Made by a program: the position numbers and the translations under genes
Part shown: positions 1 through 40,987 of the stretch, piece after piece
Layout of the letters: every line of letters starts with the position of its first letter
Position numbering within the stretch: the first letter of the stretch is position 1
The notes under the pieces: model-generated
Told to the model about the DNA's origin: nothing
The model's input: only the letters and a program-made list of their open reading frames with translations
Database searches by the model: none
Assembly: GCA_030024085.1 (NCBI GenBank)
Contig: JASEJE010000021.1
Span: 1 to 40,987, forward strand
Reading direction: 5' to 3'
DNA length: 40,987 nt
From: Bacillota bacterium
GTDB taxonomy: Bacteria; Bacillota; SHA-98; UBA4971

Positions 1-1
1 A

Positions 2-1114
2 CAAAACGTGCTCAATGTACCTGTGATGATGTGCCCTTGCTGATGTGCTCCTGTCGGTGTGGCCTGTTAAGGTATAGCCCTGGAGTTCAAAAAGCGTTTC
101 CCCGAAATGTACGACGATTACGCGAGGCGTTGCGCTGCCGGGGAAGTCCGTCTTGGGCAGCCGTACCTGTTCCGCCGGCCGGTGCTTCCGTGGATTCTGA
201 ACTTCCCGACCAAGGGTCACTGGCGTTCTGTTGCACGCCTGTCGGACATCGTTCGCGGACTGGAATACCTGACCAGACACTATAAGGAATGGGGAATCAC
301 ATCCCTTGCTGTTCCTCCGCTTGGGTGCGGCCACGGGCAGCTTGACTGGGCCGTGGTCGGTCCAACTCTTCAGCGTTATCTCAACCTCCTCGACATCCCG
401 GTCGAGCTATACGTACCTCAGAGCACCGGCCCGGACATGTGTGACACGGAATGTACGGGAGACGCACACTCACATCAGAGAAAACTGGTGGACAAGGGTG
501 GGCTGCCACCAAGGATAGAGCCCGGCCATGTGGCTCTCGTTGAGATCCTGGCCAGAATCGAAAGCGAACCGTATCACTGGCCTGTGGGACGGACGACGTT
601 TCAGAAGATCGCCTATTTCGCAACCATGTCTGGGCTACCAACTGGGCTGGAATACGAGCCTGGAAGCTACGGACCGTTCATCCCGGCACTTAAGCGCCTC
701 ATGACCTCGCTCGTAAACAACGGCCTCGTCGAGGAACGTGAGGTCGGGCGAATGTTTAGGATCACAGTAGGGCCGAGCTATGCAAGCGCTCGTCGAGCTC
801 ACGCGGCGGAGCTGTCAAGGTGGCTGTCTGTCATTGATAGGGTTGCGGATCTCTTCCTACGCATGAACACCCGTCAGGCCGAGATTGCAGCAAGCGTACA
901 TTACGCTGCACGGGCCCTCACTAACGGTTCGGAACACAAGCCCTCGGAGTCTCAGGTTCTCGCTATGGTCACGGAGTGGAAGCAACGAAGGTATCCCCCT
1001 CTCGATAGGCAAGCAATCGCAGATTCGATTCGCAATCTTGCTGCGCTTGGATGGCTGGAAGTTACGCCTAGTCCTGACCTACCTCTGGACGAACCGCCTG
1101 AGTTCCGCACCTGA
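2..1114 (+). pseudogene. darG: darG-like antitoxin (macro domain + C-terminal helical domain), 5' end broken
   Basis: This is a macro-domain ADP-ribosylglycohydrolase antitoxin of the DarTG type, which reverses DarT-made ADP-ribosylation of thymidine in DNA. Read in the frame starting at base 2, the start matches the family (NVLNVPV, then VGV, then GIALEFKKRFPE, then the hallmark NFPTKGHWR and PPLGCGHGQLDW). The substrate loop between is corrupted, with in-frame stops TGA at 41-43 and TAA at 68-70 where the family has a conserved Lys. The spacing to the family pattern is preserved without an indel. The first usable ATG is at 107, which would lack the first strands of the macro domain. The lysine of FPTK matches by position the catalytic Lys reported for Thermus DarG (from memory). 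The C-terminal ~180 residues resemble the helical SocA/DUF4065-like tail. The partner darT would lie left of the window and cannot be seen. A base-calling artefact is an alternative to true decay. Confidence 0.72.
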
Positions 1115-1228
1115 AGCGTCCGAGCGGACCGCCGTCCCCTCCTCCACGTGAAGCGTCCGGGCGGGCGGCCTTCCCCCCTCCTCTATCTGAAGCAAGCGCC
1201 CGAGCGGACCGCCGTCCCCCCTCCTCCT
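1112..1228. repeat. three imperfect ~38-bp direct repeats after darG
   Basis: Three head-to-tail copies begin at 1112, 1149 and 1188. Each starts with TGAAGC, followed by a GTCCGAGCGGACC-type segment and a CCGTCCCC-CCTCCTC pyrimidine run. The first copy includes the stop codon of the darG frame. The rest of the gap up to the hydrolase start at 1394 shows no recognisable gene. Confidence 0.75.
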
Positions 1229-1393
1229 GCCCCATCAGCCAGCGCGGCACATATCCGACAACCAAGCATTCTCTGGCGCTTCCCTGTATCTGGGCCGCGA
1301 GCGCCATCCCCAGAGCGAAGCTCTTCTGCTGAAGGAATTGGCCGGGCTCTGCTGAACGTCACAACGAAGCGAGACATTCCAGGAGGGGTAGAC

Positions 1394-2368
1394 ATGCTGA
1401 CCACGAGAGAGCCCATCAGCTTTGTGAACGAGGGGCAGAAGCTCATAGGTGTCCTTCATCGTCCGGTTGCGGCATACCGGGACAAGATCCCGGCGGTCGT
1501 CCTCTTCCACGGGTTCACGGGAACCAAGGTCGAACGCCACCGCATCTTTGTCAAAGCTGCGGAGGCGCTGGCACGCGAGGGAATCGCCGCCTTGAGGTTC
1601 GATTTCCGTGGCTCGGGCGACAGCGAGGGGGATTTCGAGGATATGACTCTCCCGGGAGAGATCTCGGACGCCAGGGTTTCGCTAGACTACGTGTCCGGCG
1701 TTCCAGGGGTGGACGGGAACAACATCGGGATACTCGGCCTCAGCATGGGCGGGGCTGTCGCCGCGTCGGTCAGCGACGATCCGAGAGTCAGGTCGGTGGT
1801 AATGTGGTCGGCGGTGGCGGCCTTGGAGAGGACATTCATGGATGCTCTGAGGCCGGGCATGTGGCAGGAAATCTCCGGCGTCGGGGGCGCGGAAAGGTCG
1901 GGACGGGCGACCCCAAATGGAGCCCATGAGGCAGACAGAGCGGATGGATCGAGTGGAGCGAACGGAGCAAGTGGAGCGGATGGAGAGGAGCGAGAGAATG
2001 GCAGGCATCCTGAGGGATCGGGTAACGTCCAGATACCCGCGTTCGCGATACCGCGCAGAGTGGATGTGAAGGGCAACGTGGTTGGAAGGGAGTTCATACT
2101 GACCCTCACTGACGCGAGACCGCTGGAGACTGTGCGGAGGTGCAAGGCTCCGGTCCTCGTGATCCACGGCGACCGCGACGAATCGGTTCCAGTCAGTCAT
2201 AGCGCGATGTATGAGAGGGCGATAAAGGAAGCAGGCGTAACCGTCGAGGTGCACATAGTCGCGGGGGCTGACCATACCTTCAATTCGGCGGTATGGGAGG
2301 CCGAAGTGATAAGCAAGACGGTCGAGTGGTTCAAGAGAAGCCTGCTGCAGCAGTACGGCGGGCGGTAA
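1394..2368 (+). CDS. alpha/beta hydrolase (dienelactone hydrolase / acyl-peptidase type)
   Basis: A 324-residue serine hydrolase, probably cytoplasmic since no signal peptide is seen. ATG 1394 is preferred because AGGAGGGG sits at 1381-1387; upstream in-frame codons lack a site. It shows the oxyanion motif HGF (about residue 39), nucleophile elbow GLSMGG (Ser about 117), acid in GDRDES (about 260) and His in ADHTF (about 293), in canonical order. Substrate is unknown; the family includes esterases and peptidases. Odd feature: residues about 162-212 in the cap region are a Gly/Ala/Ser/Asp low-complexity stretch encoded by near-perfect 9-bp DNA repeats of the form NNTGGAGCN (1930-1990), absent from ordinary family members. 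The gene stands alone on the plus strand. Confidence 0.88.
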   Translation: MLTTREPISFVNEGQKLIGVLHRPVAAYRDKIPAVVLFHGFTGTKVERHRIFVKAAEALAREGIAALRFDFRGSGDSEGDFEDMTLPGEISDARVSLDYVSGVPGVDGNNIGILGLSMGGAVAASVSDDPRVRSVVMWSAVAALERTFMDALRPGMWQEISGVGGAERSGRATPNGAHEADRADGSSGANGASGADGEERENGRHPEGSGNVQIPAFAIPRRVDVKGNVVGREFILTLTDARPLETVRRCKAPVLVIHGDRDESVPVSHSAMYERAIKEAGVTVEVHIVAGADHTFNSAVWEAEVISKTVEWFKRSLLQQYGGR

Positions 2369-2552
2369 GGCTAATGGCCACCGCGCGTGGCCCGGCGGGC
2401 GGCACGGCCGGCGGCTACGACCGACGGCAGCGCGGGGGACGCTCGCGGAGGACGGTCGCGGGGGACGCCGAGGACACCTCACGGCATCCGACCACCACCC
2501 AGACTGCTTTGACAGGTGATGGTTTTGACTTGTTGAAGAGGATGCGGGCCTG

Positions 2553-2584
2553 TGCGATGACGGCCGTCTGCGATGACGGCCGTC
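2553..2584. repeat. exact 16-bp tandem duplication
   Basis: TGCGATGACGGCCGTC occurs twice in direct succession (2553-2568 and 2569-2584). It lies in the gap 2369-2722 between the hydrolase and the isochorismatase gene; otherwise nothing recognisable is seen in that gap. Confidence 0.8.
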
Positions 2585-2722
2585 CGACCAGCGCTTGCAT
2601 CGGACGCCGCCGGGCCGAGCCTCGCGGCGCAGGTGAGGCGTGTGCCGTTAATCGGACGCGGCCTCGTAACCGCAACCAACGACTGCACCCATGTTAGTGT
2701 ACAGGAGGAGGCATCGAATTGT

Positions 2723-3403
2723 ATGGGCGGGCGGCATTTTAGTGAAGACGAGGTCTTGCGCCTTGCGATGCAGGCATATACGAACGGAGAAGCGAGCTTT
2801 CCTATTGTAGCATCAGACAGCGCGCTGCTAGTAATCGACATGCAGGACGAGTTTGTTCGTCCTGGATGGAGTCCGTTTTGGGTGCCCGAGGCCACCCGAC
2901 AAGTACCGAGAATCAGGTCCCTAATCGAGGGATGCCGACGTCTCCAAATCCCCGTCATATATACAGTTTTCTCTCGGACGCATAACTTCCTGGATCGGCC
3001 GAAGAGTGGCAAGACTATGCCGAACAGATATGAAGGCATTCCAAGCAATCCAGCATGGTTCCGTGAGGGACGAATTTGGCATGAGTTGGCGCCATGTGCT
3101 GACGACATCGTTGTCCATAAGCCGTCATATGGCGCGTTCTTCGATACCCCCCTTGAAACGATTCTACGAAACATGGAGCGAAACACCGTTATCATCTCTG
3201 GCACATTAACCAACTTCTGTTGCGGGATGACGGCGCGCCAGGGTTACGAGCGTGGGTTCTATGTCGTTTTCGGTAGCGACGTGACTGCTACAGACGATCC
3301 CCGGTTGCAGGAGGCCGAACTTCAAGTACTGCGGAAAGGATTTGCGAGGGTGCTCTCTGCGTCAGAGATCCTAGACTGCCTGGAGGGTACTGCCGAGGCT
3401 TGA
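2723..3403 (+). CDS. isochorismatase-family cysteine hydrolase
   Basis: A 226-residue cytoplasmic amidohydrolase-type enzyme. ATG 2723 follows AGGAGGAG at 2703-2710. The fold's catalytic triad is visible: Asp39 in LLVIDMQDEF, Lys about 133 in VVHKPSYGAF, and Cys about 166 in GTLTNFCCGMTA, with the cis-peptide motif GTLTN before the Cys. The family contains nicotinamidases, N-carbamoylsarcosine amidases, ureidoacrylate and biuret hydrolases; the sequence alone does not choose the substrate. An N-terminal extension of about 30 residues precedes the core. Base composition is more AT-rich than the neighbours, hinting at separate acquisition. No operon partner is evident. Confidence 0.88.
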   Translation: MGGRHFSEDEVLRLAMQAYTNGEASFPIVASDSALLVIDMQDEFVRPGWSPFWVPEATRQVPRIRSLIEGCRRLQIPVIYTVFSRTHNFLDRPKSGKTMPNRYEGIPSNPAWFREGRIWHELAPCADDIVVHKPSYGAFFDTPLETILRNMERNTVIISGTLTNFCCGMTARQGYERGFYVVFGSDVTATDDPRLQEAELQVLRKGFARVLSASEILDCLEGTAEA

Positions 3404-3709
3404 TATGCGTATCCAGACGGCAGAATGTGTCGCCAATCACGAACTTGGCCTCCTGGATTTCACCGGGTGGTAACATCATCGAGGACCCCCCGTGAACACG
3501 CTCGGTACGTGGCAAAGAGCAGAATTTCACGTCAGTATACCACATCCGCCGCGCCGAGCGGCAAGATCGTCGCCAGCGACACCGACACCGGGCGGGCCGC
3601 AATCGGGGAGGCTCGGGATCATGCTTTTCGCCACGCGCGGCTTATGAGTTCGCGCTTAGTTATCTATAAGAGCCACGCCTCCCCGGCGAGTGACTCGGCC
3701 AGCCGCTTG

Positions 3710-3737
3710 TTGACAATTTGCCACCCCATGATATGAT
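3710..3737 (+). promoter_or_regulatory. sigma-A-type promoter ahead of the AAA ATPase
   Basis: TTGACA (3710-3715), a 16-bp spacer and TATGAT (3732-3737) form a near-consensus vegetative promoter pointing at the gene starting at 3870. Just downstream, AGCATT and AATGCT form a small inverted pair around 3744-3766 that could be an operator. The remainder of the gap 3404-3869 shows no gene. Confidence 0.6.
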
Positions 3738-3869
3738 AGATGCAAGCATTATTCTCATCGCAATGCTAATAATGTTACCGGGGCACCCTTCAACGCGGGG
3801 CGCTGCAAACATCCAGCGTGGTCTGGCAGTAGTTCCGGCGGCGCCGCCAGCACCAGGAGGTGGACGTCC

Positions 3870-5291
3870 GTGGACCTCTGGAAGGAAAACATCGCCGTCA
3901 TTCGCGAGCAGAACCCTTGGTGGGTTTCGGGCACGGTCCCCGCAGATCTCGTTGGCACGGTCCGCAGAGTCCACTACGAGCACATCCTCGAGCACCTCGC
4001 GAGCCAGCGCGAGGTCCTGCTTCTCGAGGGGCCACGCCGGGTAGGCAAGACCACGCTCATCTACCAGGTCATAAGTCGCCTTCTGTCATCGGTCAAGCCG
4101 GACCACGTCCTGTACGTGTCCGTGGACGATCCTTACCTCAACAGAGAGACCTTGTTCAGAGATATCCAGGACTACTTCGAGGAGTTCGTTGCCAGGCGCG
4201 ATCTCCGGAGCACGCACGAGACATTCTACGTGTTCCTCGACGAGGTCACAGCCCTTGAGGGCTGGGAGCTTTTCGTCAAGCGCTACTACGACCTCAGGTT
4301 CCCCTTCCGGTTCGTGTGCACGAGCTCGGCAGCGGCATTCCTGAAGAAGCGGTCGCGCGAGAGCCTGGCTGGCCGGATATCCGCGATCCAGGTTTATCCA
4401 TTCTGTCTCTCGGAAGTGATGGGGCTCCGGGGTATGGAAGAGAGCCTGGTGAAGGCCCACGCCCGGCTGCGCGACCTCTGGGCGGCCTTCTACAGAGACC
4501 TCGACGTCGCGCGGCTTCACGCCGACCTGCAGGACGCGGAGAGGGAGTTCGGGCCGGTCCTCCTGGATGACCTACCGGTGAGGCTCTACCTTCTTGAGGG
4601 CGGGTTTCCCGAGTACATACTCGCCGGATCCGAGCGCTACAAGCACCGCTATTTCCTGGAGAGCGTCGTCGAGAGGACCCTTTTCCACGACATCGGGCCG
4701 GTCTTCGGGACAACCGACCTGCACCTGCTTCAGAGGTTGTTCCTTTACAGCAACAACCAGAGCGGGGCGCTCATGAACATCTCCGAGGCGTCCAGGAACC
4801 TGGGCGCGCCCTATTCGACGGTGGCAAGCTATCTCCGCTGCCTCGGCGCGGCGGGGCTGCTGTACCTGCTGCCGAAGTTCGCCGCCTCCGTGGAGGCTGA
4901 GGCGAGGTCGCTGGAGCGGGTGTATGCGGTAGACCCGGGGCTCTACCTCTCGCTTGCGCGGGTGCGGCCTGCCGACCTGGACCGCACGGGCGAATGGGGG
5001 CGCCTCGCCGAGATCGGTGTGCTTGCGGAGCTCAAGCGCCACGACCTCCGGGACATCCACTACTGGAGGGAGAGGGACCGCGAGGTGGACTTCGTCGTGG
5101 AGCGGAGCGGCGCCCTGCTTGCCATCGAGGTCAAGTTCAGGACAGACCCGCTTGACCGCGAGGGCCTTCGCGGCCTCGAGCACTTCACGCGCAGGTTCTC
5201 ACCGGACGCTCGCATCATCGTGAGCCGGGACACGCACAAGCTCCACGACGAGCGGACGCTCGTCGTGCCGCTGCGGCTGTTTCTAGGGTAG
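3870..5291 (+). CDS. AAA ATPase with DUF4143 C-terminal domain
   Basis: A 473-residue ATPase of the AAA_14/DUF4143 class, a widespread family in accessory regions whose role is poorly defined. GTG 3870 is chosen because AGGAGG lies nine bases upstream (3855-3860). Walker A is GPRRVGKTT (residues about 53-61); Walker B is FYVFLDEV (about 119-126). A sensor-like TSS follows. The middle contains a winged-helix-like segment (NISEASRNLGAPYSTVASYL). The C-terminus has the DUF4143 nuclease-like signature EVDFVVER followed by LLAIEVKF, a D-ExK arrangement reminiscent of restriction-endonuclease folds; whether it cleaves DNA is unknown. It is monocistronic with its own promoter. GTAGTC/GACTAC at 5289-5329 followed by TTTGTC is a weak terminator candidate. 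Confidence 0.85.
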   Translation: MDLWKENIAVIREQNPWWVSGTVPADLVGTVRRVHYEHILEHLASQREVLLLEGPRRVGKTTLIYQVISRLLSSVKPDHVLYVSVDDPYLNRETLFRDIQDYFEEFVARRDLRSTHETFYVFLDEVTALEGWELFVKRYYDLRFPFRFVCTSSAAAFLKKRSRESLAGRISAIQVYPFCLSEVMGLRGMEESLVKAHARLRDLWAAFYRDLDVARLHADLQDAEREFGPVLLDDLPVRLYLLEGGFPEYILAGSERYKHRYFLESVVERTLFHDIGPVFGTTDLHLLQRLFLYSNNQSGALMNISEASRNLGAPYSTVASYLRCLGAAGLLYLLPKFAASVEAEARSLERVYAVDPGLYLSLARVRPADLDRTGEWGRLAEIGVLAELKRHDLRDIHYWRERDREVDFVVERSGALLAIEVKFRTDPLDREGLRGLEHFTRRFSPDARIIVSRDTHKLHDERTLVVPLRLFLG

Positions 5292-5331
5292 TCGCCCTTG
5301 CCCGCCGCCGTCGGCACGTGGGACTACTTTG

Positions 5332-5690
5332 TCACATACCAAATGCCCCGGCCTCGTGGGCGAAGAAGGCACCAATCGCAACGACGAGAGAGTGCAGCCG
5401 CTCGTCGGCCTTCGAGTGACTGAGGAACCCCTCCGGCTCATCCAGGATTCCCCATCTGTGATGACCTGTCATGGAGTCCTTGCCGTATCTCCTCGGCCCA
5501 CTTGACGATCTCCTCAATGCGCGCCCTCAGTTTTTCCTCGGTCAAGGACTCATTGTTAACGTAGCTCCATATGTCTGAGTTAAGGCTTCGTACCTCAGCC
5601 ATGAACATAGGGTCGATCTCCACGTCGAGCCACTCACATTTCGATAACGGCGATGGTCCGCTCGCTTACCTCGGTGACACGGAGCGCCTG
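5332..5690 (-). pseudogene. possible frameshifted remnant of an unknown small gene
   Basis: Three short minus-strand segments in different frames read as plausible protein: TEVSERTIAVIEM (about 5635-5690), then an acidic helical piece with EVRSLNSDIW and EEIVKWAEEI (5438-5623), then EPEGFLSHSKADERLHSLVV (5332-5460). Joined by frame changes they would give a protein of about 110 residues. I recognise no family. It could be a decayed gene or chance; no single frame spans it. Confidence 0.25.
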
Positions 5691-5724
5691 ACATTGCGGG
5701 ACTGGTATTGACCCTCACCCACAC

Positions 5725-5820
5725 ATGGGAACTGTGAAGAGCCGGATCCACAAGGGCCTGAGGAATCTTCGGGCACGACTTCGCGAACAGGGCATAACAG
5801 GGGCCGAGGGGGAGGAGTAG
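5725..5820 (+). pseudogene. C-terminal remnant of an ECF sigma factor (region 4.2)
   Basis: The 31-residue frame beginning MGTVKSRIHKGLRNLRARL matches the end of ECF sigma factors, where the region 4 helix-turn-helix ends in P-x-GTVKSR followed by a basic helix. The upstream bases do not continue the homology, so regions 2 and most of 4 are missing. It stops at 5818-5820, just before the anti-sigma gene, the usual sigma/anti-sigma order. Confidence 0.65.
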
Positions 5821-5963
5821 AATTGGGAGGCTCCCGAATTCGAGACCGGAAAACGACAGACGGCGCCGCACGGGGAGGCCACGCCGAGAGCACAGGTTCC
5901 CCCCGGCGCGGCCTGCAGATCACCCACCTGCAGATCACGCGTCCGGCGAGGGCCGTCCATCAT

Positions 5964-6488
5964 ATGGTCCATCGGAGGGTCCGGCACATGCTTGAGATCT
6001 ACGCAGCGGGTGGTGGACTTGGCTCCGAGGACGAGCACCTCGTCGAAAAGCACGTTGCCGAATGTGCCACATGCGCCCGCGACCTGCGCGAGATCTCGGA
6101 TCTCGCGGCTTCGCTCCGGGCCATGCCATTCCCTGAGCCGTCCATGAAGCCTGGGGAAATCGTCGCAAACGTGCTGGCGCGGTCGCGTGCGGAGGGGGAC
6201 GCCGCCGCCTCTGGTTCCACCGCCAGCGCCCCGGCTGCGGTCATGGGCCGCAACTGCATGGGCCTGCAACGTCTGTGGTGGGCGGAGTATGTAGCGCTGG
6301 TTGCAGGGTTCGTCATAAGCCTTGCGCTCGTTGCGCCGAGGATTTGGTTGCCGGTGGGCCTGCTCAGGCCTGGTCTCTGCACGATCGTCTCACAGGTGCT
6401 GACAATGTTCGTGGCGGCTCTTCCGATCGTGCTTCTCTGGGGAATCAGGACCGGCATCAAGCGCCTCCGGGAGGAGGCGGCATTCTGA
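5964..6488 (+). CDS. zinc-finger anti-sigma factor, membrane-anchored
   Basis: Probable ZAS-type anti-sigma factor of 174 residues. The N-terminal helical zinc domain has MLEIYAAGGGLGSEDEH followed by HVAECATC (H-x3-C-x2-C), the zf-HC2 signature. After a linker come two hydrophobic segments, YVALVAGFVISLALVAP and VLTMFVAALPIVLLWGI, so the protein should sit in the cytoplasmic membrane. ATG 5964 is chosen because the family begins just before the MxxxYxxG segment; an in-frame TTG at 5823 would add 47 residues of unrelated sequence. Its sigma partner is reduced to the fragment at 5725-5820, so the regulator may be orphaned. Confidence 0.7.
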   Translation: MVHRRVRHMLEIYAAGGGLGSEDEHLVEKHVAECATCARDLREISDLAASLRAMPFPEPSMKPGEIVANVLARSRAEGDAAASGSTASAPAAVMGRNCMGLQRLWWAEYVALVAGFVISLALVAPRIWLPVGLLRPGLCTIVSQVLTMFVAALPIVLLWGIRTGIKRLREEAAF

Positions 6489-6490
6489 CT

Positions 6491-7285
6491 ATGAGCGGTC
6501 GGCAGCCCTGCGAGGAGGGAGATGCTCGAGTTAGCGCCGCGGTTCGGGTCCAGGACGAGGGCCAGGCCGGGGCTCAAACGGGGGTCGAGGGTCAGGGTTG
6601 GGATAGGACCGGGAGCCAGAACGCGCCACCGGCCCCGACCAGAGCCACGACCAAGGCAAGGGCAAGGGCCAAGGCCAGGGCCCAGTCGGAACCGAACGAC
6701 CGCTGGAGACGATTGACAATCGCGAAGCGTTGGGTTGCGGTCGCGGGGGTCCTTTGCTTCCTTGATGTGGCAGTTGTAGGGATCTTCTTCGAACGCATCT
6801 TTCGTTACCTGCCTGTGACGTCGGCCAACTTATGCGCATACCAGCTGGCTGGTCTTATTCGACACGATGCTGACAGGTCGGACGTCAAAGATCTCGTGGC
6901 GACATGGAAGAGGATCTGCCCGGACATCCTCGTGGCGCTCGTTGTAGATGGAAACGGGCGGGTCGTCCTCGGTAATCATGGACTGTACGAGAGCCTGTCG
7001 GCAACGGAGAACATGCGGTTGTTTGCAGGGCTACTCCTAGATTCTGCTCAGCTTGGAGAGCATAGGATAAGAGAGATGCTCACCCTCACGGGTCTTTGGG
7101 ATAGACGGAACGACAGAGTCGCGGGCTTCTCCAAGGGAATGAAGCAGCAACTTGCAGTTGCAAGAGCGCTCTTGAACAACCCACGATGGAGATGCGTTCT
7201 TTGTCTGGGCGCCTTTGGTCTCACAGGCCTTGCAGCAACCCGGGTGCCGAGGGAGCGTCTCAGCGGAGTGTTAGACTGGGACTGA
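6491..7285 (+). pseudogene. chimeric frame: sensor-like membrane segment joined to part of an ABC ATPase
   Basis: A 264-residue open frame starts two bases after the anti-sigma stop. Residues about 15-65 are low complexity (KARARAKARAQ, from 6-bp DNA repeats). A transmembrane segment (VAVAGVLCFLDVAVVGIFF) precedes an extracytoplasmic-looking piece ending in ILVALVVDGNGRVVLG, as in membrane sensors. At about 6980 the sequence turns into the helical part of an ABC ATPase: GLYESLSATENMRLFAGLL, then the signature-like FSKGMKQQLAVARALLNNP. It then ends in unrelated residues. Walker A and Walker B are both absent, so it cannot be a working ATPase. I infer a recombination junction or deletion joining two genes. 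Confidence 0.6.
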
Positions 7286-7500
7286 GCCGCCAATTCGCGG
7301 ATTAGCGGGATGGCACTGACTGGTATAGTCGGCCATAGATAGCCAACCTCAAAGTTGAACGAACATCATGCTGTCTCTCTGTGCGCTCGCAAACCGCGAC
7401 CTCCTTTGCAGTGCACGGTCTGATTTCGAGCTTGGTCATCTATAGGTATTCACTTCCCGCGGCACCTCGGTACCATGTACCTTGCTCGGAGGGATATAGC

Positions 7501-9267
7501 GTGGATCGAATCTATTGGTACGTCGGTAGGTACGCCAGATACCTGATGGTCATGATGCTGGTTATTGCAGCACAAACACTGCTCACGTTTCTCGGGCCCA
7601 TCCTTGTACGGAGCATGTTACAATACGCTCAGGTAGGCAACGTGCAAGGCATCAAGCTATCCTTTGCCCAGTTCGTCGGCGCCTTTGTAGCCCTCTACGC
7701 GTTCAAGATCGCATATGATTTCTTATATGTCCGCTTTTCGTTCAGACTGAAGTCAACCGAGAGCAGGAACCTATTCGATAAGCTCCTGCGTGTCAGGTAT
7801 GGATTCCTTCGGAAGCTCGACCCATCCTATTTCGTGAACCGGCTCAAGGAAACCGTTGACCATGTCTTCAAGCTTGTGGGGGACAATGTTCCTCGGGCTG
7901 CCATCTCTCTGACGAGCATCCTGGTTTCCCTGTACCTGGTTCTGAGGATTAACATGTGGTTTTTGCTGCTGTTCGTCGTGCTGCTTCCTTTGAGCTACAT
8001 TTCGTACAGGCTCCTGAACATGAAACTGATGGAGGCCAGTAAGGACCTTCAGAGGGTATGTGCCGAGAACTTCAAGGACATTGTCAACATCGTCAGGAAC
8101 GTCGAGGACATCAAGCAACTCCACAACTATGGAGTGTTCACGCACCTGATAGGTACACGCGTGGACAAGGTCGAGCGCAAGAACAACGAGGTCTTCCTAT
8201 ATGCTCGGGTTGCCTCTGAACTGATCGACTTCGCGATAAACCTCGTCAAAAACGGTGTGCTTCTATTGTCCATTTACCTGCACGTCACTGCACGTATCAG
8301 CTTCGCCGATGTCATGTTCATCAGCCTTGTCCTGGCGATCTACTTCCAGGCTTTATCTGACCTGAACGCGACAAACCTTAGCCTGCGCGACGTGCGTGCT
8401 GCGCTTGCCTTCGTTTCAAGCGAAGTGTTATCGCAACAGGAAGACGATCACGGACAAAACGTGCTCGACGAGGTCAAGCACATACAACTCGCGGTGGAAG
8501 GCTTCAGCTACGGGGGCGATCGACCTGTCCTCAATGAAGTCCGCCTGGACATCGTACCAGGCGACAGAATAAGCATTGTAGGTCAGACCGGATGCGGGAA
8601 AACGACGCTGGTCAAGCTGCTGACCAGGTTGTACGATGCCGACCACATAGCCATCAACGGGATCCCCATCCGCGAGTACACACTGGAGTCATTAAGGCAG
8701 AAGGTCTATCTAGTCACCCAGGACACAAGTCTGTTCCCCGGAACCATCCTGGACAATATCCTTATCGGCCTGGACGGAGTCGGCCTGGATGGATACAGCG
8801 ACGCGCGACTTGCAGAGGTGTGCTCTCTGCCTTTTCTCGAGGACCTTGTGAGCCTCCCGGAGGGGCTGGACACGCAGGTACGGAAGGGGGCCGCGAACCT
8901 ATCTGGGGGACAGAGACAGAAGATTGCCATTGCCAGAATGTTGATGCACGACCCGGACGTCATCATTTTCGATGAGTCTACGTCCGCGCTGGACAGCAAG
9001 TCCGAGAGCGAACTACTCGCCTCCATCATGCCCTTCATGGAAGGAAAGGCCATAATCACGATCTCGCACCGGCTGTCCACCATACGAGACGCTGATCGCA
9101 TTGTCGTAATGGACGGAGGAAAGATCGTAGAAGTAGGTTCCTTCGAGGAGCTGGTAGCGCAGTCCGCGAGGTTCAGGGATCTCTTTGCCCAGCAGATATA
9201 CTCAAGACGCCAGCGAATAGACCGTGAGGTGTCGGCACCGGTATATTCTGGCGTTGATGTGGGATAG
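7501..9267 (+). CDS. ABC exporter (transmembrane domain + ATPase), peptide/lipid type
   Basis: A 588-residue half-transporter of the MsbA/bacteriocin-export type; it would dimerise in the cytoplasmic membrane. GTG 7501 is supported by GGAGGG at 7488-7493; the longer frame from 7381 has no site. About six hydrophobic segments occupy residues 10-310. The nucleotide-binding domain has Walker A GQTGCGKTT (about 360-368), Q-loop VTQDTSLFPGTI, signature LSGGQRQ (about 466), Walker B DVIIFDES (about 486) and H-switch ISHRL (about 520), so it appears functional. No peptidase C39 domain is present. A SPASM-like radical-SAM fragment follows 75 bp downstream, suggesting a former modified-peptide export locus. 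The gap 7286-7500 holds no clear gene. Base composition is more AT-rich than the surroundings. Confidence 0.88.
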   Translation: MDRIYWYVGRYARYLMVMMLVIAAQTLLTFLGPILVRSMLQYAQVGNVQGIKLSFAQFVGAFVALYAFKIAYDFLYVRFSFRLKSTESRNLFDKLLRVRYGFLRKLDPSYFVNRLKETVDHVFKLVGDNVPRAAISLTSILVSLYLVLRINMWFLLLFVVLLPLSYISYRLLNMKLMEASKDLQRVCAENFKDIVNIVRNVEDIKQLHNYGVFTHLIGTRVDKVERKNNEVFLYARVASELIDFAINLVKNGVLLLSIYLHVTARISFADVMFISLVLAIYFQALSDLNATNLSLRDVRAALAFVSSEVLSQQEDDHGQNVLDEVKHIQLAVEGFSYGGDRPVLNEVRLDIVPGDRISIVGQTGCGKTTLVKLLTRLYDADHIAINGIPIREYTLESLRQKVYLVTQDTSLFPGTILDNILIGLDGVGLDGYSDARLAEVCSLPFLEDLVSLPEGLDTQVRKGAANLSGGQRQKIAIARMLMHDPDVIIFDESTSALDSKSESELLASIMPFMEGKAIITISHRLSTIRDADRIVVMDGGKIVEVGSFEELVAQSARFRDLFAQQIYSRRQRIDREVSAPVYSGVDVG

Positions 9268-9340
9268 GCTCCCAGCCAGGGGCAGCCCGGCCCTGGGGAC
9301 GCTCGGGGAGAGGGCGGCCAGCGGGAGAGCCGTCGAGCCG

Positions 9341-9451
9341 TGGCGAGATCTCACCATCAACAGGCTTGATCCCTGCAGGCGGTGCGAATTCCGGTATGCA
9401 CGCGTCGACTGCCGTGCCCTCGAGCGGCTGCTTCAGGGTCTCGCCACCTAA
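9341..9451 (+). pseudogene. C-terminal SPASM-like fragment of a radical-SAM peptide maturase
   Basis: The frame here reads LTINRLDPCRRCEFRYARVD then CRALE, close to the end of SPASM-domain peptide maturases (C-x2-CEFRY-x-C-x2-CR). The third Cys of the motif is Arg (CGC at 9401-9403; one transition from TGC). No radical-SAM CxxxCxxC core is found upstream. The frame ends with the TAA contained in the CTAAG end of the repeat element at 9448. Most likely a relic of a RiPP cluster with the exporter upstream. Confidence 0.5.
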
Positions 9452-9645
9452 GTGGGCGTGCAGAAATGCTCCCGACTTTTGGGAGGGGTGCCGGTGATTG
9501 CACGAGGGGTGTCAAAATCCGGCCACTTGCCCGACGGGCCGGATTTCGGCGAAGCGCGCCCCGCTTGGGGCGCCGTCCCCGAGTGCAACACCGGCAACCC
9601 GGCAACTACCGGAAAACGGACAGGAACTAACGCACCCTCACTTAG
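9448..9645 (+). mobile_element. family A palindromic MITE-like element, copy A1
   Basis: A 198-bp element bounded by CTAAGTGGGCGTGC and GCACCCTCACTTAG, imperfect terminal inverted repeats (perfect consensus CTAAGTGAGGGTGC). Inside lie GGTGCCGGTG and CACCGGCAACC arms enclosing a core with the hairpin AAATCCGGCC/GGCCGGATTT and a GCGCCCCGCTTGGGGCGC stem. It has no coding capacity. It sits between the exporter/SPASM region and the convergent asnB-like gene, where its hairpins could also act as a bidirectional terminator. Confidence 0.8.
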
Positions 9646-9660
9646 TAGCACCGGGTCCGT

Positions 9661-11169
9661 CTATGTGAAGGCGGGGTCAGGGTTCGCCCGATCCTGGTAG
9701 AGCACCTTCGTCCGGCCGACCGGGGGCAGCGAGGCGATGTCCCCGAAGAAGCCCCTGAACACGCGGAAGTAGTGGAGCTCCTCCCTATTCCTCAGTCTCC
9801 AGCGCTCGACAGCCTCAGACTCGCGCCTCACATCCTCGTCGCTTACCCTGGACGCAAGCGCCTTTTCGAGCATGTGCATGGACCCCGCGCCCTGCGAGAA
9901 CATTTGCTTCTTGCGCCAAGCTATGGACCCTGGCAGTTCCTTCTCGAAGGCCTTCCGCAGAATCCATTTCTCGACCTGACCGTCCTGGGAGATCTTCAAC
10001 GAAGGGTGTATGGCCATGGCCGCTTTCACGAACTGCTCGTCGAGGAACGGGGCCCTCGCCTCCACGCCCCAGGCCATCGGCATCCTGTCACAACGCTGTA
10101 GACCCGTGTTGTGTAAGGCTTTGAGGAGGTCCGCAAGCTCATCGTGCAAATGAGCAGGCGGGACGTCCTTGAGATGAGCGTATCCCCCGAAGAGTTCGTC
10201 ACCCCCCTCGCCGATCAGGACGACCCTGACGTCGTGGTGCGACGCCATCTCGGCCACCATGTAGTTGGGGATGCAGCTCCTGATGAGAGGGGCGTCATAC
10301 GACTCCATGTGGTATATCGCCTCAGGAAGCACCTTCTCCATGTCGGCGAGGGAGAATGTCCGAACATGGTGCTCGACGCCGAGATACTCCGCGAGTTCCC
10401 TCGCGCGCGCCACATCCTCCGAGCCTTGCACGCCTACGGAGAAGAACTTGAGGTCGCTGGTGAGCTCGCGGGCCAGGCACGCAATTATGCTGCTGTCGAG
10501 CCCCCCGGAGAGGAAGACGCCGCACGTGCCGGAGGACGGCAACTGACGGGCGACGGCTGCCCGAAGCTCACGACGTATGATCTCCACCGCCTCGTCCGGG
10601 TCGGTGACCTCAGGCGGGGGCACCTCGAGGGACGCGAACTTCCGGAAAGTCTTTCCGTCGGTCGAGACCGTCCCGCATGGGAACTCGACAATATCTTTCG
10701 CAATCCCAACAAGCGACTTGATCTCCGATGAGAACAGAACCCTGTCGCCGTCGTAGCCCAGGTACAATGGCTTCTTGCCCAGCACGTCCTGGGCGATGAC
10801 GACGTCCCCGGCGGCAGCCGCCGCGCCATTCGGGGCGGCAACGCCCTTGCCTCGGCGAAACGCCACCAGGCTGAAGCCACCAGTCACACCCGCAAGGGCG
10901 GTCTGAGGATTTTGTTTTGTAAGCCTTTGTAGAAGGGCCGAGGGGGTTAGCAGGGTCGCACCGTCCTCGAAGACCCGCCCGTCGAGGAACAACGCTCCCT
11001 CGTCTTGAATGGAGTGCTCGGTTACGTCGGTCGGAAGCTCGACGTGGCCGATGGTCACCTGGCCTCGGCTGATGAGAGTTTTCTCTTCCCCCCTGTGCTG
11101 CATCTTTTCGAGCATGTGGAGCACGGTCTTATCATCCGCAGCTCCAAGGACGCCTGCGATAGCACTCAT
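9661..11169 (-). CDS. asparagine synthetase-like amidotransferase lacking the glutaminase cysteine
   Basis: A 502-residue AsnB-type protein. The synthetase half is complete: PP-loop FLSGGLDSS (about residue 220), GEGGDELFGGY, WGVEARAPFLDE and a WRKKQMFSQGAGS segment, all features of ATP-dependent aspartate amidation. The N-terminal class II amidotransferase fold begins MSAIAGVLG, where active enzymes have MCG; the Cys nucleophile is therefore missing. ATG 11169 follows AGGAG by 11 bases; an upstream GTG would add four residues and still not provide an N-terminal Cys. It may use free ammonia, or act in another ATP-dependent amide-forming reaction as lasso cyclases and beta-lactam synthetase do. 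A short Ala-rich insert (APNGAAAAAG) interrupts the N-terminal domain. It stands alone, 15 bp from element A1. Confidence 0.85.
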   Translation of the reverse strand: MSAIAGVLGAADDKTVLHMLEKMQHRGEEKTLISRGQVTIGHVELPTDVTEHSIQDEGALFLDGRVFEDGATLLTPSALLQRLTKQNPQTALAGVTGGFSLVAFRRGKGVAAPNGAAAAAGDVVIAQDVLGKKPLYLGYDGDRVLFSSEIKSLVGIAKDIVEFPCGTVSTDGKTFRKFASLEVPPPEVTDPDEAVEIIRRELRAAVARQLPSSGTCGVFLSGGLDSSIIACLARELTSDLKFFSVGVQGSEDVARARELAEYLGVEHHVRTFSLADMEKVLPEAIYHMESYDAPLIRSCIPNYMVAEMASHHDVRVVLIGEGGDELFGGYAHLKDVPPAHLHDELADLLKALHNTGLQRCDRMPMAWGVEARAPFLDEQFVKAAMAIHPSLKISQDGQVEKWILRKAFEKELPGSIAWRKKQMFSQGAGSMHMLEKALASRVSDEDVRRESEAVERWRLRNREELHYFRVFRGFFGDIASLPPVGRTKVLYQDRANPDPAFT

Positions 11170-11542
11170 GTTGGACACCACTCCTGATTAGCGTGTTTTT
11201 GCCGCACCCGCGCGTGGGACCTGCCGCCTGCTCCCAGGCCCGCCCCCCGGCCGGACTCCGGCTCGAACCCCAACTCGGACCCTGGAGCAATCGCTGTCGG
11301 CGGAGCCTGGACCAATCGGTGTCGGTGGAGCCTGGCAGCATGCGATAACGGAGCCTCGATAACGCGGCCCCATGGCGGTCTCGTTCACCTCCTCGTCTCG
11401 TCTGGTGGGTCGCGGCGCTGGTCTCTGCCCTGGCAGCAGGCCTGCGCCCGGCGCGCCCAGTGCGCCCGGGCTGCCCCAAACTGCCCAGAGCTGTGATATC
11501 AACATTGTACGGTAAAGCAACCGGAATGTAAACCTCGCGTTC

Positions 11543-11573
11543 GGCACTTCCGCACTTTGGCACTTCCGCACTT
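11543..11573. repeat. 15-bp direct repeat upstream of the asnB-like gene
   Basis: GGCACTTCCGCACTT occurs at 11543-11557 and 11559-11573. The surrounding gap 11170-12170 is rich in similar short duplications (GGAGCCTGG near 11300-11335, TGTAGCT near 11596-11638), and holds a GGCGGG/CCCGCC hairpin at 12029-12046, but no convincing gene and no T-box consensus. Confidence 0.6.
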
Positions 11574-12172
11574 CGGCTCGGCGGTTCGTTAGCTCTGTAG
11601 CTTGGGAGTTATATAGCCCGGCACCCTTGGAGCCTTGTAGCTCGGCTGCCATCGCCGCAAGCCGCCTGCGCGCTGAGTTCGTCACATAGCAGAACTTGGG
11701 GGGCCCGAGGGGTTATAGGGAGCCAACCTAAAACTTGAACGAGTGTGCGGCCATAAAAGTCCGTAATCGCGCGCGCTGTGGCATACGCCGCGGCATACAA
11801 CGGCCGGAGGGTTTGAATTCGATGTTGCGTGCTTTTACGCTACCGTAGGAGGCCACCGTAGGGACATTGATGGCGTCGTCCGTTACCTGCGTTTATACGT
11901 CCCCAAGCTCGAAGTTGTAAGATGCGCGCGCCCTCGATGGCGCGGCAGCCACGCAGTCACAGCATGTACGCGATCATTGCTCTGACCTCGCACTCGGCTA
12001 TCTATAAGTTTGATGTTGCGCATTTATAGGCGGGCATGCGCCCGCCGGCAGCCGGGATGCGGGTGATCCCCCCGGGACCAAGTTGCAGGTAGACCTGGTC
12101 CTGCAGGGATCAGCCCGGCTCGGAATCTGGTCCTTTGCGAACCACCCCCGCAGCTCTTCCTCCCCGAAACCG

Positions 12173-12247
12173 GTAGACGACTTGCTGCTAAACTGCCCGG
12201 GGTGCGGAAGGGACTATGCTTGCCGGGATGGCATTATAGAGCTTCTG
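12173..12247 (+). pseudogene. Trm112-like zinc-motif fragment cut by element A2
   Basis: The frame reads LLLNCPGCGRDYACRDGIIE, the typical zinc-ribbon start (CPxCGRxYPVRDGI) of many SAM methyltransferases or of Trm112-like proteins. It runs straight into the end of element A2 and no methyltransferase body follows. This looks like a gene interrupted by the element, then deleted. Confidence 0.5.
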
Positions 12248-12442
12248 AGTGAGGGTGCGTTAGTCCTTGTCCCATTTCCAGTAGTTGCCGGGTTGCCGGT
12301 GCTGCACTCGGGGACGGTGCCCCAAGCGGGGCGTGCTTCGCCAGAATCCGGCCCGTCTGGCCTGCGGCCGGATTTTGACACCCCTCGTGCAATCACCGGC
12401 AACCCCTCCCAAAGTCGGGAGCACTTTCGCACCCTCACTTAG
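12245..12442 (-). mobile_element. family A element, copy A2 (reverse orientation)
   Basis: A 198-bp copy reversed relative to A1. Its left end is CTGAGTGAGGGTGC (one mismatch from consensus) and its right end GCACCCTCACTTAG. The core order is that of A1 when the whole element is reversed. It follows directly on the Trm112-like fragment. Confidence 0.8.
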
Positions 12443-12492
12443 CGGGTACCCTCGCGTCCACCAGTGGGAGTGCCCCCCTTGCGGAAACGCTG

Positions 12493-12702
12493 CTACCGGT
12501 TGCCCGAAGGTCTTCGCGTGGCCTTCCAGATACCGATCAGCGCTATGGCCGTAGTGGCCGCGAACACTGCGACGGTGCGCCCGGGATGCCCGAACCACCA
12601 CCGCCCGCTGGCGGCCACTCCCCCGGCGAGGAGCGCTATGCCGGCCCACAGCGGCAGCCTCCCTCGTCGCGTCCTGTCCGATCCTCCGCTGACAGAACCC
12701 AT
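12493..12702 (-). CDS. small two-helix membrane protein
   Basis: A 69-residue protein with a basic N-terminus and two hydrophobic segments (LWAGIALLAGGVAASG and TVAVFAATTAIALIGIW). ATG 12702 is preceded by GGAGGAG with eight bases of spacing, a strong site. It begins 18 bp after the stop of the signal-peptidase-like gene, so the two are probably co-transcribed. I recognise no family. Confidence 0.6.
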   Translation of the reverse strand: MGSVSGGSDRTRRGRLPLWAGIALLAGGVAASGRWWFGHPGRTVAVFAATTAIALIGIWKATRRPSGNR

Positions 12703-12720
12703 CCCGTCGCCTCCTCCGCT

Positions 12721-13689
12721 CTAATCCTCGTCATGCCCCAGTCGGAGTACCGTCGGGATGCTGGCCCTGTTCAGCGCGAGCCTCAGCCGCGGGTACCTGC
12801 CCAGGATCTGCCCCTTCTTCACGACCATGCCCGTGTCCGCGCTCCGGTTGTCCCCTATCACGAAGAACTCGTCCTCTCCGAGAGGCGTTGGGTCGAGGGA
12901 GGTGCTGCTGGAGCCGGCGCTTGCGACGGCGGTGACGTTAGAGCCAGAACTAGGGCCAGAGCCAGAGCTGAAGTCAGAGCCGGAGCTGGAGCTTGTCCGG
13001 GAGTTGTCGCTCTCCCCGCCCACAACAGCCGAAAAGGCTTCACGGGCGCCGTCAACGTATACGACGCCGTCCCGGAGCGCCACGTTCTCTCCGGGGCAGG
13101 CTACAACCCGGCCAATCCTCGCAGCGAACCGGGGCCCAGGGGTCATGACCGACATTACGCCCCGCATCGCCAGCCTGGCCAGCCCCGGGAAGCGTGGCGC
13201 TCCATGCTTGAGCCCGAGGTCGAGGTCGAGGTCGCTTTCGGGAACGTACAGCACCACGTCACCCCGCTGCGGGTTTGCGCGCATGTATGGGGTCCCCAGG
13301 AAGAGAACGTCCGCTTCTCGGATGGTGAAGGTGTGCTTCGCGCCGGGGCCGGGATACGTGCTGAACAGCGTCGGCTTCATCAGCTCGAAGAATGCGAGGT
13401 CGCTTGTGGAATAGGTGATCGTGGCGTAGCCCGAGTAGAGACCCCACGGGACGCTCATGACCACCCCGAAGATGACGAGCGCGACCGCGATCCGCCACCA
13501 GGGAAGCCCCATGACGCGCTCGAGCACCGCGTATCTGAGGGACAGGGTGAGGAGGGCGGCAACCACAAGAAGCAGGAGCACCACGCCGCCTACCACCGCT
13601 ATCGGCGCGGTGAGGACTCGCAGGAACCCGTTTCCGACCACCAGCATCACGATAGCGAGCGGGACGGCGACCGCCGCGTCTGTGCACAC
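12721..13689 (-). CDS. signal peptidase I-like (S26) membrane protein, apparently without catalytic Ser/Lys
   Basis: About 322 residues. The N-terminus has three or more hydrophobic segments. The C-terminal half follows S26 order: FELMKPTLF (about residue 100) where SMxPTL is expected, RGDVVLYVP, IGRVVACPGENV where KRVIGLPGDxV is expected, and GEDEFFVIGDNR then ADTGMV (box E). The Ser of box B is Leu and the Lys of box D is Gly, so peptidase activity is unlikely unless other residues substitute. A Ser/Gly low-complexity insert (SSSSGSDFSSGSGPSSGS), coded by 6-bp repeats at 12940-13005, splits the catalytic domain. The start is uncertain: GTG 13689 is a choice within an open frame reaching 13833, and no good ribosome site is seen. 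It shares an intergenic region with the divergent methyltransferase. Confidence 0.65.
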   Translation of the reverse strand: MCTDAAVAVPLAIVMLVVGNGFLRVLTAPIAVVGGVVLLLLVVAALLTLSLRYAVLERVMGLPWWRIAVALVIFGVVMSVPWGLYSGYATITYSTSDLAFFELMKPTLFSTYPGPGAKHTFTIREADVLFLGTPYMRANPQRGDVVLYVPESDLDLDLGLKHGAPRFPGLARLAMRGVMSVMTPGPRFAARIGRVVACPGENVALRDGVVYVDGAREAFSAVVGGESDNSRTSSSSGSDFSSGSGPSSGSNVTAVASAGSSSTSLDPTPLGEDEFFVIGDNRSADTGMVVKKGQILGRYPRLRLALNRASIPTVLRLGHDED

Positions 13690-13717
13690 AATGACGCGGC
13701 CTGCACTATACTGTCTC

Positions 13718-13812
13718 AGGGACAACGGGCCCAGGGACAACAGCACCATAGCACAACAGGACAAGAGAACATGGAGCCAAGGGGACAAGAAGACAAAGAG
13801 ACAAGAAGACAA
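13718..13812. repeat. cluster of GACAA-type short direct repeats between divergent genes
   Basis: Eight copies of GGACAA/AGACAA occur within about 95 bp (AGGGACAA at 13718 and 13733, then AGGACAAG, GGGGACAAGA, AGACAAAG, AGACAAGA and AGACAACG). They lie between the start regions of the signal-peptidase-like gene and the methyltransferase, overlapping possible upstream codons of the former. Confidence 0.55.
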
Positions 13813-13873
13813 CGCAGGGCGGTCCCGGGGCAATAAGAGACAGCCTCTCCCGAGGGGCTGGGGAGGAAAGGAT

Positions 13874-14677
13874 GTGGTCCCGGAAGTGTCGGATCGCTGC
13901 GATTTGTGCTATGGGGACGCGGCAGCGCCCATTCTCGAACTCCCGCCCCACACCATCGTGAGGTGCACGGTTTGCGGACTCGTGTACGTCACTCCAAGGC
14001 CGACGCTGGCAGAGCTGGCGGCGCTATACGACGAAGCCTACTTCAGGGGAACCGGCCCGGTGGGCTACAGGCCGGACGAGAACTACATCGGCGACGACAC
14101 CCGCCTTGACCTTTTCATAGAAAGGACCGTCGCCGTGGAGCGCTACCGCCGACCACCCGGGGTCCTCGTGGACGTCGGCTGCGCGACCGGCTTTGCCCTG
14201 CGCGCCGCACGCGACCGGGGCTGGGACTCGCTCGGCATAGACGTGTCGGAGTTCGCGGTCAACTACGCGAGGGAACAGCACGGGCTCAACGTTGTCAAGG
14301 GCACCCTCCGCGAGGCCGCTATACCGTCCGAGAGCGTGGACGCGCTCACCATGTGGGACCTCCTCGAGCATGTCCCTTCGCCAAGGCAGGAGTGCGTGGA
14401 GGCGAATCGCGTCCTCAAGCCCGGCGGGGTCCTCGCCCTCGCCACTCCGGACGCGGACTGCCCGTGCCCGTCTCCCGAAACCTGCGACCCGGCAAAGGCC
14501 GCCTTCTGGCAGGCCAAGCCGCCGGAACACATTCACTACTTCAGCCCGGCGACCATCTCGCGCCTTCTCGCAGATACGGGCTTCTACGTGGTGAACCTCA
14601 CATCGTATGGTCTGGGGGACCGCCGCCTGGGGGCCATGGACGTATACGCCCTGAAAGTGCGAGCGCTTCCGGGGTGA
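13874..14677 (+). CDS. SAM-dependent methyltransferase with N-terminal zinc ribbon
   Basis: A 267-residue class I methyltransferase. GTG 13874 follows GGGAGGA at 13861-13867. The start carries two CxxC pairs (CDLC and CTVCGLVYVTPRP), a zinc ribbon common in methyltransferases that modify sugars or surface polymers. Motif I is VLVDVGCATGFAL (about residue 97), followed by the acidic GIDVS of motif II, the DALTMWDLLEHVP segment and RVLKPGGVLALATP. Acceptor substrate unknown. The gap to the next gene (14678-15118) carries tandem repeats but no other gene. Confidence 0.85.
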   Translation: MVPEVSDRCDLCYGDAAAPILELPPHTIVRCTVCGLVYVTPRPTLAELAALYDEAYFRGTGPVGYRPDENYIGDDTRLDLFIERTVAVERYRRPPGVLVDVGCATGFALRAARDRGWDSLGIDVSEFAVNYAREQHGLNVVKGTLREAAIPSESVDALTMWDLLEHVPSPRQECVEANRVLKPGGVLALATPDADCPCPSPETCDPAKAAFWQAKPPEHIHYFSPATISRLLADTGFYVVNLTSYGLGDRRLGAMDVYALKVRALPG

Positions 14678-14937
14678 CGACCCGGAGGAGGGCCATATAC
14701 AGCATGTAAAGCAGGAGCGTCGCCTCGTCACTGAGGCCCGAATATTCCACGACCCGGGACGTCTAATCTGGTTGGTTGGAAGCCTCTGGGATTAGAGTGC
14801 CGGCGGCTGGGCCGGTGCCCCGCTGCGAGGCGACGCGGCCAGGGCAGTGAAGCATGGTCTCGAGGAGCTGCGGCATGATGGCTGTGGCGGAGATGCGGCG
14901 CCGCGATGTGCAGTGAGGCGCAGTGGAGCGCAGCATC

Positions 14938-15000
14938 GTGCAGCGCGGCACCGTGGTGCGTAAGAGCGTGCAGCGTGGCACCGTGCTGCATGAGAGCGTG
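14938..15000. repeat. 30-bp tandem repeat upstream of the ABC-2 ATPase
   Basis: Units begin at 14938, 14968 and 14998, each starting GTGCAGCG/GTGCGGCG followed by GGCACCGTG. The first two are 30 bp and about 87% identical; the third is diverged after ten bases. The wider stretch 14900-15090 is a patchwork of GCGCAG/GTGCAG motifs. Confidence 0.7.
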
Positions 15001-15118
15001 CGGCGCGGTCGCGCGGACCGTAGCACAGCGTCCCGCAACGCTGTGCTGCGCAGTGCAGCGCAGCACAGCACCGTTGTGCGCAGCACGGATCACCCATGCG
15101 GATGAGGAGGGAATGGGA

Positions 15119-16465
15119 TTGGAACTTCAGCTCCTCAGAAGCGTCCCGGGCCGGCTCAACGAAAAGGGACGGGCGGCGGGCGCGGTCGCAATACGCACGG
15201 TGGGCCTCACCCGGGTCTTCGGGTCCCACAAGGCTGTGGACTCGGTGAACCTCGAGGTCAGAACGGGCGAGGTGTTCGGATTCCTCGGTCCGAACGGGGC
15301 GGGCAAGACTACGACGATCAACATGATCCTCGGTCTCATCCGTCCGACGGCGGGTCACGTCGAGATCTTCGGGCAGAAGGCTGACTGGGGGTGCCCGGCG
15401 CTGCGGCGCCACGTAGGCTCGCTCCTGGACGGCATGCGGTTCTATCCGTACCTCTCGGGGCGCGATAACTTGCGCGTTTTCGCGGCGGCCCTCGATGGCA
15501 TCCCGTCGCGCAGGATCGACGAAGTGCTCGACCTCGTGGGGCTTGCGGGCCGGGCGAGGGACAAGGTGAGGGGCTACTCGCACGGGATGCGGCGGCGCCT
15601 GGGGCTCGCGCTTGCGCTGCTCCACGACCCGGCGGTGCTGGTGCTGGACGAGCCCGCGAACGGCCTCGACCCCGCCGGGATCAAGGAGATGCGGGACCTC
15701 ATGAAGGCCCTCGCCGCGCAGGGCAAGGCGGTGTTCCTTTCCAGCCACCTCCTGCATGAGGTGGAGATCATGTGCGACAGGGTCGCCATCCTGCGGCGCG
15801 GGGTGATGCTCGCCCAGGGGCGGGTGGACGAGCTCCTGGGGGCGGCGCCTGCTGTAGAGATCGCCGTGGACCGCCCCGAGGAGGCCGAGAGAATCCTCCG
15901 GGCACAGGTAGGGGTGCCAGGCGTTCTCGACGTGCCGGGCGTCCGCGAGGCGCGGGGCGTGCGCGGCGCCAGCAGTGTGGACTGCGTGGGCAGCGTAGAC
16001 GGTGTGGACTATGTGGACTGTGCAGACGGCGCGGGTAGTTCGGGCGGCGTGGCTGGCATGGGCAGCGTGGCTGGCATGGGCGGCGCCGGCGATGCGGGTG
16101 GCGCGAACAAGGCGGGCAGTATGGCTGGCACGGCCGGCAGCGTGCACGGCATCAGGGCCGTCCGCCGGGATGGGGATAGACTCGTGGTGGAATACGTCGC
16201 GGCGGCCCTCGACGCAGGTGAGGCTGCCACCGCAGCAGGCCTCGACGGGCGAAGAGTGGCGCACGAAGGCTTAGAAGGTGCTGCCTACCGCGCGGTGGCC
16301 GGACGCCTCAATGCCGCGCTTGCCTCGCAAGGCATCTTCGCCTATGAGATCCGGCCCCGCCGGGCCGTGCTGGAAGACGTGTTCTTCGAGGTGCTCAACG
16401 GGGTGCACGATGGAAACAACGCAACGCACGAGGGGGCGACCAGCCGTGAAGATGCTCGCCGGTGA
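15119..16465 (+). CDS. ABC transporter ATP-binding protein (ABC-2 / drug or polymer export type)
   Basis: About 448 residues. It shows Walker A GPNGAGKTT (about 57), signature YSHGMRRRLGLALALLHDP (about 153), Walker B VLVLDEPANGLDP (about 174) and H-loop FLSSHLLHE, as in CcmA/NatA-type ATPases. The start is ambiguous: GAGGAGGG at 15104-15111 is best spaced for TTG 15119, while ATG 15113 is too close; the frame stays open further upstream through repeats. Residues about 280-347 are a Gly/Val/Ala/Ser low-complexity insert (GGVAGMGSVAGMGGAGDAGG) in the C-terminal regulatory region, making it longer than usual (~310). Its end overlaps the permease gene by 20 bp, implying translational coupling. 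Confidence 0.87.
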   Translation: MELQLLRSVPGRLNEKGRAAGAVAIRTVGLTRVFGSHKAVDSVNLEVRTGEVFGFLGPNGAGKTTTINMILGLIRPTAGHVEIFGQKADWGCPALRRHVGSLLDGMRFYPYLSGRDNLRVFAAALDGIPSRRIDEVLDLVGLAGRARDKVRGYSHGMRRRLGLALALLHDPAVLVLDEPANGLDPAGIKEMRDLMKALAAQGKAVFLSSHLLHEVEIMCDRVAILRRGVMLAQGRVDELLGAAPAVEIAVDRPEEAERILRAQVGVPGVLDVPGVREARGVRGASSVDCVGSVDGVDYVDCADGAGSSGGVAGMGSVAGMGGAGDAGGANKAGSMAGTAGSVHGIRAVRRDGDRLVVEYVAAALDAGEAATAAGLDGRRVAHEGLEGAAYRAVAGRLNAALASQGIFAYEIRPRRAVLEDVFFEVLNGVHDGNNATHEGATSREDARR

Positions 16466-17351
16466 AGTGTTCAAGCTGAGGCGGATGCGGGTGACGTGGG
16501 TCCTCATGCTGATCCTGGTCGCATTCGAAGCGCTCATGATCGGCGGGATGGCCTACTGGGCGCAAAGCTCCCCCGACGCCCAGAAGATGACCGCAGAGGA
16601 ACGGGAACAGGCCGTCGCGGCCACGTCGTTCCCCGCGTCCATACCGTCGACGCTCAGCTTCATAGCGTCGCTCGGACCGTTATTCGCCATCATCCTCGCC
16701 GCGCGGGTGGCCGGCGACGAATACGCGTGGGGGACCGCGAAGCAGCAGGTCTCCATGGGCGTGGACAGGCGCAGGTACATCGCATCCAAGCTCGCCGGGG
16801 CGGCGGTGGCGTCTCTGTTCCTTCTGGTGGGCGCGGTGCTAGCCGGCGCCGCGATGTCGCTGGTGGTCACCATGGCCCTCGGGCGCCCAGTGGAAATCGG
16901 CATGCTGACGCCGCTTTTCCTTGCGAAGGTCGCGCGGGGTGCAGGGATCGCCTGGTTCACGCTGGGCCTGTACTCCGTGTTCACGGTGTGCGTAGCCACC
17001 CTGGCGCGGTCGTCGGCGACCGCGACCGCCATCGGAATCCTCGTGCTCCTGCTCGAAGGAAGCGTGGTGGGCTCACTAGCCACGCGGTTCGCCACCGTGG
17101 CCAGGATCGCCCCATACACCATCGGATACAACGTCAACGTGCTGCTGTCCCTCATCGAGCGCGGCGGCGCCGGGCAGGCGGCCCAGGCCGCCGCACATCA
17201 GACTGCCCAGGCTGCCCAGGCCGCCCAGGCGCAGGCGGCTGCACTGCCCCCCGGAACCGTGAGGGCGTTCGTGGTGCTAGGCGTGTGGTTCGCGGCCTCC
17301 GTCGCGTGCTCGCTCTGGGCGTTCAGCCGACAGGAGCTTGGCATGGAGTAG
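16446..17351 (+). CDS. ABC-2 type permease
   Basis: A 301-residue integral membrane partner of the preceding ATPase. GTG 16446 follows a GAGGGGG site; ATG 16452 is an alternative. It has the ABC-2 layout: a cytoplasmic start (MLAGEVFKLRRMRVTW), a first hydrophobic helix, a short external loop, then five further helices. An Ala/Gln insert (AGQAAQAAAHQTAQAAQAAQ) lies before the last helix, encoded by GCCCAGGCC-type repeats at 17175-17240. The substrate cannot be told from sequence. Confidence 0.85.
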   Translation: MKMLAGEVFKLRRMRVTWVLMLILVAFEALMIGGMAYWAQSSPDAQKMTAEEREQAVAATSFPASIPSTLSFIASLGPLFAIILAARVAGDEYAWGTAKQQVSMGVDRRRYIASKLAGAAVASLFLLVGAVLAGAAMSLVVTMALGRPVEIGMLTPLFLAKVARGAGIAWFTLGLYSVFTVCVATLARSSATATAIGILVLLLEGSVVGSLATRFATVARIAPYTIGYNVNVLLSLIERGGAGQAAQAAAHQTAQAAQAAQAQAAALPPGTVRAFVVLGVWFAASVACSLWAFSRQELGME

Positions 17352-17392
17352 AAGGATGCCCGCCGCCGGCGTCGAACATGTTGCTTGTAAGG

Positions 17393-17603
17393 CTAAGTAT
17401 GGCGCCATAAGTCTGCGCCATCTTCCCTGACGGTGTTGGGGTTGCCGGTGCCAGCCAGGGCGGGGCGCCCGGAATTTGGCTAGCCTTAAGCGCCAAATTC
17501 GAACGAGGCTCACCGCACGCGCCGTCCCCGGAGTGCGACACCGGCAACCCCGGACAGGACCTGCGCGCTGAAGAGTAGCGCGAACTTGTGGCGATCTGCT
17601 TTG
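17393..17603 (+). mobile_element. family B palindromic MITE-like element, copy B1
   Basis: A 211-bp element starting CTAAGTATGGCGCCATAAGT and ending GGCGATCTGCTTTG, imperfect inverted ends. Its interior has GGGGTTGCCGGTG and CACCGGCAACCCC arms, the same as in family A, enclosing the hairpin GAATTTGGC/GCCAAATTC. It has no coding capacity. It lies 41 bp after the permease stop and five bases before element A3. Confidence 0.75.
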
Positions 17604-17608
17604 CAAGA

Positions 17609-17807
17609 CTAAGTGCGGGTGCAGAAATGCTCTCGACCTTTGGGAGGGGTTGCCGGTGATTGCACGAGGGGTGTCAAAATCCGGCCACTGGCCAGACGGG
17701 CCGGATTTTGGCGAAGCGCGCCCCGCTTGGGGCGCCGTCCCCGAGTGCAACACCGGCAACCCGGCAACTACTGGAAAAGGGGCGAGAAGTAACGCACCCT
17801 CACTTAG
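17609..17807 (+). mobile_element. family A element, copy A3
   Basis: A 199-bp copy in the same orientation as A1, with ends CTAAGTGCGGGTGC and GCACCCTCACTTAG and the full core (hairpin AAAATCCGGCC/GGCCGGATTTT). It is nearly fused to B1, making a composite of about 415 bp between the permease and satD genes. Confidence 0.8.
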
Positions 17808-17885
17808 GCGCCATGCGCGAGGCTGACCGCCGGCGCGGTGGAGCCGCTCGACTTGCGCTCCAGGGGGTGGAGGGCGCTGGACCTG

Positions 17886-18506
17886 GTGACTGTGATCACA
17901 GCTGATATCATCCGCTCGAGGGAAGCGGGGGACCTTCTGGCGGCCCTGTCTGACAGGCTCGCCGCCGTGGAGCACCCCCTCCTCGTCACGGCGTTTTCCA
18001 TGTCGCGCGGCGACGAGATCCAGGGCGTCTGTCGCGGGCCTCTCCAGGCCCCCGAGCTTGTGCGGCAGCTCAGGTTCGCGTGCCTCCCGCTGCGCCTCCG
18101 GGTCGGCGTGGGGATCGGCGAGATCGAGGCGGGCCAGGGCAGCGCAAGCTCGTGGGACATGAACGGGTCGGCGTTCACGCGGGCCCGCGAGGCCCTGGAG
18201 TCGCTCGGGAAGGGCGCTGCGCCGCTGACTGCCGTATGCTCAGGCGACCCCGGGTTCGACGAGACAGCCAACGCCCTCTGGACTCTCATGGACGCCATCT
18301 GCCAGCGCTGGACCCCCGGACAGTGGGACGCCGTGCACCACTACGAACGGCTCGGCACATACGAGGCCGCCGGGAAGGCGCTCGGCATCGCCCTGCAGAA
18401 CGTCCAGAAGCGCTGCAAGGCCGCGAGCTGGCCCGCCGTCAAGCAGGCCGAGCAGGCGCTCCGGCGCCTCGGGCAACGGGGGCACGCTTCACCATGGAGC
18501 GGGTGA
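17886..18506 (+). CDS. satD: SatD family protein
   Basis: About 206 residues resembling SatD: the start VTVITADIIRSREAGDLL, then FSMSRGDEIQG and LRVGVGIGEI, a layout reminiscent of nucleotide-cyclase-like folds, then a C-terminal helix-turn-helix-like segment (HHYERLGTYEAAGKALGIAL) that may bind DNA. GTG 17886 is preferred because GGAGGG is at 17869-17874 and the family starts just before ADI; GTG 17838 is in frame upstream. The biochemical role is not established. It precedes a DUF3307 membrane protein by 43 bp, a pairing seen widely, so the two probably work together. Confidence 0.7.
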   Translation: MTVITADIIRSREAGDLLAALSDRLAAVEHPLLVTAFSMSRGDEIQGVCRGPLQAPELVRQLRFACLPLRLRVGVGIGEIEAGQGSASSWDMNGSAFTRAREALESLGKGAAPLTAVCSGDPGFDETANALWTLMDAICQRWTPGQWDAVHHYERLGTYEAAGKALGIALQNVQKRCKAASWPAVKQAEQALRRLGQRGHASPWSG

Positions 18507-18549
18507 AGCAGCGCGGTTCATCCCTGGAGGGGTTAAGGAGGCGATGCCG

Positions 18550-19335
18550 ATGACGTTCTTGCTTCTTGCGTTGCTCGCGCACGTGGTCGCCGACTTCGTG
18601 CTGCAGCCCGACAATGTGGTTGAGAGCAAGGGCAGGCAGAAGCTCGGTGGATACCTGCGCCACGGCACGGTCGTGTTTGTGTGCAGCGTCGCGGCTTTCC
18701 ACCTCTACGGCCTCGGCGCAGCCCTGCTTCTCGCCGCCGCCATCTCCCTCGCGCACATCGCCATCGACTGGCTGAAAAACCTTGTGGACCGGGGCGCCTC
18801 CCCGGCACGCAGCCTGGGCGTGTTCGTAGCCGACCAGTGCGCTCACGCGGCGGTACTCCTTGCCGCACAGGAGCTTGCGAACACAAGCGTTGTACACCTT
18901 TCCGACAAGGTCGTATGGTTCTACCAGGAAGTGCTCCTTCCAAAGACGACGGTCGCGCTCGCCCCGGCGTGGGTGGGCGCTGGGCTTTCGCTGGACCGCG
19001 CGCTCGTCGTGGCCATCGCCTACATCGTCGCCATCTTCGCCGGCGCCGTGGTCGTGCGCCGCGTGCTCGACGCGTTCTCCATCAGCGTTGAGCCAAGGCT
19101 CGCCACCAACGCGGGCCGCTACATCGGCATGGTGGAGCGCGTCCTGATGCTTACGCTTGTGCTCGTGGACGCCCTCCCCTCAATCGCATTCGTGCTGACC
19201 GCGAAGTCGCTCGCCCGCTTCCAGGAGCTCAACGACATGAGATTCGCCGAGTACTACCTCGTGGGCACGCTTACGAGCGCGTGCGTCGCGCTGGCCGTCG
19301 GGGTGGTCGCTGCGGCAGTCCTCCCGGCGTTGTAG
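18550..19335 (+). CDS. DUF3307 integral membrane protein
   Basis: A 261-residue membrane protein. It opens with the family motif LLALLAHVVADFVLQPD, then LRHGTVVFVC and LAHIAIDWLK, with about six hydrophobic helices; the His/Asp residues near the start of helices are the conserved DUF3307 feature. ATG 18550 has AAGGAGG eight bases upstream; ATG 18544 is too close. Function unknown; its partnership with SatD suggests a regulated membrane activity. It overlaps the convergent Smr gene by 65 bp. Confidence 0.78.
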   Translation: MTFLLLALLAHVVADFVLQPDNVVESKGRQKLGGYLRHGTVVFVCSVAAFHLYGLGAALLLAAAISLAHIAIDWLKNLVDRGASPARSLGVFVADQCAHAAVLLAAQELANTSVVHLSDKVVWFYQEVLLPKTTVALAPAWVGAGLSLDRALVVAIAYIVAIFAGAVVVRRVLDAFSISVEPRLATNAGRYIGMVERVLMLTLVLVDALPSIAFVLTAKSLARFQELNDMRFAEYYLVGTLTSACVALAVGVVAAAVLPAL

Positions 19336-19603
19336 CGGCCCGTTTCATGACGCCGCCTGCCCGCACCAGTAGGATTGCCGCCCCCGCGTTGTCGCGCTCC
19401 TGAGCTGCCTGCACGCCGACCGTCCGCCGGGCGAAGTCGTAGACCATCTCAGACAGCACCTCCCCGCAGCCGTGGATGATCCTCGCCCGCCCCCCGCCGC
19501 GCCGCCTCAGCAGATCGACGGTCTCCTCGAGCACTGCCAGCGCCTCCGCCCTCGTAAGGCCGTGCAGGTCACACTCCGTCTCAACATGTGCATGCCTGCC
19601 CAT
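19271..19603 (-). CDS. small Smr-domain protein
   Basis: A 110-residue protein with an Smr nuclease-like domain: ETECDLHGLTRAEALAVLEE, then ARIIHGCGEVL, matching the DLHG and HGxG signatures of MutS2/Smr proteins that nick branched DNA or cut RNA. ATG 19603 has GGGGG about nine bases upstream. The last ~30 residues (Arg/Pro rich) are the reverse complement of the DUF3307 gene end and may be an extension acquired by stop loss. Confidence 0.65.
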   Translation of the reverse strand: MGRHAHVETECDLHGLTRAEALAVLEETVDLLRRRGGGRARIIHGCGEVLSEMVYDFARRTVGVQAAQERDNAGAAILLVRAGGVMKRAATTPGGLPQRPPRRPARRTRS

Positions 19604-19950
19604 CGCCGGATACCCCCATTCTACCTGAGCATTCTGCCTATGGTCGCCGTTTCCTGCATGAGACGACGTCGCATGTTGCGGCAGGGCCAGCCGGGCAGGG
19701 CTAGCCGCGCAGGACTCATCGGGAGCACCACCGCAGATACCCAGTCGGGCCAAAGATCTCAGCGCTCCCGAAGCAGGTCCGCGATCGTTCCGGTGAGGTA
19801 TTCTATTAACGCTCTGTTAGTACTGCTCTGTCAGGTACGAAATGCCATCCGGTTTTGGGGGCCTGGCGGGCCTGTCTGGCAGGGCGGCTCCTGGCCCTGG
19901 TGGCCATGGTGGCCATGGTGGCCCTTGACCGTGCAGTTCCTTGGAAACCC

Positions 19951-20407
19951 GTGATGTACGGAACGGGTGCCGCAGAAAGAGTGATGTACGTCAGCAGTCG
20001 GTTCCGATGCGTGACGCAGGGAACGGGTATGGCTGGGACCGGTGATGTACGTCACTCGATGGCTCTCAATGATGACCCAGGGAACAGGTCAGGAGGAACC
20101 CGTGACGTACGTCACCCGTCCCGCTTCGACGAGTGACGTATGGAACGATTCATGGAGAACGCGTGATGTAGGGAACGGCTGGGGAGGAACCCGTGATGTA
20201 CATCACCGCTTGGCTCCCGATGCGTGGCGTACGGAACGGGCAATGCCTGACGAGTGACGTGCGTCATCCTTCCCCTTGCATGTGTGACGTAGAGAACGGG
20301 TAAGGACCGGATCAGTGATGTACATCAGTGGATCGCTCTCAAGCGTGACGCAGGGAACGGTTGAGGACGGACCCGTGACGTGCGTCAGCCGTCGGCTCAA
20401 GTGACGG
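19951..20407 (+). repeat. array of ~15 units of 30 bp, alternating palindromic and asymmetric boxes
   Basis: Boxes starting GTGAYG recur at 19951, 19981, 20011, 20042, 20072, 20102, 20133, 20163, 20193, 20224, 20254, 20284, 20315, 20345 and 20375, always 30 or 31 bp apart, with a partial one at 20401. Two types alternate: type B, the palindrome GTGACGTACGTCAC or GTGATGTACATCAC; and type A, GTGACGYAGGGAACGGGT. The only break in alternation is two consecutive A boxes at 20133 and 20163. Linkers are also related (TCGGCTCYCGATGC after B; GAGGAACCC after A), so this is a ~60.6-bp tandem repeat with a 30-bp sub-period. No frame runs through. The gap 19604-19950 before it has a GGTGGCCAT 9-bp triplication (about 19895-19925) and no gene. 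Confidence 0.9.
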
Positions 20408-20409
20408 TA

Positions 20410-20618
20410 CCAAGTATGGCGCCATAAGTCTGCGACACTTTTCTCGCGGTGTTGGGGCTCGCGGTGCTTGCCAGGGCGGGGCGTCGAGAATTCGGCTAGC
20501 CCGCGCGCCAGATTCGAACGCATCTCACCGCACGCGCCGTCCCCGGAGTGCAACACCGGCAACCCCGGACAGCTCTCACGCACTGAAAAGCAGCGCGAAC
20601 TTGCGGCGATCTACTTGG
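20410..20618 (+). mobile_element. family B element, copy B2
   Basis: A 209-bp copy adjoining the 30-bp array, bounded by CCAAGTATGGCGCC and GGCGATCTACTTGG. The inner arms are GGGGCTCGCGGTG (diverged) and CACCGGCAACCCC. The central hairpin is weakened (GAATTCGGC/GCCAGATTC). No genes are seen between it and 20784. Confidence 0.75.
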
Positions 20619-20783
20619 CAGGAGATCCATATGCAACAGAGCACCATTGGACTATTGGGGGCTGCTGGAGCCGGTGGGGACGGCGCCCGATCGCTTCCCG
20701 TGACATCGGCCTCGCGAGGACGAGCGAGAAGCGGAGCGGCTGGTCTCGGTACTATCCACGCGCCGGCAGCACAGAAGCGAAGG

Positions 20784-21230
20784 CTATCGGGACTTGTGAG
20801 CGGAGGCACTGCCTCTCTTGCCGGGACTCCCTCTACTGACCTGCCCGTGCGCCTTCCTGGCGGCCTGCGAGGGTTGCGAGGCTTGGGCGACCACCCTGTG
20901 AACCAGGCTGACTTTCCTCGCGCGCTCCACAGCGGCTGCGTCTACCTTGCCGTCCCTGAGAAGCTGCGACAGGACAGCATCGTTGACGGAGACCTTCGTA
21001 ACCAGCTCGAACACGGAGGCGGGCAGGGCCTGCCGCAGCAGCGGAATGTCGTAGTCCACCTTCTGGGCTTCGAGGTAGCTCACCTTGCCCGCCTCGGTCT
21101 CCAGGTGTTTGGCGCCGGTTGCCTGGAAGTGCTGCACCAGGGCGCCCTTGAGGTACTCCTCGCGTTTCTCCAGCTCCTTCCTGCGCTGGTTGACGTCGAT
21201 GAACTCCCTGGCGATGGCGCTGATGTCCAC
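20784..21230 (-). CDS. small coiled-coil protein, possibly phage-derived
   Basis: About 148 residues. GTG 21230 is chosen because GGAGG lies nine bases upstream. The N-terminal third is a charged helix (DVNQRRKELEKREEYLKGAL) followed by a beta-like segment (LETEAGKVSYLEAQKVDYDI) and a short helical region; the C-terminus is basic and low complexity. This arrangement resembles small accessory proteins found in phage recombination or replication modules, but I cannot name the family. It stands alone; the gap 21231-21480 has nothing recognisable. Confidence 0.6.
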   Translation of the reverse strand: MDISAIAREFIDVNQRRKELEKREEYLKGALVQHFQATGAKHLETEAGKVSYLEAQKVDYDIPLLRQALPASVFELVTKVSVNDAVLSQLLRDGKVDAAAVERARKVSLVHRVVAQASQPSQAARKAHGQVSRGSPGKRGSASAHKSR

Positions 21231-21480
21231 GCCCACCCGCCTCCGTCCGGCTCATATTCGCGGCATCTATCCGATACCACAGCGGCGACAGATAATGCGG
21301 CGGTGTGCGCTGGTGCGACGGCACCTGCCCGCTATTACATATGAGCCGTCCCGGAGGGATATACCCATAAACGAGGGGGTAGCAATTCGCTTGTCACTAT
21401 GCGCGAACAAGTACGGAATGGGACCGTCGTGCCGTCGTGGAAGACCGCCCGAGCACAGGTGGCACACCTGCGTCTCACTG

Positions 21481-22365
21481 TTATCCCTTCAAGGCTCCCA
21501 CGGTAAGACCCTTCAAGAAGTAGCGCTGGAACATGAGGAAGACAACGGTTATGGGAATGGCCGCGTAGGTTGCACCCGCCATCAAGAGTCCGAACGCCAT
21601 AGGGACTTCTTCCTGCAGCATCGCCAGCCCCACTTGAAGTGTGCGCATTTCCGACGAGTTAGTGATGACGAGCGGCCATAGAAAGTCGTTCCACTCCCCC
21701 ACGAATGTGAAGATGCCCAGCACGGCCAGCGCGGGCTTCGCGAGGGGGGCGACGAGCAGCCTGAAGATGCCGAACTCGGAGGCCCCGTCGATCCTACCCG
21801 CATCGATGATCTCTCCGGGGAGCGTCTGCATGAACTGCTTCATCAGAAACACCCCGAAAGGCGCAGAAATGGAGGGCAGAATGAGGCCGTAGTACGTATT
21901 TATGAACCCGACCTTCGACATGAGGATGTAGCGGGGTATGAGCGTGACCTGCCCCGGGATCATCATCGATCCGACGTACAGCCAGAACAGCAGGTTTCGT
22001 CCGGCGAAGTCCTTCTTCGCAAAGGCGTACCCGGCCAGAGCCGCCACGAAAAGCTGCGCCGCAGTGACCGTCACCGCCACGACGATGCTATTCAGAGTCC
22101 ACCGTCCTAGAAGCGGCCGCGAAAGGAGTTCTGCGAAGTTGGCCATCGACGGGTTTTTCGGGAGCCACTCTGGGGGAAGCTTGACCACCAGCGTAGGCTC
22201 CTGAATAGCCGTAATCACCATCCAATACAGAGGCATCAGTGACGTGATCGCCAGCAAAGTCACCACCGACAGGGCGACCGCATCGCCAGGTCGAAACCGC
22301 CTTGCCCCAAGAGCCCTCGTTGACACGCGAGCTGGCACTCCCAAAGAAGACGAGGAAGCGGACAT
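21481..22365 (-). CDS. carbohydrate ABC transporter permease (MalG type)
   Basis: A 294-residue inner-membrane permease of a CUT1-type sugar importer. ATG 22365 follows AGGAGG and overlaps the upstream TGA by one base (TGATG), so translation is coupled. Six hydrophobic helices are visible. The EAA loop that contacts the ATPase is EIIDAGRIDGASEFGIFRLL followed by PLAKPAL. It is the last gene of the operon; no ATPase gene is present, so a shared MsmX-like ATPase encoded elsewhere is inferred. Confidence 0.92.
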   Translation of the reverse strand: MSASSSSLGVPARVSTRALGARRFRPGDAVALSVVTLLAITSLMPLYWMVITAIQEPTLVVKLPPEWLPKNPSMANFAELLSRPLLGRWTLNSIVVAVTVTAAQLFVAALAGYAFAKKDFAGRNLLFWLYVGSMMIPGQVTLIPRYILMSKVGFINTYYGLILPSISAPFGVFLMKQFMQTLPGEIIDAGRIDGASEFGIFRLLVAPLAKPALAVLGIFTFVGEWNDFLWPLVITNSSEMRTLQVGLAMLQEEVPMAFGLLMAGATYAAIPITVVFLMFQRYFLKGLTVGALKG

Positions 22366-23246
22366 CAGTACTCCACCTCCTGTCCCAGCCACTTGAACTG
22401 GGCGACCGCCAGCACGAACACGATGGCGAAGAGGACGACAGCCTGTGCCGACGCGAGCCCGAAGTTGAACTGCTTGAACGCGGTGTCGTAGATGAGATAC
22501 ACGAGGGTTGTAGTAGCAAACTGCGGCCCGCCCTGCGTCATCAGGTAGATGTTAGTAAACACCTGAAAACTGGATATGGTACCCATAACCATCAGGTAGA
22601 GCAACGTGGGACGCAGAAGCGGCACCGTAACTCTGAAAAAAGCCTGAGCCTTGGTAGCCCCGTCGAGATAGGCTGCCTCGTACAGGTGATAAGGGATGCT
22701 CCCCATCGCTGCCGTGATGAGGACGATGGACGAACCCCCACCCATCACCACCTGCATGAAAACAATCGATAGAAGCGCGGTTCGCACGTCGCCGAGCCAC
22801 GCATGCGGACCAAGTCCCACCAGGTCCATCAGGTAGTTGAGGAGTCCGAAAGGCGGGTTGAATATCCACAGCCAGACCATGGAGATTATGACCGCCGACG
22901 TCACATGCGGCAGGTAGAAGGCGGCCTTGAAGAACGTCTGGATCGGTTTGGAAAAGGGGAAGATCAGTGCGGAAATGATGAGGGCCTTTCCGAGCCACAG
23001 AGGTACAACCGCGAGAGTGTAGAGCGCTGTGTTCCTTAACGCAACCCAGAAGAGGTGGTTCTGGAAAAGCTCGACGTAATTCCGGATCCCGATCCATTGT
23101 TTATCAAAGACTTTATAGTCGAGAAGGCTCAAATAGCCTCCCCATATCACCGGGACGAGAAAGAAGAACGCGAAGAGAACAAAACTGGGTATGATGAAAG
23201 CATATCCCCAGCGGTCCCTGTACAGCCTCCGAACGATCGCCTGCAA
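22365..23246 (-). CDS. carbohydrate ABC transporter permease (MalF type)
   Basis: A 293-residue sugar-importer permease. TTG 23246 is preferred (GGAGG seven bases upstream); GTG 23252 is immediately against that site. It starts MQAIVRRLYRDRWGYAFIIP, with the first helix next. The EAA loop is LYEAAYLDGATKAQAFFRVT followed by VPLLRP. It overlaps the next permease by one base. The sugar cannot be predicted from the permease. Confidence 0.92.
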   Translation of the reverse strand: MQAIVRRLYRDRWGYAFIIPSFVLFAFFFLVPVIWGGYLSLLDYKVFDKQWIGIRNYVELFQNHLFWVALRNTALYTLAVVPLWLGKALIISALIFPFSKPIQTFFKAAFYLPHVTSAVIISMVWLWIFNPPFGLLNYLMDLVGLGPHAWLGDVRTALLSIVFMQVVMGGGSSIVLITAAMGSIPYHLYEAAYLDGATKAQAFFRVTVPLLRPTLLYLMVMGTISSFQVFTNIYLMTQGGPQFATTTLVYLIYDTAFKQFNFGLASAQAVVLFAIVFVLAVAQFKWLGQEVEY

Positions 23247-23273
23247 GCTCACACCTCCAGCGCCTCGTGTCAG

Positions 23274-23309
23274 GCACCTCTTGTCACGTTGACAGCACCT
23301 CTTGTCACG
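23274..23309. repeat. 15-bp direct repeat in the binding-protein/permease gap
   Basis: GCACCTCTTGTCACG occurs at 23274-23288 and 23295-23309, 21 bp apart, about two helical turns. The gap 23247-23409 separates the binding-protein stop from the permease start. It could be an mRNA feature setting unequal expression, or an operator. Confidence 0.55.
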
Positions 23310-23409
23310 CCAGGCGGCGGAGACGAGTCCCCGCCGCCCCTTCTGCAACCCGCCGCCGTGCACTGCGTAACCTGATTGTCGTCTCGTGCGCACTGGCACC
23401 AGATCTGAC

Positions 23410-24825
23410 CTATTTCTTGAAGATTATCTGGTTCGCCTCGCGGACGAAATCATCCAGGGCCTGCTTGGGCGTCCTGGTCCTTGCAAGCGCAGCCTCAAAC
23501 ATGGCCTGGAGGTGCTTGTCTATGGGATCGGTGTTGATGTTCGCAGACCCAAAGTAAGGAATGCCGTGCTCGATGGCCCTGACGTAAGTATCGACCTCTT
23601 TCTCAAAGGGCGATCCCTTATACAGGTCCTTGTTGACAGACTTACGCGCCGTAACATAGAGGAGCGACTTGAGCAGGGCGGTGTTTTCCTTGTTGGTGAG
23701 GAAGTGAGCAAACTCCATGACGACCTTCTTCTTTTCCGGATCACGCTGCCGGAAAACGACGAAGCCGCCGCTCGTGTGGAACGCTATGGGGCCGACCTCA
23801 GGGAGGTGAGGGTAACGGGCAATGTGCACCGGGAAGGCCTCCTTGAGCTTGCCTTCTTTTACATACCTGTCAATGCGTCCGATCTCGTAGGGACCTCCGT
23901 AGCCGATGGCCGTCGTCCCCTGGTGGAACATGTTGATAGAATCGTAAATGCCCATGCCTGCCGCGCCTTCAGGAGCGATCTTGTACTTGTAGATGCAATC
24001 CACGATGAACTCGAGCGCGCGGACCCCTTCGGGGCTGTTGAGCGCGAACTCCGTTTCGTCAGCGTTGAACAGACGCGCCCCGAACACGTGCATCCAGCCC
24101 ATCATGACGTACAGGTCCTTTGCGGGAAAACTGAGGGCGTAGACATCGGTTTTGCCGTCCCCGTCCCTGTCAAAGGTGAGTTTGCGGGCAGCGCTCAGGA
24201 ACTCGTCCACCGTCCATCCACGGTCAGGGAGCGGCGGGAGGTTGACGTTTCGCTCCTTGAAGATGGCGGGGTTCAGCAGCAGTGTGCACCCCATGCCGTT
24301 ATTGCTGTTGTTCCACGGGAAAAGGTAATAGTGGTTGCCAACTTTTCCGACATCCAGGACGTACTGATAGAAATCCTCCCTGTCCTCCGCGGTAAGGTAA
24401 TCATCGATCGGTTCCAACAGCCCTTGCTTCACCCATTCCTGCTTGAAACCTATGGGCTTGAGCACATCCGGAGGATTGCCAGCCAGAATCGCGGCCGCGA
24501 TCTTCTGGTCAAACCCGGCGTTGGTCACAACCTCGTATTTTACGGTGACGTTAGGATGGAGCTTCATGAATTCCTCGCTTGCCCATTTCGGAAAGTCCTC
24601 TGCTGTAACCGCCTTGTCCGACGGGAAGCCCGGAGGCGTAATCCGCCACGGATTGATCCACCAGGTGATGGTTATGGGTTTCGATGCAGCAGTGATGGCC
24701 GGGGAAACAAGTGGGCAACTCCCCATAATGCTGACAACAGCGACGCCGATGAAGACAAGGGAAAACACCTTTGCCCAAATCCTGATTCGGCAAGTACCTG
24801 ATAGACTCTGACCACACCCCAACAC
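23410..24825 (-). CDS. extracellular sugar-binding protein of the ABC importer
   Basis: About 471 residues, a family 1 extracellular solute-binding protein that captures a sugar outside the membrane and delivers it to the two permeases. It has a basic start, a hydrophobic signal segment (VFSLVFIGVAVVSIMGSC) and mature sequence opening PITITWWINPW; the Cys after MGS could be lipidated, although the lipobox is imperfect. Internal family features are ILAGNPPDVL and WTVDEFLSAARKLT. The start is uncertain: GTG 24825 has no clear ribosome site. It is the first gene of the operon. Confidence 0.88.
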   Translation of the reverse strand: MLGCGQSLSGTCRIRIWAKVFSLVFIGVAVVSIMGSCPLVSPAITAASKPITITWWINPWRITPPGFPSDKAVTAEDFPKWASEEFMKLHPNVTVKYEVVTNAGFDQKIAAAILAGNPPDVLKPIGFKQEWVKQGLLEPIDDYLTAEDREDFYQYVLDVGKVGNHYYLFPWNNSNNGMGCTLLLNPAIFKERNVNLPPLPDRGWTVDEFLSAARKLTFDRDGDGKTDVYALSFPAKDLYVMMGWMHVFGARLFNADETEFALNSPEGVRALEFIVDCIYKYKIAPEGAAGMGIYDSINMFHQGTTAIGYGGPYEIGRIDRYVKEGKLKEAFPVHIARYPHLPEVGPIAFHTSGGFVVFRQRDPEKKKVVMEFAHFLTNKENTALLKSLLYVTARKSVNKDLYKGSPFEKEVDTYVRAIEHGIPYFGSANINTDPIDKHLQAMFEAALARTRTPKQALDDFVREANQIIFKK

Positions 24826-24995
24826 TTGCCAGCCCTCCCCTTACACCGGTTTTTCTGGAGTGGGACCGACGGAGGCAGGACCCAACGTCTCCGACGCGAA
24901 CGATACAATAGGTGAGCGTTTGAGGTTCATCGGGTCGGTGAGCCTGACACGCCACTCCAGATTATTGCAATTCGCCAACAGCGGCTTGATTCCTC

Positions 24996-25008
24996 CCACC
25001 TGAGGTGG
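24996..25008. promoter_or_regulatory. perfect palindrome at the HAD gene start
   Basis: CCACCTGAGGTGG is a perfect inverted repeat around a central G, overlapping the predicted start codon at 25005, in the 180-bp region between the divergent binding-protein and HAD genes. It could be an operator or occlude the ribosome site. Confidence 0.4.
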
Positions 25009-25919
25009 TTCACCTGATCGACCTCATAACATTTGACCTGGATGGAGTGCTCATCCAAAACCCCTTCCGCCGCGGAGTGTTCCCCCATGTCTGCCGGACG
25101 CTGGCCCCTTACGTGATTTCAGCTCGAGGCCGTGCCCAGGAGGTGCAAGTGTGCACAGGCGGGGGGATTCGTGGAAGCCGTGCCGGGTGCCCAGCGCAGG
25201 ACCCGGCAAGGGCTGTACTGCATCTCATCATCCAGGAGGCGAAGAAGCGGATCACCGAGGGGCATCTCGTGGAGGCCTATGACTGGGACGATATCGTGGC
25301 ATGTGTCGCCGCCGACCTGGCCAGTGGAACAGGCGCAAGCAGCGCACCATCTCTCGACGTAGCAGGCCTTGTGCGTCACTACTGCAGAATGCCTGACATG
25401 ATAGCTCTCTTGCCGGGCGCACATGAGGTGCTGAGTTCCTTGCATGAGGACGGGTACCCCCTAGGGGTGGTGACAAACGGGTACCGGAGATACCAACTTC
25501 CTGTTTTACAGGCCCTGGGAATAGATCATTTCTTCGATGTAATGATCACACCCGAAGAGGCTCGAGCAGCCAAACCGCAAGCTCGGATATTTCGGGCGGC
25601 ATGGAACGGCCGGCTCGCGCCGCTCCACGTTGGGGACGATCTGATACACGATGCCTGGGGCGCCCGGGCGGCGGGAGGGTATTCAGTCTGGCTGCACCGA
25701 GACCTACCTGATGATCTACGCCGCGAGCATCCCGAACAGAGGCCCCAATGCGACGGCTTCGCCAGTGTACGAGACAAGGCGTACAGCGGTGTACTCGCCG
25801 GCGAAGCATTTGGCGTCCCAGCCGGCGCCTGCGTCCCCCATGCGATGATAGAGACTCTAGGGGAATTGCCGGGATTGCTCCGGCGGCTGGAGAGGCATAG
25901 CGCCCAAGCCAGTAGCTAA
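25005..25919 (+). CDS. HAD-superfamily hydrolase (phosphatase)
   Basis: About 304 residues. The four HAD motifs are present: FDLDGVL (Asp11, Asp13), VVTNGYRR (Thr), the Lys of AAKPQARIF and HVGDDLIHDAWGA, so it should be a Mg-dependent phosphatase of small metabolites. GTG 25005 is the first start; the ribosome site is weak. Two segments look inserted relative to the family: Gly/Arg-rich residues about 45-65 in the cap, and KAYSGVLAGEAFGVPAG near the C-terminus, between DGFASVRD and ETLGELPGLL. Divergent from the sugar importer, it may act on its product. The stop codon TAA (25917-25919) lies inside the CTAAG end of element A4. Confidence 0.85.
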   Translation: MVHLIDLITFDLDGVLIQNPFRRGVFPHVCRTLAPYVISARGRAQEVQVCTGGGIRGSRAGCPAQDPARAVLHLIIQEAKKRITEGHLVEAYDWDDIVACVAADLASGTGASSAPSLDVAGLVRHYCRMPDMIALLPGAHEVLSSLHEDGYPLGVVTNGYRRYQLPVLQALGIDHFFDVMITPEEARAAKPQARIFRAAWNGRLAPLHVGDDLIHDAWGARAAGGYSVWLHRDLPDDLRREHPEQRPQCDGFASVRDKAYSGVLAGEAFGVPAGACVPHAMIETLGELPGLLRRLERHSAQASS

Positions 25920-26113
25920 GTGAGGGTGCAGAAATGCTCCCGACTTTTGGAAGGGGTTGCCGGGGTTGCACTCGGGGACGGCGCCCCAAGCGGGGCGCGC
26001 TTCGCCAAAATCCGGCCCGTCGGGCCAGCGGCCGGATTTTGACACCCCTCGTGCGATCACCGGCAACCCAGCGACCACTGGAAAAGGGACAAGGACTAAC
26101 GCACGTCACTTAG
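25916..26113 (+). mobile_element. family A element, copy A4, with inverted core
   Basis: A 198-bp copy with ends CTAAGTGAGGGTGC and GCACGTCACTTAG in A1 orientation, but the segment between the GGGGTTGCCGG and CACCGGCAACC arms runs the opposite way: GTTGCACTCGGGGACGG comes first and TTTTGACACCCCTCGTG last, the reverse of A1 and A3. Its two ends supply the stop codons of both convergent neighbours (HAD and the barrel protein). Confidence 0.82.
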
Positions 26114-29100
26114 AAGCTGGCGATGATCTTCAGCGTGCCGGTGTAGGTGTTGAATCCGTCCGTCATGGTGGTGCTCACGCCACGGATGTAGCCGAGGGTG
26201 AGCGAGGCGCGCCAGATGTCGCTGAACCGCCAGTCCGCCGTCAGGTCGACCTTCGCCTTGGTCTCGTCGTAGTCCGCGCCGCTCTTCGTGCCGGACGTGC
26301 GCTCAAACGACCCGCTCACCGTCGTGGAGAGCTTGCCCCCCGGCGAGTAGCTGAAGCTGTTGCCGACGCCGTAGGTCACAAGGTCGTCCTTCTCGCTACG
26401 CCTCTGGTTTCGCCAGCCACTCAGGCTGTCGCTGGCACCCTGCCCGACCAGCCAGCGCAGCCGCACCGCCGTCGCCAGAGAGTCAGACGTTTTCTCGCCG
26501 AGGGTTGGGTGGACCTGCGACGACGTCCGCCAGCTCGCCTCAGCGCTGGGCGTGAACCTCTCGAAGCCTGTGTATGTCGCCGACGTGGACACCTCGTTGT
26601 CTGTGTTGACCTTCTCCGACTCGTGGTAGGCGGTCCCCGTCCGCTTCAGGCGCAGGTCGGTGCGCCACGCCGCGATCTCGCCGCGCACCGCCGCGTCGCC
26701 CGATAGCACAGTCCGCGCCTCTCCCCGTGCAGGCTCGAGGTAGTCCCAGGTCGCGCCGCCGGACGGCGTGAGCTTCAGCCCGCCCAACGCGAACGCCTGG
26801 AACGTTACGCGCGCGCTACCGCGCCTCTGGAGCCTCGTGACGTCCGACGGCACGTCGGTCCGCGAATACTGCGAGAACTGCACGTTCATGCGCGCCGGGC
26901 CGAGCCTGTCGTCCCAGTAGATGGTGGCGCCGATGTCGCGACTCCCCTTCTCGGTGCCGTCCACTGTGATCACGCGCACCGGGAAACGGTAGTAGAGCCT
27001 GAGTGTAACGCTCTGAACAGGCGTGTAGCTGACGTCGCCCTTCACGTTGTAGGAAATGTAAGAGTTCCTGGGCTTCTCGTTGTCGTCGTAGATGACCTTC
27101 TCGTAGCCGGCGCCGAGGGTGAGCTTGTTCGTGAACAGGTTCTCCCGCGCCATGATGGAGTAGGTCGTGCGCTGCGCCTCGAGCCCGTCGCGCGCTGCCT
27201 TGTCCATGCGCTCCAGCGTGTAGTCGAGGTCCACCTCAGGCCCGAGCTTCCACGTGAGCCCCGCCGAATCGGTCGTCACCGTCAGGAGCTCATCCGCCGC
27301 GGAGCCGTCCCCGCCACCGCTGCCCTCACCCGTGATGTCCACGGGGCGCGTGGCGCGGACGGCGTGCTCCGCACGCACGGTCAGGTTCTGCCACACGGTG
27401 TAGGACCCGCCCAGCCGGAACTGCGTGAGGTCCTGGCGGCCGCGCGCTCCTATCGCAAGGAAGGTCGGCTCCACCCGCTCGTAGCTGCCGTAGACTTTCC
27501 CGGCGCCGAGGTCGAAGGCTGCCCCGATGGCGCCCGCGAAGCCGGTGTATGTGTGCTCATCGGCCGGGACGTCCGCGTACCTGTGGTCGTCCTTGCCGGA
27601 GATCCTCGTGTTCTCCTGAACGTGCTCCGTGAAGTCAGCGTAGGACGGCCCGAGCGCGCTCCAGAGGGATAGGCGGTAGAACTCGTCGGCTCCCTCGCCC
27701 GCCCAAACGGCGTCTTCCGCGCCAGGCACACCGGCGGCGCCCGCGACAGCCGTGATCGTGCGCCCACCGGTCGCGTCCACCCGGACGGGGGCGCCAGTGC
27801 CGTCATACCTATACAGCCCATCCTCGCCGCCCAGCCACAGGACGCCGCCTGCGGCGCGGACCGCGTTCCACCGCGCGCCTTCCGTCCCCGCAAGCACCTG
27901 CCACGCCCCGTCAGGCTCGCGCCTGAAGCGGACGCCGCAGTCGGTCGCCGCATACACGTCCCCGTCCCCGATCGCAGAGGACAGCGTCGCGACTTCGGCG
28001 ACCGCCGCGCCGCCGAACTCCGTCGTGAACCTCGTGCCGTCGAAGGACATCAGGCCGGACGGGGTGGCCACGTAGAGGTCCCCGGTAACGTCGGAGAGGG
28101 CGATATCCGTGACGACCTCGCTCATCATCTCGGGGTTGGACCCCTCGGCGAAGGCTTGCCAGCTCTCGAGGTTCCCGGCGCTCGCCCTCGCAAGCCCCGA
28201 GTCCGTCCCGACCCACACCGTCGCCGTGGCGTCGTCCACGAGGACGGACAGGACGTTGGAGCTGGGCAGGCCGTCGCTTTCGTAGTAGCGTCGCCAGTTC
28301 TCCACGCGGTCGAACGGCGGCTCGCTGCCCGGCCCGACCCTCGCCGCAAGCACTGTCAGGCCGGACTCCGTGGCGAACAACCACGAGCCAGAGCCGGCCG
28401 ACGCCGCGATGTCGTAGACGGTCCAGCCAGCCAGGCCGGACGCCGGCGAATAGTGCCTCCACTTGCCGTCCGCGAGATGATACGAGGTGAGGCCGTTATG
28501 ATGGGCGAAGAGCATGTATTCGTTGCCCCCGTCATCCGTGACGAACATTGCGTCGTTTATCCTGTTGGACGTGTTCCTGCGCTGGTTGTCGTCGTACGGG
28601 AAGATCTCGTGGCTGTACGCGACGTCCGCGTCCACCGTCAGCCTGCCGACCTTGACGTCAGCGGACACGCCCGCCACCGTGTGCGTGTTGGGCATGGTGC
28701 GCGCCCGCTCAGGCCCGACGAGCGGGGTCGGCTGGTCCTGGGCGCGGATGATGTCCGCCGCCAGCTTGAGGTCGGGAGTGGGCTGCCAAGCCACGGACCC
28801 GCCGTAGAAGATACGTTTGTATTCCACGGGCACCCCGAGGCCGCCCGCGAAGTATTCGTACTCCACCTTGATGGTGTCCTGCGGCCCGACGTCGCGCAGG
28901 ATGACGAGAACGCCAGCCTCGTAGTCGATGGTGTAGTCGACGTCCCGTTTGAGAAGCTCGCCGTTGAGGTAAACCCGCTCGCTGCCCTGGGCGACGGAGA
29001 TGCCGAGGGTATAGATGTTGCCGGTGATGGAGTAGTTGTACCTGACGCGGATCTCCTCGTAGGAGTCGGGCGCGCCCGCCGGGAACGTGAACTCGGTGAC

Positions 29101-30411
29101 TCCCTGGTCGTAGTAAACCGTGTAGAAGAGGCCAGGGATGGCGTCGGCCTCGGTGTAGGTGCCTCCGACGAGGACCTCGATCTTGACCGACTCCAGGTCT
29201 ATGCGCTCGTGGCCGAGGAGGTAGAACCTCCCCGTCGCGTAGTCCTCAAGGGCGCTATCGAGCACCTTCGTGTCGGACTCGGGAAGTCCGGCGACGATCC
29301 ACGAGTGGTCGTCGCAAAGTTCCTCCAGGAAAGCCTTTTCGGAGTCGCTGCCCACCACGAAGGGATACACCTTCTGGTCTGGCCCGGTGAGGCCGTTCTT
29401 CGTGTTATACTCCCGAATGAGATCGCGGACCTGGTCGCGGAGGAGGTCCAGGGACTCGCGCTGCAGGATCAAGTGGTCACCGTCTGTGCTGGTCACGACG
29501 GTGTATTTCCCCCGGTCCACCTCCTTCAGGTCGCCCGCGGCGATGACGCCGTCATCGTCCTCGGACTCCCGGTAGAGGTAGTCCATGTCGTAGTTGGTGA
29601 GGAGCTCAAGGAGGGTGCGCTGCGCGCCGGGGGCGCCGTCGGCATACCGCAGCTCGACCTTCATGAAATCGGGGTCGAACGTGCCCGACATGCGGTACGA
29701 CTCCGCGCCGCCGATGGACGCCACGAGCACCGCGCGCTCACGGGTGGGCGCGTAGGGGCCATCGTGCCTGAAGACGGTCGTGTCGCTGCTGGACGCACCC
29801 TTGAACGTCTTCGAGGCCGGGATGCCCTTGACGCGGCCGAGGATGGCACCCACCGTGAAGTCGTCCAGCTTCGCGGCCACCTGCACGCCGCGCAGCGTGA
29901 GGCGGCGCGCCACGTAGGGGTTCGCGGTCGCGTAGGCGAAGTCGCCGAAGCACCCTGAGATGGTCTCGTTCTTGAAGTCTATGCGCACGAGCTGGAGGTT
30001 TCCCGAGCTATAGTTGTCGAGGGACGCGGACACGCTGAACCCGCCCGGCAGCTCACCCGAAATGGTGAGGCGCAGCGTCTGGGACACGATGAGCGTGTTG
30101 ATGGCATACCCCTGCAGGCCCTTGAGGCCCTCCGGGTCGCCCGCCGCGTAGGTCGCGGTCCACACCGCCTCGCCGGACACGTCAACGCCCTTGGTAACCT
30201 CCGATGCGCTCGCCGCCGCGCCGCCCCAGGCGGCTATCGCCGCTAGCAGCGCCATGCACGACACGAGCGCGATCGCAACCGCCGTCGCGGGCGTAACCGC
30301 CGCGGGCCTCACGCGCTCCGCGCAACCCCGCCGCGCGCGACGCCGCACCGCCCACAAGGTCCGCGCCTGTAAAGCCCGACCGAACCCCCATCCCAGCCGT
30401 CCTCTGACCAC
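26110..30411 (-). CDS. very large outer-membrane barrel-like protein with embedded propeller repeats
   Basis: 1433 residues. GTG 30411 follows a G-rich site (AAGGGGGG). A long basic start leads into a hydrophobic signal segment (AVAIALVSCMALLAAIAAW) and ASA-type cleavage region. Residues about 75-560 form alternating-strand segments with family-like surface repeats (LGVPVEYKRIFYGGSVAW). Residues about 640-930 carry Reg_prop-type propeller blades, for example VLVDDATATVWVGTDSGLAR and SDVTGDLYVATPSGLMSFDG. From about 1000 to the end it is rich in amphipathic beta-strands, ending LKIIASF; a terminal Phe is typical of proteins folded by the BAM machinery. I infer an outer-membrane protein displaying or surrounding a propeller. 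The function is unknown. It is last in the minus-strand envelope block, downstream of the subtilase gene. The stop comes from element A4. Confidence 0.75.
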   Translation of the reverse strand: MVRGRLGWGFGRALQARTLWAVRRRARRGCAERVRPAAVTPATAVAIALVSCMALLAAIAAWGGAAASASEVTKGVDVSGEAVWTATYAAGDPEGLKGLQGYAINTLIVSQTLRLTISGELPGGFSVSASLDNYSSGNLQLVRIDFKNETISGCFGDFAYATANPYVARRLTLRGVQVAAKLDDFTVGAILGRVKGIPASKTFKGASSSDTTVFRHDGPYAPTRERAVLVASIGGAESYRMSGTFDPDFMKVELRYADGAPGAQRTLLELLTNYDMDYLYRESEDDDGVIAAGDLKEVDRGKYTVVTSTDGDHLILQRESLDLLRDQVRDLIREYNTKNGLTGPDQKVYPFVVGSDSEKAFLEELCDDHSWIVAGLPESDTKVLDSALEDYATGRFYLLGHERIDLESVKIEVLVGGTYTEADAIPGLFYTVYYDQGVTEFTFPAGAPDSYEEIRVRYNYSITGNIYTLGISVAQGSERVYLNGELLKRDVDYTIDYEAGVLVILRDVGPQDTIKVEYEYFAGGLGVPVEYKRIFYGGSVAWQPTPDLKLAADIIRAQDQPTPLVGPERARTMPNTHTVAGVSADVKVGRLTVDADVAYSHEIFPYDDNQRRNTSNRINDAMFVTDDGGNEYMLFAHHNGLTSYHLADGKWRHYSPASGLAGWTVYDIAASAGSGSWLFATESGLTVLAARVGPGSEPPFDRVENWRRYYESDGLPSSNVLSVLVDDATATVWVGTDSGLARASAGNLESWQAFAEGSNPEMMSEVVTDIALSDVTGDLYVATPSGLMSFDGTRFTTEFGGAAVAEVATLSSAIGDGDVYAATDCGVRFRREPDGAWQVLAGTEGARWNAVRAAGGVLWLGGEDGLYRYDGTGAPVRVDATGGRTITAVAGAAGVPGAEDAVWAGEGADEFYRLSLWSALGPSYADFTEHVQENTRISGKDDHRYADVPADEHTYTGFAGAIGAAFDLGAGKVYGSYERVEPTFLAIGARGRQDLTQFRLGGSYTVWQNLTVRAEHAVRATRPVDITGEGSGGGDGSAADELLTVTTDSAGLTWKLGPEVDLDYTLERMDKAARDGLEAQRTTYSIMARENLFTNKLTLGAGYEKVIYDDNEKPRNSYISYNVKGDVSYTPVQSVTLRLYYRFPVRVITVDGTEKGSRDIGATIYWDDRLGPARMNVQFSQYSRTDVPSDVTRLQRRGSARVTFQAFALGGLKLTPSGGATWDYLEPARGEARTVLSGDAAVRGEIAAWRTDLRLKRTGTAYHESEKVNTDNEVSTSATYTGFERFTPSAEASWRTSSQVHPTLGEKTSDSLATAVRLRWLVGQGASDSLSGWRNQRRSEKDDLVTYGVGNSFSYSPGGKLSTTVSGSFERTSGTKSGADYDETKAKVDLTADWRFSDIWRASLTLGYIRGVSTTMTDGFNTYTGTLKIIASF

Positions 30412-30542
30412 AACGCAGCCCCCCTTAGTCGCTCCCTCAATATTTGACGCCCACCGCCTCCCTTCCTGCCATTTGCTCCAAATATTCCCCTTGTTTGCAC
30501 TTTCGCTTCGATGCGGCGTTGTGCAGGACCGTCCCCAATCAA

Positions 30543-30578
30543 GAGGAGGGGCCGCTCTTTAATGAGCGGTCCCTCCTC
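30543..30578 (-). terminator. strong hairpin after the subtilase gene
   Basis: GAGGAGGGGCCGCTC pairs with GAGCGGTCCCTCCTC around a six-base loop (TTTAAT), a 15-bp stem with one G-T pair. It lies 94 bp past the subtilase stop in the 260-bp gap before the barrel gene. The T-tract after it on the minus strand is short (TTGATT), so it may be a terminator or an mRNA stabiliser. Confidence 0.6.
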
Positions 30579-30671
30579 GTCATCCTCCCGCCCAGCTACG
30601 GCGTCCAGCCACAGCAGGAGACCAGTCTCACTGTGAAGTTGACATTCCGATCCGCAAGGCTGACAGCCTTG

Positions 30672-33600
30672 TTACCGCTGCACGATGAGACGCTCCACGG
30701 CCCTCACTGAGCCATCGTCCGTCGTTACCAGCACCAGGTACAGCCCACTGGCGACCGGCCCCCCGCCTGTCGTGAGGTCCCAGACCACAGAGCCGGTCTC
30801 CTTGGAGACATCCTGCTGGAACACAAGACGGCCAGCGATGTCGTAGATCCTTACCGTTCCGTCCGCCGGCAGGTCGAGGTAGATGTTTACATGCGTTTTC
30901 GCCGGATTTGGACCTAGCGCTATCGGCCCAAGGATACGCGTTGTCGTGAACTTCACGGTCTTCGCCGTCTCGAACTTGCCGTCGCGCGCTGCGACCCTGA
31001 GCGTGTATTCTCCCGGCGCGAGACCAGACACGTCCCAAGCGTAGCTGCCCGTATTGTCGACTTCGGCAATGGCATGCTGGACGCCATCCTTGCCTGTGTA
31101 CGACAGGCGGATCGAGATGGGATCGCCATCCGGGTCGCTTGCGGACCATGTTATGTTTAACACGTTGTCGTTTACGTACGCCCTCTCCGTTGGGTTCAAC
31201 ACGGTGAGCGCAGGCGGGTTGTTGTACACCTCGTACGTCACGAGTTGCAGCAGCTTTACGAGATCGTACTCCTGCACGTCTCGGCCGCCCGCCGGCCTCC
31301 CGCGTACCGGCTTCTCCTTGTCTGTCTGGTACAGGGTCACCAGGGTCTCAGGCTTCTCCTTCGGGTAGACCCTCGGGCTACCACCCTTGACTGCCTGGGC
31401 CACACTGCTAGGCGGGGTACCTTCGGCACCAACCACTTCTAGCGGGAATGCCATGAACAGGAGCTTATAGTCCCCATCGTAATGGACAGCGCTAAACGCA
31501 CCGTCGCCCGGAGCGAACTGGTCATAATACACTGCCGTTGCATCGGACGTCGGCAGCAGGCTGTCGGACCAGTCGTCGTAACCTGCTGCGCCAAAGCCGA
31601 GGTGCAGCAGGGTGCCTTCTGCGAAAGTGCCGGGGACTCCCTCAACCCGGTCACTGTCCAGATAGGCCCCCATATCATGCCAGACCCAATCAACGTGCAG
31701 GTAGTCCCGAACAAAGGAGTTCTGAGTCTGCCCGTCCTGTCCCCGTTCGAGCACGAACAGGAGGTCCTGACCGGACACCACCATGTGTCCGCCGCGGTCG
31801 GCCACGTTCTTGACATAGGCCTGCTGCACCGGGTCCATGCCGCCGACATTGCCGCCGAGCCACACCAGCAGCACGTCCTCGAGGCCGGTCATAGCCGTGC
31901 CATCAGGGGAGATGAGCCACGGTAGGGCATACCAGGGCGCCGTCACAACCGAGTACCCGTTCGCCAGGAACGCTTCGACCACCGGATCCGGGTTATCCTC
32001 GTCGTACGTAGGCTCAGGATCCCGCGCATCCAGAACGAATACGTGGAAGCTCTCTGGCATCACCAGGACCAGCGCTTCGCCGTAAGATGCGTTGCCGACC
32101 GCGTCGACGGCCATCCATCGAACGGTGTACGGGCCGAACTCCGAATAGGCATGGCTCACGCTCGTGTCAGTGGTCTGTTGTCCATCTCCGAAGTCTAGCC
32201 CGAACTGAACCTGATCCCTATCGGGATCGGTGACGTTCGCCTCGAAGCTCACGGTCACAGGGGTTTTCTCGCTCCGCGTGAACTGATCCGTGATCTTCAG
32301 CTCGACGACTGGAGCCCGGTTCACAGTCTCACTTGTGAGCCACTGGTATACGCGGTGCGCGATCTTGCCTGCGGGAGACTCAACCTGACGCACGCCTACT
32401 CCGCCGACCGGTACGGCCTGAGGACCGGGGACGCCCTCGAAGGGGAACGCGAAGAACACGACACGGTAGGCGCTTGCCGGATCAACATACTTGATCGCGA
32501 CGGGCAGGCCCTGTTCGTCGGTGGCATCGAGGAATACCGGCGTCGCCCCCGAGCACGGGATAACCCGGTCTGGGTATGCGTCAAACGGGGGCGCCAGATC
32601 AAACTCGAGGCCATCACCGACTGGGTCTCCCGGAGCACCGATCACCCTCGTCCCAGCGTCATCGAGAGTGGCGTCCCAGACTTTCAGATAGTCCCTGGCG
32701 AACATCGACTGCGGCGAGAGGCCTATGTCCCACAGCAAATCCTGAGAGCTGAGCCACAGCCGGCCGCCGTTGTCGAGCACCTTCGCCAGGTATTCCTGAT
32801 CGGCCTGTGTCAAGGTCTTCGACCATGTAGCGCCGGTGGTCCACACTATGGGGTTCTTTATGTCGACCGGTAGCGCGGGCATGTTCGCAGCATCAACTAC
32901 TACGTAGCTGATACCGGTTTCATCGAATGCCTTCACGAACGCGTCCTCGTAGCGAGGCTCGCCGCTCCCAGCCAGGCTCGAACCGTCGTCGTCCATCAGG
33001 AGAACCGTGCCCGAACCGTCCACGACCACGATCTGCTGCCATGCGTATCTCTTGTTCCCGGCGTCGTCGGTCGCAATCAGGACGACAAAGTATGAACCGC
33101 TAGCTTGGAAAGCATGCTCGAGCGTTCCCGACGCCCCAGGCAAAGTTTCACTGGGAGCGTCATTGGTCCAGCCAGGAAACGCCGACGTTGCGCTCGTGGT
33201 TGGGGCGAACCGTACCTTGAGGTTCGCCACTGATCCGTCCAGGTCCACGACGTCGTAGGTGAAGGTAACGGTATCCCCCGCCTTGGCAAACTGCGTATCA
33301 GCAGACCATTTCTTGATGATCGGGGGCACCACGCCTCTAAGCGCGTTGTTCGCATTGATGCGGCAGCCAGTAACCGTTTTGCCGACCAGCGCGGGAAGCG
33401 TGTCGCCGGAGCCGAGAATGATGTCCTTGATGGTTGCGACGCCCTCGGTATAGCCCGGCGCGCCCTTATACTGGGGCATTGACAGGTTTTTCTGGATGAG
33501 CAGCGCCGCCAGGCCCGTAACATGCGGTGTCGCCATCGAGGTGCCGGCATACCAGGAGAATCCCGGCGTCAGGACGCCATCCTTGACTCTGGGCACAGTG

Positions 33601-34862
33601 GACAGAATCCAATAGCCGGGGGCCCCGACGTCCACCGAGGTAAGCCCATAGTTGGAGAAGTCCGCGATATTGTCGTCCTGGTCGGTTGCTGCGACCGCAA
33701 TTATGTTTTCCGAGTCGTAGCTCGATGGGTAATGCGGGCTCGCATCGTTGTCAACGGCATCATTGCCCGCAGCAGCAACGAAGAGAATGCCGCTAGCCTC
33801 AATAGCATCCTTGAGGGCCTGGCTATAACCGCCGCCTCCCCAGCTATTGCTGGTGAGCGTGGCACCCATCGCAGCAGCATAACTCAACGCCTTAACCGCG
33901 TCGCTGGTTGCACCTCCATTGGGCCCGATGAACTTCAGCGGCATGATCTTGATGTTCCATGCCATTCCGGCTACACCGTACGCATCGTTGCCGACCGCGC
34001 CGATCGTTCCTGACACGTGGGTTCCGTGGGCGTCGCCATCTTCGACGTCGAACACCGTGTTGTCGTCATTGAAAAAGTCCCAGCCATGGACGTCATCTAT
34101 GTAGCCATTGTTATCATCATCGATGCCATTGTCTGGGACCTCTCCAGGGTTCGTCCATATGTTTGGCTTGAGGTCCGGGTGCTCGATCATCACACCGGTA
34201 TCTATCACCGCGACGTTCACGTCCCGGGCATCGCGGATGACATCCCAGGCTTCCACCATATCGATGTCCGCGTCGGGGGTGCCGGAGAGGCCAGGTGCAA
34301 CGGGCCACGGTGGCGACGGGATGAAGACCTGACCGGTGTTATTGAGTGCCCATTGCTGATCGAAACGCTCGTCGTTCGGGATGGTGTCGGTGGGGAACCA
34401 CAAATAGTTCGGCTCGGCGTACTTAACGCCAGCCAGCCCGGAGTACCTCGCCACGCCATCCTCGACAGACATCCCTTTGGGGAGCTGGATGTGCAGGATC
34501 TCTCGGGAATCCATAAGGGTCAATGTCTTAATCGTCCTTGCGCCTATGGACCTGCTGAACTGATCGATCCCGGCCTTTGCCCTCTCGACGCTGGCGGCTC
34601 TCATCTGGAACTCCGCCGGCGTGCCTTTGAGGCCTACCAGGATCTCACCCTCAACGTACTTTGCCGGCGGTGTTGAAGGCGGTTTGACAACCTCCGGCCC
34701 GACCTCGCTGTCCAAGCCTGCACGAATAGCACGTGCAGACTTATCGTTGTTGCCAGCAGCTACGCTGTGTCCTTGAAAGCCCCCGACAGCCAGCACGCCC
34801 AGCAACACCATCATGAGCGGTAGCATCGCCCATCGACTGCCAGGACAGTGTACTCTCTTCAT
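30672..34862 (-). CDS. secreted subtilisin-like protease with PKD-like domains and type-IX-like C-terminal sorting domain
   Basis: 1396 residues. ATG 34862 follows GAGGAGGG by about 12 bases and starts the signal peptide (MLPLMMVLLGVLAVGGF). An I9-type propeptide (EGEILVGLKG to GVKYAEPNYL) precedes the S8 catalytic domain with Asp in VAVIDTGVMIEHPDL (about 219), His in DAHGTHVSGTIGA (about 281), oxyanion region NSWGGGGYS and Ser in AGTSMATPHVTGLAALL (about 443). Then follow a PKD/Ig-like domain, two similar glutamine-amidotransferase-like or ThuA-like segments (each with a SSQDLLW/SGQDLLF core), PKD domains with LDFGDGQQTTDTSVSHAYSE, and a C-terminal ~85-residue FlgD_ig/type IX sorting-like domain (GPNPAKTHVNIYLDLP, VRIYDIAGRLV, ASGLYLVLV, ending LIVQR). 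The protein is probably exported and surface-attached. It is downstream of the PorV-like gene. Confidence 0.9.
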   Translation of the reverse strand: MKRVHCPGSRWAMLPLMMVLLGVLAVGGFQGHSVAAGNNDKSARAIRAGLDSEVGPEVVKPPSTPPAKYVEGEILVGLKGTPAEFQMRAASVERAKAGIDQFSRSIGARTIKTLTLMDSREILHIQLPKGMSVEDGVARYSGLAGVKYAEPNYLWFPTDTIPNDERFDQQWALNNTGQVFIPSPPWPVAPGLSGTPDADIDMVEAWDVIRDARDVNVAVIDTGVMIEHPDLKPNIWTNPGEVPDNGIDDDNNGYIDDVHGWDFFNDDNTVFDVEDGDAHGTHVSGTIGAVGNDAYGVAGMAWNIKIMPLKFIGPNGGATSDAVKALSYAAAMGATLTSNSWGGGGYSQALKDAIEASGILFVAAAGNDAVDNDASPHYPSSYDSENIIAVAATDQDDNIADFSNYGLTSVDVGAPGYWILSTVPRVKDGVLTPGFSWYAGTSMATPHVTGLAALLIQKNLSMPQYKGAPGYTEGVATIKDIILGSGDTLPALVGKTVTGCRINANNALRGVVPPIIKKWSADTQFAKAGDTVTFTYDVVDLDGSVANLKVRFAPTTSATSAFPGWTNDAPSETLPGASGTLEHAFQASGSYFVVLIATDDAGNKRYAWQQIVVVDGSGTVLLMDDDGSSLAGSGEPRYEDAFVKAFDETGISYVVVDAANMPALPVDIKNPIVWTTGATWSKTLTQADQEYLAKVLDNGGRLWLSSQDLLWDIGLSPQSMFARDYLKVWDATLDDAGTRVIGAPGDPVGDGLEFDLAPPFDAYPDRVIPCSGATPVFLDATDEQGLPVAIKYVDPASAYRVVFFAFPFEGVPGPQAVPVGGVGVRQVESPAGKIAHRVYQWLTSETVNRAPVVELKITDQFTRSEKTPVTVSFEANVTDPDRDQVQFGLDFGDGQQTTDTSVSHAYSEFGPYTVRWMAVDAVGNASYGEALVLVMPESFHVFVLDARDPEPTYDEDNPDPVVEAFLANGYSVVTAPWYALPWLISPDGTAMTGLEDVLLVWLGGNVGGMDPVQQAYVKNVADRGGHMVVSGQDLLFVLERGQDGQTQNSFVRDYLHVDWVWHDMGAYLDSDRVEGVPGTFAEGTLLHLGFGAAGYDDWSDSLLPTSDATAVYYDQFAPGDGAFSAVHYDGDYKLLFMAFPLEVVGAEGTPPSSVAQAVKGGSPRVYPKEKPETLVTLYQTDKEKPVRGRPAGGRDVQEYDLVKLLQLVTYEVYNNPPALTVLNPTERAYVNDNVLNITWSASDPDGDPISIRLSYTGKDGVQHAIAEVDNTGSYAWDVSGLAPGEYTLRVAARDGKFETAKTVKFTTTRILGPIALGPNPAKTHVNIYLDLPADGTVRIYDIAGRLVFQQDVSKETGSVVWDLTTGGGPVASGLYLVLVTTDDGSVRAVERLIVQR

Positions 34863-35241
34863 CGTTATGGCTACCCTCCTCAAGTACTCAGTTGTGCAAG
34901 CCCTGCTGAGCCTCCCCACGGCTAAGCCGGGGGTCAGGCCTCCGACCTCTTCGATTCCGGCATCCTGCCGTCCCTCCCGGGCTCTCGCGGTCCCTTGTGG
35001 TAGGCTACACCATCCCGGGCCCTGGCGACATTCATTTCCGGTTCCAGGCGAATCGTTCCAACCCCAGTGGGGTGGCCGCAAAGCGCCTGCGACTTGTTGA
35101 CGCCCGATGCTGCCCGCAGGAGCCACTCCGTAGCCCCGACCTCGCGGTCGGCGCATCGGGCCAGCGCCTTTGAACCTGCCTTGTCCCCAGCCCTGTACGG
35201 CATGGCTTGGGACGGCTATACTATACTCCGCCGGCCAGCCA
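34863..35241 (-). other. long, structured, G/C-rich leader between the PorV-like gene and the subtilase
   Basis: No convincing gene. Minus-strand RNA would contain CCCGATGC paired with GCATCGGG about 60 bases apart, enclosing a CCGACC-GCGA-GGTCGG hairpin with a GNRA tetraloop, then CCCC-ACT-GGGG. A TATAGTATAG at 35216-35225 is a possible -10 element. It may be an untranslated leader, an RNA element such as a relic of a group II-type intron, or an unannotated remnant. Confidence 0.4.
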
Positions 35242-36108
35242 CTAGAAGTTGACGGTCACTGACAGCCTGTGCGTATCGTCCAGGGTCTCGTGCGTCTGAT
35301 AGGCATAGTCGAACCGGAAGACCCCTGACTTCACGCCGAGGCCCGCCGTGAGCCAGCTTTGCCCCTCCCGCAGCGCGGCCCCTGCGCGAAGCGCGAACAT
35401 GCTGAGGATGTATTCGCCTCCGACATGGGCGGTACCGTTCGTCTCGTAATCGAACGCCAGGGTCAGATTGGGGACCACAGTCGTCGAGACGCCCACGACA
35501 AATGACCGGTCAAAGGGGTCCTGCACTCCATCCGAGTACCTCACCTCGCCGAAGATGTTCCTTGCGACGGCTCCGATGCTATATTGCGGACCTCGGTACA
35601 TCGCCCCCAGGTCACAGGTGACACCTGATCCGTGTTCATCCGCAAGAGTCTGCGTATAGTACTTGAGGGTTGCACCGACATGAAGCCGCTGATAAGTGCG
35701 GGCCACCGATGCAAGGAGAACCCTTTCTTCATAAGAGAGCGTGTCTGTAGGCTGCGCGTATTCGTCGGTCCCCTGGATGCCGCTGGAGCCCAGGTTGAGG
35801 ACGCCTGCACCGATCCCTTTCTGCGCGTACGCGAGCCCGAAGTAGCCTGCCTGGCTATGTTGATTGCTGTAAAAGGAAATAACATTCCGGGTGCCCTGAA
35901 GAGCAAGCCCGGCCGGGTTGTAGTAAACACACGATGCGTCATCCGCGATGCTGACGAAAGCGCCACCCATTCCCATCGGACGTGCGCCGAAACCGATGTC
36001 CGCGATTGCCGCCGTCCCCACAAAGTCATCGCTGGCCACAGCGGCCTGCGCCAGGCCGGCAACCAGTAGACATGCGAGAATCGTGGACGAAAGAAACGTT
36101 TTTCGCAT
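35242..36108 (-). CDS. PorV/PorQ-like outer-membrane beta-barrel protein
   Basis: 288 residues. ATG 36108 follows GGGGGAG by about nine bases. A signal peptide (FLSSTILACLLVAGLAQAAVA) is followed by the PorV/PorQ hallmark: ADIGFGARPMGMGGAFVSIA, DDASCVYYNPAGLAL. The rest is a regular succession of amphipathic strands ending LSVTVNF, a terminal Phe as in BAM substrates. In Bacteroidota PorV is an outer-membrane shuttle that receives cargo bearing a type IX C-terminal domain; here the next gene encodes a protease with such a domain. An outer membrane is implied. Other FadL/PorV-like roles cannot be excluded. Confidence 0.82.
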   Translation of the reverse strand: MRKTFLSSTILACLLVAGLAQAAVASDDFVGTAAIADIGFGARPMGMGGAFVSIADDASCVYYNPAGLALQGTRNVISFYSNQHSQAGYFGLAYAQKGIGAGVLNLGSSGIQGTDEYAQPTDTLSYEERVLLASVARTYQRLHVGATLKYYTQTLADEHGSGVTCDLGAMYRGPQYSIGAVARNIFGEVRYSDGVQDPFDRSFVVGVSTTVVPNLTLAFDYETNGTAHVGGEYILSMFALRAGAALREGQSWLTAGLGVKSGVFRFDYAYQTHETLDDTHRLSVTVNF

Positions 36109-36129
36109 TCCTTGGCTCCCCCTTTCTAA

Positions 36130-36139
36130 GTGTGCACAC
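36130..36139. promoter_or_regulatory. palindrome GTGTGCACAC upstream of the PorV-like gene
   Basis: A perfect 10-bp palindrome (extended AAGTGTGCACACCTG) lies about 22 bp upstream of the start codon. A half-like ATGTGTGCACTTT recurs near 36448. It could be an operator. The rest of the gap 36109-36603 shows no gene. Confidence 0.35.
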
Positions 36140-36603
36140 CTGTCACAAAGGACCCCTACCTGTCTGTACAAGCCCTGTGGACCCTCGGTTCTGTGTCCTG
36201 CGTCTTTCGCTACCGATCAACTCAAAGCGGGATTGAGTGGTGAACTGCTGCTGAGGCTACCGTAAGGGAACGCCTGACTGGTGGACTCGAGCGAGGACCC
36301 TACTGAGATCTCACCCCCTATCGGGTTGGCGCCTTCCAGTTCGGCGGCACTTGGTGCCCGTTCGGGGCCGGACTTGAGCAGGCGTGACCCAAAAGAGCAC
36401 TCCATAAGCATGTCATAAGGTTCGACGCCACTGTAAACTTTCCTGCCAATGTGTGCACTTTTTGGAACACTAGGAAGGGACGTTCTCCATTAGTTGGCTT
36501 CTGCCAGCAGAGATCCACTTACGAGGGTGCCTGCCCTGGGCCAAGATCGCTGAACGTAGAAGGTCGTAAGTCGTAGGGGATGAGCGCGCTGCCCGGCAGG
36601 GTA

Positions 36604-37443
36604 CTACCTTCGAGACTCAGTTCCCGAGCCGAAGAGGATCCGTGCGTTCTGCGTGGTGGCAGCGGCGACTTCGCTGACGTCGAGCTGCTTGATCCTGGCC
36701 AGCTCTTGAGCGACGAGAACCACGAAGGTGGGCTCGTTGCGTTTGCCGCGATGGGGGACGGGGGTGAGGTATGGGCAGTCGGTTTCGAGGAGGAGTCTGT
36801 CAAGGGGGAGGCGGGCGACAAGCTCGCGCAGGCGGGCGGCGTTGGGGAAGGTGAGGGTGCCGCCCACCGAAATGTAGAACCCCATGTCCAGGACGGTATG
36901 GGCCAGCTTCCAGTCGCCGGAGAAGCAGTGCATGACGCCGCCGGCCGCCCCGGCTCCCTCGGACTTCAGGATGGTAAGCGTGTCCGCGTGGGCCTCGCGG
37001 TCGTGGACCACGATGGGAAGGCCGACCTCCTTCGCGATGCCTATCTGCGCCGCGAAGGCCCGCCGCTGCTGGTCGCGGGGCGAGAAGTCGTAGTGGTAGT
37101 CGAGGCCGATCTCTCCGATGGCGACGACCCCGGGCTTCCGCGCCATGGCGCGAATCTCTTCGAGTGCCGCGTCGGAAGCGCCGCCGGCCTCGTGCGGGTG
37201 GATGCCTACTGCGGCGAGAAGGCCAGGATAGCGCCGCGTAAGCCCCAGGGCGGCGCGCGAGGTGGCAAGGTCCGAGCCAACCTCGATCACAGGCCACACG
37301 CCTGCGGCCTTAGCCCTCGCTATCACATCGTCGAGGTCGTCGCGGAACCGCTCGTGCTCGAGGTGGGCGTGGGTATCGACCACCTCCACGGCGCCGGCCG
37401 CATCCAACAATTGCAACACCCCCGGCCCTGCCCAGTCGCTCAC
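36604..37443 (-). CDS. tatD: TatD family metal-dependent deoxyribonuclease
   Basis: About 279 residues, cytoplasmic TIM-barrel nuclease (3'-5' exonuclease or related hydrolase). The metal ligands are seen: DTHAHL (His25, His27), AIGEIGLDYH (Glu), IVVHDREA (His), MHCFSGD (His) and ETDCPYLTP (Asp). GTG 37443 is a compromise: it begins eight bases after the metG stop, but no ribosome site is strong; GTG 37419 and a GTG just before DTHAHL are alternatives. metG-tatD adjacency is the common Firmicutes arrangement, so it is expected to be in the T-box-controlled transcript. Confidence 0.9.
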   Translation of the reverse strand: MSDWAGPGVLQLLDAAGAVEVVDTHAHLEHERFRDDLDDVIARAKAAGVWPVIEVGSDLATSRAALGLTRRYPGLLAAVGIHPHEAGGASDAALEEIRAMARKPGVVAIGEIGLDYHYDFSPRDQQRRAFAAQIGIAKEVGLPIVVHDREAHADTLTILKSEGAGAAGGVMHCFSGDWKLAHTVLDMGFYISVGGTLTFPNAARLRELVARLPLDRLLLETDCPYLTPVPHRGKRNEPTFVVLVAQELARIKQLDVSEVAAATTQNARILFGSGTESRR

Positions 37444-37450
37444 TACGCTA

Positions 37451-39661
37451 TTAGCGCACCTTCGAGCCGAGGGGCAGCTCGCGGTCGGTTGTAACGACGG
37501 CAAGCTGTGATGTGTCCGGCGCCGAGCCGGCGAGCAGCATGCCCTGGGAGACTATGCCGCGCAGCTTCGCGGGCTTCAGGTTCGCCACGACCACGATCTG
37601 CTTGCCGACGAGGTCCTCGGGGGCGTAGTGCTTCGCAATGCCCGCCACGATCTGGCGCCTCTCCGTCCCGAGGTCGATGTCGATCTTGAGGAGCTTGTCA
37701 GTGCCCTCGACCCTCTCCGCCGCGAGCACCCTCGCCACGCGCAGGTCGAGCCTGGCGAACTCCTCTATAGATATCAGGTTGTCGGCAGGCGTCTCAGGCC
37801 CGTGCTCTCGAGGTGCCGCTGGTCCGCGCTCTTGGTCAGCCACTCTCGCGTCCTCCTCCTTCGCGTCCTTCGCGGCCGGGCGGTCGTGGCCCGGCCCGCT
37901 CACCCCACCGCCACCAGTGCTGGCGTAAGCGCGAGTGTCGACGCCACTGCCGGCGCTCGGGCCGATGGTCGCGGCAGTGCCGGTAGCGGCAGCGTCAGCG
38001 CCAGCGCCAGCGCCAGCGGCGGCCGTCCGCTCGCCTTCCCTTTTCTTGTCTTGCGCAAGCTCCGCCAGCCGGAACTCGCCCTTCGCAAGGTCCGAGGCCT
38101 CCACATCGAGCCTGGGGAAGAGCGGCCCCAGGCGCTTCACCGCCGCGCCCTGCACCAGCCGGCCGACGTCAAGCGTGCCGGCCTCCCATCGCACGCCGCC
38201 GTCCAGCGCCGCAGCGCCATCAAGCCCGAGAGACGTCCAGATCCGCCCCGCGGCCTCGGGGATGAAGGGGCTTACCATGACCGCGACCCTCGCGAGGGCG
38301 TCAGCCAGGCCAAACATGACCGTCGCAAGGCGCCCCCGCCGTCCCTCGCGCGCGAGTGCCCACGGTGCCGCCTCGTCGATGTACTTGTTGGCTCCGTCCA
38401 CAAGGATCCATATCTCGCCCAGCGCGCCTGTGAGGTCTAGCGCCTCCATGAGCTCGTATGCCCGCCGCGCGACGCGCCCCACCAGCTCCGCAAGCTCCCG
38501 GTCGCGGGCCTCGTATTCCTGCGCCGCCGGGACGCGGCCGTCGAAGTACTTCTCCATCATCGCGCAAGTCCGGTTGAGGAGGTTGCCGAGATCGTTTGCG
38601 AGGTCCGCGTTGTAAGTCTCGGCGAGGCCTTCGTATGAGAAGTCGCCGTCCTGTCCGAACGGGACGGCCTTCATGAGGTAGTAGCGGAGCGGGTCGGCGC
38701 CGAGGCTGTCGGCCAGCCTGACCGGGTCCACCACCACTCCCTCGGATTTGGACATCCGCGCGCCCTTCACGGTCACGAACCCGTGCCCGAACACCGTCCT
38801 CGGGAGCGGGACATCCGCCGCCATGAGCGTGGCGGGCCAGATCACGCAGTGAAACCAGGTGATGTCCTTGCCGATGAGGTGCAGGTCCGCAGGCCACCAC
38901 CGGCCGAAGTTGTCCGTCCCCGGGACGTATCCTGCCCCGGTGAGGTAGTTGATGAGGGCGTCGAACCACACGTACACCACCTGGTTGGGGTCGATCTCCT
39001 CGGGGAACGGCACCCCCCAGGCCAGGGTGGACCGGGAAATGCTCACGTCTTGTAGCCCTTCGCGGACTCTGTTGACCACCTCGTTGCGCCTGGTCTCGGG
39101 CAGGATGAACTCAGGGTGAGCCTCGATGTGTCGGAGGAGCGGCTCCTGGAACCTGGACAACGCGAAGAAGTAGTTCTTCTCCTCGACCCACTCCGGCTCG
39201 CGGCTGGGATGGAGAGGGCAGCGCCCGTCCACGAGATCCTTCTCCTCGACGAACCGCTCGCAGGACACGCAGTAATGCCCCGAGTAAGTGCCCTGATAGA
39301 TGTGACCGCGCTCGTTGGCCCGGCGCACGATGTCGCGGACCGTGGCGATGTGGTCGTCGTCTGTCGTCCTGATGAACCGGTCTGGGCGGATGTTGAGCTT
39401 ATCCCAGGCCTTCTGGAAGAGCCCCGCCATCCTGTCGCAGAACGCCCTGGGCGTCATGCCCTGTTTCTCGGCTTGCCTCGCCACGTTGAGGCTGTGCTCG
39501 TCGGTGCCGGTCAGAAAGAAGGTGTCATACCCGGCCAGCCTCTTGAAACGCGAGATCACGTCGGCCGCTATCTTCTCATATGCGTGGCCGAGGTGCGGCT
39601 CGCCGTTGACGTAATCGATGGCTGTCGTGAGATAGAACTTTTCCACGTGGAACACCCCCAC
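37451..39661 (-). CDS. metG: methionyl-tRNA synthetase
   Basis: 736 residues; charges tRNA-Met with methionine. The class I signatures are HLGH (23-26) and RMSKSEG (about 301). The zinc knuckle YCVSCERF with GRCPLH lies at about 132-153. A C-terminal tRNA-binding (EMAP-II-like) domain starts at ISIEEFARLDLRVARVLAAE and contains VVVANLKPAKLRGIVSQGML. GTG 39661 follows GGAGG by ten bases; GTG 39646 would start exactly at the family's VEKFYLTTAIDYV. A linker of about 85 residues (about 540-625), Ala/Gly/Glu/Pro rich, separates the anticodon-binding and tRNA-binding domains; part is coded by 6-bp repeats (GCGCCA, 38000-38030). The gene is under T-box control. Confidence 0.96.
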   Translation of the reverse strand: MGVFHVEKFYLTTAIDYVNGEPHLGHAYEKIAADVISRFKRLAGYDTFFLTGTDEHSLNVARQAEKQGMTPRAFCDRMAGLFQKAWDKLNIRPDRFIRTTDDDHIATVRDIVRRANERGHIYQGTYSGHYCVSCERFVEEKDLVDGRCPLHPSREPEWVEEKNYFFALSRFQEPLLRHIEAHPEFILPETRRNEVVNRVREGLQDVSISRSTLAWGVPFPEEIDPNQVVYVWFDALINYLTGAGYVPGTDNFGRWWPADLHLIGKDITWFHCVIWPATLMAADVPLPRTVFGHGFVTVKGARMSKSEGVVVDPVRLADSLGADPLRYYLMKAVPFGQDGDFSYEGLAETYNADLANDLGNLLNRTCAMMEKYFDGRVPAAQEYEARDRELAELVGRVARRAYELMEALDLTGALGEIWILVDGANKYIDEAAPWALAREGRRGRLATVMFGLADALARVAVMVSPFIPEAAGRIWTSLGLDGAAALDGGVRWEAGTLDVGRLVQGAAVKRLGPLFPRLDVEASDLAKGEFRLAELAQDKKREGERTAAAGAGAGADAAATGTAATIGPSAGSGVDTRAYASTGGGGVSGPGHDRPAAKDAKEEDARVADQERGPAAPREHGPETPADNLISIEEFARLDLRVARVLAAERVEGTDKLLKIDIDLGTERRQIVAGIAKHYAPEDLVGKQIVVVANLKPAKLRGIVSQGMLLAGSAPDTSQLAVVTTDRELPLGSKVR

Positions 39662-39664
39662 AGC

Positions 39665-39713
39665 AAAAATGCCTCCCGCCCCGTCCGGAAGGCTGGCGCC
39701 TTCCCGTGGGGCG
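39665..39713 (-). terminator. T-box terminator hairpin of the metG leader
   Basis: On the minus strand CGCCCC (39713-39708) pairs with GGGGCG (39682-39677), with an inner GGAAGG/CCTTCC stem. It is followed by ATTTTTG, the T-run (39669-39665), immediately before the metG start. It is the intrinsic terminator that competes with the T-box antiterminator. Confidence 0.8.
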
Positions 39714-40013
39714 AGAGGACGACATCTCGCGGTACCACCCAGCTTCGCCGGGACCTCACGGCTCCGGCCTCACGAGGCACGCCACCCCACGGCCCAGATA
39801 GTCTGGGCGGGCTGCATGCCCCGGCGCTGTAACGGGCGCCTCGGAAGGTTGCCCGGCCGACAGACTACTCGCGAGGCCCGCGTGCCGGGCCTTCCTTTCA
39901 TCCCGCAGCTTGGGGGCCATGTTCAGCAGGCTTCCCGCACCGGCTCTCACCTTCTGGCCCGGCTCTCTGGGGCGGGTCCTCCGCGTACTCATCCCCGTCA
40001 TCGCTTTTGCTTT
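39670..40013 (-). ncRNA. T-box leader, methionine specific, upstream of metG
   Basis: On the minus strand the T-box consensus GGGTGGTACCGCG is present (plus-strand complement 39728-39740). The stem I region has GATGAGTACGCGGAGGACC and AGAGAGCCGG ... GGTGAGAGCCGG, classic T-box elements. The specifier loop reads GAACATGGCC with codon AUG (complement of 39918-39920), so it senses uncharged tRNA-Met. With uncharged tRNA the antiterminator forms and metG is transcribed; otherwise the hairpin at 39677-39713 stops transcription. Confidence 0.93.
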
Positions 40014-40030
40014 TCGCATGTATTATGTAT

Positions 40031-40058
40031 GTATTATGCTTCCTGAGCGCCCGGTCTA
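40031..40058 (-). promoter_or_regulatory. possible promoter of the metG leader
   Basis: On the minus strand TAGACC (40058-40053), a 16-bp spacer and TAATAC (40036-40031) lie just upstream of stem I. The match is moderate. Confidence 0.4.
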
Positions 40059-40239
40059 CTGGTTGTGCGCGGGGCCCCGATTCCGTGGGACTCACGGAGT
40101 GCCCGCCACGAGACCCCAACCCGGAGGCGCCGGCGGGCCCTGCGCCATCCGCCCCAGGCCGGTCTGGACATGAACCGTGTCGGCCGGGGCCGTCTGGTGT
40201 CGGGCCGGGCCAGCACGTCTGCCCTCAATATATCCCGGT

Positions 40240-40400
40240 GCTACGGCCTCTGTCAAGCCTGATCGCGGCCCAATCTCGCCCAGATCGCTGCTTTATCGTG
40301 GCCTGTTCACGGCCTTGTCGCAGCCTGATCGCAGCCCCACCGCAGCCCCACCGCAGCCCGACCACTGTCTGACCGCGGCCTGATCCCGGCGGGCCGACTG
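40240..40400. repeat. degenerate short tandem repeats between the metG leader and abrB
   Basis: Motifs CCTGATCGCAGCC, CCCACCGCAG (twice in tandem near 40335-40355) and GACCGCGGCC recur at roughly 10-12 bp intervals. No gene is seen in 40060-40524. Confidence 0.5.
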
Positions 40401-40524
40401 CGGCGGCCAGGCGCGGGGAACCTGCCCGGCTGCGAGTCGACTGAGCGCCGTCGCAGGAAGCGTGGAAACATAGTGAGCAATAGCGCTTATTCTGGTAGAT
40501 AAGGCAAAAACTATAAACCGAGCC

Positions 40525-40553
40525 TTGACTTGCCTTGGAAAATAAAGTATAGT
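40525..40553 (+). promoter_or_regulatory. sigma-A-type promoter of abrB
   Basis: TTGACT (40525-40530), a 17-bp spacer and TATAGT (40548-40553) point at abrB, leaving a leader of about 50 bases with a GAGGAGGGAG ribosome site. Confidence 0.7.
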
Positions 40554-40611
40554 GTGTGCAGGAAGCTGTCGAAGCTTGCAACCCTGCAACAAAGAGGAGG
40601 GAGCTAGTAAC

Positions 40612-40857
40612 GTGAAATCTACGGGAATCGTTCGCAAAGTGGATGAGCTAGGTCGTGTGGTAATCCCAATCGAGCTTCGCAGGACGCTACAGATCGAAGA
40701 GAAAGACGCCCTTGAGATCTACGTTGACGGCGAGAAGATCATATTGAAGAAATATGAGCCTGCCTGCATTTTCTGCGGCAACGCCGACAACATCAGGATC
40801 TTCAGGGAGAAGAACATCTGCCGGGATTGCCTCGAGGAGATGAAGGGCATCCTCTAA
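40612..40857 (+). CDS. abrB: AbrB/SpoVT-family transition-state regulator
   Basis: 81 residues. GTG 40612 follows GAGGAGGGAG at 40594-40603. The swapped-hairpin DNA-binding domain is MKSTGIVRKVDELGRVVIPI to DALEIYVDGEKIILKKYEP, with the LGRVVIP signature; then a small CxxC...CxxC tail (CIFCG, CRDC) typical of the clostridial form. It is a cytoplasmic DNA-binding regulator of the growth transition. Divergent from metG, as in Bacillus. Its stop codon TAA (40855-40857) lies in the CTAAG end of element B3. Confidence 0.95.
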   Translation: MKSTGIVRKVDELGRVVIPIELRRTLQIEEKDALEIYVDGEKIILKKYEPACIFCGNADNIRIFREKNICRDCLEEMKGIL

Positions 40858-40987
40858 GTATGGCGCCATAAGTTTGCGCTACTTCTCCTGACGATGTTGG
40901 GGTTGCCGGTGCTTGCTAGGGCGGGGCGCCTGGAATTTGGCTAGCCTTAAGCGCCAAATTCGAACGAGGCTCACCGCACGCGCCGTC
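40854..40987 (+). mobile_element. family B element, copy B3 (cut by window end)
   Basis: It starts CTAAGTATGGCGCCATAAGT, then has the GGGGTTGCCGGTG arm and the GAATTTGGC/GCCAAATTC hairpin, identical in layout to B1, and runs off the window at the shared CACGCGCCGTC segment. The right end is not visible. Confidence 0.8.

Follow-up and report, generated by a model that had tools for sequence, protein, structure and literature searches.

Recurrent inversion of the core of a short mobile element between 12-bp inverted repeats in Bacillota genomes

Within the 40,987-nucleotide stretch of DNA from an uncultured Bacillota bacterium analyzed here (the window, part of contig C13 of a 3.1 Mb draft genome that comprises 65 contigs and is 96% complete), one short repeat, A4 (25916-26113, forward strand), combines outer ends in the usual orientation of its family with a reversed core. 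This arrangement raises the question of how a mobile element acquires an inverted core and whether the inversion is a gene switch, a single old rearrangement, or a recurrent event. The same core sequence is present in named relatives, which are metagenome-assembled Bacillota and include one placed in Candidatus Fermentithermobacillaceae; all the genomes compared here are draft metagenome-assembled genomes (MAGs).

Comparison of the window with itself revealed four A elements and three elements of a second family, B, which has the same arms combined with different ends and a different core. A1 (9448-9645, forward strand), A2 (12245-12442, reverse strand) and A3 (17609-17807, forward strand) share one orientation of the core relative to the ends (left end, core, right end), as a preceding reading of this DNA from sequence only had concluded. 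A3 adjoins a B element (17393-17608), and the other two B elements are located at 20412-20623 and at 40854-40987, the latter cut off by the end of the window (all three on the forward strand). The ends of A4 are collinear with those of A3 (89.5% identity on the left and 80% on the right, against 62% and 54% when the ends are swapped), whereas the 116-bp core including the arms (25954-26069) is 61.5% identical to the A3 core as it stands and 96.6% identical when reverse-complemented, a match beyond chance (BLAST E ~1e-47). Thus, the core inversion in A4 is real and well bounded, and the sequence-only reading was correct in both its coordinates and its description of the element.

Alignment of the ends and the genome search delineate the parts of A4. 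The outer left end AL, AGTGAGGGTGCAGAAATGCTCCCGAC... (25919-25953, forward strand), is followed by the left 12-bp arm GGGTTGCCGGGG (25954-25965, forward strand; family consensus GGGTTGCCGGTG), the core between the arms, reversed compared with A1, A2 and A3 (25966-26057, reverse strand), the right 12-bp arm CACCGGCAACCC (26058-26069, reverse strand), and the outer right end AR, AGCGACCACTGG...GTCACT (26070-26110, forward strand); the two arms are the inversion junctions. The ends are flanked by putative TA target duplications at 25917-25918, within CTAAG, and at 26111-26112, which are suggested by A elements nested at CTAG in the B core and by the ends of the adjacent open reading frames (ORFs). 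In the predicted fold of the A4 single strand, the arms pair over two inner hairpins, GGCGCCCC/GGGGCGCG (25980-25999) and CAAAATCCGGCC/GGCCGGATTTTG (26006-26041), and this fold outperforms all 200 of 200 shuffled sequences (z -4.7); no Rfam family matched the window.

The element, of about 198 bp, multicopy and dispersed, falls within the 50-500 bp size range of MITEs. Its terminal inverted repeats are imperfect, with a stretch of 14 bp, CTAAGTGAGGGTGC...GCACCCTCACTTAG, that is perfect in the consensus, and the termini are CTAAGT...ACTTAG in all families. Two A copies nested in the B core (L003 and L005), where CCGCC-CTAG-CAAGC has become CCGCC-CTA-AGTG...CACT-TAG-CAAGC, indicate that the TA is duplicated upon insertion at CTAG, and a comparison of two filled copies at one identical site (L034 and L230) supports this target; no clean pair of empty and filled sites was found outside repeats. 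CTAG is rare in the window (31 occurrences against 62 expected from trinucleotides). IS630 elements have the target 5'-CTAG-3' with duplication of the TA (ISY100; cited in PMC2170065), and by this target, we infer that the mobilizing transposase is of the IS630 type. The host genome lacks PF13358, the IS630 transposase domain, which could be lost or encoded in missing sequence, and the genus yielded no intact IS630-type transposase, with short PF13358 remnants in three of five congeners. Like the MITEs of the IS630/Tc1-mariner type, the A elements have terminal inverted repeats, are non-coding and intergenic, and appear to insert at CTAG with the TA duplicated; unlike these, the A4 family has a modular core between conserved boxes and resides in a host genome that lacks PF13358.

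A4 is flanked by two genes that are convergent, as the sequence-only reading had noted, and whose stop codons both lie within the element ends: a HAD-family hydrolase gene (25005-25919, forward strand), the 3' end of which is inside the left end, and a 1433-aa ORF (26110-30411, reverse strand), which terminates in the right end and produced no match in a Pfam search. Because insertion occurs at CTAG with the TA duplicated, both genes end exactly in the ends of A4: the duplicated TA together with the first A of the element forms TAA, the stop codon of the HAD-family gene, and the right TA duplication is part of the stop codon of the ORF (26110-26112, reverse strand). Orthologs of the 1433-aa ORF are present in the genus, and in two of the related genomes (G003 and G004), their ends are occupied by other repeats; an empty site for A4 was not found, as the two genes were not detected next to each other in the congeners. 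Another small repeat, CTTAGCCCATTTTCCGCATTAGGAGCGCGGCC..., adjoins A and B elements and likewise has CTTAG at its end; it was seen at L082 (positions 1261-1503) and L081, which lie next to the 1433-aa ORF orthologs in G003 and G004, and at L051 and L103.

To assess how common the inverted form is, A copies were gathered with their flanks from related genomes and both ends of every core were typed; each search contributed its 40 best places, so the counts are lower bounds. The host genome contains at least about 40 A copies of the 198-bp element (searches with A4 and A3) and at least 40 B copies. The complete A-ended copies in this genome include at least 23 with the normal core and at least 5 with the flipped core, namely, A4 itself, three copies that match it end to end at 92-94% (C22:145888-146084, C29:22604-22802 and C44:31046-31244) and a diverged fifth one (C22:83020). 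With four more flipped copies in the same genome and others in two related species, the alternative that A4 alone is flipped is false. In a tally of core orientation, which the sequence-only reading had proposed genome-wide and which here covers the genus, flips recur: at least 16 flipped A-ended copies stand beside at least 99 normal ones among the matches listed, with flipped copies probably over-represented because A4 served as the query. Flips also occur, among the matches listed, in the C family, in which an A-type core is enclosed by another pair of ends (19 normal, 1 flipped, L157), and in the B family, with its own core (37 normal, 1 flipped, L281 on contig C47, found with a composite query in which B ends enclose a reversed B core); a truncated element, L282, is likely a second flipped B copy. 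The ratios of normal to flipped copies in the three families are not to be taken as rates.

The flipped copies do not descend from a single event. In a tree of the end sequences, a single clade of flipped A ends was rejected (p-AU 0.026), and this result, along with the flips within B and C ends, rules out a single old rearrangement, the outcome that the sequence-only reading had named as refuting its claim. The end tree contains 7 orientation changes, or at least 4 when only the firm branches are trusted; given that the alignment spans only 87 columns and that a foreign insert common to both is what joins L098 with L125, three independent origins, in A, B and C ends, appear safe to claim, and a pair of elements with AR2 ends (L092 and L100) probably represents a fourth. 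L281 is most similar to the normal B copy L050 in both the left end (96.8%) and the core (97.3%), which points to one recent simple inversion; in the right end, L050 is level with other copies (96.7%). The L281 site lacks a B element in the five congeners and so is uninformative on inversion in place.

The breakpoints of the A, B and C flips all fall within one 12-bp inverted repeat, GGGTTGCCGGTG. The normal A consensus reads GACTTTTGGGAG|GGGTTGCCGGTG|ATTGCACG at one junction and CCAGTAGTTGCC|GGGTTGCCGGTG|TTGCACTC at the other, and the flipped consensus differs from it by an exact exchange of the two outer 12-mers at the box, which lends good support to the proposed inversion at short inverted repeats. 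The same box bounds exchanges between families: in L018, an A core is inside B ends, and half-exchanged chimeras are joined at the box in L020 (BR'-cA-AR1), L021 (BL-cA-AR3), L006 (BR'-cA-AL') and L154 (CL-cA-AR1). L099 (AL-cA-AL') is likewise joined at the box; in this half-exchanged element and in L147, the core is enclosed by two left ends. In several A copies (L029, L035, L082, L098 and L125), the part of the left end from GTGCAG outward has given way to a foreign sequence that these copies share, GTTCAACAGTCT, which again indicates that repeat families have been joined. We also considered the core as an independently mobile element and rejected this possibility: the core-only hits (for example, L026, L035 and L152) look truncated or decayed, and no intact core outside an element was seen among the core hits.

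Orientation is stable at insertion sites that are shared between species. At all 11 sites common to related species, three of them flipped, the core orientation is the same, that is, at none of the 11 is an insertion normal in one species and flipped in another (orientation was judged relative to the ends and flanks; the comparison is mostly that of G003 with G004, with flanks about 85-98% identical). Thus, over the time that separates these species, the core flip is not reversible, and the reversible switch suggested by the sequence-only reading is not supported, all the more so as no promoter-like or terminator-like site was found. With no site containing both forms, inversion in place was not caught in these comparisons, and the inversion could instead accompany transposition or gap repair. 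Three further shared sites (L135/L125, L158/L116 and L034/L230) differ in the orientation of the element as a whole, and the elements at these sites differ enough in sequence to indicate separate insertions. L034 (G000 C44) and L230 (UBA6811 contig DKEX01000104) are A elements in opposite orientations at the same CTAG, and another CTAG site is occupied by a B element in one species (L284, G000 C24) and by an A element in the other (L207, G004); such sites with different elements point to strong reuse of the target or else to replacement through recombination.

We consider it rather probable that recurrent but rare events between the arms, either template switching or strand exchange in a hairpin, give rise to the flipped cores, which then spread by transposition. 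In this scheme, the inner hairpins would bring together the two 12-bp inverted repeats, GGGTTGCCGGTG and CACCGGCAACCC, in single-stranded DNA; on rare occasions, a polymerase stalled at the hairpin would switch template at one arm, copy the core from the other strand and switch back at the other arm, leaving the core inverted and the rest of the element intact. Alternatively, the arms of a cruciform would exchange strands. The flipped copies would then transpose and be inherited like any other subfamily. We infer the polymerase step and its timing from the products; arm homogenization and spacer inversion are both known products of template switching between short inverted repeats (PMC8604942, PMC8794818), and both marks are seen here: the breakpoints are inside the inverted-repeat arms, and the two arms within a copy carry 14 identical paired substitutions against 2.5 expected, a value reached in 0 of 10,000 shuffles, although some of these come from related copies, and relatedness was not removed in the shuffling. 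In L100, both arms have changed since the split from the ortholog L092, and the paired changes, including this one, are what template switching from one inverted repeat to the other characteristically leaves behind. Paired changes could also result from selection for pairing, and because some of these come from related copies, the two causes are not fully separated by the arms; selection could not, however, give inversions.

In published cases, the spacers inverted by template switching measure 2-8 nt (PMC8604942; loop inversions in PMC8794818), whereas the spacer here is about 92 nt, so template switching is plausible only if the inner hairpins shorten it. A4 resembles quasipalindrome template-switch mutations in its short inverted arms, inverted spacer and arms copied onto each other, and differs from them in that the spacer is long, structured and located in a mobile repeat that multiplies the inverted form. 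The small hairpin-mediated inversions in plastid genomes (Kim and Lee 2005, as cited in PMC12928735), described there as having arms of 11-24 bp, are similar in that a small inverted segment recurs in different lineages; unlike these, A4 is a bacterial dispersed repeat in which flip-flop was seen at no shared site. Of the two mechanisms offered in the sequence-only reading, hairpin or cruciform strand exchange fits the data better, and a dedicated recombinase fares worse, with no serine recombinase found and with paired substitutions in the arms.

Exchange of cores between families requires a second molecule, so that gap repair or ectopic template switching contributes as well. Could ectopic recombination account for the inversions as well, a gap left by excision or a break being filled from a copy in the opposite orientation that pairs only at the 12-bp boxes? 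Such repair would also explain replacement by cores of other families, inter-copy exchange being needed for L018, L020, L021, L006, L154 and L099, and the flipped L004 combines ends of the flipped subfamily with a core 99% similar to those of young normal copies. However, L281 is closest to L050 in both the left end and the core, as self-inversion predicts, and a 12-bp pairing is short for RecA-type recombination; as the general source of the flips, gap repair therefore seems unlikely, albeit a serious contender. A constant box at every junction in three families is what would be expected of a site-specific recombinase inverting the core, as in phase-variation switches, and one tyrosine recombinase beyond XerC and XerD is present. 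Nevertheless, we regard this explanation as improbable: orientation is fixed at the orthologous sites, the boxes are often mutated, and a free switch would drift to a mixture rather than to 99 normal versus 16 flipped copies among the matches listed. The sequence-only reading had called for a recombinase of the tyrosine or the serine type, and only the former was found in the host genome, represented by XerD, XerC and an unplaced integrase of 429 aa (L300, G000:C11:15146-15745) that scores below the cut-offs of both XerC and XerD; no invertase gene was found among the examined neighbors of A4. There is likewise little likelihood that the box is the exchange site of modular mobile elements, at which a dedicated enzyme would shuffle and invert the cores (A, B) and the end frames (A, B, C); this enzyme, for which L300 is a candidate, might act on a folded single strand as integrases act on folded attC.

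Two further explanations carry even less weight. The repeats could have been misassembled in the MAGs, several contigs of which end inside cores (for example, G004:C90 and C95), and odd chimeras such as L099 are possible misjoins; yet the flipped junctions recur at orthologous loci of independent MAGs (L093/L101, L092/L100 and L089/L098), the A4 core contains private substitutions and the 12-bp box is too short for assembly k-mers, making an artefact very improbable. An orientation switch regulating the two genes next to A4, compatible with their convergence and with the location of both stop codons in the element ends, is barely credible and was rejected, because orientation is kept between species, regulatory signals are lacking, and flipped elements adjoin many unrelated genes. 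The inverted core has the look of an accident of replication that was subsequently copied, rather than that of a gene switch.

Our searches of the open-access literature yielded no description of a bacterial MITE with an inverted core. Whole-element inversion has been reported for the Correia repeat enclosed elements of Neisseria (cited in PMC10969869), which are also small intergenic mobile repeats; as presented in that source, the whole element inverts there, whereas in A4 the ends keep their order and the core alone is inverted. The families described here demonstrate that a core inversion can turn into a self-spreading subfamily of a mobile element, and with dozens of related copies in several species, inversion, arm homogenization and module exchange can be counted as independent natural events, providing a bacterial data set on the frequency and spacer length of inversion by template switching. 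Elsewhere in the window, diverged direct repeats that are 70-74% identical and do not form a simple tandem array (19942-20398) adjoin a B element.
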